Source: an uncultured Eubacteriales bacterium (lineage in GTDB: Bacteria; Bacillota; Clostridia; TANB77; UBA1234). From it: a DNA stretch of 64,000 bases. The position numbers and the translations under genes are program-made. Location: positions 1 to 64,000 of the forward strand of contig CASDSU010000035.1 of NCBI GenBank assembly GCA_949283575.1, in the 5' to 3' direction. Shown piece after piece: positions 1 to 64,000 of the stretch (the first letter of the stretch is position 1; every line of letters starts with the position of its first letter). The notes under the pieces were generated by a model, which was not told the DNA's origin, searched no databases, and saw only the letters and a list, made by a program, of their open reading frames with translations.

Positions 1-87
1 AAAAAATATATTAAGAAAGAAGCTGTGAAGGAAAGAAGTAGCAGTGGAAACTTAAATTACCAAAATATATTAGATAAAAGCAGATAG
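1..87 (+). CDS. C-terminal tail of an upstream gene (partial)
   Basis: An open frame runs in from the left edge and ends at TAG 85-87. About 28 lysine/serine-rich residues are visible, too few to identify a family. Its stop lies inside the 5' arm of the following terminator, which fits the end of a transcription unit. Confidence 0.45.
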   Translation, partial: KKYIKKEAVKERSSSGNLNYQNILDKSR

Positions 88-140
88 TATTGAAGAACAC
101 TTAAAAAAAGTATTTTTCAATATTATCTGCTTTTTATTTT
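76..140 (+). terminator. Rho-independent terminator
   Basis: Two 27-base arms (76-102 and 108-134) pair along their whole length, counting three G-U pairs, around a five-base A loop, and are followed by a T-rich tail. It closes the transcription unit entering from the left edge. Confidence 0.85.
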
Positions 141-148
141 GATTATTA

Positions 149-177
149 TTGAGCATTTTATTGCTCTATTATATAAT
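149..177 (+). promoter_or_regulatory. Sigma-A type promoter for the ATP-grasp gene
   Basis: TTGAGC (149-154) and TATAAT (172-177) are 17 bases apart, about 30 bases upstream of a TTG-start gene with an AAAGGAGG ribosome site. Confidence 0.6.
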
Positions 178-206
178 TTTGTTTAGCTTAAAAAGGAGGT
201 TTAATT

Positions 207-953
207 TTGAATTATTTTCAAGAATTGATTAATGAAATTTGTTGTGAAGATGGTATTTCTTTTGAATTGATATCAAAAGAGTGGATCATAAAATTAGGGA
301 AAAATAGGATTAATAAATATATTGCTGGTACTAAAATGCCGCTTAATTCGGAAACTACTTTTTTACTTTGTAGAGATAAATATGCTACTTACGAGGTTTT
401 GCAAAGTGAAGGTATACCGATTGTTGAACATAGATTGATTTATTATACTAAACATGTGAAGAGTTATGAGAGTGATTTAAATAGTACATCTGAATTTCAA
501 GATTATTTGAATAAGCACAAAAAAATAATTATAAAGAATACATGTGGATCTATGGGTGAAGATGTTTATATGGTTAAAGATATGAATAAATTGAAGAGTA
601 GCCTTAGAAAAATATTTGAAAGAAATGATACAGCGGTTATTTCTCCTTTTATGAATATTGAAGCTGAATATAGAGTTATTTGTTTAGATGATGAAGTAGA
701 ATTGATTTTTGAAAAAGTTAGAAATTCAAATTCATGGAAGCATAATTTGTGTCAAGGAGCAAGAGCTCAGCTTCTTGAAGACGCAGATTTGAAAGAAAGG
801 CTGACTTGTTTTGCTCTTCAGGTTATGAAAGCTTTGAATGCACGTTTTGCAAGTGTTGATGTGATTTCTGTTGATGGTGGATTGATGGTTTTAGAAGTTA
901 ATTCTAGTGTTTGTATGAGTTATTTTGCAGAGCAAGTTGAAGGACGGACATGA
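207..953 (+). CDS. ATP-grasp domain protein, 3' end frame-disrupted
   Basis: The start is TTG 207, seven bases after AAAGGAGG (192-199). The protein looks like a small RimK/YheC-type ATP-grasp enzyme: lysines in a strand pair near residues 105-112 (KKIIIKNTCGSMGEDV), an acidic ExR segment, and a C-terminal metal-binding stretch (VDVISVDGG...VLEVNSS). ATP-grasp enzymes ligate a carboxylate to an amine or other nucleophile; the substrate cannot be read here. The frame stops at 951-953 just after a CGG codon (945-947). A +1 shift there continues for about 18 sensible residues (GHEIAKEIYRKAINKFFE) to TAA 1000-1002, giving about 265 residues. The gene is therefore either frameshifted or uses recoding. 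Family assignment is fairly sure, substrate unknown. Confidence 0.7.
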   Translation: MNYFQELINEICCEDGISFELISKEWIIKLGKNRINKYIAGTKMPLNSETTFLLCRDKYATYEVLQSEGIPIVEHRLIYYTKHVKSYESDLNSTSEFQDYLNKHKKIIIKNTCGSMGEDVYMVKDMNKLKSSLRKIFERNDTAVISPFMNIEAEYRVICLDDEVELIFEKVRNSNSWKHNLCQGARAQLLEDADLKERLTCFALQVMKALNARFASVDVISVDGGLMVLEVNSSVCMSYFAEQVEGRT

Positions 954-1084
954 AATTGCAAAAGAAATTTATAGAAAAGCGATAAATAAGTTTTTTGAGT
1001 AAGTTTTTTGCATATTTATTTGGAATATTAAAAGAATAATTTTTAATGTATTTTATGTTTTGGAAAAAGAATGAGAGGATTTAG

Positions 1085-1882
1085 ATGAAAAGTATTGCTG
1101 TTATAACTGGTGCTTCTTCTGGTATCGGTAAGGAGTTTGTATGTCAACTTTCTAATAATAAAGATATTGATGAGATTTGGATTATTGCCAGAAATAAAAA
1201 TAGATTGCAAGAATTAATAACTTTAGTTAACAAGGATATTAAAGTTTTGGCGTTGGATTTGACTATTCAAGATGAGTTGGAAAAATATAAAATTGAATTA
1301 GAAAAGGAGAAACCTAATATTAAAATTTTGGTTAATTGTGCCGGTTTTGGGAAATTTGATCATGAAGAAAATATTGATACTAATGTAAAACTTAATATGA
1401 TTGATTTAAATGTTAAAGCTGTTATTAGTATGACAGATTATTCTTTGCCATATATGGAGGATGGTTCTAATATCATTAATGTTTCTTCTAATTCTGCGTT
1501 TCAGCCTGTTCCGTATATCAATGTTTACAGTGCATCTAAGAGTTTTTTACTTTCTTATTCGAGAGCTTTAAATATTGAGCTTAAATATAGAAAAATAAAG
1601 GTTTTGGCAGTTTGTCCTTTTTGGACTAAGACGAATTTCTTTGATAGAGCTATTAATCAGAATAATGAAAAGGTTGTTATAGATTACGTAGTAATGTATG
1701 AAGCTAAAGATGTGGTGAAAAAAGCTTTAAGAGATTTGTATCATTCTAATAAAGATATGTCGGTATATGGATTTAAAAATAATTTTCAAAGAATACTTGT
1801 TAATATATTGCCACATAATGCGGTTATGAAAGTTTGGATGATGCAACAAAAATTAAATGGAACGCCTAAAATTAGGGAATAG
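1085..1882 (+). CDS. Short-chain dehydrogenase/reductase (SDR)
   Basis: A classical SDR of 265 residues. The Rossmann motif TGASSGIG is at 8-15, NCAG at 84-87, the catalytic serine pair at 134-135 and YSASK (Tyr148, Lys152) at 148-152, so the catalytic set is complete. The usual PG motif after strand beta-6 is replaced by CPFW. Such enzymes reduce or oxidise carbonyl/hydroxyl groups with NAD(P)H; the substrate is not visible. The ATG follows GAGAGGA at a normal distance. The next gene starts 13 bases after its stop, so the two are probably co-transcribed, possibly as a dehydrogenase plus flavoprotein pair. Confidence 0.85.
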   Translation: MKSIAVITGASSGIGKEFVCQLSNNKDIDEIWIIARNKNRLQELITLVNKDIKVLALDLTIQDELEKYKIELEKEKPNIKILVNCAGFGKFDHEENIDTNVKLNMIDLNVKAVISMTDYSLPYMEDGSNIINVSSNSAFQPVPYINVYSASKSFLLSYSRALNIELKYRKIKVLAVCPFWTKTNFFDRAINQNNEKVVIDYVVMYEAKDVVKKALRDLYHSNKDMSVYGFKNNFQRILVNILPHNAVMKVWMMQQKLNGTPKIRE

Positions 1883-1895
1883 ATTGGAGAGAAAA

Positions 1896-3143
1896 ATGTT
1901 TAATTTAGATGTGACTTTGAGTAATGAACTGGCTAGGTGTTATGGATGCAAGAATAAGCCTTGTCAGAGTAAGTGCCCTTTGGAAAATGATGTGACCGGT
2001 TTTATAGAGCTAGTGAAGAACGAGAAGTATGAAGATGCGTTTGAATTGTTGACTAGAACGACTGTTTTACCCTCAATTTGTTCTAGAGTTTGTCCTCGTG
2101 TGAAACAATGTCAGAGTAATTGTACGGCTGGCTTTAAAGGAGAGACTGTAAATATTGGACTTGTTGAATGTTTTTTAGGAGATATGGCTGTAGAAAAAGG
2201 CTGGCGTTTTTCTAAGATTAGCGATGAGTTGAAAAATAAACGAGTTGCTATTGTTGGAGGAGGTCCTGCAGGGCTCACGGCTGCAGCTTTTTTAGCAAGA
2301 AATGGTGCAAGTGTAACAATTTATGAAAAACGAGAGAAGCTTGGTGGAATTTTGATGTATGGTATTCCAGCTTTTAGGTTGGATAAAAATATTTTGGATA
2401 AAGCTATTTCAAAAATTTTAGAGCTTGGAATTGAGGTTAAAGTAAATTGTGAGCTTGAAAAAAATATTTTTATTGAAGACTTGAAGAGTGATTTTGATGC
2501 AATTTTTTTAGGTTTTGGTGCTAATGTTTCTAATAAGATGAGAATTTCTGGTGAAGATTTAAAAGGTGTTTTTGGAGGAAATGAACTTTTAGAATATGAT
2601 AATCATCCTACATATGATGGCAAAAATGTTTTTATTTGTGGTGGTGGAAATGTTGCTATGGATTCTGCTAGAACGATTAAAAGATTAAATGCCGGTAATG
2701 TTACTGTATTATATAGAAGATCTGAGGAAGAAATGCCTGCTGAAAAGAAGGAAATTGCTGAAGCTAAAGATGAAGGTGTAGAGTTTTTATTTCATACTAA
2801 TCTGATTGAAATTTTGGGTAATGATAAAGTAAATAAGATTAAGTGTATAAAGACAGCATATGAAGGTGATAAATTAAAAAATATTTCTGATACAGAATTC
2901 TTTTTAAATGCAGATTATGTTGTAATGGCTATAGGGTCGTCTACAAATATTAAAGTATTGAATAATTTAGGCCTTGAGATAGATGATAAGGGATATATAA
3001 AAGTTAATGAAAATTATTATACTTCTGATGAAAAAGTTTTTGCTGCTGGTGATTTAATCGGAGAAAAATCAACTGTTGCTTGGGCATCACGTTCAGGAAG
3101 AAATGCAGCAGATGCGATAAAGAATTTTTTACGAGAGGAATAA
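1896..3143 (+). CDS. GltD-like FAD/NAD(P) oxidoreductase with N-terminal Fe-S domain
   Basis: 415 residues starting at ATG 1896 behind GGAGAG. A longer in-frame start at 1857 lies inside the previous gene and is unlikely. The N-terminus has the cysteine-rich fold of the glutamate synthase small subunit/DPYD family: Cys15-x2-Cys18-x4-Cys23-x3-Cys27, then a second set (SICSRVCPRVKQCQSNC). These are known to hold two [4Fe-4S] clusters. The FAD motif GGGPAGL follows at about 120, the NAD(P) motif GGGNVAMDSAR near 250, and the C-terminal FAD motif AAGDLIGE near 395. No GltB large subunit is nearby, so glutamate synthase is not supported. A stand-alone electron-transfer or NfnB/sulfide-dehydrogenase-like role is an inference. 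Confidence 0.85.
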   Translation: MFNLDVTLSNELARCYGCKNKPCQSKCPLENDVTGFIELVKNEKYEDAFELLTRTTVLPSICSRVCPRVKQCQSNCTAGFKGETVNIGLVECFLGDMAVEKGWRFSKISDELKNKRVAIVGGGPAGLTAAAFLARNGASVTIYEKREKLGGILMYGIPAFRLDKNILDKAISKILELGIEVKVNCELEKNIFIEDLKSDFDAIFLGFGANVSNKMRISGEDLKGVFGGNELLEYDNHPTYDGKNVFICGGGNVAMDSARTIKRLNAGNVTVLYRRSEEEMPAEKKEIAEAKDEGVEFLFHTNLIEILGNDKVNKIKCIKTAYEGDKLKNISDTEFFLNADYVVMAIGSSTNIKVLNNLGLEIDDKGYIKVNENYYTSDEKVFAAGDLIGEKSTVAWASRSGRNAADAIKNFLREE

Positions 3144-3145
3144 AA

Positions 3146-3988
3146 ATGAGTATTGGTTTAGTTTTAGAAGGCGGTGCAATGAGAGGAATGTACACTGCTG
3201 GAGTATTAGATGTTTTTATGGAAAATAATATTAAGGTTGATGGAATTATTGGTGTTTCAGCTGGTGTTTTATTTGGAGTGAATTACTTGTCTAATCAGAA
3301 TGGTAGAGCTATTAGATATAATAAAAGATTTGTAAAAAATAGCAATTATATGGGTCTTAAGTCTCTTTTATTAACGGGAAATGTTGTTAATAAGGAGTTT
3401 GCTTTTTATGAAGTTCCTTTTAAACTTGATGTTTTTGATAATGAAGAATATATTAAATCTAAAGTTCCTTTTTATGCGACGATAACAAATCTTAATACTG
3501 GTAAGCCGGAATATATAGAAATAAAAGATGTTTTTAAGCAGATGGAAGTTTTAAGGGCAAGTTCTGCAATGCCGTATGTTTCGAAGATTGTAGAATATGA
3601 AAAGGAAAAATATTTGGATGGAGGAATTTCTGATAGTATTCCTGTAGAGAAATGTAGAGAATTAGGGTTTGAGAAAGTTATTGTTGTGCTTACTAGAACA
3701 TTAGAATACAGGAAAAAGAAATCAAATACTTTTTTCCCTAAATTAAAATATTCTAAGTATCCTAACTTTGTGAAAACGCTTAATGTAAGATATAAGATGT
3801 ATAATGAAACAGTTGATAAGATTATTGATCTAGAAAACAAAAAGGAAATTTTTGTAATTAGACCTTCTAGAAAGGTTAAAATTAAGCGTATTGAGCGTGA
3901 TGAGGATAAGCTTCAAGAGATGTATGATTTGGGAAGAGAAGACTGTAAAAATAAAGTGGAAAGTTTAAGGGAATGGCTTAGAGTTTAA
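3146..3988 (+). CDS. Patatin-like phospholipase (RssA/YlbK type)
   Basis: 280 residues from ATG 3146, two bases after the previous stop, with a GAGAGGA ribosome site inside the preceding gene. The oxyanion motif GGAMRGMYTAG is at about 11-21, the nucleophile elbow GVSAG at about 38-42 and the catalytic DGG near 178-180, so the Ser-Asp dyad is complete. No signal peptide is seen, so the enzyme should act in the cytoplasm on phospholipid or lysophospholipid. The length is typical of the bacterial YlbK/RssA family. It appears to be in one operon with the GltD-like gene. Confidence 0.9.
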   Translation: MSIGLVLEGGAMRGMYTAGVLDVFMENNIKVDGIIGVSAGVLFGVNYLSNQNGRAIRYNKRFVKNSNYMGLKSLLLTGNVVNKEFAFYEVPFKLDVFDNEEYIKSKVPFYATITNLNTGKPEYIEIKDVFKQMEVLRASSAMPYVSKIVEYEKEKYLDGGISDSIPVEKCRELGFEKVIVVLTRTLEYRKKKSNTFFPKLKYSKYPNFVKTLNVRYKMYNETVDKIIDLENKKEIFVIRPSRKVKIKRIERDEDKLQEMYDLGREDCKNKVESLREWLRV

Positions 3989-4008
3989 TAAAAATTGGAG
4001 TGTATATA

Positions 4009-4632
4009 GTGAAGATAAAGAGTCCTAAAATTTTAAATTGTGAAGATAAGAATCTTTTTGATGCTTATGTAGAAGGTGAATATACAAATTATAAATTTAG
4101 TGAAAATGTTCAAGAGGAAATTTTAATTTCTTCTAGTACTTTTGACGGTTGTATTTTTCAAAATATTAATTTTAATAATATTAAACTAAAAGATATGGAT
4201 ATTATTGATTCGATTTTTGAAAATTGTGATTTGTCGAATCAGGTTTTTGATAATAAGTATTTAAATAGAGTTGTTTTTAAAAATTGTAAAATGCTTGGTA
4301 CATCTTTTGTTGATGCTTCTTTGAAGGACGTTTATTTTGAAAATTGTACTAGTAAGTATTTGAATTTTTCAAATTCTAAGATTAATAATATTTCTTTTTT
4401 GGACAGTGTACTTGCTGAATCAAGTTTCATGGAAGCCAGTATTAAAAATGTTGGATTTGAAAAGGTTGATTTGTATAGAGCAGAGTTTATTAAGACTAAT
4501 TTGAAAGATGTCGATTTTTCAAGTTCTGATATAAATGGTGTGATTTTTGATATGGAATCCTTAAAAGGAATTGTGGTTGATGAATATCAATGTAGAAATA
4601 TTGTTGGAATGTTCGGGGTTAAGGTAAAATAA
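4009..4632 (+). CDS. Pentapeptide-repeat protein
   Basis: GTG 4009 is preferred because TTGGAG (3995-4000) is eight bases upstream; another GTG at 4000 overlaps that site. The protein has 207 residues. From about residue 40 it contains back-to-back five-residue units with a central F or L (CIFQN INFNN IKLKD, then SFVDA SLKDV YFENC and so on), the pattern that folds into a right-handed quadrilateral beta helix. Some family members mimic DNA (Qnr, McbG), but most have no known role and nothing here assigns one. There are no membrane segments. It is the last gene before a new promoter. Confidence 0.85.
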   Translation: MKIKSPKILNCEDKNLFDAYVEGEYTNYKFSENVQEEILISSSTFDGCIFQNINFNNIKLKDMDIIDSIFENCDLSNQVFDNKYLNRVVFKNCKMLGTSFVDASLKDVYFENCTSKYLNFSNSKINNISFLDSVLAESSFMEASIKNVGFEKVDLYRAEFIKTNLKDVDFSSSDINGVIFDMESLKGIVVDEYQCRNIVGMFGVKVK

Positions 4633-4652
4633 ATATAAAAAATTAAAATATC

Positions 4653-4681
4653 TTGTAAACTATACATAATTTGTATATAAT
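4653..4681 (+). promoter_or_regulatory. Promoter of the riboswitch/exchanger unit
   Basis: TTGTAA (4653-4658) and TATAAT (4676-4681) with 17-base spacing, placed so that transcription would start just at the 5' end of the aptamer. Confidence 0.7.
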
Positions 4682-4688
4682 ATCACAA

Positions 4689-4791
4689 GAATAAGGGAGT
4701 AATTAGCATAGAGATATGTAATAAAGTCAACAATCGCGATAAAAAATATCTGGCTTTATTTTAAATAATGAGATTTGTTTGTAGCTTTTAA
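4689..4791 (+). promoter_or_regulatory. Probable yybP-ykoY (manganese) riboswitch aptamer
   Basis: The leader contains the hallmark pieces of the yybP-ykoY class in order. AAGGGAGTAATTAGC (4693-4707) matches the GGGGAGUAGC loop. AAAGTCAACAATCGCGATA (4723-4741), a short hairpin loop, then TATCTGGCTTTATT (4747-4760) match the second leg. A 3' strand TAGCTTTTA (4782-4790) can close P1. This class senses Mn2+. The 3' strand of P1 overlaps the 5' arm of the following terminator, so ligand binding should prevent termination (an ON switch). The assignment is by eye against the known consensus. Confidence 0.72.
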
Positions 4792-4818
4792 AGGGACTAC
4801 AAACTTAAATCTCTTTTT
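4770..4818 (+). terminator. Riboswitch-controlled terminator
   Basis: Arms 4770-4784 and 4797-4813 (GAGATTTGTTTGTAG with CTACAAACTTAAATCTC) pair with a small bulge and are followed by TTTTT. The hairpin is mutually exclusive with the aptamer P1 helix. Confidence 0.8.
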
Positions 4819-4851
4819 GTGCGCAAAAATTAAGATAAAAGGAGAAGAAAA

Positions 4852-5817
4852 ATGTTAGTACCAGTATTATTGATTGTAGTAGGTTTTATGTTGTTAATTA
4901 ACGGAGCAGATTTTCTTGTTGATGGTTCAAGTAATATTGCCAAGAAGTTTCATATTCCAGAAATTATAATAGGCTTAACAATAGTTTCAATAGGAACATC
5001 GATGCCAGAACTTTTTGTTAGCGTTATATCAGCACTTGAGGGGTATTCTGACATGTCACTTGGAAATGTAATTGGAAGTAATTTATGCAATCTTTTACTT
5101 ATTTTAGGTTTATCGACTGTTATAAAACCTATTAAATTTCAAAGACAAACAAGACTTATTGAAATTCCTATGTGTTTAGCTATTACTATTTTATTTACTA
5201 TATTTTGTAATACTGAAGGAACAATAACGAGGCTTGAAGCTGGTATATTAATTGCTTTATTTGTAGCGTTTATTGGTTACACGATTTATATGGGAATAAA
5301 AGGTGAAAAGTTAAATAATAAAGAAGAAGTGAGCGAAAGTACAGAAGGGAATTCTAAAAGGGTTAGTTCGTTTTTTAAAGATATTTTCCTTGTTGTTATT
5401 GGAATTGCTGCTTTAAAAATTGGTGGAGATTTAACTGTTGATAATGCATTAATTGTGGCAAGACATTTTAGTATAAGTGAGAAGATTATTGGTTTAACAA
5501 TTGTTGCAATGGGAACAAGTTTGCCAGAGCTTGTAACGAGTGTAATAGCTGCAATAAAAGGTAACAGTGATATTGTTATAGGAAATATTATTGGTTCTAA
5601 TATATTTAACATTTTATTTATTGTAGGTGTAGCATCTTTGATAAAGCCAATTACGTACAATTATACTTATAATATGCAATTATCAATACTTGTTTTATCA
5701 ACAATTATATTGTTAGTATTTCCACTGATACCACCCAGAAATAGAATGTCTAAAGCTAATGGTAGCGTTTATCTTGTGATGTATATGGCATATTTATTTA
5801 TATTGTTGAAGGTATAA
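4852..5817 (+). CDS. Cation/sodium exchanger of the CaCA family (YrbG-like)
   Basis: 321 residues with about ten hydrophobic segments in two inverted halves. Each half has the diagnostic alpha-repeat: GTSMPELFVSV plus GNVIGSNLCN in the first, GTSLPELVTSV plus GNIIGSNIFN in the second. The acidic residues of the PE(L/F) motifs coordinate the transported cation in known structures. A charged loop near 145-170 separates the halves. The family exports Ca2+ in exchange for Na+ (or K+/H+). The probable Mn2+ riboswitch in the leader suggests that here Mn2+ is sensed and perhaps exported. ATG 4852 follows AAAGGAG. Confidence 0.9.
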   Translation: MLVPVLLIVVGFMLLINGADFLVDGSSNIAKKFHIPEIIIGLTIVSIGTSMPELFVSVISALEGYSDMSLGNVIGSNLCNLLLILGLSTVIKPIKFQRQTRLIEIPMCLAITILFTIFCNTEGTITRLEAGILIALFVAFIGYTIYMGIKGEKLNNKEEVSESTEGNSKRVSSFFKDIFLVVIGIAALKIGGDLTVDNALIVARHFSISEKIIGLTIVAMGTSLPELVTSVIAAIKGNSDIVIGNIIGSNIFNILFIVGVASLIKPITYNYTYNMQLSILVLSTIILLVFPLIPPRNRMSKANGSVYLVMYMAYLFILLKV

Positions 5818-5837
5818 TTTAATAAAAGAAAAATTAG

Positions 5838-5878
5838 AAAATAGTAACTTATATTTAGTATAGGTTACTATTTTTTTT
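5838..5878 (+). terminator. Rho-independent terminator after the exchanger
   Basis: AAATAGTAACTTATA and TATAGGTTACTATTT pair around a six-base loop and are followed by a run of T. It separates the exchanger from feoA. Confidence 0.85.
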
Positions 5879-5907
5879 CATATTAATTTCATATAAGGAG
5901 GGTGGAC

Positions 5908-6174
5908 ATGATAGCTGAGAATTATTCAAAATATATGAAGAAGATGGAAAAGTTGTCTAATTTAAAAATTGGAGAAAAGGGAAAAATTGTTGCATTAAAT
6001 ATTGCAAACAAAGTTGTAAAGAGACATTTATTAGACATGGGGCTTGTGAGAGGAACAATCGTTGAAGTAAGGAAAGTAGCACCAACAGGAGATCCAATAG
6101 ATTTGAGTGTTCGTAGTTATGAGCTGTGTATAAGAAAATCTGATTTAAACCAGATTGACGTGGAGGTGATTTAG
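5908..6174 (+). CDS. feoA: Ferrous iron transport protein A
   Basis: ATG 5908 is chosen because AAGGAGG (5895-5901) lies six bases upstream; a GTG at 5902 touches that site. The 88 residues carry the SH3-like FeoA fold (LSNLKIGEKGKIVALN ... RHLLDMGLVRGTIVEV ... DLSVRSYELCIRKSD). FeoA is a small cytoplasmic partner that modulates FeoB. Its TAG stop at 6172-6174 directly abuts the feoB GTG start. Confidence 0.92.
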   Translation: MIAENYSKYMKKMEKLSNLKIGEKGKIVALNIANKVVKRHLLDMGLVRGTIVEVRKVAPTGDPIDLSVRSYELCIRKSDLNQIDVEVI

Positions 6175-8295
6175 GTGAAAATTGTTCTAATTGGTAATCC
6201 GAATAGTGGTAAAACAACATTATTTAATGTGCTTACAGGAATGAATGCTAAAGTCGGAAATTGGCCTGGTGTAACTATTGAGAAGAAAGTTGGAATTATA
6301 AAAGGTACTAATCATGAATTAGTTGATTTGCCAGGAATTTATTCTCTTAGTCCTTATAGTATAGAGGAAGAAATATCTAGAAAATTTGTTTTTGATGAAA
6401 AGCCTGATGTAATAATAAACATTATTGATAGTACATCTTTGGAGAGAAGTTTATATTTAACAACACAACTGTTAGAGCTTGATACAAGAATAATAGTAGC
6501 TTTGAATATGACAGATATTTTGAAGAAGAGAGGAATTGAAATAGATATAGAAAAGCTAAAGAATGAGCTAAAAACAGATGTTATTAAAATATCAGCTTTG
6601 AAAGAAATTGGAATTGAAGAACTTATTAGCGTTTTAATCAAAAATAAAACTAAGTATGATGTAAAAAAATATGATGATACAATAGACAATAATTTGTTAA
6701 AGATTGAAAAAAATTTAGATAGTAAATTATTACATAAGAAATTTGTTTCAGTTAAATTGTTAGAAGAAGATAAAAGATTTAATATGTATGAAAATGATGA
6801 AATAAAGTCAATCGTTAATAGTATAAGATTGAAATACGATATGGATTTGGAAGAAGTTATAGCTACTCAAAGATATAATTACATTGATGCGTTAATTGTT
6901 ATAGTATTGAAAAGAAGAATTATGAAAGAAGATATTTCAGATAAACTTGATAAGATTTTTTTGAATAAATGGAGTGCTTTTCCAATTTTTATTGCAATAA
7001 TGGTTGGTGTTTATTATTTATCTGTTGGAGTTATCGGTTCATATACAGTGGAATTAATTAGTTTGTTATTTGAAAAAGTAGGAATATGGACTGAAGGTGT
7101 ACTAGTTACTTTAGGAGCTTCTGAATGGTTAATTAGTTTAATTGTAAATGGTGTAATTGCTGGTGTTGGTTCAGTATTAAATTTTGTTCCGCAGTTAATA
7201 ATTTTGTTTGTATGCATATCAGTATTGGAGACAACAGGTTATATGTCCAGAATTTCGTTATTACTTGATAATCTTTTTAGAAAGATTGGGCTGAGTGGAA
7301 AGAGTTTAATTCCATTTATAGTTGGCTCTGGATGTAGTGTTCCAGGTATTATGGGGAGTAGAATAATTGAGAATCAAGACGAAAGAAAAATTACTGCTAT
7401 ATTAACTCCGTTTATTCCATGTGGAGCTAAATTGCCAATAATTGCACTTTTTGCGGGACATTTTTTTGAAAATAATGCTGGTATAGTTTCTGTATCTTTA
7501 TATTTCTTTGCTGTCTTTATAATAATATTAAGTGCTTATATAATGAAAAAAAGGGCATTTAAGAAGACATCAAGTACATATATTTTTGAATTACCTGATT
7601 ATAAAATTCCAAGTATTAAATATGTATTTAAAGATGTTTTAGATAAGGTAACTGCATTCATAAAAAGAGCTGGAAGTGTGGTTTTGATATGTTCGATAGG
7701 AATTTGGTTTTTACTTTCGTTCTCGTTAGATTTAGAGTATGGTGTTAGTGTTGAAGATAGTATATTAGCAAGTTTTGGAAAGAAAATATCATGGGTGTTT
7801 TATCCTATGCTTGGTGAAAATAGTTGGGGAGCGGCAGTTTCGGCAATACAAGGGTTAGTTGCAAAAGAGCAAGTTGTATCGTCAATGGCAGTGATTGCAG
7901 GATTTGCAGAAGATATTGAAGAGGAATACTCAATTTTTGAAAGTGGAGAGTTTTGTTTCTTTACAGCTGCTTCTGCATATGCATTTATGGTATTTAACTT
8001 GTTTAGTGCACCGTGTTTCGGTGCTATAGGTGCAATGAAGAAGGAACTTGGTAGTATAAAAAGCTTGCTAAAGGCGGTGACTTTTCAAACGTTATTTGCA
8101 TGGATGCTTGCAGTAATTGTCTATCAAATTGGGTCAAGATTGGAAACGGGAATTATTCATTTGACAGATTTAGTAATTATTGTAAGTATTTTAGGCATAA
8201 TAATAGTAAAGCTTGTCAAAATAGACAAAAATAAAGAATGTATAGGGTGTCCGTATTGTGTGGAATGTGATAAGACTATCTTGTTTAAAGGATAG
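6175..8295 (+). CDS. feoB: Ferrous iron transporter FeoB
   Basis: A 706-residue GTG-start protein with GGAGGTG six bases upstream. The N-terminal G domain has G1 GNPNSGKT (7-14), G3 DLPG (51-54) and G4 NMTD (111-114). It is followed by the GDI helical region and a membrane core with two gate repeats (from about 255 on, including GSGCSVPGIMGSR and FIPCGAKLPI). This takes up Fe2+ driven or gated by nucleotide hydrolysis. The C-terminus ends in a short Cys cluster (CIGCPYCVECDK), the FeoB-associated Cys-rich tail common in Clostridia that may replace FeoC. No convincing Fur box is visible in the short leader. Confidence 0.95.
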   Translation: MKIVLIGNPNSGKTTLFNVLTGMNAKVGNWPGVTIEKKVGIIKGTNHELVDLPGIYSLSPYSIEEEISRKFVFDEKPDVIINIIDSTSLERSLYLTTQLLELDTRIIVALNMTDILKKRGIEIDIEKLKNELKTDVIKISALKEIGIEELISVLIKNKTKYDVKKYDDTIDNNLLKIEKNLDSKLLHKKFVSVKLLEEDKRFNMYENDEIKSIVNSIRLKYDMDLEEVIATQRYNYIDALIVIVLKRRIMKEDISDKLDKIFLNKWSAFPIFIAIMVGVYYLSVGVIGSYTVELISLLFEKVGIWTEGVLVTLGASEWLISLIVNGVIAGVGSVLNFVPQLIILFVCISVLETTGYMSRISLLLDNLFRKIGLSGKSLIPFIVGSGCSVPGIMGSRIIENQDERKITAILTPFIPCGAKLPIIALFAGHFFENNAGIVSVSLYFFAVFIIILSAYIMKKRAFKKTSSTYIFELPDYKIPSIKYVFKDVLDKVTAFIKRAGSVVLICSIGIWFLLSFSLDLEYGVSVEDSILASFGKKISWVFYPMLGENSWGAAVSAIQGLVAKEQVVSSMAVIAGFAEDIEEEYSIFESGEFCFFTAASAYAFMVFNLFSAPCFGAIGAMKKELGSIKSLLKAVTFQTLFAWMLAVIVYQIGSRLETGIIHLTDLVIIVSILGIIIVKLVKIDKNKECIGCPYCVECDKTILFKG

Positions 8296-8420
8296 AAAAT
8301 GTGTTAAGATATAGTTAATACAAAAGCGAAAGATTATTATAATTATGGATAAAAAAGAAATAATATACTATAAAGAGCGTTATTTTTTTGTTTTTATAAA
8401 ACTTGAAAGGAGATAATTAA

Positions 8421-8906
8421 TTGAATAAAGAAGCAAAAGTTGTTTTGACGATAATGATTACAATTATTGTAATTTATGTAGCGGTGGGATTGTTTAAAAA
8501 TTCGAATAATATTATTGATGGTGAGCAAAATCCAAGTGGTGATATTGAGATAACAAATAGTGGTGATTTTGATAATGAGGATTTAATACATTATGAAGTT
8601 ACAAGTGGTGAAAATGAAGTTATTTTACGTGCCATAACAAGCGGTGATATTAGTACTACAAGATATATTTTTGAAAATGAAAAATTAGTAAGAATTACTG
8701 TAACAGAAGAAGTTGTATCTGGTGATTTTATTGAAGATATTTATAATTCAATGAAGAATGATGAAAATTTTGTGCAAATATATTCAACAATAAATTTAAA
8801 TGATGATATTATTACGTTAGAATTAAAGGAAGAGTATGTAAATGCACTTTCGAGTAGAACGAAAATAGAATTATATGAAGAACTTATAGAATCAATGGAG
8901 AATTAA
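8421..8906 (+). CDS. Unknown membrane-anchored protein with repeated SGD motifs
   Basis: TTG 8421 is eight bases after GAAAGGAGA. The 161 residues begin with a single uncleaved-looking hydrophobic anchor (about 7-25) followed by an acidic extracytoplasmic region. SGD or SGE recurs five times (near 39, 47, 63, 74 and 100). I recognise no family. It ends five bases before the ABC-F gene, so the two may be co-transcribed. Function unknown. Confidence 0.6.
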   Translation: MNKEAKVVLTIMITIIVIYVAVGLFKNSNNIIDGEQNPSGDIEITNSGDFDNEDLIHYEVTSGENEVILRAITSGDISTTRYIFENEKLVRITVTEEVVSGDFIEDIYNSMKNDENFVQIYSTINLNDDIITLELKEEYVNALSSRTKIELYEELIESMEN

Positions 8907-8911
8907 AAGGA

Positions 8912-10816
8912 ATGAATTATAGAATTGTAAATGGCGCGGTTTCATATGGTGCTGAAACAATATTAGAAGAAATAAATATAGAAATTAGAGAAAAAGAAAA
9001 AATCGCTATTGTTGGTCGTAATGGGTGTGGAAAGACTACTTTACTTAAAGCAATAGTTAATAATGAAATGTTAGAAGCTGGGGTTGGGGAAGAAAAATTT
9101 GGAGTATACAAGCAAGGAAATCCTTCAATTGGTTATTTGAAACAGATTGATTTTGAAGATGAAACAAGAACTTTACTTGATGAAATTTTAGAAGTGTATA
9201 AGCCTATAATCGAACTGGAAAATAAAATTGCTAGATTAGAAACAGAACTTAAAGAAAGTACAAATGAAGAGTTAATTAAGGCTTATACAACAGCTCGTGA
9301 TAGATATGAATTTTTAGACGGTTATACATATAAAAAAGAATATCAAACATTAATTAGAAAATTTGGTTTTACTGTTGAAGATGAAAAGAAAAGGATTAAT
9401 GAGTTTTCTGGTGGTCAAAAAACTAGAATTGCATTTATTAAGCTTTTGATTAGTAAACCAGATATTTTGCTTTTAGATGAACCTACAAACCATTTGGATA
9501 TAGATACTATTGAATGGTTGGAAGGATATTTAAAAAGTTATAATCGTGCTGTTGTAATTGTTTCTCATGATAGAATGTTTCTAAATAAAATTGTTGATAA
9601 AGTCTATGAAATTGAATATGCTGCAATTACTGGATATACTGGTAACTATAGCTCATATGAAGAGCAAAAGAAGGTTAATTATGAGAAGCAATTAAAAGAT
9701 TATGAATTTCAACAAAAAGAAATTAAGCGTTTAACAGCAATTGCTGATAGATTTAGATATAAGCCGACTAAAGCTAAGATGGCGCTTTCAAAATTAAAAC
9801 AAATTGAAAGAATGGTAAAAGTTGAAGAACCTAATCGCTATGATTTAAGAACATTTAGTACAAATTTTATTTTGAAAAAACAAAGCGGAAAAAATGTCTT
9901 AAATGTAAATCAGCTTGAAATTGGATATGATAAGCCGATTGCTACGATTAATTTTAATTTGTTAAAAGGACAAAAGCTTGGTGTCATTGGTGCCAATGGA
10001 ATTGGAAAATCTACATTTTTGAAAACGTTAATGAGTAAGGTTGAACCTATATCTGGAGATTTTGAATTTGGATATAATGTAGAAAAACAATATTTTGATC
10101 AAGAGTTAGCCTTTATTAATTCTTCGAGAACTATATTTGATGAATTTAGTTCGACGTTTCCAGCTTTAAATGACAGAGAAGTTAGGAATGCATTAGCATC
10201 ATTTTTATTTACAGGTGAAGACGTTTTTAAAGAGATTTCTGTTTTGTCTGGTGGAGAAAAAGTTCGTTTGAAACTTTGTGAAATATTTAAGAAAGGTCCT
10301 AATTTATTATTATTAGATGAACCAACAAATCATATGGATATTTTAGGAAAAGAAAGTCTAGAGCGAATTTTAAATAAATACGAAGGAACATTAATTTTTG
10401 TGTCGCATGATAGATATTTTGTAAGTAAAATAGCTAATGCTTTGTTAATTTTTGAAAATGATAAAGTTACATTTTTTGATGGGAATTATGATGAATACAT
10501 AGAAAAAAGGCAAAAAGAAAGCGAAGAAGAGCAGATTGTAATTGTTAAAGAAAAAGAAAAGAAGAATGCTACAAATTCTTATTTTGTGAATAAAGAAAAA
10601 AATAAAATAAGTAATAGAATTAAAAAAATTGAAGAACAAATAAATCAAAAAGAGCTTGAAATATCTAAATTTGAACAGGAAATGCAAAAGGAAGAGGTGT
10701 GCGCAGATTATATAAAACTTTCGGAAATTCAAGATAAGATTAAAAGTGTAACAAATGAAATTAAATTATTGATGACTGAATGGGAAGAACTTGGAACGAA
10801 ACTTGAGTCAATGTAA
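8912..10816 (+). CDS. ABC-F family ATPase (ribosome-associated type)
   Basis: 634 residues with two ABC cassettes and no membrane segments. Cassette 1: Walker A GRNGCGKT (35-42), signature SGGQ (166-169), Walker B LLLDEPTNHLD. Cassette 2: Walker A GANGIGKS (from 360), LSGGEK, LLLDEPTNHMD. The cassettes are joined by a basic linker, and a lysine/glutamate-rich coiled coil fills the C-terminal 90 residues. ABC-F proteins bind the ribosomal E site and act as translation factors or antibiotic-protection proteins; the overall form (YdiF/Uup-like) favours a housekeeping factor. A GGAG about 11 bases upstream is the likely ribosome site. Confidence 0.92.
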   Translation: MNYRIVNGAVSYGAETILEEINIEIREKEKIAIVGRNGCGKTTLLKAIVNNEMLEAGVGEEKFGVYKQGNPSIGYLKQIDFEDETRTLLDEILEVYKPIIELENKIARLETELKESTNEELIKAYTTARDRYEFLDGYTYKKEYQTLIRKFGFTVEDEKKRINEFSGGQKTRIAFIKLLISKPDILLLDEPTNHLDIDTIEWLEGYLKSYNRAVVIVSHDRMFLNKIVDKVYEIEYAAITGYTGNYSSYEEQKKVNYEKQLKDYEFQQKEIKRLTAIADRFRYKPTKAKMALSKLKQIERMVKVEEPNRYDLRTFSTNFILKKQSGKNVLNVNQLEIGYDKPIATINFNLLKGQKLGVIGANGIGKSTFLKTLMSKVEPISGDFEFGYNVEKQYFDQELAFINSSRTIFDEFSSTFPALNDREVRNALASFLFTGEDVFKEISVLSGGEKVRLKLCEIFKKGPNLLLLDEPTNHMDILGKESLERILNKYEGTLIFVSHDRYFVSKIANALLIFENDKVTFFDGNYDEYIEKRQKESEEEQIVIVKEKEKKNATNSYFVNKEKNKISNRIKKIEEQINQKELEISKFEQEMQKEEVCADYIKLSEIQDKIKSVTNEIKLLMTEWEELGTKLESM

Positions 10817-10846
10817 GAAATTTTAAAGCACAAAGGAGAAATTGAT

Positions 10847-13800
10847 ATGTACGATGAAGTGTTATATAGCAATGGTGTAGATTTTTGTGAACAAATTTTA
10901 AAAAGATGGTTGAATGAGTGTAATGATGCATCAAATAATAGTGGTTATAAGGTATTCCTGCCTAAAATGAAATTTGTGAATTCGGAACTTGTTTTTGAGT
11001 TTCCTATTTATACATTAGAAACGGATAAGTGTCCAATTGTTGGAACGGTATTTTTTAACGTGACAAAAAATTCCGTAGAAAAAATTGAAAGAGTTTTTTC
11101 TGGTTTATTTACTGGAGCAGTTATTACTTTCAAATTAGAAGAGTATAAAGAAAGTGTAATGTTTGTTTATAAAGTTTTATGCTTAGAACTTAATAAAGAA
11201 AGAGTAAAAGAATATTCAGAGCAAGTTGAAAAGCATAAAATAGAAATAGAGAAGAATATTGATGCATATTATGAAACTTTGAAAAAAATACCATACAAAG
11301 AGTTTCAAATGAATCAACCTGCAACTAATAATGGTGTAATTTTAAAAGAAGCTCAATCAAACATGAATACTCTTTCAAATCCAGTTGTTGATGAAGTGAC
11401 TAATACGAATGTAGTTATAACTGATGAAATAAAAAAATCAGATGATGAAAAAGAAAAATCAGATTTTGATATTGCAATGGAACTTATGGAAGGAAATAAT
11501 TCGGAAAATAAAAAGTATGATTTTGAATGGAAAGCAAAGTATAATTTAAAATATATAACTGATGATGCTTTAGAACTTGCATACATGCTTATAAAACGTG
11601 GAGCTATAGAGTTGAAACCAGGAGTGCGAGATAAAAAAGATAAAAACGGAAATCTTTATAAAGAGAAATTTGTTACTATTGTATCTGATATAAAAAGTTT
11701 TTGTAATTATGACGATTCAACTATTTCAAGTGTAAAATATCAAATTGAAAAAGAGGAAAAAAATAATATTCCTTCTACAATTTTTAATGCGAAACGCGGA
11801 GAATGGACTATATATGGAAATCCTTATCTTGATAATATTTGTTTTGGATGTAAATTTAAAGCTTGTCCAAAACAGTTGGCAGCATATATTTTGTATCTGA
11901 AAAATACTGGTAAGTTGCAACAAACGCTTGAAGAACGAAAAGCATTTAGAGAAAACGAAAATATAGATGACTCTATTTTTAGATTTAAATGGGAAGTTGA
12001 AGATGGGTTAAAATTTGTAGATGAGAAAATTTATAATTATGCAGAAGAGTTGGTAAAAAGAAATATCGTATATGTTGAAACAGTATTAAGTGAAGATAAA
12101 TGGGTAAAGATTAGATCAACATTAGGTTGTAATGATTTTAAACTTATGAATGCAGATATAGAACAATTGCCTGCAAATGCAGATTTTAAGGATCTCAGAG
12201 GAAGTTTAACTCGTACTGTATCTAAAGAAAAGTTTACTTTTTGTGATGCATATACTTGCTTACTAAATTCATGTCCTTATGAAATCGCGGGATACATATA
12301 CTATTTGAGAAAATCAGGTAAGGAAAGTCAGATTGCTGAAGACAGAAAGTATTATGCTGAAAACAGAGAAGCGATAGAAAAAACAATTGAAGAAAATAAG
12401 CAAAAAGCGTTACAAAAATTAGCTAATAATAAAAATGATATTTTAGATAGATTTGGTGAATTTAAAAATACAATAAATAATATCAAGAATCTTGTAGATG
12501 ATTTAGCTAATAAACAACTTTCGAATTTACATTGTTTTATTCAAAATGATGATGAAGTTGAAAGAAATAAATTTGTAAATAAGATTTATAATGAATTAAA
12601 AAATTCTGAAAAAATAATAAAAAGCCGTAGTATGTCACTTCAGAATTTTATGGCGATGAATGTGCATTTTTCTAGTGCAGGATATACAGATAAAGATGGA
12701 AATCCTTTGAGAGATAGAAAGGGAGTTGGGTATATAGCTGATCACCAGGTTAAGTATACGTTGGCTGAAGAAAAAACACTATATATTTTAGATAATGTTA
12801 CAGAATTTATTAATGACTATAATGTGTATAAGAGAATTGTTCCCGATTATGCAAGTGCTGAAATTAAAAAGAAACAATTTGAACATGTTATAAGATTATT
12901 AACTAACATTTCTGATTCATATATTATTATTCTAGGAACTGAAAAAGAAAAGGATGCGCTACTTGGTTTAGATTCAAGGCTTCAATATATATACAATAAC
13001 TCAATATATGTAATTCCGGGCTTATCGATTGATGAAATGTTTGAGTTATATAAAGCCAATATTAAGGCTGAATTATTAAATGAATTTAGAGCTAATGAAG
13101 AAACTTATAAAACACAATTTTCTGACTATGTTAGCTTAAATAAGGCCTTTATTCCTTTTTCAGATCGAGAATTAGTTGACTATTTGACAATGTATACGAA
13201 TTCGAAAGATGGTATAGAGTTTCCTGAAAATGTGTATAAGAAGGAAACTATAGATGAAGCCTTGAAAAATATTATTGGTCTTCAATCTGTTAAAGATAAA
13301 TTAAAAGAATTTGAAAAATATATGTTATTCCAAGTTAAAGCTAAGGCAAATGATATGAAGCTTAAGTCTTCGAATATGCATATGATATTTACGGGAAATC
13401 CTGGTACTGGTAAGACTACATTTGCAAGAATTATGGCTAAAATGTTGTATGACTTAGGAATGCTTAAAGAAAATAAATTAATTGAGGTTGAGAAAAAGGA
13501 TTTAATTGCTTCATATATTGGACAAACTGCTCCGAAAACTGCTGAAGTTATTGAAAAAGCTATTGGTGGTGTTTTATTTATTGATGAAGCTTATAGTTTG
13601 ACAGAAGGAAAGGATTCTTTTGGAAAAGAAGCAATTGCTACTTTAATAAAAGCAATGGAAGATAGAAAAGACGAACTTGTTGTTATATTTGCAGGATATA
13701 AAGATGAGATGAAAACTTTTATGGACAGTAATGCAGGTATAACATCAAGAATTGGATATACTTTTGATTTTCCAGATTATACACCTGAAGAACTTGTACA

Positions 13801-16264
13801 AATTTTTAATGTTAAAATGAAAAACATGGGTTTTGAAATTGAAGAGGGTGTTGAACCGCAAATTGAAAATATTTGTGAATATTTTTCAAAGAGAAAATCA
13901 TTTGGAAATGGTAGATTTATAGATAAACTTACACAAGAAATGATAATAAAGCATTCGACGCATGATAATGCAGATATAAGAAAAATTACAGTCGCAGATA
14001 TTCCATCAATGGAGCAATTAACGAATTCTTCTAATAACAATGATAAATCAGCACTGGAAGAACAACTTAAAAATATTGTGGGAATGCAATCTGTTAAAGA
14101 CAAATTAGTTAATTTTGAAAAATATGTTTCATTTAACAAAAAGGCTGTTACAGCTGGACTAGATATTCCAAATTCTAATATGCACATGATATTTACCGGA
14201 AATCCTGGAACAGGAAAGACTGCAATAGCAAGGATTGTAGCTAAGATGCTTTTTGATATTGGTGTAATTTACGAAAATAAATTAATTGAGGTTGAAAGAA
14301 AAGATTTAGTAGCAGAATATACAGGACAAACAGCGCCAAAAACAAATGAAGTAATAGAAAAAGCAATGGGTGGAGTTTTGTTTATTGATGAAGCGTACAC
14401 TTTGGCTGAAGGAAAAGATTCTTTTGGTAAAGAAGCAATTGCGACGTTAATAAAAGCAATGGAAGATCATAAAGGTGAATTCATCGTGATTTTCGCAGGA
14501 TATAGAGATGAAATGAAAACGTTTACTGATATGAATCCTGGAATTGCTTCTAGAATAGGATATACATTTGAGTTCCCGGATTATACAGCAGATGAACTTT
14601 TAGAAATATTCAAAAGAAAAGTTGCAAAGATTGGCTTTGAACTTGCAGATGATATTGAAAAAGAAATTATAAATATTTGCAGTTATTTTTCAAAAAGAAA
14701 AGCTTTTGGAAATGGTAGATTTGTAGATAAATTAATTCAAGAGACTATAATGAAACATACAATGAATGAAAGTGACAATATAAAATTAATTACTCTTCAA
14801 GATATTCCATCAATAGTTGAATTAAATCCAAGCAGAAAAGATTTAAATTATGATGCACAGGAGTTTTTGAATAAGATTGTTGGAATGAAAGATTTAAAAG
14901 ATAAAATTGCTGAATTTACAGAGTACATAAAATTTGTTAAAGATGCTCAAAATGCTGGAATAAATATTCCAAATCAAAATATGCATATGATATTTACTGG
15001 AAATCCAGGAACAGGAAAGACCACTGTTGCAAGGGTTATGGCAAAATTGTTGTTTGATATGGGATTTATTCATGAAAATAAATTGGTTGAAGTTGAAAGA
15101 AAAGATTTGGTTGCTGGATATATTGGTCAAACTGCGCCAAAGACAAATGAAGTAATAGAAAAAGCAATGGGTGGAGTTTTGTTTATAGATGAAGCTTATA
15201 CACTTGCTCAAGGAAGAAAATCTGGAAATGATTATGGTGCTGAAGCAATTGCAACTTTAATAAAAGCAATGGAAGATCATAAAGGTGAATTTATAGTGAT
15301 TTTTGCAGGATACAAAGATGAGATGAGAGACTTTTTAGATATTAATCCTGGAATAGCTTCAAGAGTGGGATATACTTTTGATTTTCCAGATTATTCTGCA
15401 GCTGAACTTGAAGAAATTTTTTATAGAAAAATTGAAGATTTAGGATTCAAAGTTGATGAAGGGGCAAAGAAAAATGTGCATGATGTGATGCAATATTTTG
15501 AAAGCGTTGAAAATATTGGAAATGGTAGATTTGCAGATAAGGTTGTTCAAAACACATTACTTAAAATGGCGAAAAATAGAGTCGAGAACTTGGCTATGGT
15601 GATGCCACAGCATATACCAACGATTAATGAAATGACAACTACGTTGCTTGGTGGGGAAGATATGATAGATCCATCTAAGATTAGCAAAGAGTCATTACGA
15701 AAGACAGCAGCGCATGAAACAGGACATGCTGCTATTGCTTATTTATTGAATAAGAAACCTGGAATAAAGAAAATAACTGTAAAAGCAGAAGGAAGAGGTT
15801 CACTAGGATATGTTGATTTTTCAAACCGAGATGAAAATGTTATATACAGAAAAAGTTATATGTTAAATAAAATAAAGGAACTAATGGCAGGTATGGTCGC
15901 AGAGGATGTTTATTTTGGAGAACATGCAAATGGCAATACTTCTGATTTGGAGAGAGCAACTGCGTATACATATAACATGGTAACTAAATTTGGCATGTCT
16001 GATCTTGGTTATGTTCAAATAAGAAGACCAGAAGGTGAAGTAGCAAAAATGGTTTTTGAAGAACAAAATAGAATACTAAAACAATGTTATGATGAAACTT
16101 TTGAATTAATAAAACAAAATAAATCAAAGATGGATAATGTTGTAGAATATTTATTAATTCATGGAGATATGACTGAAGAGGAATTTATACGAGAATTCGA
16201 AAGAAATAGTGAATCAGATACTTTGAATACAGAATTAGTTGATACAAATAATTGGCATGCATAA
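10847..16264 (+). CDS. Giant triple-AAA (SpoVK/CbxX type) protein with C-terminal M41-like protease domain
   Basis: 1805 residues, ATG 10847 eight bases after AAAGGAG. Order: an N-terminal domain (1-190); a duplicated module of about 130 residues with a Cys triad each (Cys332/335/340 and Cys466/471/476, each followed by a YILYL/YIYYL helix); a divergent ATPase-like region (about 545-760) without a clear Walker A; then three close copies of a CbxX/SpoVK AAA domain with Walker A GNPGTGKT at 850, 1118 and 1385, and Walker B VLFIDEAY in each. Last comes a zinc-protease domain with HETGH (1623-1627) and SDLERAT with Asp1700, matching the FtsH/M41 metal ligands, followed by the FtsH-like NMVTKFGMS. 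No membrane segment is seen, unlike FtsH. I infer an ATP-driven cytoplasmic remodelling or proteolysis machine on one chain; the substrate is unknown. Confidence 0.85.
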   Translation: MYDEVLYSNGVDFCEQILKRWLNECNDASNNSGYKVFLPKMKFVNSELVFEFPIYTLETDKCPIVGTVFFNVTKNSVEKIERVFSGLFTGAVITFKLEEYKESVMFVYKVLCLELNKERVKEYSEQVEKHKIEIEKNIDAYYETLKKIPYKEFQMNQPATNNGVILKEAQSNMNTLSNPVVDEVTNTNVVITDEIKKSDDEKEKSDFDIAMELMEGNNSENKKYDFEWKAKYNLKYITDDALELAYMLIKRGAIELKPGVRDKKDKNGNLYKEKFVTIVSDIKSFCNYDDSTISSVKYQIEKEEKNNIPSTIFNAKRGEWTIYGNPYLDNICFGCKFKACPKQLAAYILYLKNTGKLQQTLEERKAFRENENIDDSIFRFKWEVEDGLKFVDEKIYNYAEELVKRNIVYVETVLSEDKWVKIRSTLGCNDFKLMNADIEQLPANADFKDLRGSLTRTVSKEKFTFCDAYTCLLNSCPYEIAGYIYYLRKSGKESQIAEDRKYYAENREAIEKTIEENKQKALQKLANNKNDILDRFGEFKNTINNIKNLVDDLANKQLSNLHCFIQNDDEVERNKFVNKIYNELKNSEKIIKSRSMSLQNFMAMNVHFSSAGYTDKDGNPLRDRKGVGYIADHQVKYTLAEEKTLYILDNVTEFINDYNVYKRIVPDYASAEIKKKQFEHVIRLLTNISDSYIIILGTEKEKDALLGLDSRLQYIYNNSIYVIPGLSIDEMFELYKANIKAELLNEFRANEETYKTQFSDYVSLNKAFIPFSDRELVDYLTMYTNSKDGIEFPENVYKKETIDEALKNIIGLQSVKDKLKEFEKYMLFQVKAKANDMKLKSSNMHMIFTGNPGTGKTTFARIMAKMLYDLGMLKENKLIEVEKKDLIASYIGQTAPKTAEVIEKAIGGVLFIDEAYSLTEGKDSFGKEAIATLIKAMEDRKDELVVIFAGYKDEMKTFMDSNAGITSRIGYTFDFPDYTPEELVQIFNVKMKNMGFEIEEGVEPQIENICEYFSKRKSFGNGRFIDKLTQEMIIKHSTHDNADIRKITVADIPSMEQLTNSSNNNDKSALEEQLKNIVGMQSVKDKLVNFEKYVSFNKKAVTAGLDIPNSNMHMIFTGNPGTGKTAIARIVAKMLFDIGVIYENKLIEVERKDLVAEYTGQTAPKTNEVIEKAMGGVLFIDEAYTLAEGKDSFGKEAIATLIKAMEDHKGEFIVIFAGYRDEMKTFTDMNPGIASRIGYTFEFPDYTADELLEIFKRKVAKIGFELADDIEKEIINICSYFSKRKAFGNGRFVDKLIQETIMKHTMNESDNIKLITLQDIPSIVELNPSRKDLNYDAQEFLNKIVGMKDLKDKIAEFTEYIKFVKDAQNAGINIPNQNMHMIFTGNPGTGKTTVARVMAKLLFDMGFIHENKLVEVERKDLVAGYIGQTAPKTNEVIEKAMGGVLFIDEAYTLAQGRKSGNDYGAEAIATLIKAMEDHKGEFIVIFAGYKDEMRDFLDINPGIASRVGYTFDFPDYSAAELEEIFYRKIEDLGFKVDEGAKKNVHDVMQYFESVENIGNGRFADKVVQNTLLKMAKNRVENLAMVMPQHIPTINEMTTTLLGGEDMIDPSKISKESLRKTAAHETGHAAIAYLLNKKPGIKKITVKAEGRGSLGYVDFSNRDENVIYRKSYMLNKIKELMAGMVAEDVYFGEHANGNTSDLERATAYTYNMVTKFGMSDLGYVQIRRPEGEVAKMVFEEQNRILKQCYDETFELIKQNKSKMDNVVEYLLIHGDMTEEEFIREFERNSESDTLNTELVDTNNWHA

Positions 16265-16281
16265 AGAAAGAAGGAGTTAAA

Positions 16282-16758
16282 ATGGAAGAAAAAACAAACG
16301 TAATGAGGATTTTGGATAAAAGCAAAATTAAATATAATCACTATTCGTATGTAGGGACTAATGCAGTGAGTGGAGTAGAAGTAGCAAGTGTTTTAAATCA
16401 GGACCCTAATCATGTTTTTAAAACTCTTGTAACAACGGGTAAAACAAATACTCATTACGTTTTTGTTATTCCAGTTAACAAAGAATTAGATTTGAAAAAA
16501 GCTGCTAAAAGTGTAGGTGAAAAAAACATTGAAATGTTGAAACAAAAAGATTTATTGCCGCTTACAGGATATATTCATGGTGGGTGTTCGCCAATAGGAA
16601 TGAAAAAGTTTTTTAGAACGGTTATAGATAAAAGTTCTGAAAATTATGAAACAATAATATTTAGTGCTGGTAAAATTGGATACCAGGTTGAAGTAAGGAT
16701 GGCGGACTTAAGTAAAATAATACGATTTGAAATCGCTGATGTAATAACTAATATATAA
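16282..16758 (+). CDS. ybaK: YbaK/EbsC family Cys-tRNA(Pro)/Cys-tRNA(Cys) deacylase
   Basis: 158 residues from ATG 16282 behind AAGGAG; an earlier in-frame ATG at 16252 overlaps the giant gene. The sequence has the YbaK core: the conserved lysine strand HVFKTLVT, YVFVIPVNKELDLKKAAK, and the GGCSPIGMKK loop. Family members hydrolyse mischarged Cys-tRNA(Pro), removing cysteine wrongly attached by ProRS. It is cytoplasmic and of usual length. It lies directly downstream of the AAA/M41 gene but need not be functionally linked. Confidence 0.9.
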   Translation: MEEKTNVMRILDKSKIKYNHYSYVGTNAVSGVEVASVLNQDPNHVFKTLVTTGKTNTHYVFVIPVNKELDLKKAAKSVGEKNIEMLKQKDLLPLTGYIHGGCSPIGMKKFFRTVIDKSSENYETIIFSAGKIGYQVEVRMADLSKIIRFEIADVITNI

Positions 16759-16767
16759 GGAGAAACT

Positions 16768-17520
16768 ATGAAGAATAAAATTTGGTATATTTTAATAACA
16801 TTTATGGTAATTCTATGTAGCTATACTTGCGTATTTGCTTCGAGCGTTTGTGTGCATGTTTTTAACTTTTCGAAAATGGAATGTGAAAGATGTGGCGAGG
16901 TATTAACTTTAAATGCTGGTATTGATGGAAGAGCTGCTGTCGCTAATGGCCCACGATTGATTGAAAATAAGCCCTACAGTGCAAATTTTATATTTAATAA
17001 TAAAATCGATATAAAGAATAGAATTGAATGCAAAATAATTGATGAAAAAGGTAGAATAAAACAATTCGCGACGATGAATGGAAATCCTGTTCAATTATAT
17101 TATGATGGAAAGTTTATAGTTGAAGTCCAAAATGTTGATACTGTTTTAGAAGAAAAGATAACAACATATGATGGAAAAGAATGGACGATACATTGGACTG
17201 GTTCTGATGTGGTTGAATATTCTCAGAATGAAGAGGGAAAATGGATAATAATAGACCATTATAATGAGAAAGAAAAAATATTTGATGAATATTATGTTAG
17301 TACAAAGGTTGCAAAAGAAACATGCGAAGAGTTTACTGGACTGGAATGTTGGTATGATGTTTCAGAAGAATATGGCAAATTGTTCTTTTATTACATAAAT
17401 GGAACAATTGGTAGTGGCTCTTCAAGTGTATTAGAAGCAATAAAAGATTCAAATGGAGAGTGGTTTGTTTCAATAAAATCGCTAAATAGCGATATATGGA
17501 TGCATGTAGTTAATCATTAA
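16768..17520 (+). CDS. Unknown secreted protein with an N-terminal Cys/His knuckle
   Basis: 250 residues with a clear signal peptide (about 1-26, ending VFASS). Right after the cleavage site comes C-x-H-x8-C-x2-C (CVHVFNFSKMECERCGEV), which could bind zinc or form disulfides. The rest is a mixed beta-rich region with many aromatic residues and no family I recognise. AAGGAG precedes ATG 16768, nine bases after the ybaK stop. It is the last gene before the 5S rRNA promoter. Confidence 0.65.
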   Translation: MKNKIWYILITFMVILCSYTCVFASSVCVHVFNFSKMECERCGEVLTLNAGIDGRAAVANGPRLIENKPYSANFIFNNKIDIKNRIECKIIDEKGRIKQFATMNGNPVQLYYDGKFIVEVQNVDTVLEEKITTYDGKEWTIHWTGSDVVEYSQNEEGKWIIIDHYNEKEKIFDEYYVSTKVAKETCEEFTGLECWYDVSEEYGKLFFYYINGTIGSGSSSVLEAIKDSNGEWFVSIKSLNSDIWMHVVNH

Positions 17521-17539
17521 AAAATAAATTAAAAAAATA

Positions 17540-17568
17540 TTGACAAGAATAAGTTAAAGAGGTATACT
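17540..17568 (+). promoter_or_regulatory. Promoter of 5S rRNA-tRNA-Asn
   Basis: A perfect TTGACA (17540-17545) and TATACT (17563-17568) with 17-base spacing, about eight bases before the 5S gene. Confidence 0.85.
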
Positions 17569-17573
17569 AAAAA

Positions 17574-17690
17574 ACGTGGTGAAGATGTATCCGAGGTCAC
17601 ACCTGTTCCCATCCCGAACACAGAAGTTAAGCTCGAGATAGCCGAAAATAGTAAGGGGATGCCCCTTGTGAAAATAGGGTTTTGCCACAT
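17574..17690 (+). rRNA. rrf: 5S ribosomal RNA
   Basis: About 115 bases with the diagnostic 5S core CCATCCCGAACACAGAAG followed by TTAAGCTC, and complementary ends GTGG (17576) and CCAC (17685-17688). No 16S or 23S gene is adjacent, so this is a solitary 5S-tRNA unit. Confidence 0.95.
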
Positions 17691-17696
17691 TTATAT

Positions 17697-17772
17697 TCCT
17701 CTTTAGCTCAGTTGGTAGAGCGCCCGGCTGTTAACCGGTAGGTCGTAGGTTCGAGTCCTACAAGGGGAGCCA
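17697..17772 (+). tRNA. tRNA-Asn (GTT), CCA encoded
   Basis: A complete cloverleaf: acceptor TCCTCTT with AAGGGGA, D arm TAGCTCAGTTGGTAGAGC, anticodon loop CTGTTAA with anticodon GTT at 17730-17732, T arm GGTTCGAGTCC, discriminator G and encoded CCA (17770-17772). The outermost anticodon-stem pair (27-43) is a C-T mismatch. Confidence 0.95.
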
Positions 17773-17776
17773 AAAA

Positions 17777-17808
17777 ATGCAGATAGCTTTTGCTATCTGT
17801 ATTTTTTT
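17777..17808 (+). terminator. Terminator of the 5S-tRNA unit
   Basis: ATGCAGATAGC and GCTATCTGTAT pair around TTTT, followed by seven T. It starts four bases after the tRNA CCA end. Confidence 0.9.
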
Positions 17809-19024
17809 GTGTCCATTTATTGACTGCGAACCATATCCTATTACCTATCATGATAGAACATATTTACCACTAAGGAATATTGCACAGTTAGTTGATTTAG
17901 AAGTTGATTATGATGAGGTAAATGAAATTGCAATATTAGAAAACAAGTTTGATAATTTTTTAGATGCTTATACTACTATAATAAATAATAATATTAAGAC
18001 TGAAGGAAAAGATAGTATCAAATATGAATTAGTATATTTTAATAATGATGATATTCCAGATTTGATGTACGGTAATCCTGGATATTGGACGGCTATTGCT
18101 GTGTATAAAAATAACTCATTATTATTTCCAATCGATGAAATGCGGAATTGGATATGGTGCATTTGGAAGACCTGGTTTTAACTTTGATGAGAAAAGTAGT
18201 ACTATAATAGATTATGATTCTGACTATGCTGGTGGAATATCAACTGTATCATATACTATTTTTAAAGACGACTTATCTGAGTCGGTTCATATGCATTCAA
18301 TACAAATAGGCACAACTCCAGATCAGCTTGAAGAGAAAGAGCTATATAATGAGATTTTGGATTATTATGAGAAATATGGAGTATTGATTGCTATGTACAA
18401 AAATCAGAAAGTGAGATTTTCGAATTATTAGTTAATGAAGTAGACGAGTATATAAAAAATGAAAATATAGGAAAATATATTTCTGAAGCGTATGGAAAAA
18501 ACATTATTGATGTAAATGGAAAACAAGAAAGCGTTTATGATTATGTAGTAGAATTATCTCGTGATAATAAAAATGATTTGCTTAAGGTTGATACGGAAAA
18601 CAATGATATATTATTATATTTTGAAGAAAATGGCGAGTTTAAAGTGGGACATCTAAGAGATGATAGTAAATTAAGTGGAAGTATAAATTGTATATATATT
18701 AAAAATAATGAACTATTTGGAGATGCTATTTATGTGTCGACTGAAGAACAGGATGAGAACAAAAACAGAAAAACTTTATATGAATTATCAGTTGATGTAA
18801 ATACTAACTTTTATATTTCTAATTATTGGGCGAAAGAGGAAGAACTTGATCCAGTTACCAAAAAAATATTAGGTGTTAAATACTATGAAAAAGGTAATTA
18901 TTCTAGTAATTATAAAGAAAAGGAAATAGATGAATCTGCGTTCGAATGGAGAATTGATTATAATACCAAAACGAAAGAAGACACAAAAGTTAGAACTATA
19001 TATAATTTAGAAAAAATATTCTAA
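17809..19024 (+). pseudogene. Decayed secreted protein with copper-amine-oxidase-like N-terminal (stalk) repeat
   Basis: Three collinear open stretches in alternating frames make one broken protein. The first carries PITYHDRTYLPLRNIAQLVD and following residues, the typical amine-oxidase N-terminal-like stalk motif of clostridial surface proteins. The frame breaks at CGG 18143-18145 and continues one base on (GIGYGAFGRPGFNF). It breaks again near the A5 run at 18398-18402 and continues (SESEIFELLVNEVDEYI) to TAA at 19022-19024. No start codon or signal peptide remains, because the 5' end is cut by the tRNA terminator. The remainder is acidic and of unknown fold. Confidence 0.75.
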
Positions 19025-19146
19025 TGGTAGTTTTTGTAAATGATTGTTGACAAAATTGTAATTCCACATCCGGATCGCTTCTTTGAAGAAATGAGAAGAA
19101 AATAGGAAGAAAAATCTTTTTTTGATGCATTGGCTATGGAGCATAT

Positions 19147-19329
19147 GTGTACGTAAGGCGTAAAGAACCGGAAGACGGAGCCATTGAATTTAGTGATGTC
19201 GTAAATGATGTTGAGCCAAAAGAATTTGAGGCTAAGGATGCGAAGATAAAGGAATTCAAACAGGTTGTTGCTGAAATGAAAGCAATGAATATTCCTACTT
19301 CGGTGATGTTAGAACTTGTAAATAAATAA
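19147..19329 (+). CDS. Short acidic hypothetical protein or gene fragment
   Basis: 60 residues from GTG 19147, with GGAG seven bases upstream. Highly charged and probably helical, no membrane segment, no family recognised. The 120 bases before it hold another tiny open stretch ending at 19104 and no clear promoter, so this may be the tail of a lost gene. Low certainty. Confidence 0.3.
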   Translation: MYVRRKEPEDGAIEFSDVVNDVEPKEFEAKDAKIKEFKQVVAEMKAMNIPTSVMLELVNK

Positions 19330-19372
19330 TGTAATGCCTCCACATGTGTATATCGTGTGGGGGTACATTATT
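19328..19372 (+). terminator. Hairpin, possible terminator
   Basis: An imperfect stem (about 19328-19344 with 19356-19369) rich in G-C and G-U pairs, followed by ATTATTTA. It precedes the promoter of the next gene. Confidence 0.45.
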
Positions 19373-19387
19373 TACTAAAAAAAACAA

Positions 19388-19416
19388 TTGCAAATTATGT
19401 CGATAAATGGTAAAAT
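19388..19416 (+). promoter_or_regulatory. Promoter of the DUF4282-like gene
   Basis: TTGCAA (19388-19393) and TAAAAT (19411-19416) separated by 17 bases, 25 bases upstream of ATG 19441. Confidence 0.6.
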
Positions 19417-19440
19417 GTTCTAAGATAAGGGGGGAAAAAG

Positions 19441-19869
19441 ATGAACTGGGAATTTATATGGTTGATTATTTCTGCTGTATTAGCTGTAGTTGGAGCAATA
19501 GTATTACCTTTAACTTTCTTAAGTACTAAAAATGAAGGAAAATTCAAAGGATTCTTAGGTTGGATGTACGATTTTTTAACATTCAAAAAGATGATGCTTG
19601 AAGCGTTATTAAAAGGATTATATTTAGTATTTGTGATTTTCATTACTTTAGGTTCGTTTGCTATGCTGAGCCAATCATTTATACCATTTATTGTTACTCT
19701 AGTACTTGGAAACATATCTGCAAGAATAGTTTATGAATTTTCATTAATATTATTGTTAATTTGCAGAAATACTACAGATATCAGCAAAAAACTTTCTGTT
19801 AATAATCCTGTTGTAAAAAAAGTAGAAGCAAAAACAGAAACAAAAGCTGAAGAAAAAGTAGAGGCTTAG
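19441..19869 (+). CDS. Small integral membrane protein, DUF4282-like
   Basis: 142 residues. A hydrophobic N-terminal segment (5-27), two central membrane segments (about 60-80 and 84-107) and a lysine/glutamate/alanine tail. The middle (FLTFKKMM ... LVLGNISARIVYEFSLILLLICRNTTDISKKL) resembles the DUF4282 pattern with an Arg-x3-Glu at the end of the last helix. The role of that family is unknown. The start follows a G-rich ribosome site (AAGGGGGG). Confidence 0.65.
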   Translation: MNWEFIWLIISAVLAVVGAIVLPLTFLSTKNEGKFKGFLGWMYDFLTFKKMMLEALLKGLYLVFVIFITLGSFAMLSQSFIPFIVTLVLGNISARIVYEFSLILLLICRNTTDISKKLSVNNPVVKKVEAKTETKAEEKVEA

Positions 19870-19877
19870 TTAAATAT

Positions 19878-19912
19878 AAAAGGAGCTACAAATATGTAGT
19901 TCCTTTTTGTTT
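19878..19912. terminator. Bidirectional terminator
   Basis: AAAAGGAGCTACA and TGTAGTTCCTTTT pair around AATA, with T on one side and A on the other, so it can serve both the upstream gene and the converging trmL gene. Confidence 0.8.
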
Positions 19913-20425
19913 TTATAAATCATATTTTTCATTTAAATATATACTTGTTTCTTCAAGCTCATTGAAGTTTGCTTGTCTTAAAAGTTCATAGACAACTATT
20001 GCAACAGAATTTGAAAGATTAAGAGAACGCAAGTCTTTTTTCATTGGAATTCTTATTGCTGTTTCTAAATTATCAAGTAACAATTCTTCAGGCAATCCTT
20101 TTGTTTCTTTTCCAAATAGAATAAATACATTTTCAAATTTCGAAAAATCAACTTCAGTGTAGCTTTTTTGTCCTTTTGTAGTTAAAAAATACATATTATT
20201 TTCAGATGGAGGATATTTTTCTAAAAAAGCAGGTAATGATGCGTGTTCCTCAATATCTACTTTATCCCAATAGTCTAAACCAGCACGTTTAACCTGTTTT
20301 TCAGATATATCAAAGCCAAGAGGATGAACTAGGTGCAATTTTGAGTCTGTTGCAGCACAAGTTCTAGCTATATTCCCAGTGTTTTGAGGTATTTCAGGTT
20401 CAACTAATACGACATTTATTTTCAT
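19913..20425 (-). CDS. trmL: tRNA (cytidine/uridine(34)-2'-O)-methyltransferase TrmL
   Basis: 170 residues with the SPOUT knot signature of TrmL/YibK: VVLVEPEIPQNTGNIARTC at the N-terminus, LVHPLGFDIS, then LFGKETKGLP and IRIPM ... SLNLSNSVAIVVYELLRQ at the C-terminus. These bind S-adenosylmethionine and methylate the wobble ribose of tRNA-Leu. The length is typical. An AAAGGAG ribosome site precedes its ATG on the minus strand. Confidence 0.93.
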   Translation of the reverse strand: MKINVVLVEPEIPQNTGNIARTCAATDSKLHLVHPLGFDISEKQVKRAGLDYWDKVDIEEHASLPAFLEKYPPSENNMYFLTTKGQKSYTEVDFSKFENVFILFGKETKGLPEELLLDNLETAIRIPMKKDLRSLNLSNSVAIVVYELLRQANFNELEETSIYLNEKYDL

Positions 20426-20526
20426 AATTTATAACTCCTTTTACATAATTCTTATAAAAAGATACCATAAAAAGTAAGAAAAAGCAAGAAATGGGAGAAA
20501 GGGGACGAAATCATGCTTTTTCTAAA

Positions 20527-20550
20527 TTTTTGTTGTCAAAACAACAAAAA
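20527..20550. repeat. Perfect inverted repeat upstream of secG
   Basis: TTTTTGTTGT and ACAACAAAAA flank CAAA. It overlaps TTGTCA (20533-20538), a possible -35 for secG (with TTAATA 20555-20560), and lies between divergent trmL and secG. It could be an operator or a weak hairpin. Confidence 0.55.
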
Positions 20551-20592
20551 TATGTTAATATACTTTGTGTTATGAGATAAGGAGGAGAGACT

Positions 20593-20823
20593 ATGCAAAG
20601 CCTATTAACAATTTTACAAATATTGACAGGAATTATAGTTGTAATCTTAGTTCTATTACAAGACGGAAAAGAAGGAGCAAGCCTAGTTGCAAGCGAGGCA
20701 AATAGAGGCGGTTCAATGGGATCAAGTAGAGAAGCAAGATTAGCTAAATATACAAAATATGTAGCGTTTGTTTTTATAGTTCTTACTATTGCAGTAGGTT
20801 CATTGATGGCAATAAACGCTTAA
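20593..20823 (+). CDS. secG: Preprotein translocase subunit SecG
   Basis: 76 residues, two membrane segments (about 4-22 and 55-74) around the conserved loop LLQDGKEGASL ... GGSMGSSREARL. SecG supports SecYE during export. ATG 20593 follows AAGGAGGAG. It is a single-gene unit with its own terminator; no smpB/rnr/ssrA is seen here. Confidence 0.95.
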   Translation: MQSLLTILQILTGIIVVILVLLQDGKEGASLVASEANRGGSMGSSREARLAKYTKYVAFVFIVLTIAVGSLMAINA

Positions 20824-20858
20824 TAAATTCTTAATTACCGATTAAATTTAATAAAATA

Positions 20859-20902
20859 AAAAATAAGTGCATTGCAATTTTGCAATGGCACTTATTTTTG
20901 TG
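20859..20902. terminator. Bidirectional terminator between secG and the ger operon
   Basis: AAAAATAAGTGCATTGCAA pairs with TTGCAATGGCACTTATTTTT; poly-A and poly-T flanks allow use from both strands. Confidence 0.85.
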
Positions 20903-20915
20903 TTTTAAAATATCT

Positions 20916-22205
20916 TTAAATATTAGAAACTCGATGGAAAATGACTCTTGAAACATTTAAGTCAACATCAACATCTATGTTAATTTTTGTTTTTTCATAT
21001 ATTTCATTCCATTTTAAAGCCTCAAATTCTTTCCAAGTTAGAAATTCTTGTTTTACATATCTACCAATACCAGCGGTATCTGCATTGTAATTTTGGGTCA
21101 TTTTTATATATTTTTCAACTAAAGTTTTGATTTCTTTTTCGATATTTGTTGTAAGGATATTTTTATTTTCTTTATCTAGATAGTCTGTTATACTGGTCGA
21201 GGATCGTAAATGACCAGTTAATTTAATTGTGATGTTGATTTCAGGAATATTGTTTTTCATAGTTACATCATATTTACATTTTTTTTCTTGTTTTAAAAAT
21301 ATACTAGCAAGCTTTCCACTTTCTTTTGCATCTTCTACCGTGATCTCTCCCTGCTTTAATTCATTAGTTAAAATTAGATGTGACATTATTAAATCTTGTG
21401 GAATCTCTCCAACCATTTTACTTCCTTTAAACACAGCAAGACCAGCAAATTTCTTTTGTGAATTTTCTTTGTCACCTTGAGAAGAGCTTGAACCTTGTAA
21501 ATTTTGACCTTCTGAAGAGCCTCCTGTTGAGTTTTGCTCAGAATTTTTAGAATCGTTAGAGTTTCCAGATTTTTTTGAAGTATCAGAATCATCACCAGAT
21601 TTCTTGTTGGAAAGTAGTATTATTGCAGAATCTCGCTCTATTGAAGTTGTTGCGGTGTAAAAATCTATGAGTTCACTTTTGGCACTTTCATTTGTATGAT
21701 TTTGTGAAGTAAAAAGAAGTTCATAATATCTTGCAGGGCTGGATTCCAAGTCTGGTGTAATATTTTTTAAAAAATCCTTTGCCGAATTTTTACATATTGC
21801 TACTGTTGTTTTGGGTCTAATGGAAACATTACTGATTAAACTATTTATATGTCCAAATAAATCATTTTTTGCAAGTTCTTCTGAATATACAATTAATTTA
21901 ACATGTGATAGATTTACTTCTTTACTTGTTAGCGCGTTAACTTTTGAGTTACCAACATAAAGTGAAGGAGCTGAAACTGTATACGTAGTAAAATTTTCTT
22001 CACCGGTTTTTCCTTCATTTGATGAAACTTTTAATGGTATGGCTATTTGATAAGTTATGTCTAAGTTATTACCACTACCAATGTCTGCACCAATGCCGAT
22101 AACATATGCAAGATTGTCTAATTCATTTTTGTTGTAGCATCCAGTAGTTAAGAAGAGCGACAATAGTAAAATCAAAATTAATTTAAAAGATTTATTATGT
22201 TGCAT
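20916..22205 (-). CDS. gerC: Ger(x)C family spore germination lipoprotein
   Basis: 429 residues with a lipoprotein signal (about 1-22, lipobox LTTG-C) and then YNKNELDNLAYVIGIGADI, typical of GerC subunits. A serine/asparagine/lysine-rich low-complexity insert (about 205-250) splits the domain. The C-terminal half has the GerC domain III pattern (KCKYDVTMKNNIPEINITIKL). GerC is the outer-leaflet lipoprotein of the germinant receptor and acts with GerA and GerB. It overlaps gerB by 11 bases and is the third gene of the operon. Confidence 0.9.
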   Translation of the reverse strand: MQHNKSFKLILILLLSLFLTTGCYNKNELDNLAYVIGIGADIGSGNNLDITYQIAIPLKVSSNEGKTGEENFTTYTVSAPSLYVGNSKVNALTSKEVNLSHVKLIVYSEELAKNDLFGHINSLISNVSIRPKTTVAICKNSAKDFLKNITPDLESSPARYYELLFTSQNHTNESAKSELIDFYTATTSIERDSAIILLSNKKSGDDSDTSKKSGNSNDSKNSEQNSTGGSSEGQNLQGSSSSQGDKENSQKKFAGLAVFKGSKMVGEIPQDLIMSHLILTNELKQGEITVEDAKESGKLASIFLKQEKKCKYDVTMKNNIPEINITIKLTGHLRSSTSITDYLDKENKNILTTNIEKEIKTLVEKYIKMTQNYNADTAGIGRYVKQEFLTWKEFEALKWNEIYEKTKINIDVDVDLNVSRVIFHRVSNI

Positions 22206-23295
22206 AATTAGTCTCCTTATTATTTTTAGAGTTTTTTAAGTTAGCTAAAAGTATGAGTATAAAAGGGTATACAACAATTAAAAGCGGTGATAAATATATT
22301 GAAAGAATTTCTCTAAATTTTAGTATATCAATATATGATGCAAGAATTCTGCTTAGTACAAGTACAGCAATACAAGCGATTACAAGGAATAATTTTGAGT
22401 TTTTGATATTAAAAATCTTTTTCAATATCAAAACGGAAAAACTGATTCCAATAGTAAGGTAAATAAACGTTGCTATAAGCCAAAGTAATACAAAAATAGA
22501 TTCTACACGTTGAACAAATCTGCCGTAACTAATTAATTTTGTAAGTTCAAAAAAAGGTAAATAGTTATCTGTAAGTGATGGATACGACATGACGCCAAAT
22601 ATTAGAAAAAATGCACTAAGTAAGAAAAAGGCTATCATGAAAAATGAGTTTCTAGCAGTTTTTTTTAAATTCTTCACATTTGGTGCGATTAGGAAAAGAA
22701 GCGCTAAGCTTTCGTAACCAGAGATTTTATATGCGCCACCTACGAAAAGGTCCGAGATGCCGTTGCCGAAAACAGGAGTAAAGTTCGTTAAATCTATACT
22801 TGGAATAAGTGCGAAAAACATTCCGATGAAACCTATAATCATAAATGGGGCAAGTATAGTACTTGCACGAAAAATACCTTTTAATCCGATGAGGCAACCT
22901 ATAAGTACAGTGATTATAAATAGTAACGAAATGTAGATTGAAGGTGCTTCATCGAATAAAATATTTCGTACATTTTCATTAAATTCACTAAGTGTTATTA
23001 CTGCTGCGGTCATCAGATAAAGAACTACAAGAAGTCCAGTAATATATTTCAAAGGTTTTCCGCCTGCGATTTCTGCGACATCTAAAATGTCTCTGTTTTT
23101 GTATTTCGAAAAGAGTTTAAAAAGTATAAAAAATAAAATCCCTGCAACTATGCTAGAGTAAACGGCATATAAGAAACTTGCTGTTCCAAAATAGTGTGCT
23201 GAAAAAGTAGGAAGCGTTAAAATAATTGGAATAATAGTCATGCATCCAAGAGTAGCAATGCATTCAAAGTTTTCAAGTAATCCTTTAAATATCAA
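22195..23295 (-). CDS. gerB: GerB-type spore germination permease
   Basis: 366 residues with about ten membrane segments and no large soluble domain, the form of the GerAB/endospore germination permease family within the APC superfamily. It is thought to bind the germinant in the inner spore membrane. The gene overlaps the C-terminal part of gerA by four bases and gerC by 11, showing translational coupling. Confidence 0.92.
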   Translation of the reverse strand: MIFKGLLENFECIATLGCMTIIPIILTLPTFSAHYFGTASFLYAVYSSIVAGILFFILFKLFSKYKNRDILDVAEIAGGKPLKYITGLLVVLYLMTAAVITLSEFNENVRNILFDEAPSIYISLLFIITVLIGCLIGLKGIFRASTILAPFMIIGFIGMFFALIPSIDLTNFTPVFGNGISDLFVGGAYKISGYESLALLFLIAPNVKNLKKTARNSFFMIAFFLLSAFFLIFGVMSYPSLTDNYLPFFELTKLISYGRFVQRVESIFVLLWLIATFIYLTIGISFSVLILKKIFNIKNSKLFLVIACIAVLVLSRILASYIDILKFREILSIYLSPLLIVVYPFILILLANLKNSKNNKETNYAT

Positions 23296-23717
23296 TTTGT
23301 ATTACCTCCTTTTTCACTTGTGTCCCATTTCCTTGAGATATGGGGTTCTCGTACAGGTTTTTTAGTTTTTAGAAATGCTGGACGGTTTTCTTTCTTCCAG
23401 ATAGGAAAGATAAATAAATCATCCCTGAATATTCCTTTTCGTGTTGGTGCAAAAGGTGTAAGATATGGAACCCCGAAAGAAGATGTAGAAGCTAGCAAAC
23501 AAAGATGAATGAATATACCAATTGCGAGTCCGAAAAAACCGGCAGTTGCACCAAGCAAAATATAGAAAAATCTTAAAATTCTAAAACTATAATTTAATGC
23601 ATAATTTGTTGTAACAAATGTGCTGATACCGGTAAGTGCAACGATAATTACTAAAATAGGACTAACTATATTGGCAGAAACGATAGCTTGCCCTAAAATT
23701 AATGTTCCAACAATTCC
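23292..23717 (-). pseudogene. gerA: GerA, C-terminal part in the +1 frame
   Basis: Continues GerA from GGA 23717-23715 with the remaining membrane segments (GIVGTLILGQ ... LLGATAGFFGLAIGIF) and the conserved LASTSSFGVPYLTPFAP, then a charged tail. An independent start (ATG 23762) would add 15 residues that fit no GerA, so it is best read as the second piece of a broken gerA. It overlaps the gerB start. Confidence 0.8.
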
Positions 23718-24936
23718 GAATTGTTGCACCCATAGGTGCTGGTGTTCTAATACTTGCTTCACGAATTATTTCAAAAGCAATTTCCATTATTAAAAGTTCA
23801 GTAAGCATCGTAAACGGGACTTTTTCGCGTGCGCCTGCAATTGCAAAAAGTAGATCTGTTGGAATCATTTCTTGGTGAAAATTACAAATGGATATATATA
23901 ATCCAGGCAAAAATATTGAAAGAAAAATTGCTGGCAATCTAAATATTCTGAGCATTTCAGCATAAGGAAATCTTAGATATGAATCCTCAGAAGCATGTGT
24001 GAAATCTGAAAAAATTGCTGGAACAACCAGTACATTATTACTTCCTTCAACAATTATTGCAACGCGTCCCTCAATAAGATGAGATGCTACTTTGTCTGGG
24101 CGTTCTGTGCTCAAAATTAGTGGATCAATAATAAATGTTTTATCTTCAATTAACTGTTCTAATTCTCCGCTATCAAGTAAATAGTCGATTTCAATTCCGT
24201 TCATTCTTCGTCTAACTTCATCGACAATTGAATCATTAGCAATTGTTGAAATATAAGCTATTGCGCATCTTGTTGTTGTTTCATTACCAATTTCAACGCT
24301 TTCAAAAATTAAATTTTCATCTTTAACAAATTTTCTAATCAAAGCAGTATTTGTTCGAAAATTTTCTATGAATCCTTCTGCAGGCCCTTTTAAATTCATT
24401 TCGATTTCAGATTTTGTAACACTTCGACCTGGAATGTTTTTCGTATCACATATAAGTGCATATGTTTCTCCATCAATAAATAAAGCGGAGTCTCCATGCA
24501 AAATATTTTCAACAACCTTTTCAAATGTTGAAACACCACTAACTTGACAATCTGTTAGTATCGAATTGCAAATGATGTCTTTTAAATTTGGAATTGATTT
24601 ATTTTTTAGAATACTTTTGGAGTCGTTTGTGTTAAATCTGTTATTTTCATTCATAAGTTCTCTTAAAATATAATTATTTATTATGTCATTATTTATAAGA
24701 CCATCATATGAAATTAAAAGACCCTTATAAAAAGTGTTATTTATGCAAATATTAATATTTCGAAATTGAACATCGTTTGATAATGGGTAATGAAGTAATT
24801 CTGATAAAAACTTTTTGTTTTCATCTAATGATGCATGTATATTAAGATCTTTTGAAAGTGTAGGAGTAGGTTCAGGTTTCTTTATATTAAATTCTTTTTT
24901 GTTATTTCTCATAAAACGTTTGAAAAAATTAAGCAT
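23662..24936 (-). CDS. gerA: GerA spore germination protein, N-terminal part (frameshifted)
   Basis: 424 residues, of which the first 406 are normal GerA: a soluble domain (about 30-290) and the first membrane segments (EMIPTDLLFAIAGAREKVPF ... IREASIRTPAPMGATI). At minus-strand CGG (23718-23716) the frame changes; the next 18 residues are nonsense. A single extra C before GGA restores GIVGTLILGQAIVSANIVSP in the overlapping frame. With a +1 shift the whole protein would be about 547 residues, the usual GerA length. The ribosome site GAGGTGAT precedes the ATG. It is either a real mutation, recoding, or an error of sequence. Confidence 0.85.
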   Translation of the reverse strand: MLNFFKRFMRNNKKEFNIKKPEPTPTLSKDLNIHASLDENKKFLSELLHYPLSNDVQFRNINICINNTFYKGLLISYDGLINNDIINNYILRELMNENNRFNTNDSKSILKNKSIPNLKDIICNSILTDCQVSGVSTFEKVVENILHGDSALFIDGETYALICDTKNIPGRSVTKSEIEMNLKGPAEGFIENFRTNTALIRKFVKDENLIFESVEIGNETTTRCAIAYISTIANDSIVDEVRRRMNGIEIDYLLDSGELEQLIEDKTFIIDPLILSTERPDKVASHLIEGRVAIIVEGSNNVLVVPAIFSDFTHASEDSYLRFPYAEMLRIFRLPAIFLSIFLPGLYISICNFHQEMIPTDLLFAIAGAREKVPFTMLTELLIMEIAFEIIREASIRTPAPMGATIRNCWNINFRASYRFCQYS

Positions 24937-25022
24937 AGATCACCTCGAAAATAGAAAAATCTACAATATATTTTGCACAATATTTTACAAAAAATTCATT
25001 GCTTTGGGATATTTGTGAATTC

Positions 25023-25051
25023 TTGACAATACATGGTAAATGATAGATAAT
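25023..25051 (+). promoter_or_regulatory. Promoter of the YlbF-like gene
   Basis: A perfect TTGACA (25023-25028) and GATAAT (25046-25051) with 17-base spacing. Confidence 0.7.
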
Positions 25052-25083
25052 CAAGGTATAGAAATTTTAGGAGGTTTGAAAAG

Positions 25084-25419
25084 ATGAATTCATACGATAA
25101 AGTACATGAATTAGTTAGAGCAATTAAAGATTGCAGAGAAGTTAGAGAATATTTAGAAATAAAAGAAGAACTTTATAAAGATGAAAAAACGAAAGCGATG
25201 ATAAAAGATTTTAGAGAGAAACAAGTTGAAGTTCAATCTTTATTAATGCAAGGCAAAGAAGCAGAGCAAGAAAAAATGGAAAAATTACAATCTTTATATA
25301 CAATACTTGCTTCAAATGTTAGAGTTAAAGAATTTTTTGATAAAGAAGTTGCGTTTGACGTAATGCTATCAGATATATACAAAATAATTGGTGAAGGTTT
25401 GAAAGAAATACTTGAGTAA
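25084..25419 (+). CDS. YlbF/YmcA family protein
   Basis: 111 residues, all helical in pattern, with the YlbF-family centre KAMIKDFREKQVEVQSLLMQGKEAEQE. In Bacillus the YlbF-YmcA-YaaT complex assists RNase Y maturation of mRNAs and affects competence and sporulation; in Clostridia the single homologue is unstudied here. GGAGG precedes ATG 25084. It is 21 bases upstream of the amidohydrolase gene and probably co-transcribed. Confidence 0.8.
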   Translation: MNSYDKVHELVRAIKDCREVREYLEIKEELYKDEKTKAMIKDFREKQVEVQSLLMQGKEAEQEKMEKLQSLYTILASNVRVKEFFDKEVAFDVMLSDIYKIIGEGLKEILE

Positions 25420-25440
25420 TGCAATAAAAGGAGAGGAAAC

Positions 25441-26715
25441 ATGAAGATTTTAATAAAAAATGGTTATATTGTTTCAATGGTTTCGGAAATAAAAAAAGGT
25501 GATATTTTAGTTGAAGACGATAGGATAAAAAGAATTGGTAATATAGATTGTGAAGTTGATAGAGTTATTAATGCGACTAACAAAATTGTAATGCCAGGTT
25601 TGATAAATGCGCATACGCATGTTGGTATGTCGCTTTTTAGAGGCTGTGCTGATGAGAAAGAACTTATGACATGGCTTCAAAAGGATATTTGGCCAGTTGA
25701 AGATAAAATGACGGCAAGTGATGTATATAGTGCATCAATGCTTTCAGGTATTGAAATGATTAAGAGTGGTACGACAACTTTTAATGATCAATATTTTTTT
25801 GAAGATGAAACTGCAAAAATGGCTGAAAGATTGGGTCTTCGTGCAATCCTTTCACGTTGTATAATTGGAGAGGGAGAAGAAGCTCTTAAGAGAGTTGCTG
25901 AATCTGAAGAATTGTATAATAACTGGCATAATAAAGCTGATGGAAGAATCAAGATATGCGTTGGCTTACATGCTCCATATACATGTCCGCCAGATACTAT
26001 CAGAAGAGGTGTTGAACTTGCTGATAGATTGGGAAGTCCAATACACATACATTATTTAGAGACAAAAGATGAAGTAAAACAAATGGCTGATAAATATCAA
26101 ATGACAGCTACTGAATACTTGAAAAAAGCTAATGTATTTAATTATCACGTTATGCTTGCACATGGAGTGCATATAGATAATGAATCAATTGAGACTTTGA
26201 AAGAAATAAGTGGAGGAATTGTTCATAATCCTGTTTCAAATCAAAAATTGGGTAGTGGAATTGCTGATATAAGAAAATTAAGATCAAACGGCATAAATGT
26301 TGCGCTTGGAACGGATGGACAAGGTAGTACAAATACGCTTGATATGTTTGAAGAGATAAAATCTGCTGCATATCTACAAAAAGTAATATATCAAAGTGCT
26401 ACGGCATTATCTGGCGAAGATGTTTTGAAAATGGCTACAATTGAAGGGGCTAAAGTTCTCGGAATAGATAGTGAGGTAGGTTCTCTAGAAGAAAATAAAA
26501 AAGCGGATATAATCATAATTGATATAAACAAACCACATCTTTGTCCAATGCATGATATATATTCGTTACTTGCATATTCTGCAAATGGTGCAGATGTAGA
26601 AACAAGTATTATAAATGGACAAATTGTCATGGAAAATAGACAAATATTAAATGCAGACGAACAAGAAATAATGCGTGATTGTAGAAGAATAACAGAATCA
26701 TTGTTTAGAAGATAA
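25441..26715 (+). CDS. mtaD: Amidohydrolase: 5'-methylthioadenosine/S-adenosylhomocysteine (adenosine) deaminase family
   Basis: 424 residues of the TrzN/MtaD branch of the metal amidohydrolases. Metal and catalytic motifs are present in order: NAHTHVGMSLFRG near 56-68, GLHAPYTCPP near 175, HIHYLET near 205, HGVHID near 240 and GTDGQGSTNTLDMF near 290. The family deaminates MTA, SAH or adenosine, releasing ammonia. A nucleosidase acting on MTA/SAH is encoded at 38957, so this cell may have two routes. The start follows GGAGAGG. Confidence 0.88.
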   Translation: MKILIKNGYIVSMVSEIKKGDILVEDDRIKRIGNIDCEVDRVINATNKIVMPGLINAHTHVGMSLFRGCADEKELMTWLQKDIWPVEDKMTASDVYSASMLSGIEMIKSGTTTFNDQYFFEDETAKMAERLGLRAILSRCIIGEGEEALKRVAESEELYNNWHNKADGRIKICVGLHAPYTCPPDTIRRGVELADRLGSPIHIHYLETKDEVKQMADKYQMTATEYLKKANVFNYHVMLAHGVHIDNESIETLKEISGGIVHNPVSNQKLGSGIADIRKLRSNGINVALGTDGQGSTNTLDMFEEIKSAAYLQKVIYQSATALSGEDVLKMATIEGAKVLGIDSEVGSLEENKKADIIIIDINKPHLCPMHDIYSLLAYSANGADVETSIINGQIVMENRQILNADEQEIMRDCRRITESLFRR

Positions 26716-26727
26716 TAAATGTGTGAG

Positions 26728-26759
26728 GGGACGGTTTTTTGGAAAAAAGGAACCGTCCC
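26728..26759. repeat. Palindromic REP-like element (GGGACGGTT type)
   Basis: GGGACGGTT and AACCGTCCC flank a T/A-rich centre. The half-site resembles the terminal inverted repeats of the 38670-38861 element (GACGGTTCCTTTTTT). Confidence 0.7.
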
Positions 26760-26789
26760 AATTTACAATTTTTGAAAAGAGTGGAACAA

Positions 26790-27926
26790 ATGAAGAAAAT
26801 AGGTTTAATGTTTTTGATGATACTTATGATATTTTCAACGACTGTTCATGCAAATTCAATAGATTCTATTACCATGGATATTTATATTGATAAATATGGA
26901 AATGCTGAAATAACAGAAGTTTGGGAATGTTATATAAATCATGGAACAGAGAGTTATATAGAACTCTATCTTCATGGAATACGAATGGAACATTAAATAG
27001 TAAGAAAAACAAATGTGGTTTGAAGATACTCTTGATGTATGAGGATATGGAGACTATGGTGCACTAGCGTATGTGTATGATGGTGAAATAAAAATGCATT
27101 CTAATAAGTCAATTAATTCTGATGAATATATGGTTGTTTTAGTTAAATTTCCAAGCAATACATTTAATGCTAAAGTAAAAGAAAATAAAAATTTTAATTA
27201 TACTTATTACAGAGATATTCCTTGTGAAAAGGTATATTTAAAATATTTTATCTCACAAATGCTACTAAAATTGCTAAAAATAAAACAGATTTTATGGGTG
27301 CAGTAATTCTTAAATGGATGAAAAATGGATATATAAAATTAGATAAAATTGAAACAAGTGGAATCTTTTCAAATGAAGAAAGTTGTATTATTTTAAATCA
27401 TAATAACGTGCGTAAAATTAAAAATTTCTTTGAAAAAGAGTTATATAAACTTATGTACGATGCGAGTGTTGATGGTGTTCTTGAAAAGAAAGAATTAGAA
27501 AAGTGGTGTAAAAACAAATATAATCAAATACTTAGTTGGTTTGATAAAGCTATTATTGATACAAGAGAAGATTTAATTAAATTGGGAGAAATTACTCTTG
27601 AAAAAAGAGGGAAATTTTTAAAAAGGAATTGTTATATATTGTCGGATAATCTTATTCAAGAAGCTGTAAATATAGCTGGTTTGAAAAAATATTTAGAGGA
27701 ATATACTCTTATTCATGAAAGAGAGCCTATTGAAGTTAAGTTATTTGAAGATTATTTGATATTTGCACAAATTGTTGGTATAGCAGATAAGGTCGCAAAG
27801 AATTTTAAAGATTTATATCCGGAAATGATTGAAACATCATCATTTAGTTCTTATGATGATATTATATATATTATAACTGTTACAAATAAAGGAATTAGTG
27901 CAGCACAAACTGCAATACTTAATTAA
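26790..27926 (+). pseudogene. Decayed DUF2207 membrane protein
   Basis: Begins with ATG 26790 and a signal peptide (ending TVHA-NS), then the DUF2207 start SIDSITMDIYIDKYGNAEITEVW. The frame is lost near 26970-26995. A further piece of the domain (SDEYMVVLVKFPSNTFNA) lies at 27073-27306. The cytoplasmic C-terminal part (MGAVILKWMKNGYIKLDKIE ... EREPIEVKLFEDYLIFAQIVG) is intact at 27294-27926. The membrane segments that should lie between these parts are missing, so there is a large internal deletion as well as frame breaks. The C-terminal piece alone spans 210 residues. Confidence 0.85.
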
Positions 27927-27930
27927 TATG

Positions 27931-27959
27931 TTGAAGTTAGATGCTTTATGCGGTAAAAT
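27931..27959 (+). promoter_or_regulatory. Promoter of recJ
   Basis: TTGAAG (27931-27936) and TAAAAT (27954-27959) separated by 17 bases, 30 bases upstream of the recJ ATG. Confidence 0.6.
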
Positions 27960-27988
27960 GTCTGTATGGTTTTATGATGGGGGGAAAA

Positions 27989-29686
27989 ATGGTTAAGAAG
28001 TGGTTATATTCAAAATTTGAAGAAGATAAAGTGAAAAAAATAGCGGAAGAAAATAATATTTCTGAATTATTGGCCAAAGTATTGATTGGTAGAGACTTTG
28101 ATTCAAAAGATTCTATTAACGATTTTTTACATCCTAAAATCGACAGTTTATATGATCCTTTTTTATTAAATGATATGCAAATTGCGGTTGATACAATAAT
28201 TGATTCATGTAATAAAAAAGAAAAAATTATGATATATGGTGATTATGATGTCGATGGAATCACCAGTGTATCAGTACTTAAAAAGTTTTTTGCGGATATG
28301 GGTGTATGCGCAGAACATTATTTGCCAAGTAGACTTGAAGAGGGATACGGGTTAAATAATGATGCTTTAGATAAAATTGCTAAGAATGGTACTAAACTTT
28401 TAATAACCGTAGATTGTGGAATTTCAGCGTATGAAGAGGTTGAGTATGCTAAAAGTCTTGGCATGAAGGTGATTGTTACTGATCACCATGAATGTCTCGA
28501 AAAACTTCCTGAAGCGATTGCTGTAATAGATGCTAAAAGACCTGACAGTACATATCCTTTTAATTCGCTTGCAGGAGTAGGTGTTACATTTAAGTTGATT
28601 CAAGCGATATCATATAAATTGGATTTTGACAGAAAAAGATATTTGAAATACATAGATATAGTTGCTCTTGGAACAATTGCTGATATTGTTCCTTTGATTG
28701 ATGAAAATAGAATAATTGTGAATTTTGGTTTAATTCTTATGAAGCAAACTCGTAATATTGGTTTGCAAGCTCTCATAAGAGTTAGTGGATATGAAAATGG
28801 CACAAATTTAAATTCAACAGCAATTTCTTTTGGGATTGCACCAAGAATAAATGCATCTGGAAGAATGGGAAAGGCTGATTTAGCTCTTGAGTTGTTACTT
28901 GAGAATAATCCAGAAAAAGCATATAAAATAGCGCTAGAACTTAGCGATACAAATAAGGAAAGACAAGATGTTGAGAAGGACATAATAAACCAAGCTGTTG
29001 ATATGATTGAAAAGGACAAGCTATACGAAAAAGATATAATTGTTTTATATCATGAAAATTGGCATCATGGTGTTATAGGTATAGTTGCGTCTAAAATAAC
29101 AGAACTTTATTATAAACCGTCAATTTTAATATCACTTGAAAATGGTGTAGGAAAGGGTTCTGGTAGAAGTATTGAAGGGTTTGATTTGCATGATGCGCTT
29201 TCAAAATGTACGGATTTACTCTTGAAATTTGGTGGACATGAAATGGCTATAGGTCTTTCAATTGAAGAAAATAAATTAGAAGAATTTTCGAAAAAAGTTG
29301 AAGAGATTGCAAAAGAAAGAGGGACAAAAGATTTACAACCAACAGTTAAGATAGATGCTGAAGTGACTGCTGAAAATATATCATATGAAACTCTTAAAGA
29401 AATAGAGCTTTTGAAGCCATTTGGTGAAGCTAATCCACCGCCAGTTTTTGTGTATAAAAATATAAAAGTGGACGGAGTAAGACTTTTATCAAATGAGAAG
29501 CATCTAAAATTATCGTTAAAAGACGGAATGCATGTCTTCGATGCGATAGCCTTTAATATGGGAAGTCAAAAGTATAGTATTAAAATTGGAGATAAAGTGG
29601 ACGTGTTACATGCGTTAGAAATAAATAGCTTTAATGGAATAGAAAAAATTCAAATGAATGTAAAAGATTTAAAGAAGAGTTTGTAG
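27989..29686 (+). CDS. recJ: Single-stranded-DNA-specific exonuclease RecJ
   Basis: 565 residues from ATG 27989, preceded by GGGGGG; an earlier in-frame ATG at 27941 lies over the promoter. DHH-family motifs: YGDYDVDGITS near 80-90, TVDCGIS, TDHHE near 155, and the DHHA1 GKGSGRS near 390. RecJ degrades 5' ends of ssDNA in recombination and repair. The length matches the Firmicute short form. It is followed 29 bases later by relA, an order common in Clostridia. Confidence 0.93.
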   Translation: MVKKWLYSKFEEDKVKKIAEENNISELLAKVLIGRDFDSKDSINDFLHPKIDSLYDPFLLNDMQIAVDTIIDSCNKKEKIMIYGDYDVDGITSVSVLKKFFADMGVCAEHYLPSRLEEGYGLNNDALDKIAKNGTKLLITVDCGISAYEEVEYAKSLGMKVIVTDHHECLEKLPEAIAVIDAKRPDSTYPFNSLAGVGVTFKLIQAISYKLDFDRKRYLKYIDIVALGTIADIVPLIDENRIIVNFGLILMKQTRNIGLQALIRVSGYENGTNLNSTAISFGIAPRINASGRMGKADLALELLLENNPEKAYKIALELSDTNKERQDVEKDIINQAVDMIEKDKLYEKDIIVLYHENWHHGVIGIVASKITELYYKPSILISLENGVGKGSGRSIEGFDLHDALSKCTDLLLKFGGHEMAIGLSIEENKLEEFSKKVEEIAKERGTKDLQPTVKIDAEVTAENISYETLKEIELLKPFGEANPPPVFVYKNIKVDGVRLLSNEKHLKLSLKDGMHVFDAIAFNMGSQKYSIKIGDKVDVLHALEINSFNGIEKIQMNVKDLKKSL

Positions 29687-29715
29687 GTACTACATAAGTA
29701 GGAGGATGAAGATAT

Positions 29716-31887
29716 ATGACAAAAATTGAAGATATAATCGCCAGAGTAAAAAGTTATAATAAACGATCTGATGTAAAATTAATAACGAAAGCATATGAGT
29801 ATGCTAATCGTTATCATGAAGAACAAAAAAGAAAATCAGGTGAGCCGTATATTGTTCATCCGTTAGAAGTTGCGTACATTGTATCAACATTGGAATTAGA
29901 TGATAATGCTATATGTGCAGCGCTTTTGCATGATGTTGTTGAAGATACTCCAGCGACGCTTGAAGAAATGAAAAAAGAATTTAACGAGGAGATTGCGATT
30001 TTAGTAGATGGAGTAACAAAACTTGGTAAAATAGCAAGTTATATAGATAAAGAAGAAGAACAAGTTGAAAATTATAGAAAGTTTTTCTTGGCAATGGCAA
30101 AAGATATAAGAGTTGTCATGATAAAACTTGCTGATAGACTACATAACATGAGAACTTTGAAACATTTGAGCGATGACCGAAAAATTGCAATTGCAAAGGA
30201 AACGAGACAATTATATGCTCCACTTGCAAATAGACTTGGTATATATTCGATAAAATGGGAACTTGAGGACTTAAGTTTATTGTATTTAGAGCCTGATGCA
30301 TATAAAGAATTAGTTGAGGCAATAAATTCAAAGCGTGAAGAACGTGAAAAATTTATTAACGACATAATTCTTGAAATTAGAAAAAAATTAAAAGAAGTTA
30401 GAATTGAAGCTGAAGTTTATGGAAGACCAAAGCATCTTTACAGCATTCATAGAAAAATGCAAAAAGATAATAAATCAATTGAACAAATATATGATTTGTT
30501 TGCAATGAGAATTATTGTGAATTCAGTCAAAGACTGTTATGCTGCACTTGGTTTGGTGCATGAATTATATAAACCAATGCCAGGACGTTTTAAAGATTAT
30601 ATAGCTGTTCCAAAACCAAATATGTATCAGTCACTTCATACGACGCTTATTGGTAATGGTGGCACACCTTTTGAAATCCAAATAAGAACGTGGGATATGC
30701 ACAGAGTTGCTGAGTATGGTATTGCTGCGCACTGGGCATATAAAGAGGGAAAAAACATTTCTGCTTCTGATGAAAAGCTGTCATGGCTTAGAGAAACTTT
30801 AGAATGGCAAAAGGAAACTAATGACGACAGAGACTTTATGAATAAATTGAAGTTTGATTTGTTCGATGAAGATGTTTTTGTATTCACTCCAAAGGGTGAT
30901 ATTAAAGCACTTCCAGCAGGAAGTATTCCAATTGATTTGGCTTATATGATTCATGAACAAGTTGGAAACAGAATGATCGGTGTTAAAATAAATAGTAAGA
31001 TGGTTCCAATAACAACACCACTTCAAAATGGTGATATTGTTGAAATTGTTACATCAGATAACACCAAAGGCCCAAGTCGTGACTGGCTTAAAATTGTAAA
31101 AACAACTCAGGCACGTAGTAAAATTCAAAATTGGTTTAAAAAGGCTCAACGTGAGGAAAATACAGCAAAAGGAAAAGAATTAGTTGAGAAGGAGCTAAAG
31201 AGAATTGGAATGTCTTTTGCACAATTATTTAAAACTGAATGGATTGAAAAGGCACTTCAAAGATATAAATATAATACATTAGATGATTGTTATGCTGCAA
31301 TTGGATTTGGTGCTATTTCTCCAGCAAAGATAATTACTAGACTGCTTGAAGAGTATAAGAAAGAACATAAGGAAGAAGAAATTGAGAATAAGATAAATGA
31401 GCTTCGTCAAAATAAGCGTCCTGATAAGAGTAAAGTGTCAAAATCAGGTATTATAGTAAAAGGAATTGATAATTGTTTAGTAAAACTTTCGCGTTGCTGT
31501 AATCCGTTGCCTGGTGATGATATAATTGGTTATATAACGAAAGGCAGAGGTGTTTCTGTTCATAGAGCAGATTGTATAAACTGTAAAGAGTTATTAACAG
31601 AAGAACAAAGACTTATAGAAGTTTCTTGGTATAAAGAAAATAATGCTTCTTATATGGCTGAGCTTGAAATATATGCAAATGATAGAAATGGTTTACTTGC
31701 AGACGTTACTGTTGCAGTAGGTGATTTAAAGGCAAAAATAGTTTCAATTAATGCTAGAACTGTTCAAAACAACAGAGTTGCAATCATAACAATTGGTCTT
31801 GAAGTTGTTGATATAGAAATGCTTAATAAAGTAATAAAGGTAATTAGAAAAGTAGATAGTGTATATGATGTACACAGACAAAAATAA
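29716..31887 (+). CDS. relA: Bifunctional (p)ppGpp synthetase/hydrolase
   Basis: 723 residues with all Rel domains: HD hydrolase (SGEPYIVHPLEVAYI, LLHDVVEDT), synthetase (YGRPKHLYSIHRKM, DLFAMRIIV, MYQSLHTTLIG), TGS (VFVFTPKGDIKALPAGS) and a C-terminal ACT domain (ADVTVAVGDLKAKIVSINAR). It makes and degrades the stringent-response alarmone. The HD histidines and HD pair are intact, so hydrolysis should work. AGGAGG precedes ATG 29716. Confidence 0.95.
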   Translation: MTKIEDIIARVKSYNKRSDVKLITKAYEYANRYHEEQKRKSGEPYIVHPLEVAYIVSTLELDDNAICAALLHDVVEDTPATLEEMKKEFNEEIAILVDGVTKLGKIASYIDKEEEQVENYRKFFLAMAKDIRVVMIKLADRLHNMRTLKHLSDDRKIAIAKETRQLYAPLANRLGIYSIKWELEDLSLLYLEPDAYKELVEAINSKREEREKFINDIILEIRKKLKEVRIEAEVYGRPKHLYSIHRKMQKDNKSIEQIYDLFAMRIIVNSVKDCYAALGLVHELYKPMPGRFKDYIAVPKPNMYQSLHTTLIGNGGTPFEIQIRTWDMHRVAEYGIAAHWAYKEGKNISASDEKLSWLRETLEWQKETNDDRDFMNKLKFDLFDEDVFVFTPKGDIKALPAGSIPIDLAYMIHEQVGNRMIGVKINSKMVPITTPLQNGDIVEIVTSDNTKGPSRDWLKIVKTTQARSKIQNWFKKAQREENTAKGKELVEKELKRIGMSFAQLFKTEWIEKALQRYKYNTLDDCYAAIGFGAISPAKIITRLLEEYKKEHKEEEIENKINELRQNKRPDKSKVSKSGIIVKGIDNCLVKLSRCCNPLPGDDIIGYITKGRGVSVHRADCINCKELLTEEQRLIEVSWYKENNASYMAELEIYANDRNGLLADVTVAVGDLKAKIVSINARTVQNNRVAIITIGLEVVDIEMLNKVIKVIRKVDSVYDVHRQK

Positions 31888-31918
31888 ATATACACCCAAA
31901 ATATTGGAGGAAAAACTC

Positions 31919-32548
31919 ATGATAATGAAGACTTTTAGAGCTCAAGTTGGTAATACTAATATGTTCACAAATATGTATGTAATAGCTGATGAAAATACTA
32001 AAGATGGTGTTTTGATTGATGCTGGTGCAGGGATTGACAAAATAATAAATTTTATAGAGAATACCCAGATAAAACTAAAATATATAATCTTAACTCATTG
32101 TCATGTTGATCATATTGCTGGACTAAAAGCTTTAAAACAAGAATATCCGAGGGCTAAAATAGTGATAAATGAGGAAGATAAAGATGGACTTGTGGATGAA
32201 TCAATAAATATGTGCGAGTTGCTTGGGGTAGAAAACAATTTCTTAAATGCAGATGTAACAGTTAAAGAAGGTGATGTTTTGGAGTTTGGAGGATTACAGG
32301 CGTATATTATCCATACTCCAGGACATACGGCTGGAAGCATGTGTGTGTTGATAAAAGATGCTTTATTTAGTGGGGATACGCTGTTTAAAGGTACTAGAGG
32401 TAGAACAGATCTGAAAACAGGATCTGAAAGAGAAATATTATGGTCAATAAAAGATAAGCTCTTAAAACTTCCAGAGGAAACAATTGTATATCCTGGACAT
32501 GGCGCTACGACAATAATTAGAGATGAAATTGAACTTTATAAGGAGTAA
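31919..32548 (+). CDS. Metallo-beta-lactamase fold hydrolase (glyoxalase II-like)
   Basis: 209 residues from ATG 31919, eight bases after GGAGGA; upstream in-frame ATGs lie inside relA. The metal motif THCHVDH puts His60, His62, Asp64 and His65 in place, with a later HTPGHTAGS, DTLFKGTRGR and a final PGHG. Small proteins of this type next to rel in Clostridia are annotated as hydroxyacylglutathione-hydrolase-like; the true thioester substrate is unknown. Confidence 0.88.
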   Translation: MIMKTFRAQVGNTNMFTNMYVIADENTKDGVLIDAGAGIDKIINFIENTQIKLKYIILTHCHVDHIAGLKALKQEYPRAKIVINEEDKDGLVDESINMCELLGVENNFLNADVTVKEGDVLEFGGLQAYIIHTPGHTAGSMCVLIKDALFSGDTLFKGTRGRTDLKTGSEREILWSIKDKLLKLPEETIVYPGHGATTIIRDEIELYKE

Positions 32549-32573
32549 ATTAATAAAAATTAATATAAAAAAC

Positions 32574-32602
32574 TTGCAAATGAAAAGTATATAGAATATA
32601 AT
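32574..32602 (+). promoter_or_regulatory. Promoter of tRNA-Leu
   Basis: TTGCAA (32574-32579) and TATAAT (32597-32602), 17 bases apart, 30 bases before the tRNA. Confidence 0.75.
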
Positions 32603-32632
32603 AAGCAAGTACTCGAAATTAGAGAGTTGCTT

Positions 32633-32715
32633 GCCCGAGTGGCGGAATTGGCAGACGCACACGACTCAAAATCGTGCGGGAAACCATGCGGGTTCAAGTC
32701 CCGCCTTGGGCACCA
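32633..32715 (+). tRNA. tRNA-Leu (CAA), CCA encoded
   Basis: Acceptor GCCCGAG with CTTGGGC, long variable arm (GCGGGAAACCATGC region), anticodon loop CTCAAAA with CAA at 32667-32669, T arm GGTTCAAGTCC, discriminator A and encoded CCA (32713-32715). A class II tRNA of the expected size. Confidence 0.95.
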
Positions 32716-32719
32716 AAGA

Positions 32720-32750
32720 AGATACTGTTATAAACAGTATCTTTTTTTTT
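32720..32750 (+). terminator. Terminator of tRNA-Leu
   Basis: AGATACTGTT and AACAGTATCT pair around a three-base loop, followed by eight further T. Confidence 0.9.
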
Positions 32751-32839
32751 AGGATTTTTGCCTGTGGACAAGTGGATTGCAGTATTTTGTTCCCATTTGC
32801 CTAATTTACACGAAAATTGTAAAAATATGCAAATATTGG

Positions 32840-32868
32840 TTGACATATTATGCAAAATGTAATAGAAT
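32840..32868 (+). promoter_or_regulatory. Promoter of orphan cassette A
   Basis: TTGACA (32840-32845) and TAGAAT (32863-32868) with 17-base spacing. About 180 bases of leader follow, with GGAGGGG and an immediate ATG-TAA (32909-32926) and a hairpin pairing ATTTTCGC with GCGAAAA. Confidence 0.75.
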
Positions 32869-33046
32869 ACCATTGTAAATTATGCAACTCAATTGAACCT
32901 TAGAAAATGGAGGGGTTATAATGTAAGTCGATTATTCATTCTCATGATTTTCGCAATTGGGGTGAGAACGGCGAAAAAAAATCTATGTACAAACATTCGT
33001 ATTGATTTATGACAAAATCGAAAAATGCAGAAAGGGGAAGCAATAC

Positions 33047-33322
33047 ATGGAACATAGAAGTGGAGCTACTAAGATTCGAATTACCAAGATTGTAAGTGGA
33101 ATGAAAGTAATGGATGACCAGATGCAGGAAAATGTCTGCTCTTCCAAGAACAGATGTATTCTCGGTTTCCTCGCTGAAGGAAGACAGGTTCTCATGAACG
33201 AAAATGAACTTGTACGGAACTATGCTAACGGTGATGGAACCCAGATTCGGCTCAATGCTATTGTGCCGGGAAGGATCTACACGGTCTACACCCGTGGGTA
33301 TGAATTGGCGACAGCCAACTAA
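33047..33322 (+). CDS. Orphan cassette protein A, unknown, GC-richer than host
   Basis: 91 residues from ATG 33047, with AAAGGGGAAG nine bases upstream (an earlier in-frame TTG at 33002 is less likely). Basic, beta-rich pattern, three cysteines, no membrane segment, no family recognised. Codon use differs from the neighbours: many C- or G-ending codons (CTC, ACC, CAG, GTC) and two CGG arginine codons, which I do not see in intact host-type genes of this window. It has its own promoter and terminator. Likely a horizontally acquired gene. Confidence 0.7.
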   Translation: MEHRSGATKIRITKIVSGMKVMDDQMQENVCSSKNRCILGFLAEGRQVLMNENELVRNYANGDGTQIRLNAIVPGRIYTVYTRGYELATAN

Positions 33323-33340
33323 TAATGTATAACTCTTTGT

Positions 33341-33377
33341 AAAAAGTGCTCAAGAAACACTTGGGCGCTTTTATTTT
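33341..33377 (+). terminator. Terminator of orphan cassette A
   Basis: AAAAAGTGCTCAAG pairs with CTTGGGCGCTTTT (G-U pairs included), followed by ATTTT. Confidence 0.8.
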
Positions 33378-33387
33378 ATACTTATGC

Positions 33388-33416
33388 TTGACTTTGCGAA
33401 GAAATTGACGTATAAT
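33388..33416 (+). promoter_or_regulatory. Promoter of orphan cassette B
   Basis: TTGACT (33388-33393) and a perfect TATAAT (33411-33416), 17 bases apart. Confidence 0.75.
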
Positions 33417-33477
33417 GTTTATTGTTTATGTAAACCTATGGGATACCATACAAATTGAAATTTTGGAGGTAAAACAA

Positions 33478-33744
33478 ATGACGACAAAAGTGAATTTAAA
33501 ACCTGTGTACGATTTCTATGACGTGGAATTTCTTCTCCGGTTCAAAGGTGAAGATAGAAGTGCAAATGTTCCATATCATGGCAATCGAGTTGTAGAGCTG
33601 GTTAAGCCGGAGCAAAATAAAAAGGCTGAACAGCTGCAGGACGAACTCACTCAGACTCTGCGAAAGTATTTTGCTGGTCTTAACGAATTTCCGGTCGAGA
33701 TTGTCATGGTCGAGCTCGTGAAATTCAAACGCAAGGACGCCTAA
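33478..33744 (+). CDS. Orphan cassette protein B, unknown, GC-richer than host
   Basis: 88 residues from ATG 33478 behind TTGGAGG; an in-frame ATG at 33415 overlaps the promoter. Soluble, charged, mixed alpha/beta pattern (VNLKPVYDFYDVEFLLRF ... PVEIVMVELVKFKRKDA), no family known to me. Codons are GC-richer than in the host genes and include CGG. It sits directly after cassette A, each with its own promoter and terminator. Confidence 0.7.
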   Translation: MTTKVNLKPVYDFYDVEFLLRFKGEDRSANVPYHGNRVVELVKPEQNKKAEQLQDELTQTLRKYFAGLNEFPVEIVMVELVKFKRKDA

Positions 33745-33765
33745 CCAGCGTTCTTTTTTTATATT
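33735..33765 (+). terminator. Terminator of orphan cassette B
   Basis: GGACGC and GCGTTC pair around CTAACCA, followed by seven T. It overlaps the last codons of the gene. Confidence 0.7.
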
Positions 33766-33816
33766 TTTTTCAGTAAAAAATAGTTGGAATTTTATGTTTC
33801 ATTTTTTAATAAAATA

Positions 33817-33845
33817 TTGATATCGAACAAAGAATAGTATAGAAT
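33817..33845 (+). promoter_or_regulatory. Promoter of the glycolytic operon
   Basis: TTGATA (33817-33822) and TAGAAT (33840-33845), 17 bases apart, upstream of gap. No CggR gene or clear operator is visible. Confidence 0.65.
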
Positions 33846-33856
33846 AACCCTTGTAG

Positions 33857-34891
<1,035 letters not shown>

Positions 34892-34908
34892 GATATAAAA
34901 TAAAGAGA

Positions 34909-34962
34909 GGGGGCGACATAAAATCCCTATAATGACATTATAGGTTGAGAGGTGTCGACCCC
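34909..34962 (+). repeat. Structured intergenic hairpin between gap and pgk
   Basis: Outer arms GGGGCGACA with TGTCGACCCC enclose an inner stem CCTATAAT/ATTATAGG. There is no T run, so it is more likely an mRNA processing or stability element, or a REP-like insert, than a terminator. Confidence 0.65.
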
Positions 34963-34996
34963 TAAATTAATATAGATAGAAAGGAAGTTTTTCGGT

Positions 34997-36181
34997 ATGT
35001 TAAATAAAAAAACAATCGAAGATATCGATGTAAAAGGAAAAAAAGTTTTAGTTAGATGTGATTTTAATGTTCCTCTTGATGTTGAAACAAAAACAGAGAT
35101 TACTGATGATAGAAGAATAACAGAAGCTCTTCCAACAATTAAATATTTGATGGATCAAGGTGCTAGAGTTATTTTATGTTCTCATATTGGTAAGACAAAA
35201 AATAAACAAAGTCTTGCTCCAGTGGCAAAGAGACTTTCTGAGTTATTAAATAGAGAAGTTCCATTTGCTAGTGATGTTGTTGGTGAAGATGCTAAAGCAA
35301 AAGCTGCTGCTTTAAATGATGGTGATGTAATGTTAATTGAAAATGTTCGTCTACATCCTGAAGAAGAAGCTAATGATCCTGAATTTGCAAAAGAACTTGC
35401 CTCACTTGCTGAATTATATGTAAATGATGCTTTTGGAACAGCTCACAGAGCTCATGCTTCAACAGCGGGTGTTGCTGATTATTTGCCAGCTGCTTGTGGA
35501 TATTTGATTCAAAAAGAAATCGGAATAATGGGTGGAGCTTTAAATGAGCCAAAGAGACCTTTCCTTGCAATTCTTGGTGGTTCAAAAGTTTCTACAAAAA
35601 TTGGTGTAATAGAGAACTTGTTAGATAAAGTTGATGGGTTAATGATTGGTGGAGGTATGACATATACTTTCGCTAAAGCTCAAGGTGGAAATATTGGTAA
35701 TTCAATTTGCGAACTTGATAAATTAGATTTAGCAAAAGAAATCTTAGCTAAAGCAGAAGCTAAAGGTGTTAAACTATATTTCCCTGTTGATACATTATGC
35801 GCAGCTGCACCAGCTGAGGATGCCGAAACAACAGTATGTCCTTCAAATGATATTCCTGATGGATTAGAAGGGTTAGATATCGGACCAGAATCAATTAAAA
35901 TGTTTACAGAGGCTATTAAAGAATACAAAACAATTATTTGGAATGGACCAGTTGGTTTCTTCGAACTTAACAAATTTGCGAATGGAACAAACGCAATCGC
36001 TAATGCGCTTGCAGAGAATGAAGAAGCTGTTACAATAATTGGTGGTGGAGATAGTGCTGCTGCAGTAGAAAAAGCTGGATTGTCAGAAAAAATGACACAT
36101 GTTTCTACTGGTGGAGGAGCTTCACTTGAATTTATAGAAGGAAAGACATTACCTGGTATTGCTTGCTTACAAGATAAATAA
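34997..36181 (+). CDS. pgk: Phosphoglycerate kinase
   Basis: 394 residues with [11 protein letters not shown] near 17-27, the substrate loop SHIGKTK near 61, [16 protein letters not shown] near 192 and the nucleotide motif GGGDSAAA with [14 protein letters not shown] near the end. It makes ATP from 1,3-bisphosphoglycerate. AAGGAAG precedes ATG 34997. Confidence 0.97.
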
Positions 36182-36304
36182 TTTGCATGAAAATCAGCAT
36201 CTTGCGGAATGTTTTAAATTGGTTCCGTACTCAACGTACCACAGTACGCCTCCGTGCGTCACTCAATTTAAAAATTTCGCAATCTACTAATTTTGATGCA
36301 AATT
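36181..36304. repeat. Imperfect inverted-repeat element between pgk and tpiA
   Basis: Outer arms 36181-36221 and about 36262-36304 are near-complementary over about 40 bases (ATTTGCATGAAAATCAG against TAATTTTGATGCAAAT). The centre holds GTAC/CACGG-type short inverted repeats, more GC-rich than the surroundings. It looks like a MITE or REP unit inserted in the operon. Confidence 0.7.
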
Positions 36305-36347
36305 TAGAAAAAAAGAAAAAATTGAAAGAGAAAGAGGTTGATTCTAA

Positions 36348-37097
36348 GTGAGAAGAAAAGTTATCGCAGGAAACTGGAAAATGAACAAATCACCAGAAGA
36401 TGCAAAGACTTTTATGCAAAGTTTTCCTGAACTTGTTAAAGATTCAGAGAGTGAAGTTGTTCTTTGTGTTCCTTACATAGATGTATGTGTTATGAAAGAA
36501 CTTGCTAAAGATACTAATGTTAAGATTGGCGTTCAAAACGTGCATTATGAAGAAAAAGGTGCTTATACAGGAGAAGTTTCTGTAAAGATGCTAAAAGATA
36601 TAGGAATGGAGTATGTTATAATTGGTCATTCTGAGAGAAGACAATATTATAACGAAACTGATGAGGGTGTTAACAAAAAATTAAAAGCATCTCTTGCTAA
36701 TGGTTTGAAGCCTATTGTTTGTGTTGGTGAAACTTTAGAGCAAAGAGAAGCTGGTATAACTAAAGATTTTGTTACAACTCAAGTTAGACTTGCTTTAGAA
36801 GGTTTATCTAATGAAGATGTTGAAAAAACTATAATCGCTTATGAGCCAATTTGGGCTATTGGTACAGGCAAAACTGCATCTAAAGAAGATGCTAATGAGG
36901 CTTGTGCTTGGATAAGAGACGAAATAAGAAACTTATTTGGTGATGTTGCTGAAGAAGTTATAATTCAATATGGTGGAAGCGTTAAGTCATCAAATGCTAA
37001 TGAATTATTCAATATGTCTGATATTGATGGTGGATTAGTTGGTGGAGCAAGCTTAGAACCAGAAGAGTTTGCTAAGATAGTAAATTATAATAAATAA
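36348..37097 (+). CDS. tpiA: Triosephosphate isomerase
   Basis: 249 residues, GTG start at 36348 with AAAGAGG ten bases upstream. Motifs AGNWKMNK (6-13), catalytic His in IIGHSERR near 93-100, catalytic Glu in AYEPIWAIGTGK near 163-174, and IQYGGSV near 205. It interconverts DHAP and glyceraldehyde 3-phosphate. Confidence 0.97.
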   Translation: MRRKVIAGNWKMNKSPEDAKTFMQSFPELVKDSESEVVLCVPYIDVCVMKELAKDTNVKIGVQNVHYEEKGAYTGEVSVKMLKDIGMEYVIIGHSERRQYYNETDEGVNKKLKASLANGLKPIVCVGETLEQREAGITKDFVTTQVRLALEGLSNEDVEKTIIAYEPIWAIGTGKTASKEDANEACAWIRDEIRNLFGDVAEEVIIQYGGSVKSSNANELFNMSDIDGGLVGGASLEPEEFAKIVNYNK

Positions 37098-37131
37098 CGC
37101 AACCTAGAGAAAGAAAAAGGAGACGAAAAAG

Positions 37132-38664
37132 ATGGATAAAAAACTAGTTATGCTTGCTATATTAGATGGTTGGGGTATAAATGAGAAGGTTGATGGTAAT
37201 GCTGTTGCTCTTGCAAAAACTCCTAATTTAGATTCAATAATGAAACAAAATCCTAATACAATAATTCATACGAGTGGATTGAATGTTGGTCTTCCAGATG
37301 GTCAAATGGGAACTTCTGAAGTTGGTCACATGAATATAGGCGCTGGTAGAATTGTTTACCAAGATTTAGCAAAGATAACAAAATCAATTCAAGATGGCGA
37401 TTTCTTTGAGAATGAAGCTTTTTTGAAAGCTGTTGAAAATTGTAAAGCTAATAATAGCGCAATGCATTTGATGGGACTTACTTCTGATGGAGGTGTTCAT
37501 ACACATGTAAATCATTTATATGCATTACTAGAGTTATGTAAGAAAAATGGTTTAGAAGAGGTATATGTTCATTGTTTTACAGATGGAAGAGATACTGCTC
37601 CAACTTCTGGTGAAGGATATATTCAAGAGTTAGAAGATAAAATTGAGGAAATTGGTGTTGGTAAAGTTGCTAGTATAAGTGGAAGATATTATGCAATGGA
37701 TAGAGATACTAACTGGGATAGAGTTAAGCTTGCGTATGATGCTTTAACTAAAGGTGAAGGTTTTAGTGCTAAAACTGCAATAAATGCAATTGAATCTGCA
37801 TATCAAAGAGAAGAGTTTGATGAGTTTATTAAACCAACTGTTATTGTTGAGAATGACACTCCAGTAGGTTTAATAAAGAATAATGATTCAGTAATTTTCT
37901 ATAATTTCAGAAGGGATAGAGCTAGAGAAATTACTAGAGCTTTTGTTGATGATGACTTTGCTGGATTTGAAAGAGAAAAATTAAATCTTACTTATGTTTG
38001 TATGACAGATTATGATGATACAATTCAAAATGTAGAGGTTGCATATAAGACGGCTACTATTGAAAACACTTTTGGTGAATACATTAGTAAATTAGGATAT
38101 AAACAACTTAGAATAGCAGAAACCGAGAAATATGCGCATGTTACATTCTTCTTTAATGGTGGAAATGAAGTTAAATATGAAAATGAAGATAGAATTTTAG
38201 TAGCTTCTCCAAAAGTTGCTACATATGATTTGAAACCAGAAATGAGTGCATATGAGGTTACAGATAAACTAATTGATGCAATTAGAAAATCGTCTTATGA
38301 TGTTATAATATTGAATTTTGCAAACTGTGATATGGTTGGACATACTGGATATTTAGATGCTGCAATAAAAGCAGTTGAAACAATTGATGAGTGTGTTGGA
38401 AGAGTAGTTGAAGAAGTTAAACGTGTAAACGGAACAATTTTGATTACTGCAGATCATGGAAATGCAGAACAAATGATTGATTATGAAACAGGTGATCCGC
38501 ATACAGCGCATACGACTAATTTGGTTCCTTTAGTTGTTGTTGGACTAGAAGATGGAGTTAAGTTAAAAGAAGGAAGACTTGCTGACATTGCTCCAACAAT
38601 GCTTGAAATAATGGGCGTTGAGCAACCTAAAGAAATGACAGGTGAAAGTTTAATAGAAAAATAA
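37132..38664 (+). CDS. gpmI: 2,3-bisphosphoglycerate-independent phosphoglycerate mutase
   Basis: 510 residues of the alkaline-phosphatase-like iPGM family: LAILDGWG near 7-14, the phosphoserine motif MGTSEVGHMNIG near 60-71, HCFTDGRDTAP near 142, NFANCDMVGHTG near 395 and ITADHGNAEQM near 435. A two-manganese enzyme that converts 3-PGA to 2-PGA. Last gene of the operon; no eno is present here. Confidence 0.97.
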   Translation: MDKKLVMLAILDGWGINEKVDGNAVALAKTPNLDSIMKQNPNTIIHTSGLNVGLPDGQMGTSEVGHMNIGAGRIVYQDLAKITKSIQDGDFFENEAFLKAVENCKANNSAMHLMGLTSDGGVHTHVNHLYALLELCKKNGLEEVYVHCFTDGRDTAPTSGEGYIQELEDKIEEIGVGKVASISGRYYAMDRDTNWDRVKLAYDALTKGEGFSAKTAINAIESAYQREEFDEFIKPTVIVENDTPVGLIKNNDSVIFYNFRRDRAREITRAFVDDDFAGFEREKLNLTYVCMTDYDDTIQNVEVAYKTATIENTFGEYISKLGYKQLRIAETEKYAHVTFFFNGGNEVKYENEDRILVASPKVATYDLKPEMSAYEVTDKLIDAIRKSSYDVIILNFANCDMVGHTGYLDAAIKAVETIDECVGRVVEEVKRVNGTILITADHGNAEQMIDYETGDPHTAHTTNLVPLVVVGLEDGVKLKEGRLADIAPTMLEIMGVEQPKEMTGESLIEK

Positions 38665-38669
38665 AAAAT

Positions 38670-38861
38670 GGAAATTGTGACGGTTCCTTTTTTCAAAATT
38701 TAACAAAAGGCAACGAAAAAGTATTGTTTTTAAGCCTCAGACAACTCATTATTCATTGCAAACACGATGCAATGGAAATGAGAACTCGGCAACAAAAACA
38801 ATACTTTTTTGTTGGCTGAAATATGTTACGTTTTTTGAAAAAAGGAGCCGTCATAATTTCC
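38670..38861. mobile_element. MITE-like element with about 29-base terminal inverted repeats
   Basis: The ends (38670-38698 and 38833-38861) are inverted copies with two mismatches (GGAAATTGTGACGG with CCGTCATAATTTCC, then CCTTTTTTCAAAA). Inside, AAAAGTATTGTTTTT pairs with AAAAACAATACTTTT, and GCATTG/CAATGC-type arms pair too, so the whole 192 bases can fold into one long hairpin. No coding capacity. Located between gpmI and the nucleosidase gene. Confidence 0.75.
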
Positions 38862-38890
38862 AAAATTCTCCGTCCAAAAAGAAAAAAAGT

Positions 38891-38920
38891 TTGCAATATA
38901 TACCATATTAAAGATAAAAT
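38891..38920 (+). promoter_or_regulatory. Promoter of the nucleosidase gene
   Basis: TTGCAA (38891-38896) and TAAAAT (38915-38920), 18 bases apart, 36 bases upstream of ATG 38957. Confidence 0.55.
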
Positions 38921-38956
38921 ACTTATAGAAGCATTGGGATAAAAGAGAGGTTTGAG

Positions 38957-39709
38957 ATGACTAATAATGTTATTTTAATAATTGGTGCGATGAAGGATGT
39001 TGAATTGAATCTTTTATTGGATAAATTGGATTTGAAAAATGTAATTGAAGAAAAAAGTTGTACTTTTTATGAAGGAATGTTATTTGATAATGAGGTTGTG
39101 TTATGCCATACAAATGTAGGAACGATAAATGCAGCGATTGCAACTCAAATAGCGATTAATAGATATAATCCAAAAGCGATTTGGGTGGAAGGTATGGCAG
39201 GTGGACACGCTAAAAATGTACATAAAGGCGATATTGTAATTAGCACAGGTGTTATAAATTTGAATTCAATTAAAACAAAATATTTAAATGAAGGTGAAGG
39301 TTCAGATCCTTTTTCGTGGGAATTGAAGAGATATGGCCATTTACCGCAAGACGAAGAAAGTATAGTAATACAAGCTAATGATGGATTAATTGATTTTGCT
39401 AGATGTTTTGAAAATGAATTTATAAATAATAATCCCTCAAGTAAAGTTCATTATGGTATTGTGGGAAGTGGAGATGTCTGGAATAAAGAAGTTGATTTGA
39501 TAAAGCATTTTTCTGATAAATATCATACGTTATGTGAAGAAATGGAGAGTGCTGCTGTTTTTCAGGTTGCACGTTATTATGAAATCCCGGTAATAGCAAT
39601 TAGAGGAATCTCAAATAATGAGGTATATGGTGAAACGTATGAAAGAGAGTTAGGTGCTAAAGCGCAAGAGTATGTTTTGTGTATGTTAAAAAGTGAAAAG
39701 GGGCGTTAA
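38957..39709 (+). CDS. 5'-methylthioadenosine/S-adenosylhomocysteine nucleosidase-family protein
   Basis: 250 residues with the phosphorylase/nucleosidase fold marks: IIGAMKDVELNLLLD at the N-terminus, the glycine-rich NVGTINAAIATQ, the GxAGG motif EGMAGGHAKNV, and the signature CEEMESAAVFQVA with the ribose-binding Met-Glu pair. It is about 20 residues longer than classic Pfs, with extra sequence around 105-130, so the base/ribose substrate could differ. GAGAGG lies upstream of the ATG. Confidence 0.8.
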   Translation: MTNNVILIIGAMKDVELNLLLDKLDLKNVIEEKSCTFYEGMLFDNEVVLCHTNVGTINAAIATQIAINRYNPKAIWVEGMAGGHAKNVHKGDIVISTGVINLNSIKTKYLNEGEGSDPFSWELKRYGHLPQDEESIVIQANDGLIDFARCFENEFINNNPSSKVHYGIVGSGDVWNKEVDLIKHFSDKYHTLCEEMESAAVFQVARYYEIPVIAIRGISNNEVYGETYERELGAKAQEYVLCMLKSEKGR

Positions 39710-39710
39710 T

Positions 39711-40349
39711 ATGCTAGAAAACTTAAAAAGTCAGGATTTTAAAAATGATATTTCAAAAATTTTAAATAAAAATATATTTGAAATTACTGAAGATGATTTA
39801 AAAAATATAACAAGAATATCTTTAAGCAAAGAAAATATATTTGGGAAGATTACAGATTACCAAATATCAGATTTGAAATATTTGAATGGACTTAAAGAAT
39901 GTAGTTTGTCTGGATTTGAAATAACAGATCAAGATATATCTATAATAAATGATCTTCCTGAGCTAGAATTTTTATCATTAGATTTTTGTAGTTTTAAATT
40001 AATATCGAAAAGTATAAATAATTTAAAGTTAGAAGAATTATACCTAGACAAGTGTATTGATTTTAGTCTTTCTAATATAAATAGTTCTAATCTTAAGTTT
40101 TTATCAATTATAGGTTTCAAGGATGAAATGAACAGTATAAACTTTAATGATTTAGTTTCTTTCTATAATATGGAAGTATTATCGGTTCACAATTATAAGA
40201 TAGAGAATATGGAAAATGTAATTAATTCAGTTCCCAATGTAAAAATATTAAATTTAGATGGTTCAATTATAGATGAAAAAACAGTGCTAGAGAATCTTAG
40301 TCTAAGAAATGTAGAAGTTTCAAATGAGAGTTTCTTTCATTTGCATTAA
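39711..40349 (+). CDS. Leucine-rich-repeat-like cytoplasmic protein, unknown role
   Basis: 212 residues from ATG 39711, with AAAGGGG seven bases upstream; it starts one base after the previous stop. Degenerate 20-24-residue units with the LRR spacing (LKYLNGLKECSLSG, LPELEFLSLDFC, LKLEELYLDKC, LKFLSIIGF, MEVLSVHNYK, VKILNLDGS) fill most of it. No signal peptide. LRR proteins bind other proteins; a partner is not evident. Confidence 0.65.
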   Translation: MLENLKSQDFKNDISKILNKNIFEITEDDLKNITRISLSKENIFGKITDYQISDLKYLNGLKECSLSGFEITDQDISIINDLPELEFLSLDFCSFKLISKSINNLKLEELYLDKCIDFSLSNINSSNLKFLSIIGFKDEMNSINFNDLVSFYNMEVLSVHNYKIENMENVINSVPNVKILNLDGSIIDEKTVLENLSLRNVEVSNESFFHLH

Positions 40350-40378
40350 AAGTTATCTATGTACGAAGGGGAAATTTT

Positions 40379-40819
40379 ATGAAGAATACAGAACAGGCAA
40401 AAGTATATAAAGAAGTTCTTACAGTTCTTGAAATCTTTAATCTTGTAAATACTATTCCTAAAAATGTGATAGAAAATATGATGCGCAAACAAGATAAAGA
40501 TTATGAATATTTATTTGACGTGAATATTCCTATCGAAGAGCAAAAAATTTCGAAAAAAGCAGCGACGATTTTATCGGTTTTATATATAAAATATATTTGC
40601 ACAGATGAGAACGAAAAATTAGAACTTAAAGCTATGTATGAAAAAAATGATGAAATACCAGAATATAAGGCTTATCGTGATGAAGTTGTTCAAGAGTTTA
40701 ATGCATCTGAGAATGAAGTTAAAAATAGCAACGTAGAAAATGAAAAGTTGTCGATGCAGTCACAAACAATTTCTGGGAAGATAAAACAATTTTTTAGAAG
40801 ATTATTTTGGAAAGCTTAG
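40379..40819 (+). CDS. Unknown small cytoplasmic protein
   Basis: 146 residues, helical and charged, ending in a basic/aromatic tail (KIKQFFRRLFWKA) that could touch a membrane surface. I recognise no family. AAGGGG lies upstream, and it sits between the LRR-like and transglutaminase genes with short gaps (29 and 32 bases), suggesting one operon. Confidence 0.6.
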   Translation: MKNTEQAKVYKEVLTVLEIFNLVNTIPKNVIENMMRKQDKDYEYLFDVNIPIEEQKISKKAATILSVLYIKYICTDENEKLELKAMYEKNDEIPEYKAYRDEVVQEFNASENEVKNSNVENEKLSMQSQTISGKIKQFFRRLFWKA

Positions 40820-40851
40820 GATGAAATATTATATACAAGGGAGAAAGTATT

Positions 40852-42519
40852 ATGGTTAATATAGAAGAGCGTATTAATTTAATATTACAAACAAAAGATA
40901 GAACATTACTAGAAAATTTACTTTATGAATATGACGGCGATAATTTTAACATGGATCAAATTGGTGATATTCTTATGACAATTTGCGATGATAAGGAGTA
41001 TATTAAATCTTTTGTTGCAAATCCTAATTATGGTTTAACAACATTTCAAAAAGAATCAATTATTGCAAGATTAGGTGATGACGCTTTTCGTAATTCTTGT
41101 ATAAGAGGAGAGGTTGAAGGTGTTGATTTAGAACCTTTTAGCAAGGCTAGATTGTATATGATGGAAGATTTTGAAGATACGGAGCAAAGAGATGAACATA
41201 TACATGGTGGTTTATCGGGGCGCTTGTTTGATCTTGATTCTTTTGCATCAGAATATTTAATTTATGAATTAAGTGAACCAGAAGATAAAAAACCTTATAT
41301 ACTTTCTGAATCAATTCCTTTAGAAGTCAGTGAAAGAATAGCCTTAGCAAATAAGTTAAATGAAGATGATTTTACTAGACAGGTCGTGGGAACATTAGAT
41401 TTGACTGGTGATTATGACAAAAAAAATCAAGTTATTGAAGCTGTATCAACTGTAAGAAGTGCGGATATAAGAAAAGACTTTATAAGGAATAATCATAGAG
41501 ATTTATTTTATATAGATTTGTACAATTTGGCACAGGGATCAGCTAACCATGATACAGAAGAAATTTCTGATATATGTGAATGGGGAGTAGAAAATGGTAT
41601 TGAACTTCGAAAAATAGATGATATGGTTAATGCAGCTGCTTATAGAAATGAACAAAATAGAACTAATTGGAATGCAGGAGTTAAACGTGTTTCAACAATC
41701 TCAGAATTGAATTTGAATGATTTAGCACAAAATCCTGATATTAAATATATTAGAATGACTGATCCTGATAATCCATCTGCAAGAAATGATTTATATACTC
41801 GTGAAAAATATGAACAAATAATTGAAGCAGCAGAAAAAATTTTAGATGGTATTCCAATGGCAACACCAGGAGATGCAAAAAGTGAGCTTGAAGTTTTTTC
41901 TCAGGTTTTTTCAAGAGTGTCGAAAATTAGATACAATAATTATGCAGTATCTAAGCGTGGAGAAAAAGATGAGGATCTTCAGGTTACATGTAGAAGTATG
42001 GAGGACGCTTTTCTTAAAGGTGAATGTGTTTGTTCTGGATATGCAACAGCTTTGAAAAATCTATTAAGTCTTAGAAATATTAAAGCCGTTGAAATAGGTG
42101 GAGCTCCTGAAAAAGAAGGAAAAGCGGGTCATTCATGGAATCAAGTTCAAATAGGTGGTGTATGGCTAAATTGCGATCCAACTAATACTAGAGAATATGG
42201 GAGATTTAATGGAAAATTTGCATATAAAGCGCTAAAAACAGATAAACAGTTTAAAGAGTGGAGTAAGTATACTAAAGGAAGATCAAAAGAAGAAAAAGAG
42301 TGCACAGTTCCTATAGAAGAAGTTATTAATAAGAAACAAAATCCAATAAAGGCATATATAAAATCATGGGCTTCTAAGTTAAGTTTAAGATATGTGAACG
42401 ATGCTAGTAGAGAAGTTTCAGCTATGGAGCAAGAAAAAATATTAATTGCACAGGAGCAGAGTGTTCAGATGGCTGCAGTTCAAAAATCAGAGCAACAGAT
42501 TGAAGATATGGATATGTAA
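40852..42519 (+). CDS. Transglutaminase-like (papain-fold) protein
   Basis: 555 residues, no signal peptide or membrane helix. A long helical N-terminal part (about 1-330) precedes a transglutaminase core with the catalytic triad visible: Cys in GECVCSGYATAL near 393-404, His in AGHSWNQVQI near 425, Asp in NCDPTNTREYG near 440. Such folds act as proteases, amidases or crosslinkers. Being cytoplasmic and long, it is unlike the secreted clostridial versions. The substrate is unknown. Confidence 0.75.
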   Translation: MVNIEERINLILQTKDRTLLENLLYEYDGDNFNMDQIGDILMTICDDKEYIKSFVANPNYGLTTFQKESIIARLGDDAFRNSCIRGEVEGVDLEPFSKARLYMMEDFEDTEQRDEHIHGGLSGRLFDLDSFASEYLIYELSEPEDKKPYILSESIPLEVSERIALANKLNEDDFTRQVVGTLDLTGDYDKKNQVIEAVSTVRSADIRKDFIRNNHRDLFYIDLYNLAQGSANHDTEEISDICEWGVENGIELRKIDDMVNAAAYRNEQNRTNWNAGVKRVSTISELNLNDLAQNPDIKYIRMTDPDNPSARNDLYTREKYEQIIEAAEKILDGIPMATPGDAKSELEVFSQVFSRVSKIRYNNYAVSKRGEKDEDLQVTCRSMEDAFLKGECVCSGYATALKNLLSLRNIKAVEIGGAPEKEGKAGHSWNQVQIGGVWLNCDPTNTREYGRFNGKFAYKALKTDKQFKEWSKYTKGRSKEEKECTVPIEEVINKKQNPIKAYIKSWASKLSLRYVNDASREVSAMEQEKILIAQEQSVQMAAVQKSEQQIEDMDM

Positions 42520-42553
42520 AATTAAGAATTAATTTATGTAAGAGGTGATTGAT

Positions 42554-43138
42554 ATGAAACTTGGAGTTTATGTTGGAAGTTTTAATCCAGTGCATAAAGG
42601 TCACAAGGAGATTGTAGATTTTTTACTTGAAAAAAAATATATTGACAAAGTTTTGATGATTCCTACTGAAAATTATTGGGGAAAGCAAAATTTGATAGAT
42701 ACAAAATATAGATTAGATATGCTTAAGCTTTATGAAAATGAAAACATAATTGTTAGTGCTAAGTATGGTAATTTTAAGTATACAAACGAAATATTAACAT
42801 CATTAAAAAATGATTTTGATGATGAATTGTATTTGATAATTGGCGCAGATAATTTAATTAAATTTCATAAGTGGGAAAGCGTTGATAAAATATTGGAAAA
42901 TAAAGTTGTAGTACTTGGTAGAGATGATATAGATATGGATGAATTAATTCAAAAATTTGAGAAAAAAGAAAATTTTGTTTTAGTTAAAGAATTTCCGATG
43001 ATTCAAATATCGTCTACTCTTATAAGAAAGAAAATTGCTTCAAATAATTGTGATGATATTGAATCTTTGATTGATAAAAAAGTATATGAGTACATACGAA
43101 AAAATAATTTGTATAGTTTGTTAGAAGAAGGAGAATAA
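42554..43138 (+). CDS. nadD: Nicotinate-nucleotide adenylyltransferase-like protein
   Basis: 194 residues from ATG 42554, with AAGAGGTG upstream (a GTG at 42545 overlaps that site). Nucleotidylyltransferase motifs GSFNPVHKGH (8-17) and the C-terminal ISSTLIRKKI are present, with YLIIGADNLIKFHKW in the middle. NadD adenylates nicotinate mononucleotide. A divergent relative is possible because YqeK/RsfS-type neighbours are absent. Confidence 0.8.
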   Translation: MKLGVYVGSFNPVHKGHKEIVDFLLEKKYIDKVLMIPTENYWGKQNLIDTKYRLDMLKLYENENIIVSAKYGNFKYTNEILTSLKNDFDDELYLIIGADNLIKFHKWESVDKILENKVVVLGRDDIDMDELIQKFEKKENFVLVKEFPMIQISSTLIRKKIASNNCDDIESLIDKKVYEYIRKNNLYSLLEEGE

Positions 43139-43140
43139 AA

Positions 43141-43749
43141 TTGCCAAACTGGAAAACACATTTAGAAATTAGTAGAAGATTAAACGAAAAGTATAAATTT
43201 AATGATAAAGATTATGAATTGTTTTTGATTGGAAGCATATTGCCTGACATAAATAATTCATATGTAGTTACTGATATTTCCCAAAAAATTGGTCACAGTG
43301 TAACACATTTTTGGAATCAAGAAAAACCATCGTATATATGTTTTTATAATAAATACCAACAAGATATAGACGAACATAATCCAATTTTCGTTGGATATGT
43401 AACACATTTATATACAGATTATACATGGAACAATAATTTTTATACGTCCGTATCAAAGAAAAACTTTATAGAAAAAGATAAAGAAAAATTAAGAATTTTA
43501 AAACAAAGTGATTTCAAAATATATAATAATAAATTTGTTGATAGACATATTGAATTAAAAAATAATTTATATGAAGAAGTTTTAGAGAGAATAAAAGTGA
43601 TTTCAGAAGTAGATATTATAAGGAAAGATTTAGAAAATGTTTGTGAATTTTTGAAAGAAAATCATAAATATATTGCAAAATATCAATTTTATACAGAGCA
43701 AGAATTAGATGAATTGTTAGATAAAACTATAATTGAATTACTGAAGTGA
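43141..43749 (+). CDS. Zinc-dependent phospholipase C/S1-P1 nuclease-fold hydrolase (predicted)
   Basis: 202 residues starting at TTG 43141, two bases after the nadD-like stop, with AGAAGGAG inside that gene. It opens with MPNWKTHLEISRRLN, and has GSILPDIN near 31-38, GHSVTHF near 50 and GYVTHLYTDYTWN near 78-90. These Trp/His/Asp spacings are typical of the PF00882-like metal-binding helical hydrolases of Clostridia. No signal peptide, so the substrate is probably cytoplasmic and unknown. Confidence 0.65.
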   Translation: MPNWKTHLEISRRLNEKYKFNDKDYELFLIGSILPDINNSYVVTDISQKIGHSVTHFWNQEKPSYICFYNKYQQDIDEHNPIFVGYVTHLYTDYTWNNNFYTSVSKKNFIEKDKEKLRILKQSDFKIYNNKFVDRHIELKNNLYEEVLERIKVISEVDIIRKDLENVCEFLKENHKYIAKYQFYTEQELDELLDKTIIELLK

Positions 43750-43754
43750 AAAAA

Positions 43755-43782
43755 TGAACACTGGGGACATCCCCAGTGTTCA
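43755..43782. repeat. Perfect palindrome, REP-like or bidirectional terminator
   Basis: TGAACACTGGGGA and TCCCCAGTGTTCA flank CA. It lies between two converging genes. Confidence 0.75.
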
Positions 43783-44070
43783 CTCAATTTCTATTTTTTC
43801 TATACCATGAATTGCTGGTTCTGAAAGTACGTTACCATTTATGTCATAACGAGAACCATGACAAGGGCAATCCCCTGTTTTTTTAATGTTGTTGAAGCTA
43901 AGCTCACATTTTTGAATTATAATATCACATAGGACGAGTGCATATTTTCTTGGATTAAATTGTGCTTGATTTGGAAATTTGATTGCACCAAGAGTTTTTA
44001 TTGGTAACGGAGTTTCTTTAACAAATTCACAAGAAAAGTCTAGTGATTTCACAGCACTTACTTTCAGAAA
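43780..44070 (-). pseudogene. Remnant of a FAD-dependent oxidoreductase with C-terminal Rieske domain
   Basis: The C-terminal end reads CELSFNNIKKTGDCPCHGSR, then YDINGNVLSEPAIHGIEKIEI, the second half of a Rieske [2Fe-2S] domain (CPCHGS ligands). Directly before it is ETPLPIKTLGAIKFPNQAQF, which belongs to the middle of the YhfW-like D-amino-acid-oxidase-type flavoprotein. The roughly 250 residues that should separate them, including the first Rieske C-x-H pair, and the whole N-terminus are missing. It is 5' truncated with an in-frame internal deletion. Confidence 0.7.
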
Positions 44071-44086
44071 TAGTATTTCCAAAGCC

Positions 44087-44114
44087 TTTGAATTTATGTT
44101 TAATATGATATAAT
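44087..44114 (+). promoter_or_regulatory. Possible promoter of the cysteine synthase gene
   Basis: TTTGAA (44087-44092) and TATAAT (44109-44114), 16 bases apart. Confidence 0.4.
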
Positions 44115-44161
44115 TATCAAAATATGAAAAAGTAGATATAATGAATATATGGAGGTGGAAA

Positions 44162-45124
44162 ATGATTAATAATATTATTGGAAATACACCAATGATAAAA
44201 GTCATATATGAGGATAATGGAAGAGAAGAATGTATTTATGTTAAGCTTGAACAATATAATTTAACTGGTAGTATCAAAGATAGAGTTGCATATTATATTC
44301 TTAATAATGCTAAGAAGAATGGCGCGTTAAAACCTGGTATGCCTATTATTGAAGTAACAAGTGGAAATACTGGTATTTCGCTTGCAGCTCTTGGAAGATA
44401 TTATAATCATCCTGTATATATTTTTATGCCAGATTGGGTGAGTAAAGAAAGAGTTAAGATAATTGGGGGATATGGCGCCGAGGTTATTCTAATTAGCAAG
44501 GAAGAAGGAGGATTTTTAAGATGTCTTGAAGAGTCTAGAAAATTGGCTGTAGAGAAGGATGGATTTTTAGCGGATCAATTTGCTAGCAAGTATAATTTTT
44601 TAGCTCATTATGAAACAACAGCAGAAGAAATATTAAAACAAGTAAAAGAAGAATGTTATGGATTTATTTCAGGAATAGGTACTGGCGGAACATTAATGGG
44701 GGTTGGAAAAAAATTAAAAGAAACAAACCAAGAAATGAAGGTTATAGCAATCGAACCAGAAAAAATGCCAATGATCTCTGAAGGAAGAATTATAGAAGAA
44801 CATAAAATTGAAGGAATAGGTGATGATTTTGTTCCTGATTTAGTAAATAGAGAACTAATTGATGAGATATTCCTGATTAATGATGATGATGCCGTTAATA
44901 TGGCAAGAAAACTTTCAAAGGAACTTGGATTAGGTGTTGGAATTTCTTCTGGTGCAAATCTTATAGGATGTATATTAGCAAAGAGAAAACATGATATGCC
45001 TATGGTAACAGTATTTGCAGATGATAATAAAAAATATTTATCAACAGATTTATCAAAACCAATTTGCAATGATGAAAAATTTATATCAAATAAAATTAAG
45101 TTGAAAAGATATGAAATTGTATAA
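44162..45124 (+). CDS. cysK: Cysteine synthase (O-acetylserine sulfhydrylase-like)
   Basis: 320 residues from ATG 44162 behind GGAGGTGG. Fold-type II PLP enzyme: the Schiff-base lysine in LTGSIKDRVA (about 34-43), the substrate loop VTSGNTGISLA near 72, and the phosphate loop GIGTGGTLMG near 178. It makes cysteine from O-acetylserine and sulfide; cystathionine beta-synthase-like use cannot be excluded. It stands alone, without a serine acetyltransferase. Confidence 0.9.
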   Translation: MINNIIGNTPMIKVIYEDNGREECIYVKLEQYNLTGSIKDRVAYYILNNAKKNGALKPGMPIIEVTSGNTGISLAALGRYYNHPVYIFMPDWVSKERVKIIGGYGAEVILISKEEGGFLRCLEESRKLAVEKDGFLADQFASKYNFLAHYETTAEEILKQVKEECYGFISGIGTGGTLMGVGKKLKETNQEMKVIAIEPEKMPMISEGRIIEEHKIEGIGDDFVPDLVNRELIDEIFLINDDDAVNMARKLSKELGLGVGISSGANLIGCILAKRKHDMPMVTVFADDNKKYLSTDLSKPICNDEKFISNKIKLKRYEIV

Positions 45125-45127
45125 ATC

Positions 45128-45156
45128 TTACATTTGACATAATAAAGTGATATAAT
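45128..45156 (+). promoter_or_regulatory. Promoter of orphan cassette C
   Basis: TATAAT (45151-45156) with TTACAT 17 bases upstream (45128-45133). A perfect TTGACA at 45134-45139 is only 11 bases away, so which -35 is used is unclear. Confidence 0.5.
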
Positions 45157-45186
45157 AGAAAAAATTTGCTAGAAAGGATGGATTTC

Positions 45187-45378
45187 ATGCTCACTAATGA
45201 AATTCGCAGGTTGATTCGGAATTTAGTCGAAGCGACAGAGGAATGTCAAAACAAAACTTGCACCAAAGAAGGTTTATCCGCTTGTACATACAAAGCTGAA
45301 GCCTTGCCTTGGAACATACATGAAGGTAGCTTGGCAAAGCAAACGAATCAACAAAATAATGGCTCAGTTCTATCATGA
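45187..45378 (+). CDS. Orphan cassette protein C, unknown, GC-richer than host
   Basis: 63 residues from ATG 45187, about ten bases after AAAGG; ATG 45178 is too close to that site. Hydrophilic, four cysteines early (a spaced set in CQNKTCTKEGLSAC), no family recognised. Codon use (ACC, TGC, GCC, ATC) contrasts with the AT-rich neighbours. Followed by about 100 bases without genes and then a terminator. Confidence 0.5.
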   Translation: MLTNEIRRLIRNLVEATEECQNKTCTKEGLSACTYKAEALPWNIHEGSLAKQTNQQNNGSVLS

Positions 45379-45472
45379 GTACATGAAATTATGGTAAATA
45401 AAATGCAAATGACAAAACAAAGATTTCAATAGATGTGTTACTTACAAACGTTAAGCGAACAAATTGTAAAAA

Positions 45473-45512
45473 TTAACCCCGGCTACGAAAATCGTTGCTG
45501 GGGTTGATTTTT
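45473..45512 (+). terminator. Terminator of orphan cassette C
   Basis: AACCCCGGC pairs with GCTGGGGTT around a 13-base loop, followed by GATTTTTG. Confidence 0.75.
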
Positions 45513-45589
45513 GTATATTACCTTGGTTTCAGGATCGTACCTCATACGATAATGAGAGCAATCATCAGGATGCATTTTCTGATATTCAC

Positions 45590-45772
45590 TTAAGATTCCT
45601 CCTTCTGCTCGTCATCCTTAATTTTCAGTTCGACACCAAAGTCTATGCCAGTGACTCTAATGAGTTCTCCGGTGAATTCAATCCGCTCACCAGACAAGAG
45701 GTCAAGCACATAGCGTCCATCTTTACTTACGCTAGTCCGCTTAATACCCGTACCTAAGATTTTTAATACCAT
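45590..45772 (-). CDS. Orphan cassette protein D, unknown, GC-richer than host
   Basis: 60 residues, ATG at 45772 with a perfect AAGGAGG seven bases upstream on the minus strand. A small beta-rich protein (GRYVLDLLSGERIEFTGELI) with a charged tail; no family recognised. GC-richer codons such as GTC, GAC, CGC and GGT. It converges on cassette C and shares its composition. Confidence 0.65.
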   Translation of the reverse strand: MVLKILGTGIKRTSVSKDGRYVLDLLSGERIEFTGELIRVTGIDFGVELKIKDDEQKEES

Positions 45773-45808
45773 AAGAAATCCTCCTTAAGAGAGTACTAAT
45801 TTGTGTGC

Positions 45809-45837
45809 ATTATAGCATAAAGAGAGGCTATCTTCAA
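45809..45837 (-). promoter_or_regulatory. Promoter of orphan cassette D
   Basis: On the minus strand TTGAAG (45837-45832) and TATAAT (45814-45809) are 17 bases apart. The -35 lies within a palindrome. Confidence 0.65.
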
Positions 45838-45850
45838 TATTTGAAGATAG
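45828..45850. repeat. Palindrome, possible operator
   Basis: CTATCTTCAA and TTGAAGATAG flank TAT, perfect over ten bases per arm. It covers the -35 of cassette D and lies 25 bases upstream of the divergent CarS-like gene. Confidence 0.6.
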
Positions 45851-45874
45851 ATAAATTAATGTGACAGGATAAGC

Positions 45875-46369
45875 GTGGAATACGTTCTTTCGGACTATCT
45901 TTACGACGAAGCAGATTACTTTAACGACAGCAAAGAATATCTTGTCGTCGAGGGTCTTGTTGGATATGTTTTTTTGAATATTTTAACAGGAATATGTTGG
46001 GGAGTTTTATGCCAAAGTCTTGATATTGAAAAGTTTAATTATCTTTATATGAATAATGAAAATACAATTTTATTTAACTTAATGCTTGGTATTTTGCTAG
46101 GCCTTGGATATGCATTATCTGAACTTCCAAATAGTTTTCTTAAAAGAAGGCTAGATATTGAACCAGGAAAAACAATTTCAGGATTCAAAAAAATATTTTT
46201 TATTTTCCTTGATCAAGCAGATTCTGTTTTTGGTTGTACATTGGTAGTTGCAATGTTTTATCCAATGAGTATAGTTTTTTACTTAATGTATGTTTTGGTA
46301 GGTAGTGCAACTCATTTGATAATGAATATGTTGCTTTACTTTATGAAATTAAGAAAAAATATGTTTTAA
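45875..46369 (+). CDS. CarS/CDP-archaeol synthase-like membrane protein, 5' end replaced
   Basis: 164 residues from GTG 45875. From about residue 30 it reads as a polytopic membrane protein with the CarS/CTP-transferase-like cytidylyltransferase motif (LPNSFLKRRLDIEPGK ... FFIFLDQADSVFGC). These enzymes activate lipid as CDP derivatives. The usual first membrane segments and the N-terminal half with the DNKTWKG-type motif are missing. Instead the first 25-30 residues (MEYVLSDYLYDEADYFND) use GC-ending codons such as TAC, GAC and GTC, unlike the AT-rich remainder. The boundary is near 45955. It looks like a cassette fused onto a truncated host gene. Confidence 0.6.
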   Translation: MEYVLSDYLYDEADYFNDSKEYLVVEGLVGYVFLNILTGICWGVLCQSLDIEKFNYLYMNNENTILFNLMLGILLGLGYALSELPNSFLKRRLDIEPGKTISGFKKIFFIFLDQADSVFGCTLVVAMFYPMSIVFYLMYVLVGSATHLIMNMLLYFMKLRKNMF

Positions 46370-46384
46370 GGTGGACGGATACAA

Positions 46385-48103
46385 ATGATAATTAAGTTGG
46401 GACAAGATATAAATACTGACGTTGGTAATAAAGCTAAATTTTTAAGTGATATGAAAGCTGAAGGTTTTAATGTGCCGGATGGTATTGTTTTAGATAAAGA
46501 TACGTATAAAAGCGTAATCAAAAATAATAATTTGGATATAAAAATAAATGAATTGCTTAATTCTATTACGAAAGAAAATATACAAGAAATAAGTCAAAAA
46601 ATTTCTGAGAAATTTTTAGATATAAGAATTGAAGATAAGTTAAAAGAAGAGATTAAAAGAAACTTAAATGAAAATAAAAGATATGCTGTTAGAAGTAGTG
46701 GAATGAAAGAAGATTTAGAAAACTTTTCGTTTGCAGGTCAATATGATACTTTATTAAATGTACAAGGAATAAATAATATAGAAGAAGCAATTGTATTATG
46801 CTATAAATCAATGTTTTCTGAAACAGTACTTTCATACTTAATGAATAATAAAATTAAGTTAAATGATTTATATATGTCAGTTATAATTCAGGAAATGGTT
46901 GATTCAGAATTTAGTGGAGTTGTATTCACGTTAAATCCGCTAACTGGAAATGATAAGCAAATGCTTATAGAAATAGCTCCGGGATTTTCTAAAATTCAAT
47001 TATATTTTGGCTATCCTTGTGATATTGAGTTTGCTATAAAAGACAATATTTTATATATTTTGCAGGCAAGAAAAGTAACAAGTATAAAATATATGGATAT
47101 TGAAGATATGTGGTCTACAGCAGATTTCAAAGATGGCGGAGTATCTGCGACTGTATGTTCACCATATATGTGGAGTTTGTATGAATATATATGGGAATTT
47201 ACTTTGAGAAAATTCATGTTAGATTCAAAAATTTTAAAGGAAAGTGATTTAAATAGAAAATTAGGCGATATGTTTTATGGCAGATGTTATTGGAATATGT
47301 CTGTTGTAAAACTTGCGATGAGTCAAGTTGTTGGGTATAAAGAGAGAGAATTTGATAGTGAATATGGTGTTAAAATTAATTATGAGGGTGATGGACAAAT
47401 CACAAAAGTTACACCTGGTTCACTTGTTAAAATTGCCAGAATAGCGCTTGCACAAAGAAAAATTTTAAGAGAGAGAAATACAAATGCTGAGAATTTTTGG
47501 GATAGAAAAGAGAATATATATATTAACGAAGAAGAGACAGCTCAAAAAGGAGCTGAATTTTTATATAATACTCTATTGGGTAGAATTCTTTTAAGATTAA
47601 TTTTTGCTAGTAGATGGTTTTCAAAGAGTCAAGCACTTTACCAAAGTAGTAAGTTGTCAAAAAGAAAAATTAAACCTTTTATTCAAAAGTACAATATTAA
47701 TATGAATTTATATGACAATATTGAGAGATATAATTCGTTTCGTGATTTTTTTCTAAGAAAAAGAAATATAAAAAATGAGATAGATGAAGGGAATCTTAAC
47801 AAGAAGAATTTGTTAGCTATTGCAGATTCTAAACTACAAGTAATCTTTCTAGATGAACAGAGTATATTAAAAATAAAAAATTCTACGTATGATTTGAATG
47901 ATTTATTACAAGATGATAAATTAAGTGAAAAGTATAGGGACGGGACTTGTTTGATATATAGGTTGTCACTTCATGATTATCACAGATATCATTTTTTAGA
48001 TAATGGAAAACTTATATATACAAAATATATAAAAGGAAAACTTCATACTGTTAGGTCGATATCAGGAAAATATAATGTGTATTCAAAAACTTTAGAGAAA
48101 TAA
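46385..48103 (+). CDS. Chimera: PEP synthase/PPDK N-terminal domain fused to phosphatidylserine decarboxylase
   Basis: 572 residues. Residues 1-235 are the ATP-grasp-like PPDK N-terminal domain (YAVRSSGMKEDLENFSFAGQ, SGVVFTLNPLTGNDKQ, ILQARKV). Residues 240-400 continue in the manner of PEP-synthase-like phosphotransferases. From about 405 the sequence becomes a phosphatidylserine decarboxylase N-terminus (EFLYNTLLGRILLRL, KIKPFIQKYNIN, FRDFFLRKR, LIYRLSLHDYHRYHFLDNG). The PEP-synthase swivel histidine domain is absent. The frame ends at 48103 because one A seems missing in the A5 run near 48085; the decarboxylase continues in the next frame. Probably a deletion fusion of two genes. Confidence 0.7.
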   Translation: MIIKLGQDINTDVGNKAKFLSDMKAEGFNVPDGIVLDKDTYKSVIKNNNLDIKINELLNSITKENIQEISQKISEKFLDIRIEDKLKEEIKRNLNENKRYAVRSSGMKEDLENFSFAGQYDTLLNVQGINNIEEAIVLCYKSMFSETVLSYLMNNKIKLNDLYMSVIIQEMVDSEFSGVVFTLNPLTGNDKQMLIEIAPGFSKIQLYFGYPCDIEFAIKDNILYILQARKVTSIKYMDIEDMWSTADFKDGGVSATVCSPYMWSLYEYIWEFTLRKFMLDSKILKESDLNRKLGDMFYGRCYWNMSVVKLAMSQVVGYKEREFDSEYGVKINYEGDGQITKVTPGSLVKIARIALAQRKILRERNTNAENFWDRKENIYINEEETAQKGAEFLYNTLLGRILLRLIFASRWFSKSQALYQSSKLSKRKIKPFIQKYNINMNLYDNIERYNSFRDFFLRKRNIKNEIDEGNLNKKNLLAIADSKLQVIFLDEQSILKIKNSTYDLNDLLQDDKLSEKYRDGTCLIYRLSLHDYHRYHFLDNGKLIYTKYIKGKLHTVRSISGKYNVYSKTLEK

Positions 48104-48362
48104 GCATTTTGCAAACTGAAAATTTTGGTGAAGTTATTCAAATAGAAGTTGGAGCTATGCTTGTTGGAAAAATAACGAACCATAAGTGTGATACATTTTC
48201 AAAATTACAGGAAAAGGGTTTTTTCGATTTTGGTGGTTCAACAATAATTCAAATCTTTTCAAAAGATAAAAAAAAGTTGACAATGATATTCTTGAAAAAA
48301 ATAAGGAAGGGTTTGAAGTAAAAGTGAGAATAGGAATGAAAATCGGAAATATATATAAGTGA
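48094..48362 (+). pseudogene. psd: Phosphatidylserine decarboxylase C-terminal part, out of frame
   Basis: Continues the decarboxylase: REISILQTENFGEVIQIEVG, AMLVGKITNH and FDFGGSTIIQIF. GGST is the self-cleavage site that would form the pyruvoyl group. After the A8 run at 48268-48275 the frame changes again, and the normal ending (LEKNKEGFEVKVRIGMKIG) is found up to TGA 48360-48362. Both breaks are single-base changes in A runs. Confidence 0.75.
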
Positions 48363-48461
48363 ATAATGTGTGAAAAACTTGTTGTTTCTTTAAAAAAGTA
48401 ATAAACTAAGACGAAAAGTTTTATTACTAAGGAACATTTGTTGATTTTTGGGAGGTATATT

Positions 48462-50102
48462 ATGAGCTCGGAGCAAGTTGAAAATGAGAATATCATAGAA
48501 AAAAAGAGAAAAATTGAAAGAATAAAGAAAAAGAAGGGTAAGAAAAAATTAATTATTTTACTTTTGTTGATATTGGGTGTTTTTTTAGTTAGCAGTTATA
48601 TGAAAAATACGGATGGAAATGTTAAAATAAAATTTGATTATGAAGAAGTAATTACTGATAAAGGTGATATCGATGTAATTGTTGAAGGAAAAGGTGTAAT
48701 AGAAGAAAATAGTGTTTATAATATTGTTCCGACAGTAAATGGTGAAATTATAAAGGATAATGTTAACGTGGGAGAATATGTGAATAAGGATGATTTATTA
48801 TATGTAATAGATTCAAAAGACATAGATGCATCGTTATCATCTGCAAAACTTGCTGTAGAACAAGCACAAATAAGTTATAACAACATAAAAAAACAAATTT
48901 CAGATCTTACAATAGTTGCAAACGATACAGGTCATATCAGCGATTTAACGCTTACAAAAGGTACATATGTTACGAATGCAATGCAAATTTGTAATATTAT
49001 TGGAAAGGATCAATATGAGGTAGTATTACAATTTGCAAATCCTAGTGCTACTCCAATCAGAGTTGGAAACAGGGCAACATTAACATATATGTCATATTTG
49101 TCTACAATTGATGGAATAGTTACTAACGTTAGTGATAGAAACTTTTTACTTGCTGAAGGTTCTCAAGTTGTGGAAGTTACAATAAGAGTTGAAACTACAG
49201 GATATAGTTTAGATAATGCACAGGTAAAAGGAACTATTTATACTGATACTGGTTCGGTTATTTCAAGTGCTAATACTGCTCTAATTACTGGTGTGACAAA
49301 TAATATGGTAAAATCAAAAGTTCTTGGAACAGTGAAAGAAGTTCATGTAAAAAATGGAGACTATGTCACTCCTGGAACTATTATAGCCGTTCTTGAAAAT
49401 ACAGACTTACAAACATCTTTAAGTAATGCAGAAATTGCATTAAAAAATGCTAGAAATTCTCTTTCAAATGTAGAGAAACAGTTGGATAATTATTATATTA
49501 CTTCTCCAATTTCAGGAACAATTGCATACAAGAATAATAAGTTGGGTGATATTATTTCAAACTTCAAAACATCATCTTCAAATATAATGGTGACGGTAGT
49601 TGATAATTCAATAAAGAAATTTGCAATGGAAGTAGATGAACTAGATATCGCTAAAGTAAAAGTTGGTCAAGATGTTACAATTACAATTGATGCATTGGAA
49701 GGAAAAGAATATATAGGAAAAGTTGCAAATATTAATACAATAGGAAAAACGAATGCAGGTATTACAACTTATACAGTGCTTATAGAATTAGAAAATCATT
49801 CTGAAATTTATTCGGGTATGAATGTAGATGCAAGCATTCAAATAAGCTCTATAGAAAATGTAATAAGAGTTCCTTTATCTGCAGTTCGAAAAGGAAATGT
49901 AGTATATAAGAAAGTTTCAGATATAAATTATCAAGATGAAGATTCTTCTGTACCAATGGGATATCAAAAAGTTAATGTTGAAATTGGTCAAAACAATAGT
50001 GATTATATTGAAATAATTAGTGGAATAGAAGAAGGCGATATAGTGCTAATTGATAAATTAACGCAATCTGGAATAATAGACTTTAGTCATTTGCAAGGTT
50101 AA
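48462..50102 (+). CDS. MacA/HlyD-type membrane fusion protein
   Basis: 546 residues from ATG 48462 behind GGGAGGT. A lysine-rich cytoplasmic start, one membrane anchor (about 35-52), then a lipoyl-like half (VNGEIIKDNVNVGEYVNKDDLLYVID), a helical hairpin, beta-barrel parts, and a second lipoyl-like copy near 290-320 (GTVKEVHVKNGDYVTPGTIIAVLEN). It is longer than usual because the barrel/lipoyl unit is duplicated. In Gram-positives such proteins link a MacB-like permease to an extracellular substrate. First gene of a three-gene operon. Confidence 0.88.
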   Translation: MSSEQVENENIIEKKRKIERIKKKKGKKKLIILLLLILGVFLVSSYMKNTDGNVKIKFDYEEVITDKGDIDVIVEGKGVIEENSVYNIVPTVNGEIIKDNVNVGEYVNKDDLLYVIDSKDIDASLSSAKLAVEQAQISYNNIKKQISDLTIVANDTGHISDLTLTKGTYVTNAMQICNIIGKDQYEVVLQFANPSATPIRVGNRATLTYMSYLSTIDGIVTNVSDRNFLLAEGSQVVEVTIRVETTGYSLDNAQVKGTIYTDTGSVISSANTALITGVTNNMVKSKVLGTVKEVHVKNGDYVTPGTIIAVLENTDLQTSLSNAEIALKNARNSLSNVEKQLDNYYITSPISGTIAYKNNKLGDIISNFKTSSSNIMVTVVDNSIKKFAMEVDELDIAKVKVGQDVTITIDALEGKEYIGKVANINTIGKTNAGITTYTVLIELENHSEIYSGMNVDASIQISSIENVIRVPLSAVRKGNVVYKKVSDINYQDEDSSVPMGYQKVNVEIGQNNSDYIEIISGIEEGDIVLIDKLTQSGIIDFSHLQG

Positions 50103-50119
50103 AGATAAAGGAGAAACAA

Positions 50120-50803
50120 ATGATTGATTTAAAGGATGTTTATAAGATATATGAAACCGGTGATGTTGAAGTACGTGCTTTAGACGGGATAAGCTTACAT
50201 ATAGATAAAGGTGAATTTGTTGCTATAGTTGGTCAATCAGGAAGCGGAAAATCAACTTGTATGAATATAATAGGATGTTTAGATATTCCGACCGCTGGTG
50301 AATACATATTAGATGGAATTGATGTTAGTACTATGACTGATGATGAATTGTCATATATAAGAAATACAGAATTAGGTTTTATATTTCAACAATATAATTT
50401 GATACAAAAAATTTCTGTTTTGAATAATGTTGAATTACCACTTATATATAAAAGATATCCAAAAGCCGCAAGAAGAGAAATTGCAATGAAAGCTCTGGAA
50501 AGAGTTGGTCTTAAAGGAATGGAAAATAGATTTCCACAACAATTATCTGGAGGACAACAACAAAGAGTATCAATAGCAAGAGCGCTCGCAGGAGAACCAT
50601 CTGTAATATTAGCTGACGAACCAACTGGTGCCTTAGATAGTAAAACAGGTGTTGAAGTTTTGGCGCTTATAAAAAAACTAAATGAAGAAGGAAATACTAT
50701 TATCTTGGTTACTCATGATAATTCAATTGCAGAACAAGCTAAAAGAGTAGTAAGAATACAAGATGGAAAAATTATAGAAGATAGACCAGGTAGGGGTGAA
50801 TAG
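50120..50803 (+). CDS. MacB/LolD-type ABC transporter ATPase
   Basis: 227 residues: Walker A GQSGSGKST (about 38-46), Q loop FIFQQYNLI, signature LSGGQQQRVSIARAL, Walker B VILADEPTGALD, H loop VTHD. It powers the permease encoded immediately downstream (the start follows the stop by one base). AAAGGAG precedes ATG 50120. Confidence 0.93.
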   Translation: MIDLKDVYKIYETGDVEVRALDGISLHIDKGEFVAIVGQSGSGKSTCMNIIGCLDIPTAGEYILDGIDVSTMTDDELSYIRNTELGFIFQQYNLIQKISVLNNVELPLIYKRYPKAARREIAMKALERVGLKGMENRFPQQLSGGQQQRVSIARALAGEPSVILADEPTGALDSKTGVEVLALIKKLNEEGNTIILVTHDNSIAEQAKRVVRIQDGKIIEDRPGRGE

Positions 50804-50804
50804 A

Positions 50805-51989
50805 ATGGATATAGGACAATCTTTTTCACTTGCTGTAAAAAGTCTTATGGCTAGTAAAATGAGAGCGCTTCTAACAATGCTTGGTATAATAATTGGTGTT
50901 TCGGCAGTAATTCTTATATCAGGAATGGGAAATGGTTTAACAAATGAAGTTGAAGAAATGTTTACTAGTTTAGGTTCTAATATAGTGACTGTAATGGCGT
51001 TATATCAAACGGATACAAAATATGTTAACTTAGATAAATTAGAAGACTTTGTTGAAGAAACAAGTGGTATTAAGTATTATGCACCTTATATATCATCAAG
51101 TGCTACAGTTAAAATTAATGGTGAAGGTACGAGGACGACAATATATGGTACTAATGAAGATTATACAAGTATAAGAGATAGAGGAATAGCAAGTGGAAGA
51201 AGTATTCAATATTTAGATGTTGAAAGAGAGCAAAAAGTGTGTGTTGTTGGTTCTCGAGTTGTAACAGAACTTTTCGGAGAAGACGTTACAAATGATGAAC
51301 TTATAGGAAAATATTTAAAAATAAACGGAAACAGTTTTAAAATTGTTGGTATTTTAGAAGAGAAAGCTTCTGGGCTAGCAGGTGGAGACGATGATCAAAT
51401 ATTAATTCCATACACAGTTGCACAAAAAGTTTTTTCTACTCAATATGTAAATAATTTTTATTTTACATATGAAAACGGTGAAGTTTCAGAGGAAGTTATT
51501 GATAAAATAGATAGATTTTTCTATGACGTTTATGATGATGCGGATTATTATTTTATAATGGATGCTCAAAGCATGATGGAAGAAATGTATAATATGTTAG
51601 ATACAATAACTTCAATTTTAGTGGCGATTGCAGGAATTTCACTACTTGTTGGTGGAGTAGGAATTATGAATATCATGCTTGTTTCCGTTACTGAGAGAAC
51701 AAAAGAAATTGGTATTAGAAAAGCGATTGGTGCAAATCAGTGGGATATACTTAGTCAATTTGTTATTGAAGCTATAACAACAAGTGTAATAGGTGGAAGT
51801 ATTGGAATAATTCTTGGAATTTTCTTTACAGGAGTGGCATCAACAGTGCTTGGAATTACAGGAAAGGTAACTTTGTTTTCAGTGTTAATTGCAGTTGGAA
51901 TATCATCATTAATAGGAATTGTATTTGGTTATTTGCCAGCTAAAAAGGCTGCAGAGATGCATCCGATTGATGCGTTAAGACATGAATAA
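50805..51989 (+). CDS. MacB-type ABC transporter permease
   Basis: 394 residues from ATG 50805; GTG 50796 overlaps the end of the ATPase gene. An N-terminal membrane helix (about 25-45), a large extracellular MacB domain, then three helices with the FtsX-domain pattern (GGVGIMNIMLVSVTERTKEIGIRKAIGA). With the two preceding genes it should export a peptide, lipid or drug by mechanotransmission. The substrate is not evident. Confidence 0.92.
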   Translation: MDIGQSFSLAVKSLMASKMRALLTMLGIIIGVSAVILISGMGNGLTNEVEEMFTSLGSNIVTVMALYQTDTKYVNLDKLEDFVEETSGIKYYAPYISSSATVKINGEGTRTTIYGTNEDYTSIRDRGIASGRSIQYLDVEREQKVCVVGSRVVTELFGEDVTNDELIGKYLKINGNSFKIVGILEEKASGLAGGDDDQILIPYTVAQKVFSTQYVNNFYFTYENGEVSEEVIDKIDRFFYDVYDDADYYFIMDAQSMMEEMYNMLDTITSILVAIAGISLLVGGVGIMNIMLVSVTERTKEIGIRKAIGANQWDILSQFVIEAITTSVIGGSIGIILGIFFTGVASTVLGITGKVTLFSVLIAVGISSLIGIVFGYLPAKKAAEMHPIDALRHE

Positions 51990-51997
51990 ATATAAAA

Positions 51998-52036
51998 AAA
52001 AGACCTACAGTTTTTAACTAAACTGTAGGTCTTTTG
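51998..52036 (+). terminator. Terminator of the MacAB-like operon
   Basis: AAAAGACCTACAGTTT and AAACTGTAGGTCTTTT pair perfectly around a short loop. The next 230 bases hold no gene that I can see. Confidence 0.9.
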
Positions 52037-52272
52037 AAGTTAAAGCCTACGGAAATAAGAGATTGGCTAAAAAAATACGAAAAATTAAATTAATAAAAAA
52101 AATAAGTATACGTAATATGTGTACCCGTAGTATTGGGCTGAATTGCATAACCCTTGCAATAAGCGAATTTTAGCTTAAATATTGTAGTGCTTTTGAATTT
52201 ATGGTAAACTTTTACTGTAGTATAAATGATAAAAAATTTGTAAAATCAACAAATGAAAAAGGGGGAAGAAAT

Positions 52273-53223
52273 ATGAAGAAAAAATTATTAGCAATATCAT
52301 TAGTAACAATTGGATGTTTATATGGGGTATTGGCCGCAATAATTATTTTAGCATTTGCAATCGCTGATCTTCCAATATCGAATGGTATTTTATTAAGCTT
52401 AATTATATTAGTTGTTCAATTTTTAATTGCACCATGGATGAATGATTTTGTTTTTAAATGTTTTTACAAAACAGAATTTGACCATGAGTTACCAGAATAT
52501 TTGAAAGAATTTATAACAGAATCGTGTAAAGTACATAATATGAAATATCCAAAGATTGGCTTCATAGATGATGGTAGCCCTAATGCGTTTACTTATGGTA
52601 GAACGAAGAATGATGCCAGGGTAGTTATAACGAGGGGGATTTTAGAATTATTAAATGAAGAAGAAGTTAAAGCTGTTGTTGCGCACGAACTTGGTCATGT
52701 GGTTCATTATGATATGATGTTTATGACTGTTGCACAAGTTGTACCATTATTATTGTATTATGTGTATGAAATTCTTTTAGAAAGAGGTAGTAAGTCATCA
52801 AGTAACAGTGATGATAATGATTATGGAGCTATAGTTGGATTAATAGCATATATTCTTTATATCTTAAGTCAGTATGTTATTTTATGGCTTTCTAGAACGA
52901 GAGAATATTATGCGGATAGTTTTTCAGTAGAAGAAACAAAAAATCCAACAGCTTTGGCAAATGCACTAGTTAAGATTGGGTTTGGATTGTCGGCAGGTAA
53001 TAAGGACGGCAAAGGAAAAAGTAGAGTTTCAGAAGGAAATGCTCTTGGCATTAGTAACTCAAAAACCTCAAAAGGAATGGCAATTGGATCGTATAACAAT
53101 GGTGGTGTATCTAAAGAGAATATAATTAATGCAATGAAATGGGAAAGATGGAATGTATGGGCTAAATTGCAAGAATTAAATTCAACACATCCACATATCA
53201 AAAAGATTGTTAGCAATCTCTGA
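52273..53223 (+). CDS. M48 family metalloprotease (HtpX-like), 3' broken
   Basis: 316 residues from ATG 52273 with AAAGGGGG upstream. Two N-terminal membrane helices, zinc motif HELGH in VVAHELGHVVHYD with the third ligand in SRTREYYADSFSVEE, and further helices between. The protease core is complete. At STHPHIKK the frame is lost (53205-53215, A5 run); the natural continuation RLLAISDRCEEYGQ lies in another frame. The core could still fold, but the C-terminal membrane and accessory domain is detached. Confidence 0.8.
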   Translation: MKKKLLAISLVTIGCLYGVLAAIIILAFAIADLPISNGILLSLIILVVQFLIAPWMNDFVFKCFYKTEFDHELPEYLKEFITESCKVHNMKYPKIGFIDDGSPNAFTYGRTKNDARVVITRGILELLNEEEVKAVVAHELGHVVHYDMMFMTVAQVVPLLLYYVYEILLERGSKSSSNSDDNDYGAIVGLIAYILYILSQYVILWLSRTREYYADSFSVEETKNPTALANALVKIGFGLSAGNKDGKGKSRVSEGNALGISNSKTSKGMAIGSYNNGGVSKENIINAMKWERWNVWAKLQELNSTHPHIKKIVSNL

Positions 53224-53696
53224 TAGATGTGAAGAATATGGACAGTCTCGATATATTGAGTTTAACGAGAAAAAGCAAGAATCATATGTAGATGATTTCT
53301 TTAAAGAGTTATTAATAGCATCTGCGCCTGCACTTATTTCAATTATTGTTTTAATAGTTTGCTTCATTATTCCTGAAAATATACTTATGGTTTTAGGATT
53401 TGGAGGAATTCTATTTGTATTGTCATTATTTGTTCAATTAGGATATACACATAAAAATAAAGGATACACAGAAACAAATGTTGCAGAATTACTTAGTGAA
53501 GTTAAGGTTTCTAATGTTACGAGTATTCCTTGTATTCTAAAAGGAAAAGTTATTGGTAGAGGTAATCCGGGATGTATATTCAATGGAAGTAGACGGTAAG
53601 GTGAAAAAATGTCATACATATAAAACGGTTAAAGTCTTTTATGGCATTCTTATGATTATGGCGTTAGTAGCTGTAGTATCATCATTTTTAGTATAA
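53207..53696 (+). pseudogene. C-terminal accessory domain of the M48 protease, with internal deletion
   Basis: Starts with LAISDRCEEYGQSRYIEF, has two membrane helices and GKVIGRGNPGCIFN, then stops at 53597-53599 just after CGG (53594-53596). In the +1 frame the usual tail (VDGKVKKCHTYKTVKVFYGI) runs to TAA 53694-53696. About 80-100 residues normally found between these parts are absent, so this is an internal deletion that also shifted the frame. Confidence 0.7.
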
Positions 53697-53742
53697 ACAT
53701 GATTTTACTAAATCAATATTACAAGTAATGGAGGGATATATT

Positions 53743-54370
53743 ATGAGTAAAAAAGAGAAAAAAGAAATAGAAAAAAAAGAATTTACATCCGCGATGTTTC
53801 TTAAGAATTTTATTGTTGTTGAATTAGTTATTTTGTATATAGTTTTGATAGTGGGTGATGCTTTTTCTACTCCGGAACTATCAAGATTAGTTACTAGATT
53901 TGTACCTGTTGGAATTGTTGCTTTTATATCAACATTTTTAGTAATTAGAAGCAATGCAAAGAAGTGTAAAAAAACAGAAGAAGAAAGCGTAAAAAGGAAT
54001 ACATTAATAGCTCCTGTTATTGTTGCTGTAATATTGTTAGTATATGGTTTATATAGTGTAGAGTCTAATGTTCAGTCAATAAAAGATAGCTATTTTTTCA
54101 GACGGAGATAATGAAACACTAAACAAAATAATAAAAACAGCTTCTGGTCAAGCAAGACAGAGCTGGATGATAACAAGTGTCATATATTTAGTAGCTGCAG
54201 AATTATCAGTATTTATGACTAGAAAAAAAATATATTCATGGCTAAAAGATGTGGATGATTTTGAAACTATAAATGGTGAAGTTGAAAATGAAGTTTTGTC
54301 ACCTGTTAATAATATGGAAACTGAAGAAAAAAATGTATCTGCAATAAACAATATTAAATGGGATTTATAA
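53743..54370 (+). pseudogene. Unknown four-helix membrane protein, frameshifted
   Basis: ATG 53743 follows GGAGGG. The first part has a charged lysine/glutamate start and three membrane helices (about 20-43, 53-72, 88-105). It stops at 54109-54111 just after CGG (54103-54105). One base on, the frame continues with ETLNKIIKTASGQARQSWM, a fourth helix (TSVIYLVAAELSVFM) and an acidic tail to TAA 54368-54370. Together they make about 209 residues. A T6 run (54092-54097) next to the break is an equally good place for a one-base insertion. No family recognised. Confidence 0.65.
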
Positions 54371-54392
54371 GAATATTATAATATTATAAAAC

Positions 54393-54425
54393 AAAAAAAG
54401 TCCATGAAAAATCATGGGCTTTTTT
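54393..54425. terminator. Bidirectional terminator
   Basis: AAAAAAAGTCCATGA and TCATGGGCTTTTTT pair around a short A loop; it ends both the preceding host gene and the converging orphan cassette E. Confidence 0.85.
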
Positions 54426-54438
54426 CGTGAATGTGAAC

Positions 54439-54684
54439 TTACGATTTGAGGATTTGAAATATAGTGTTTTGCACCATTCTATGTCTGCGGCGAGCGTCTT
54501 CATCGGCTCGTTGTCGCCTGCGTCTTTCTTCTTCTTCACGCCTTCTACGTCTTTGCTGTTCTTGTTGCCAGCGCAGTTTCCTGCATTGATCATACTTATC
54601 CCTAATTATTGCTATGTCAGACTGAATAAGCTCTTTCTGAGTGTCAGTGAGTTCTTTGTATCTATCAACAGTCTCCTTAAACAA
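54439..54684 (-). CDS. Orphan cassette protein E, arginine-rich C-terminal part
   Basis: 81 residues if started at TTG 54684, but no ribosome site is present. The frame is open upstream (YESYDTFVSPIINKPASPGN), joining the preceding orphan ORF across a -1 shift near 54750-54765. It holds a coiled region (VDRYKELTDTQKELI) and a striking run of Arg/Glu (QQRRRRREEEERRRR). Best read as the C-terminal third of the protein that starts at 55193. Confidence 0.5.
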   Translation of the reverse strand: MFKETVDRYKELTDTQKELIQSDIAIIRDKYDQCRKLRWQQEQQRRRRREEEERRRRQRADEDARRRHRMVQNTIFQILKS

Positions 54685-54713
54685 GCTTTCGTTTCCCGGT
54701 GAAGCGGGCTTGT

Positions 54714-55193
54714 TTATAATAGGTGAGACGAAAGTATCATAGCTTTCGTATCTATTTTCTTCTGTTCTTCAGCAATATCAAAATCAAGTTGAGCGTCTAT
54801 ATCGGGATAAATAAGCTCTAGTCGATTGAGCTTATTAAGACACTCGTTAAGATGACGGGTTGCTAAAGAATAATTATTCTGACTCTCTGTAAGCTGAGAA
54901 GAGAGAGAATCGATTTGCTTGACGTGTCGATCCTTAACGTTCTTATGAAAGCCTAATTCTTGAGACATCCGCTGCATTGTGGCTCTGGCTCTTCTGATTT
55001 CCTGACCATAACGTTCTTGTAGTTCTTCCTTCTGATTGAGGGTGTAAAAAAGAAGTCCAGAGATAGCTATGAAACTGATGAAAGAGATCAAACCGGCCAC
55101 AAAAAGAGATGTTGTGAAAAGCCCAATCATGTGAGTGATAGCACTGATTCCAACGATTACGTACAGAAGTGCTACAAAGAAAACGCGTCTCAT
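54714..55193 (-). CDS. Orphan cassette protein E, membrane and coiled-coil part, GC-richer than host
   Basis: 159 residues from ATG 55193 with GAGGAG on the minus strand. Two membrane helices (about 3-25 and 30-52) are followed by a long coiled coil (about 55-140). The last dozen residues are probably out of frame; the real continuation is the arginine-rich part downstream, for about 250 residues in all. Codons are GC-richer than host genes. It has a perfect promoter and its own terminator, like the other cassettes. Function unknown. Confidence 0.65.
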   Translation of the reverse strand: MRRVFFVALLYVIVGISAITHMIGLFTTSLFVAGLISFISFIAISGLLFYTLNQKEELQERYGQEIRRARATMQRMSQELGFHKNVKDRHVKQIDSLSSQLTESQNNYSLATRHLNECLNKLNRLELIYPDIDAQLDFDIAEEQKKIDTKAMILSSHLL

Positions 55194-55249
55194 AATATAT
55201 CTCCTCAAAATATGTCTGTCCAGGCGCTATAAAAAATTCTTTCTCAAGA

Positions 55250-55278
55250 ATTATATCGCAAATGTAATATTATGTCAA
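55250..55278 (-). promoter_or_regulatory. Promoter of orphan cassette E
   Basis: On the minus strand a perfect TTGACA (55278-55273) and TATAAT (55255-55250), 17 bases apart. Confidence 0.85.
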
Positions 55279-55313
55279 TTTGCATTTAGAAACGCTTTAA
55301 CATACAACATATA

Positions 55314-55342
55314 TTAACAGGCCATGTATTATGTGATATAAT
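55314..55342 (+). promoter_or_regulatory. Promoter of the 55366 gene
   Basis: TTAACA (55314-55319) and TATAAT (55337-55342), 17 bases apart, followed by AGGAGGG and an ATG. Confidence 0.75.
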
Positions 55343-55364
55343 TCATCAAATAGGAGGGATTATC

Positions 55365-56171
55365 ATGACAAAGATTGAGAAAATAGATGAACTATTTGAA
55401 TTTGCGAGTGGTTTATATGATTCAGATGAATCGATGGAATCTGCCAATAAACTTAGTGAAATATATAAAATTATGAATGGTGAAGATGAAGGCATTGAAA
55501 ATATATTCAAAGCGATTATACTAAATGAGTTTGATGCTCAAAATGTAGTTGATTTGTCATATTTAAAAGAGTTACTAGAAGATAGAGAATCATTAGAAAG
55601 TAATATCAAGTATTTCTGTGAAGCTTTTTCAGAAGATGAAGAACTTGAATTTATAAATCAACTTGATGAAGAAAGTATACTAGAAAAAATAGAGGGACTT
55701 GCTACTTTGATAGAAAGATTTTATGAAAGTGGAGCAAATGAAGATGCCGAAATCGTAATGAAAAAATCAGACAAAGAGCAATATCTAATAATAAAAGATT
55801 TAGAATTTGATATTGAAAACACTAAAATCTTTATAAAAAACAATCTTCTTTTCTTAGAAATGAGGGCTGAAAATAAAAAATGTTTTGGTGACAATTGGAC
55901 TCCATACTTATATGTAAACAATGGTATACCAATAGATAACGAAGACGAATTAGTCGGAAAAGTATTTGAATATGACTATGAAAAAGATAGTTCACAAACT
56001 TGGATTATGTATGTATTTGAACATGAAGACATCATCAGAGGAAAAATTGAAATATTAAGTAAAGAAGATAATGCACTTACGATAAAATGGTATGGAATAG
56101 CTAATATATATGCTAATGCTGGCTATGATACAGATGTACCTTTTGAGTGTGTGTTTAAAGTTCAAATATAA
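55365..56171 (+). CDS. Unknown acidic cytoplasmic protein
   Basis: 268 residues with no signal peptide or membrane segment. The first 130 residues are helical and very acidic; the second half is beta-rich (YLIIKDLEFDIENTKIFIKN ... LTIKWYGIANIYANAGYDTDVPFECVF). I recognise no family; it may be an immunity-like or stress protein but nothing proves this. The ribosome site is TAGGAGG. A decayed secreted gene follows 16 bases later. Confidence 0.65.
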   Translation: MTKIEKIDELFEFASGLYDSDESMESANKLSEIYKIMNGEDEGIENIFKAIILNEFDAQNVVDLSYLKELLEDRESLESNIKYFCEAFSEDEELEFINQLDEESILEKIEGLATLIERFYESGANEDAEIVMKKSDKEQYLIIKDLEFDIENTKIFIKNNLLFLEMRAENKKCFGDNWTPYLYVNNGIPIDNEDELVGKVFEYDYEKDSSQTWIMYVFEHEDIIRGKIEILSKEDNALTIKWYGIANIYANAGYDTDVPFECVFKVQI

Positions 56172-56187
56172 AAAGGATTGAATAAAA

Positions 56188-57152
56188 ATGAAAAAATCTT
56201 TATGGGTTTTCTTAGTTATAAATTTAATATGTGGGATGAGTTCTTTTTGTTTTGCGGCGAATCCAACATTTTATGCTATGGAGATTGATGAAGAAGAAGG
56301 AACGATTATAAGTGGAGTCCTCTACTTAATGACGGGAAAATCACTAATTTAACGTTAAAAGGTGACGATGAAATTATACTTGTGTTTTTCAACGAAAATG
56401 GTGAAGAAATAGAAGATGAATTTATATATGAAGTAGGAGAAACTGAAGAGTTCTATCTATACAATTGGGATGGCCCAATAGAAATTACACAAGGTGAATC
56501 GAATGTAACACTAATAAAAGAAAACGGAAGATATAAATTTAAAATAACTAATTATACTGAAAGTTTTAAATATCGAATTGCTATTGTGATGGAAAATATC
56601 AACTTGATATATGTTCAGTTGATGACTTATTTCATGCTAAAGAAGTTATATTAGATAGAACAGGGAAATATGAAATTAAAGAAGATAAGATAAAGAATAT
56701 TAGACTTTTTGAAAATGAAGTAAGATATTATGTTTTTTATAACCGTGATGAACCGATAAATTTAACTGGTTTGGGAAGTGCTTTAAATATTTCAGTATCA
56801 CAAGATTTAGCATTTGCAGGAACAGATTTAGAAGGTTGTATACGAAATATATTTAGATAGTTCAAGTAAGACAAGAGATAGTGTTGAAAACGAAGATTAT
56901 AAATATTTAGTGTATGGCTGTGTATTCTTAGATAAAAATAGTAGTTCGACGGGATATGAATCCTGAAGGCCAAGAACTAAAAATATTACGATGTCTTATG
57001 TATACAAAGAGCAATTCCTTAAATTTTTTAATGGATTATGGGGATGCGGAAGTGAAATCATAAAAGGAATATCTGAGACAGCTTTATCAACAAAAGGATA
57101 CGCGAGTAGAACAGAAGTTGCAACAATGATGATGAGATTTATAGAAAAATAA
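56188..57152 (+). pseudogene. Decayed secreted protein with SLH-like C-terminus
   Basis: Begins with ATG 56188 and a signal peptide (ending CFAAN). The frame breaks near 56302-56310 (an A lost) and continues as KWSPLLNDGKITNLTLKGDD. It breaks again near 56580-56600, and near 56845 (an extra T) where it continues VYEIYLDSSSKTRDS. Stop codons follow, and the last piece (GYASRTEVATMMMRFIEK) has the end of an S-layer-homology motif. At least four lesions exist. The intact ancestor was probably a surface protein of about 320 residues. Confidence 0.75.
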
Positions 57153-57161
57153 ACATAAGAG

Positions 57162-57199
57162 TAAGGAACCTTCTTGAAAATCAAGAAGGTTCTTTTTTG
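57162..57199 (+). terminator. Rho-independent terminator
   Basis: AGGAACCTTCTTGA and TCAAGAAGGTTCTT pair around AAA, followed by T. Confidence 0.9.
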
Positions 57200-57261
57200 T
57201 TGTGGACAAGTATGATACAATTTAAAAGAGAGACTAATTAAGAAATGAGGATAAGTTTTAT

Positions 57262-57555
57262 ATGAAACAAACAATATTTAAACCAATTATATATTTGTTT
57301 TGTACGGTATTACTTTTTATGCATATAAGTAATATTATGATAGGATATGATTCTCATATATTTGAATGTGAAAAAGAAAATTGTAGTAGATGTATATATA
57401 TTGAAAAGACACAAAAAGTTTTAAAAAGTATTCTTGATATAAACGGCATAATATTTATACTTGTAGCGAATAATTTGGTTAACAAAATTATAATAAAATT
57501 TAAAAATATATTTAGCATAAATTTAATCACGATGAAAGTTCAACTAAACGAATAA
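57262..57555 (+). CDS. Small membrane protein with extracytoplasmic His/Cys motif
   Basis: 97 residues with two membrane segments (about 5-27 and 53-72) around a loop containing H-x-F-x-C-x4-C-x2-C (HIFECEKENCSRCIYIEK). Short proteins with an H-x-C...C-x2-C loop of this kind are often seen near metal transport genes in Clostridia, which is an analogy, not proof. It directly precedes the ABC operon that follows. No clear ribosome site beyond GAGGA. Confidence 0.55.
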   Translation: MKQTIFKPIIYLFCTVLLFMHISNIMIGYDSHIFECEKENCSRCIYIEKTQKVLKSILDINGIIFILVANNLVNKIIIKFKNIFSINLITMKVQLNE

Positions 57556-57599
57556 ATACTCCGTGTTATTAAAATAAAAATTTTATAATTGGAGGAAAT

Positions 57600-58253
57600 A
57601 TGATAAAGGTTACAAATGTAAAAAAAGATTTTAATCAAGATACAAAGATTCATATGAAAGATATAGAGTTCCAAAATGGAAAATCATATGCAATACTTGG
57701 CGTATCTGGAAGTGGAAAAACAACATTATTAAATATAATTGCGGGAATTGTTACACCGACAGAAGGTCAAGTTTTTGTGGATGATGTTGAGATAACAAAA
57801 CTTACACAAAAGGAAAAAGATAATTTTAGATTAAAAAATATAGGATACATTTTTCAAGATTTTAAATTGATAGAAGATATGACTGTAGAAGATAATTTAA
57901 ATATATTGCAAATTGAAAAAATAAATTGTATCGAAATGGATAATATTTTAAAACAAGTAGGTTTAGAAAGTAAGAAAAAAGAGAAGGTAAGGAAATTATC
58001 TGGTGGTGAAAAACAAAGAGTAGCTATCGCTAGAGCTCTTATGAAATCTCCTAAAATAATACTTGCGGACGAGCCTACAGGAAGTTTAAATTATGAAAAA
58101 GGCATTGAAATTATGGAACTTTTAAAAGAGTTTCATAAAAAATCAAAGCACATAATGCTGTTTGTAACACATGATGATAGAATGGCTAAGTTTGCTGATG
58201 AGGTAATTTATTTTGAAGATATCCTTGTTAAAGGAGGCGAAAATAATGTATAA
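57600..58253 (+). CDS. MacB/LolD-type ABC transporter ATPase
   Basis: 217 residues: Walker A GVSGSGKTT (about 33-41), FIFQDFKLI, signature LSGGEKQRVAIARAL, Walker B IILADEPTGSLN, H loop VTHDD. GGAGG is seven bases before ATG 57600. The permease gene begins inside its last codons. Confidence 0.92.
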   Translation: MIKVTNVKKDFNQDTKIHMKDIEFQNGKSYAILGVSGSGKTTLLNIIAGIVTPTEGQVFVDDVEITKLTQKEKDNFRLKNIGYIFQDFKLIEDMTVEDNLNILQIEKINCIEMDNILKQVGLESKKKEKVRKLSGGEKQRVAIARALMKSPKIILADEPTGSLNYEKGIEIMELLKEFHKKSKHIMLFVTHDDRMAKFADEVIYFEDILVKGGENNV

Positions 58254-59412
58254 GTTTAAATTTGCTATAAAAAATCTTTTAACAAGAAAGGCAAAATTTA
58301 TAATGACAATGATTGCAATCATAATAGCTACATTAATTATAATGTTTAGTTTTAATGTTGCCAGTCAAATAAATGATGGAATTATTTCAACTGCATCTTA
58401 TTATGACGTTGTGGTTGGTGCAAATGGAAGTTCAACGGATTTAGTAATGTCTACAATGTTCTTTACTGGAACAACTACAGATACTATCTCAAGCGATATT
58501 TATGATGAGCTAAAGAAAAATAAAAATATAAGAGAAATAGTTCCATTTGCAACAGGTGATAATTATAAAGGTAATTTAATTGTAGGAACTGAAAGTGAAT
58601 TTTTAAATGGTAAGCCTTTAGAAGAAGGAAAAAATTTTGAAGAAGCTTATGATATTGTCCTAGGTTATAATATTGCAAAAGAAAATAAATTATCAATAGG
58701 AGATAAACTTATTGGAAGTCATGGTGTTTCTGAGTCGGCACATTCACATGAAAATACACCATATACAATTGTAGGAATATTAGAAAAGACTCATACAGCG
58801 TATGATAATACACTATTTACAAAAGTAGATAGTGTTTGGAATAGTCATGAGGATCATGATCACGAAGAAGAAAATCACAAACATGAATATACAGCGCTTT
58901 TACTTAAAACAGACAATCCATCAACTGCATTAAATTTAATTAACGATTTAAATAAAAAAGGTGGAGTGTTAGCTGCAAATCCATCAACTGTACTTAGAGA
59001 TTTACTAAATAATGTAGATTTAGTAAAAAATATAGTATATATACTTTGTGCGGTAATTGGCGTCATGTCATTTGTAATTATATATATGATTACGTTAATG
59101 ATGATGCAAGATGTGAGAAAAGATGTTACATTGATGAGATTATTGGGATTACAAAGAAAAAATATTACAAGTATAATATTTATTCAAAATATAATTGTTA
59201 GTGTGATTGGAGCTATTGTTGCATTTATATTAACCAGAATATCGTTACTTCTAGTTAATAATATAACTGCATCGGTTGGAATTGTTATGAATTATTCTAA
59301 GATATATGGTGCGGAATATTTGATTATGTTTGCAGTAGTTGTAGTAAGCTTAATACCAACATTTATAAGTCTTAAGAAGATGTTTGAAAGGAGTTTAGAA
59401 GATGAAAAGTAA
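58246..59412 (+). CDS. FtsX-like ABC permease with His-rich extracellular loop
   Basis: 388 residues from ATG 58246, preceded by AAAGGAGG within the ATPase gene. One N-terminal helix (about 18-38), a large extracellular domain, then three C-terminal helices with the FtsX pattern. The extracellular domain carries a histidine/aspartate/glutamate cluster near 175-220 (HENT ... SHEDHDHEEENHKHEY), typical of zinc or other divalent metal binding. This suggests a metal-linked function rather than drug export. Overlaps the ATPase gene by eight bases and the next gene by 11. Confidence 0.88.
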   Translation: MYKFKFAIKNLLTRKAKFIMTMIAIIIATLIIMFSFNVASQINDGIISTASYYDVVVGANGSSTDLVMSTMFFTGTTTDTISSDIYDELKKNKNIREIVPFATGDNYKGNLIVGTESEFLNGKPLEEGKNFEEAYDIVLGYNIAKENKLSIGDKLIGSHGVSESAHSHENTPYTIVGILEKTHTAYDNTLFTKVDSVWNSHEDHDHEEENHKHEYTALLLKTDNPSTALNLINDLNKKGGVLAANPSTVLRDLLNNVDLVKNIVYILCAVIGVMSFVIIYMITLMMMQDVRKDVTLMRLLGLQRKNITSIIFIQNIIVSVIGAIVAFILTRISLLLVNNITASVGIVMNYSKIYGAEYLIMFAVVVVSLIPTFISLKKMFERSLEDEK

Positions 59413-60322
59413 ATCAAAAAAGAAATCAAAAAATGGTTTGAAAATAACTATAGCCGTTATAGTTATAATTATTTTTGCGTCTATATTTATGATATCGATG
59501 GGAGCAAGTAAAGAAAATGTAGAAAATATATCTGAAGTACAAAATAAAAATACTGATAATATAAGTCTTTCAGACGGAAAGTTAAATACAAAAAGAATTA
59601 TGCGAGATGGTTCTTATCAAATAAGATTTAGTGATTTAGTGTCATTAGATGCGTTAGAAGTGTATAAAGATAAGACCGTTACAGCAATAGGATATTTATC
59701 ACCTATTGGTGCATATGATGGAAGTTTTACGTATCTTATGAACTTACCATATCAAACATGTCCATATTGTTTACCAAGTGATACTAAGATTACAAATACG
59801 TTAGCAATATTTGCAAAAAACGGAAACTCAATAGAATTTACAGAAGCGGCAGTTATGGTAAGAGGAACATTAAAATTAGAACCATATACTGATGAATACG
59901 GATATTCATATAACTATAGACTTGTAGATGTGGAGATAGAAGAGGCGGATACATCAGAGCTTGGAGAAAAAATAGCATTATATAATGAGATTGCGGAAAA
60001 AGAAATTTTAACAAGAATGATGGAATCGTTGTATGCAGTTGATGACAATATTTTTTACGATCAATATATTGCAAATGGATATGAATATGAAAGACAAATT
60101 GTAGATACAACTGTTATAGATGAATTAATTACGGATTTGGAAACTTTTAACAAAGATGAAGTTAAGATTTTAATTGATACAGCTAAAGAATTAAAAGAAA
60201 TTGCAACTGAAACAAACAAATTAATGGAAGAAGAAAAATATGACAAAATTGCAGATTATCAAGAGAAAACCGAACAATTATTTTATAGCATAAATGATTG
60301 GATGGAGGCTTACGAGCTTTAA
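59402..60322 (+). CDS. Membrane-anchored protein of the metal-linked ABC operon
   Basis: 306 residues with a lysine-rich start and one anchor (about 14-34). The extracytoplasmic part has a small beta domain with VTAIGYLSPIGAYDGSFTYL, MNLPYQTCPYC (a C-x2-C pair) and VMVRGTLKLEPYTDEYGYSY, which resembles the DUF3299-like partners of zinc-regulated MacB-type systems in Proteobacteria. A coiled helical tail follows (about 215-300). Overlaps the permease gene by 11 bases, so it is translationally coupled. Confidence 0.7.
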   Translation: MKSKSKKKSKNGLKITIAVIVIIIFASIFMISMGASKENVENISEVQNKNTDNISLSDGKLNTKRIMRDGSYQIRFSDLVSLDALEVYKDKTVTAIGYLSPIGAYDGSFTYLMNLPYQTCPYCLPSDTKITNTLAIFAKNGNSIEFTEAAVMVRGTLKLEPYTDEYGYSYNYRLVDVEIEEADTSELGEKIALYNEIAEKEILTRMMESLYAVDDNIFYDQYIANGYEYERQIVDTTVIDELITDLETFNKDEVKILIDTAKELKEIATETNKLMEEEKYDKIADYQEKTEQLFYSINDWMEAYEL

Positions 60323-60351
60323 AAAGCGGAAAATATGATAAAAATATAAGA

Positions 60352-60452
60352 AAAAGTAAACGATGTGTAAAAATTATGGAAAAAAAGATAAAAATTAGTT
60401 GTTACAGAGCAAATTTCTTGCTTTTTCTCTTTTTTTATATGTTTACTTTTTG
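60352..60452. repeat. Long-range inverted repeat in the pflB leader region
   Basis: AAAAAGTAAAC (about 60352-60362) and GTTTACTTTTT (60441-60451) are perfect complements about 80 bases apart. A smaller hairpin AGCAA/TTGCT followed by T lies between. It overlaps the likely -35. Confidence 0.5.
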
Positions 60453-60470
60453 ATGTTTTTGGAGTATAAT
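60442..60470 (+). promoter_or_regulatory. Promoter of pflB
   Basis: TTTACT (60442-60447) and a perfect TATAAT (60465-60470), 17 bases apart, 45 bases upstream of ATG 60516. Confidence 0.6.
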
Positions 60471-60515
60471 ATTTCAGCAAAATGAAAAAATAGTAAAGAA
60501 AGAAGGTTAATATAT

Positions 60516-62747
60516 ATGAGATTTGATGCTTGGAAAGGCTTTAATGAAGGAAGGTGGGAGAAAGAAGTTGATGTAAGAAACTTTATACAATTAAACTATA
60601 CTCCATATGAAGGTACAGATGAATTTTTAACTATGCCAACTGAAACTACAAAAAAATTGTGGAATAAAGTTTTAGATTTGTATAAGCAAGAACAAGCTAA
60701 TAATGGCGTTCTTGATATTGATACAGAAACAATTTCTACAATTGCTTCTCATGAAGCTGGTTATATTGATAAAGAATTAGAAAAAATAGTAGGATTACAA
60801 ACAGATGCTCCTTTAAAAAGAGCTATTATGCCATTTGGTGGTATAAGAATTGTTGAAAAATCTTGCGAAGCTTATGGAAGAAAAATGAATCCAGATGTTG
60901 CAAAGGTATTCCATGAAATTAGAAGAAGCCATAATGATGGTGTATTTAGTGTATATACACCAGATATTAGAGCTGCAAGAAGTTCACACTTAATCACAGG
61001 TCTTCCAGATGGATATGGACGTGGAAGAATTATTGGTGACTATAGAAGAATTGCTCTTTATGGTGTCGATGTTCTTATCGAAGAAAAAATGAAAGGTCTT
61101 GAATTATTAGATAAAGAATTTGATGAAGGAACAATTAGAGAACGTGAAGAAATTCACGATCAAATAGCTTCATTAAAAGAATTAAAAGTTATGGCCGAAA
61201 AATATGGATATGATATTTCGAAACCAGCTACAAATTCTAAAGAAGCTGTTCAATGGTTATATTTTGGATATTTAGCTGCAATTAAGGAACAAAATGGTGC
61301 AGCTATGTCAATAGGTAGAATCACCACTTTCTTAGATATTTATTTTGAAAGAGATTTAAAATCAAGTGCATTAACAGAAGAAGAAGTTCAAGAGTTAATG
61401 GATCACTTCGTTATGAAACTTAGAATGGTTAGATTCTTAAGAACACCTGAATACGATGCTTTATTTAGTGGAGATCCAGCTTGGGTTACTGAAGCTATTG
61501 GTGGTATGGGTTTAGATGGAAGAACTTTAGTTACTAAAAACTCTTTTAGAATGCTACACACATTAACTAACTTAGGGCCAGCTCCAGAGCCAAATATGAC
61601 AGTTCTTTGGTCACAAAATTTACCAGCTGGTTTCAAAGAATTTACAGCTAAAATGTCTATCAAAACTTCATCAATTCAATACGAAAATGATGACTTGATG
61701 AGAGGTTTCTGGGGAGACGATTATGGAATAGCTTGTTGCGTTTCAGCTATGAGAATTGGTAAACAAATGCAATTCTTTGGTGCAAGATGTAATCTTGCCA
61801 AAACATTGTTATATGCTATAAATGGTGGACGTGACGAACTTTCTGGAAAACAAGTTGCTCCAAAATTTGAACCAGTTACATCTGAATATTTAGATTATGA
61901 TGATGTAATGTATAGATTTGACAACATGATGGAATATGTTGCAAAAATCTATATCAAAGCATTAAATGCAATTCACTATATGCATGACAAATATGCATAT
62001 GAAAAAATAGAGATGGCTTTACACGATGAAAAAATATTAAGAACAATGGCTACAGGTATTGCTGGTTTATCAGTAGTTGCCGATTCATTATCAGCTATCA
62101 AATATGCTAAAGTAAAAGCTATTAGAAATGAACAAGGATTAATTGAACACTACGAAGTAGAAGGCGATTATCCTAAATATGGTAACGATGATGATAGAGT
62201 AGATGATATAGCAATTGAAGTTGTTCAAAGATTTATGAATAAGATTGCAAAACAAAAAACATATAGAAATGCTAAACCTACAATGTCAATCTTAACAATT
62301 ACATCAAATGTTGTTTACGGTAAAAATACAGGAGACACTCCAGATGGAAGAAAAGCTGGAGAGCCTTTTGGACCAGGTGCAAACCCATTACATGGTAGAG
62401 ATACAAATGGAGCTACAGCTGTTATGAACACTGTTGCCAAACTTCCATATGAATATTCAGAAGATGGAATTTCATATACATTTTCAATTACACCAGCAGC
62501 ATTAGGGAAAGAAGATGATGGAAGAGTTAAAAACTTAATTGCTCTATTAGATGGATATTTTAAACAAACAGGACAACACATCAATGTAAATGTATTTGAT
62601 AGAGAATTATTAATAGATGCTATGGATCATCCAGAAAAATATCCTCAACTAACAATAAGAGTTTCAGGATATGCTGTTAATTTCGTAAAATTAACAAGAG
62701 AGCAACAATTGGATGTTATCAATAGAACAATTCATGAAAGAATCTAG
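60516..62747 (+). CDS. pflB: Pyruvate formate-lyase
   Basis: 743 residues with the adjacent catalytic cysteines Cys407-Cys408 in [12 protein letters not shown] and the glycyl-radical site Gly718 in RVSGYAVNF near the C-terminus. It cleaves pyruvate with CoA to acetyl-CoA and formate under anaerobic conditions. The length and both motifs separate it from glycerol dehydratase-like relatives. Codons are typical of a highly expressed gene. pflA follows nine bases later. Confidence 0.97.
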
Positions 62748-62756
62748 GTCTTATTT

Positions 62757-63491
62757 ATGTTTATAGTAAAAGAAGTTGGAGAATTAAAAGGTAGAATACA
62801 TTCTTTTGAAAGTTTGGGTGCGGTAGATGGCCCTGGAATAAGATTCGTAATCTTTATGCAGGGTTGTCCACTTCGCTGTAAATATTGTCACAATAGAGAT
62901 ACAAGGGAATATTCATTTGGTACTAAGTATACAGTTGATGAAGTTGTAAATAAAATAAAAAGATATGTTGTATATATGGGAGAAGATGGCGGTGTTACTG
63001 TAACAGGTGGTGAGCCATTACTTCAAATCGATTTTGTAATAGAGCTATTCAAACGATTAAAAAAACTTAATATACACACATGTCTTGATACATCAGGATT
63101 TGTACAGATCGATAAATTAAAAGATTTGTTAGATTACACGGATTTAGTTTTGCTAGATATAAAGCATATGGATAATAAAGCACATCAAGATTTAATTGGA
63201 GTAAGCAATGAAAAAATTAAAATATTTGCAAAACACTTGAGTGATAAAGGAATACCAATGTGGATTAGACATGTGCTAGTTCCAGGAATTACAGATTCAG
63301 AAGAACATTTAAAGTCCTTAAAAGAATTTATTTCTACATTAAAAACAGTACAAAAGGTTGAAGTTTTAGGATACCATACATTAGGTGTACACAAATGGGC
63401 GCAATCTAAAGAAGATTATCCTTTAGCAGGTGTACCAGAAGCAACAGTAGAAGATGTTAAGCGTGCAAAACATATATTAGGAATAGAATAA
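62757..63491 (+). CDS. pflA: Pyruvate formate-lyase activating enzyme
   Basis: 244 residues, a radical SAM protein with C-x3-C-x2-C in GCPLRCKYCHNRDT (about 36-49), the GGE motif VTVTGGEPLLQ and a preceding GPGIRFVIFMQG. It makes the glycyl radical on PflB. The usual start is a few residues before GRIHSFES; ATG 62757 gives a slightly longer end and has only a weak ribosome site, so translation is probably coupled to pflB. Confidence 0.95.
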   Translation: MFIVKEVGELKGRIHSFESLGAVDGPGIRFVIFMQGCPLRCKYCHNRDTREYSFGTKYTVDEVVNKIKRYVVYMGEDGGVTVTGGEPLLQIDFVIELFKRLKKLNIHTCLDTSGFVQIDKLKDLLDYTDLVLLDIKHMDNKAHQDLIGVSNEKIKIFAKHLSDKGIPMWIRHVLVPGITDSEEHLKSLKEFISTLKTVQKVEVLGYHTLGVHKWAQSKEDYPLAGVPEATVEDVKRAKHILGIE

Positions 63492-63501
63492 AATCTAAAA
63501 T

Positions 63502-63557
63502 AAACTGTATAAAAATTTAAGTATATTTAAATATGCTTAGATTTTATACAGTTTTTT
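63502..63557 (+). terminator. Terminator of pflBA
   Basis: AACTGTATAAAAAT pairs with ATTTTATACAGTT around an inner TAAGTATA/ATATGCTTA stem, followed by six T. Confidence 0.9.
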
Positions 63558-63620
63558 ATATATGAAAATTTATGAACGAAAAGGTAATGATTTTGTGCAA
63601 AAGAAAATAACAGTGGCGAT

Positions 63621-63977
63621 ATGAAATTATATGAAGAGAAACTTAATCAGGTATTGGAAAAAGCACAAAAATTAGCTGAAGAAGCATCGTGTGAATTAAT
63701 AGTTTTTATGGATGATTCTTTAAAGAAAAATGAAAATGGAATTGTACTTTTGAGGCAAGAAAATCAGTATTATGATATATACAAGAAAGTTTGTGAAAAG
63801 AATAATATAATATTTGTAGATATGTATAATCCTTTTGCTAAATTATATAGTTTAACATATAGATTACCACATGGCTTTTCAAATACTAGAGTTGGTACGG
63901 GACATCTTAATAAATATGGACACGAAGTCATTGCAAATACTATATTTGAAATTATAAAAGAAAAGGAGGAAATATAA
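63621..63977 (+). CDS. C-terminal part of an SGNH-like hydrolase (5' truncated)
   Basis: 118 residues. The last third (NTRVGTGHLNKYGHEVIANTIFEII) has the histidine-containing block V of SGNH/GDSL hydrolases; the serine block with GDS and the signal peptide are missing. There is no clear ribosome site before ATG 63621, and the pfl terminator is just upstream, so the gene has probably lost its 5' end. Its stop overlaps the ATG of an MBOAT gene by one base, the usual pairing for polymer O-acetylation. Confidence 0.6.
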   Translation: MKLYEEKLNQVLEKAQKLAEEASCELIVFMDDSLKKNENGIVLLRQENQYYDIYKKVCEKNNIIFVDMYNPFAKLYSLTYRLPHGFSNTRVGTGHLNKYGHEVIANTIFEIIKEKEEI

Positions 63978-64000
63978 TGACGTTTTCTAGCATTGAGTTT
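63977..64000 (+). CDS. Start of an MBOAT-family O-acyltransferase (partial)
   Basis: ATG 63977 with AAAAGGAGG upstream gives MTFSSIEF before the window ends, matching the conserved start of AlgI/DltB-like MBOAT proteins. It overlaps the preceding stop by one base. The call rests on eight residues plus the SGNH-like neighbour. Confidence 0.5.

Follow-up and report, generated by a model that had tools for sequence, protein, structure and literature searches.

Gene and genomic context

The window analyzed here is a 64,000-nt stretch of DNA from a 1.8-Mb low-GC gut Clostridia genome (G000). It carries a gene for an 1805-aa protein that comprises, from the N to the C terminus, an N-terminal region, two Cys4 modules, a degenerate AAA domain, three AAA modules, and a peptidase M41 domain, a combination we hereafter refer to as AAA-M41. 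A preliminary description of this DNA had proposed a single reading frame at this position, and we found the frame open and preceded by a ribosome-binding site (Table 1).

Table 1. Features of the AAA-M41 locus, with positions numbered from the first nucleotide of the window
Feature	Position	Strand	Basis
ABC-F ATPase gene, upstream, 30-nt gap to protease gene	8912..10816	+	Profile/neighborhood reading
Ribosome-binding site AAAGGAG, 8 nt 5′ of ATG	10832..10838	+	Sequence
Whole AAA-M41 gene, 1805 aa	10847..16264	+	ORF list, Pfam, NCBIfam
Variable N-terminal region, ~residues 1-205	10847..11461	+	Missing in many homologs, dN/dS 0.27
Cys4 module 1, residues 215-377 (C286, C332, C335, C340)	11489..11977	+	Alignment
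Cys4 module 2, residues 378-520 (C428, C466, C471, C476)	11978..12406	+	Alignment, AF2 model
Degenerate CbbX-fold AAA domain, residues 543-799	12473..13243	+	AF2 model, structure search, motif scan
AAA module 1, residues 801-1068	13247..14050	+	Pfam, NCBIfam, motif scan
AAA module 2, residues 1069-1335, every motif intact	14051..14851	+	Pfam, NCBIfam, motif scan
AAA module 3, residues 1336-1600, every motif intact	14852..15646	+	Pfam, NCBIfam, motif scan
Peptidase M41 domain, residues 1612-1780	15680..16186	+	Pfam, 2.7e-31
HETGH, predicted zinc-binding, residues 1623-1627	15713..15727	+	ORF translation, alignment
Asp1700 in GNTSDLERAT, expected third zinc ligand	15944..15946	+	Invariant column
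Aminoacyl-tRNA editing (YbaK-like) gene, downstream	16283..16758	+	Likely start ATG 16283, own AAGAAGGAG

The immediate neighbors of the gene are housekeeping-like. The order ABC-F then AAA-M41 is shared only with a relative whose protein is 88% identical (G005), and the ABC-F/YbaK context occurs outside G000 only in this close relative. A neighborhood survey of family members found no operon partner conserved across lineages, and the neighborhoods point to no client.

We considered the possibility that the long frame arose by mis-assembly or as a gene-fusion artifact; a mis-joining of genes was one of the results that, by the preliminary description, would overturn its reading. As the same fused frame is present in separate assemblies (L035, L036, L037, G004, G061, G076, G081, G008, G064, G630, and the g145 genomes), we rejected this explanation. 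Compared with the G005 ortholog, the gene has a dN/dS of 0.09 overall, indicating purifying selection, with values of 0.015-0.045 for the AAA modules, 0.08 for the M41 domain, and 0.08 for the Cys modules; the N-terminal 214 residues are the fastest-evolving part (0.27). The low dN/dS in each functional part shows that all of them, the protease included, are maintained. No membrane helix is indicated in the protein, in agreement with the preliminary description, and since the maximum 19-residue hydropathy is only 1.21, the protein is probably soluble.

AAA modules and M41 protease domain

SpoVK, CbbX, and EccA form a clade sister to FtsH; its characterized members work as dedicated chaperones, and a survey of the clade found no evidence of peptidase fusions or associations (Delerue et al., PMC10659427). 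In the 1805-aa protein, Pfam detected three AAA domains (7.7e-55) and three AAA_lid_6 domains. The AAA modules exceeded the NCBIfam cut-offs for SpoVK (725 bits vs. 423), CbbX (627 vs. 459), and EccA (613 vs. 467), the bit scores being sums over the three modules, and together with AAA_lid_6 these scores place the modules in the clade.

The features given for the clade are GY at sensor-1, an Asn that precedes the first Arg finger by four residues, and a second Arg finger (PMC10659427). The GY signature is present, as FAGY, in all three AAA modules. The N(P/A)GI(A/T)SR segment has its Asn six residues before the invariant Arg, a candidate finger residue. A motif scan located Walker A at residues 850, 1118, and 1385 and VLFIDEA in each module, as previously described. 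In module 1, Walker A at 850 is followed by the pore loop YIGQTAPKT at 890, Walker B at 909, FAGY (sensor-1), NAGITSR, and GNGRF (sensor-2). All three modules, which are 58-70% identical to one another, keep both Walker motifs, the pore loop with its Tyr, sensor-1 FAGY, N.GI.SR, and GNGRF with its sensor-2 Arg.

The M41 domain scores 109.4 bits against a curated Pfam cut-off of 29.9 and is thus an M41 member, with homologs reaching 70-130 bits; the cut-off is exceeded by the 1805-aa protein, eight members from the order and class, and the member on a putative viral contig. The predicted zinc ligands H1623, E1624, H1627, and D1700 are complete, and their columns are invariant in a 20-member alignment, while the Thr of HETGH varies. 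These are the residues that the preliminary description had picked out, and their loss in homologs, which it had held to be decisive against its reading, is seen in none of the aligned members. In the M41 tree, the M41 copies of the family form one clade (support 0.979), which makes a single origin likely; on this sequence evidence, the CbbX/SpoVK-M41 fusion probably arose once. In the family, 235-250 residues separate the last Walker A from HExxH, vs. 221-223 in FtsH, a similarity suggesting that the family protease is placed as that of FtsH. Intact Tyr-pore-loop motors and an intact M41 domain directly behind the last lid are the parts that an ATP-driven threading protease requires.

Profile searches, which had been proposed as a check, thus identified the AAA modules as SpoVK/CbbX type and detected the M41 domain; with the zinc ligands and the hydropathy, they bear out the earlier claim of CbbX/SpoVK AAA modules and an intact M41 domain in one apparently soluble chain.

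Degenerate AAA domain and Cys4 modules

In an AF2 model of the N-terminal part (pLDDT 70.7, six sequences; moderate confidence), residues 543-799 matched CbbX (3syl_B) with Z 13.0 and 3.6 Å over 216 residues at 11% identity, and the next non-CbbX entry had Z 9.7. The motif scan found no catalytic AAA motifs in this segment, including no recognizable Walker A. On the basis of the model, we assign residues 543-799 as a fourth, degenerate CbbX-fold AAA domain. The preliminary description had counted three CbxX/SpoVK modules; these three are intact, but it missed the degenerate one.

It had likewise noted two modules with a Cys triad each. Two modules do exist, but across 25 aligned copies, whose columns average 25% identity, there are just four invariant positions, each of them a Cys. 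Structure prediction, also proposed in advance, gave a folded module: the AF2 model of Cys4 module 2 (pLDDT 80, pTM 0.80) has an alpha/beta unit followed by helices. We found no Foldseek match to it at E≤0.001 in PDB or BFVD, no VIA match with Z≥2, and nothing significant in a PDB sequence-profile search; an absent fold match is no proof of a new fold. A weak hhalign match (probability 56%) links the module, including the Cys residues and RKYYEEH, to the TrpRS of two relatives. Thermotoga maritima TrpRS carries a [4Fe-4S] domain (PMC2954223) with a four-Cys site beside helices, like that of the module, but its spacing is C-x22-C-x6-C-x2-C instead of C-x37-C-x4-C-x4-C, and the likeness is marginal and unproven. 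The TrpRS likeness is therefore only suggestive of Fe-S, and we regard the Cys4 modules as candidate binders of zinc or Fe-S, zinc not being the sole candidate.

A search with the Cys4-module profile returned almost the same genomes as a profile of the N-terminal half. Two cases lie outside the AAA-M41 family, to which the module is otherwise confined: a 294-aa protein of G338 (L101:8128-9012), which has a Cys4 module without AAA or protease, and a weak profile match to an AAA protein in G193.

Distribution and architecture of the family

The same AAA-M41 layout is found in ~20 other genomes, which represent several clostridial families, and on a single IMG/VR contig of 467 kb. Searching 385 genomes of the order with the N-terminal-half profile (E≤0.001) matched 23, of which ~16 carry true family members; in the class, five other genomes matched, G630 and four of genus g145. 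The resulting frequencies, ~4% of the sampled genomes in the order and ~1% in the class sample, show that the family is rare and suggest an accessory role. In a sample of 398 genomes from the phylum, no other full-length AAA-M41 protein is among the matches listed, which are AAA matches only, and among those listed for phage and plasmid records none reaches over the M41 part.

Nearly all family members come from MAGs, and copies in G003, G325, and G048 are broken or divided between contigs. At one locus (L036:7398-17794), a full-length three-AAA protease precedes an isolated N-terminal domain of 279 aa and another copy, which is broken into ORFs of 718 and 577 aa; this is a tandem duplication that has undergone decay or a frameshift.

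The number of AAA modules ranges from one to three across the homologs, and the M41 domain is always single. Three AAA modules occur in the 1805-aa protein, G005, and L036; two in G004, G061, G076, G081, L037, and G630; and one in G008, G064, and g145. In the AAA tree, the protease-proximal modules of multi-AAA members from the order, including module 3 of the 1805-aa protein, cluster apart from the upstream modules, with the exception of one upstream-contig copy in G048 that clusters with the protease-proximal ones. All family modules are separate from the host genome's own SpoVK-like proteins. One of these, a 1298-aa protein (G000 C28, L050:7546-11442), has three tandem CbbX-type AAA modules like the 1805-aa protein but differs in lacking M41, in its zinc-ribbon-like N terminus, and in the position of its modules outside the family in the tree; it is conserved in several relatives.

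A sister group (L054:8437-10878, L055:4059-6509, and L222) has a Cys motif, a degenerate AAA domain, and a CbbX-type AAA module without M41. Its proteins in G080 and G052 are 813-816 aa long with no M41 found in the ORF, and the G193 ORF was read in part only. As no M41 was found in the ORFs of these three lineages, protease activity is apparently not essential to every relative. A family member in G045 (L045:204-5391) has Cys4 modules and one AAA module without M41, and directly 3′ of it lies a 666-aa protein in which a ClpA/B-type AAA (AAA_lid_9) is fused to M41, another unusual combination of AAA and protease alongside that of the family. The M41 domain of this protein clusters with that of a second M41 protein in the genome under study (G000 C31, L052:6517-7983; 488 aa, AAA and HEAGH), which is distinct from the genome's FtsH.

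The IMG/VR contig (IMGVR_UViG_3300021431_002946; L124) encodes a 1089-aa member with one Cys4 module, a degenerate AAA domain, one AAA module, and an M41 domain with HEIGH; in both the AAA and M41 trees, it clusters with the bacterial genus g145. The 467-kb contig is putatively viral, and two TerL profiles found no match on it. In a 20-kb sample of it, most ORFs had no match, and one homing endonuclease was present. We also noted a putative membrane ATPase in which a HINT (intein-like) domain is apparently inserted beside a Walker A (L124:4778-6016) and, on the minus strand, a 450-aa protein recalling RuvC/TnpB-type nucleases, with no Pfam or PHROG match (L124:15781-17133).

Relation to known proteins

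The protein resembles FtsH and the m- and i-AAA proteases (M41, TIGR01241) in having an M41 domain with HExGH and Asp directly behind an AAA lid at similar spacing. Unlike them, the family has CbbX/SpoVK-type AAA modules with AAA_lid_6, up to three plus one degenerate, a large Cys4 N-terminal part, and its own M41 clade, and it has no membrane helix. Against the FtsH equivalog (TIGR01241), the 1805-aa protein scores 120 bits vs. a cut-off of 600, with the M41 part only as the best stretch, and the hydropathy maximum of 1.21 indicates no N-terminal membrane anchor of the FtsH kind. It shares with CbbX (the red-type Rubisco activase), SpoVK, and EccA (TIGR02880, TIGR02881, and TIGR03922) the passed cut-offs and the GY sensor-1, and its degenerate AAA domain has, in the model, the CbbX fold. 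It departs from the single AAA domain and short N-terminal domain of SpoVK, a sporulation chaperone of spore-forming Firmicutes, having three AAA modules, M41, and Cys4 modules, and unlike the clade as reported (PMC10659427), it has an intact M41 domain fused to it. By its sequence, then, the protein is an M41 member outside the FtsH equivalog whose AAA modules belong with SpoVK/CbbX/EccA by score and GY.

The preliminary description knew of no system with this layout, and we found no description of a CbbX/SpoVK-M41 protein in the full-text literature, a body that largely leaves out subscription papers, where one is possible. Because the survey of Delerue et al. (PMC10659427), the only one published on this group of motors, found no peptidase associations in the clade, the AAA-M41 family is a counterexample to it.

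Proposed mechanism

With moderate confidence, we propose that the protein is a soluble, ATP-fueled metalloprotease in which CbbX/SpoVK-clade AAA+ motors take the place of the FtsH motor before an M41 ring. The M41 domains of solved structures (FtsH) are hexameric. Six chains would form a stack of rings, to which each AAA repeat contributes one, over a hexameric M41 chamber, with the inactive degenerate AAA as a non-hydrolyzing collar and the Cys4 modules as an entry or docking layer. The Cys4 modules and collar would dock one dedicated client, possibly gated by a metal or Fe-S state, and the AAA tiers would thread it into the M41 chamber for degradation or trimming. In this scheme, additional AAA copies would strengthen the pull or provide regulation; they would not be further subunits of one ring. 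A narrow target is the best reading.

The preliminary description had instead pictured a pseudo-hexamer, in which the AAA modules of one chain lie side by side in a ring that two chains close. Several similar AAA modules in one chain, four counting the degenerate one, would suit this arrangement. However, the variation from one to three (plus one degenerate) above a constant single M41 leaves no fixed ring stoichiometry, and a ring with only two M41 domains would be incompatible with the hexameric chamber of FtsH-type enzymes; we consider the pseudo-hexamer very unlikely, and the same AAA numbers, with a single M41 of a hexameric kind, make stacked homohexameric rings the likelier assembly. 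The protein might also be a CbbX/SpoVK-like chaperone or disassembly machine whose M41 domain is auxiliary, serving self-processing or slow quality control and not the main output. This would be in keeping with the chaperone role of characterized clade members (PMC10659427) and with the M41-free relatives bearing Cys motifs (G080, G052), but ligands invariant in 20/20 aligned fusions and purifying selection on M41 make it unlikely.

Bacteria and a giant phage might carry the protein as an anti-phage or conflict protease, which would account for the sporadic distribution of the family, its tandem and broken copies (L036, G325, G003), and the copy on the 467-kb contig that clusters with a distant bacterial genus. 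Yet no defense genes recur next to family members, the gene studied here has housekeeping-like neighbors, and the contig, with no match to two TerL profiles, is only putatively viral; we judge this role improbable. PADLOC matches reflect generic AAA similarity, and assignment to a defense system was rejected on that ground. A more elaborate form of the stacked-ring protease is doubtful, though conceivable: [4Fe-4S] clusters in the Cys4 modules would act as sensors of oxygen, iron, or redox state that permit the degradation of one dedicated client, in a family that arose by a one-time fusion, varied the number of its stacked tiers, and was disseminated in part by giant phages.

Implications

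The family supplies a compact, nearly family-restricted Cys4 domain for which no structural relative was detected in PDB or BFVD. Its members, with one, two, or three AAA modules over a single M41 domain, also constitute a natural series. The CbbX/SpoVK/EccA clade, defined as remodeling chaperones without peptidase partners, is here joined to a protease by fusion, and closely related motors can therefore test when remodeling becomes degradation.
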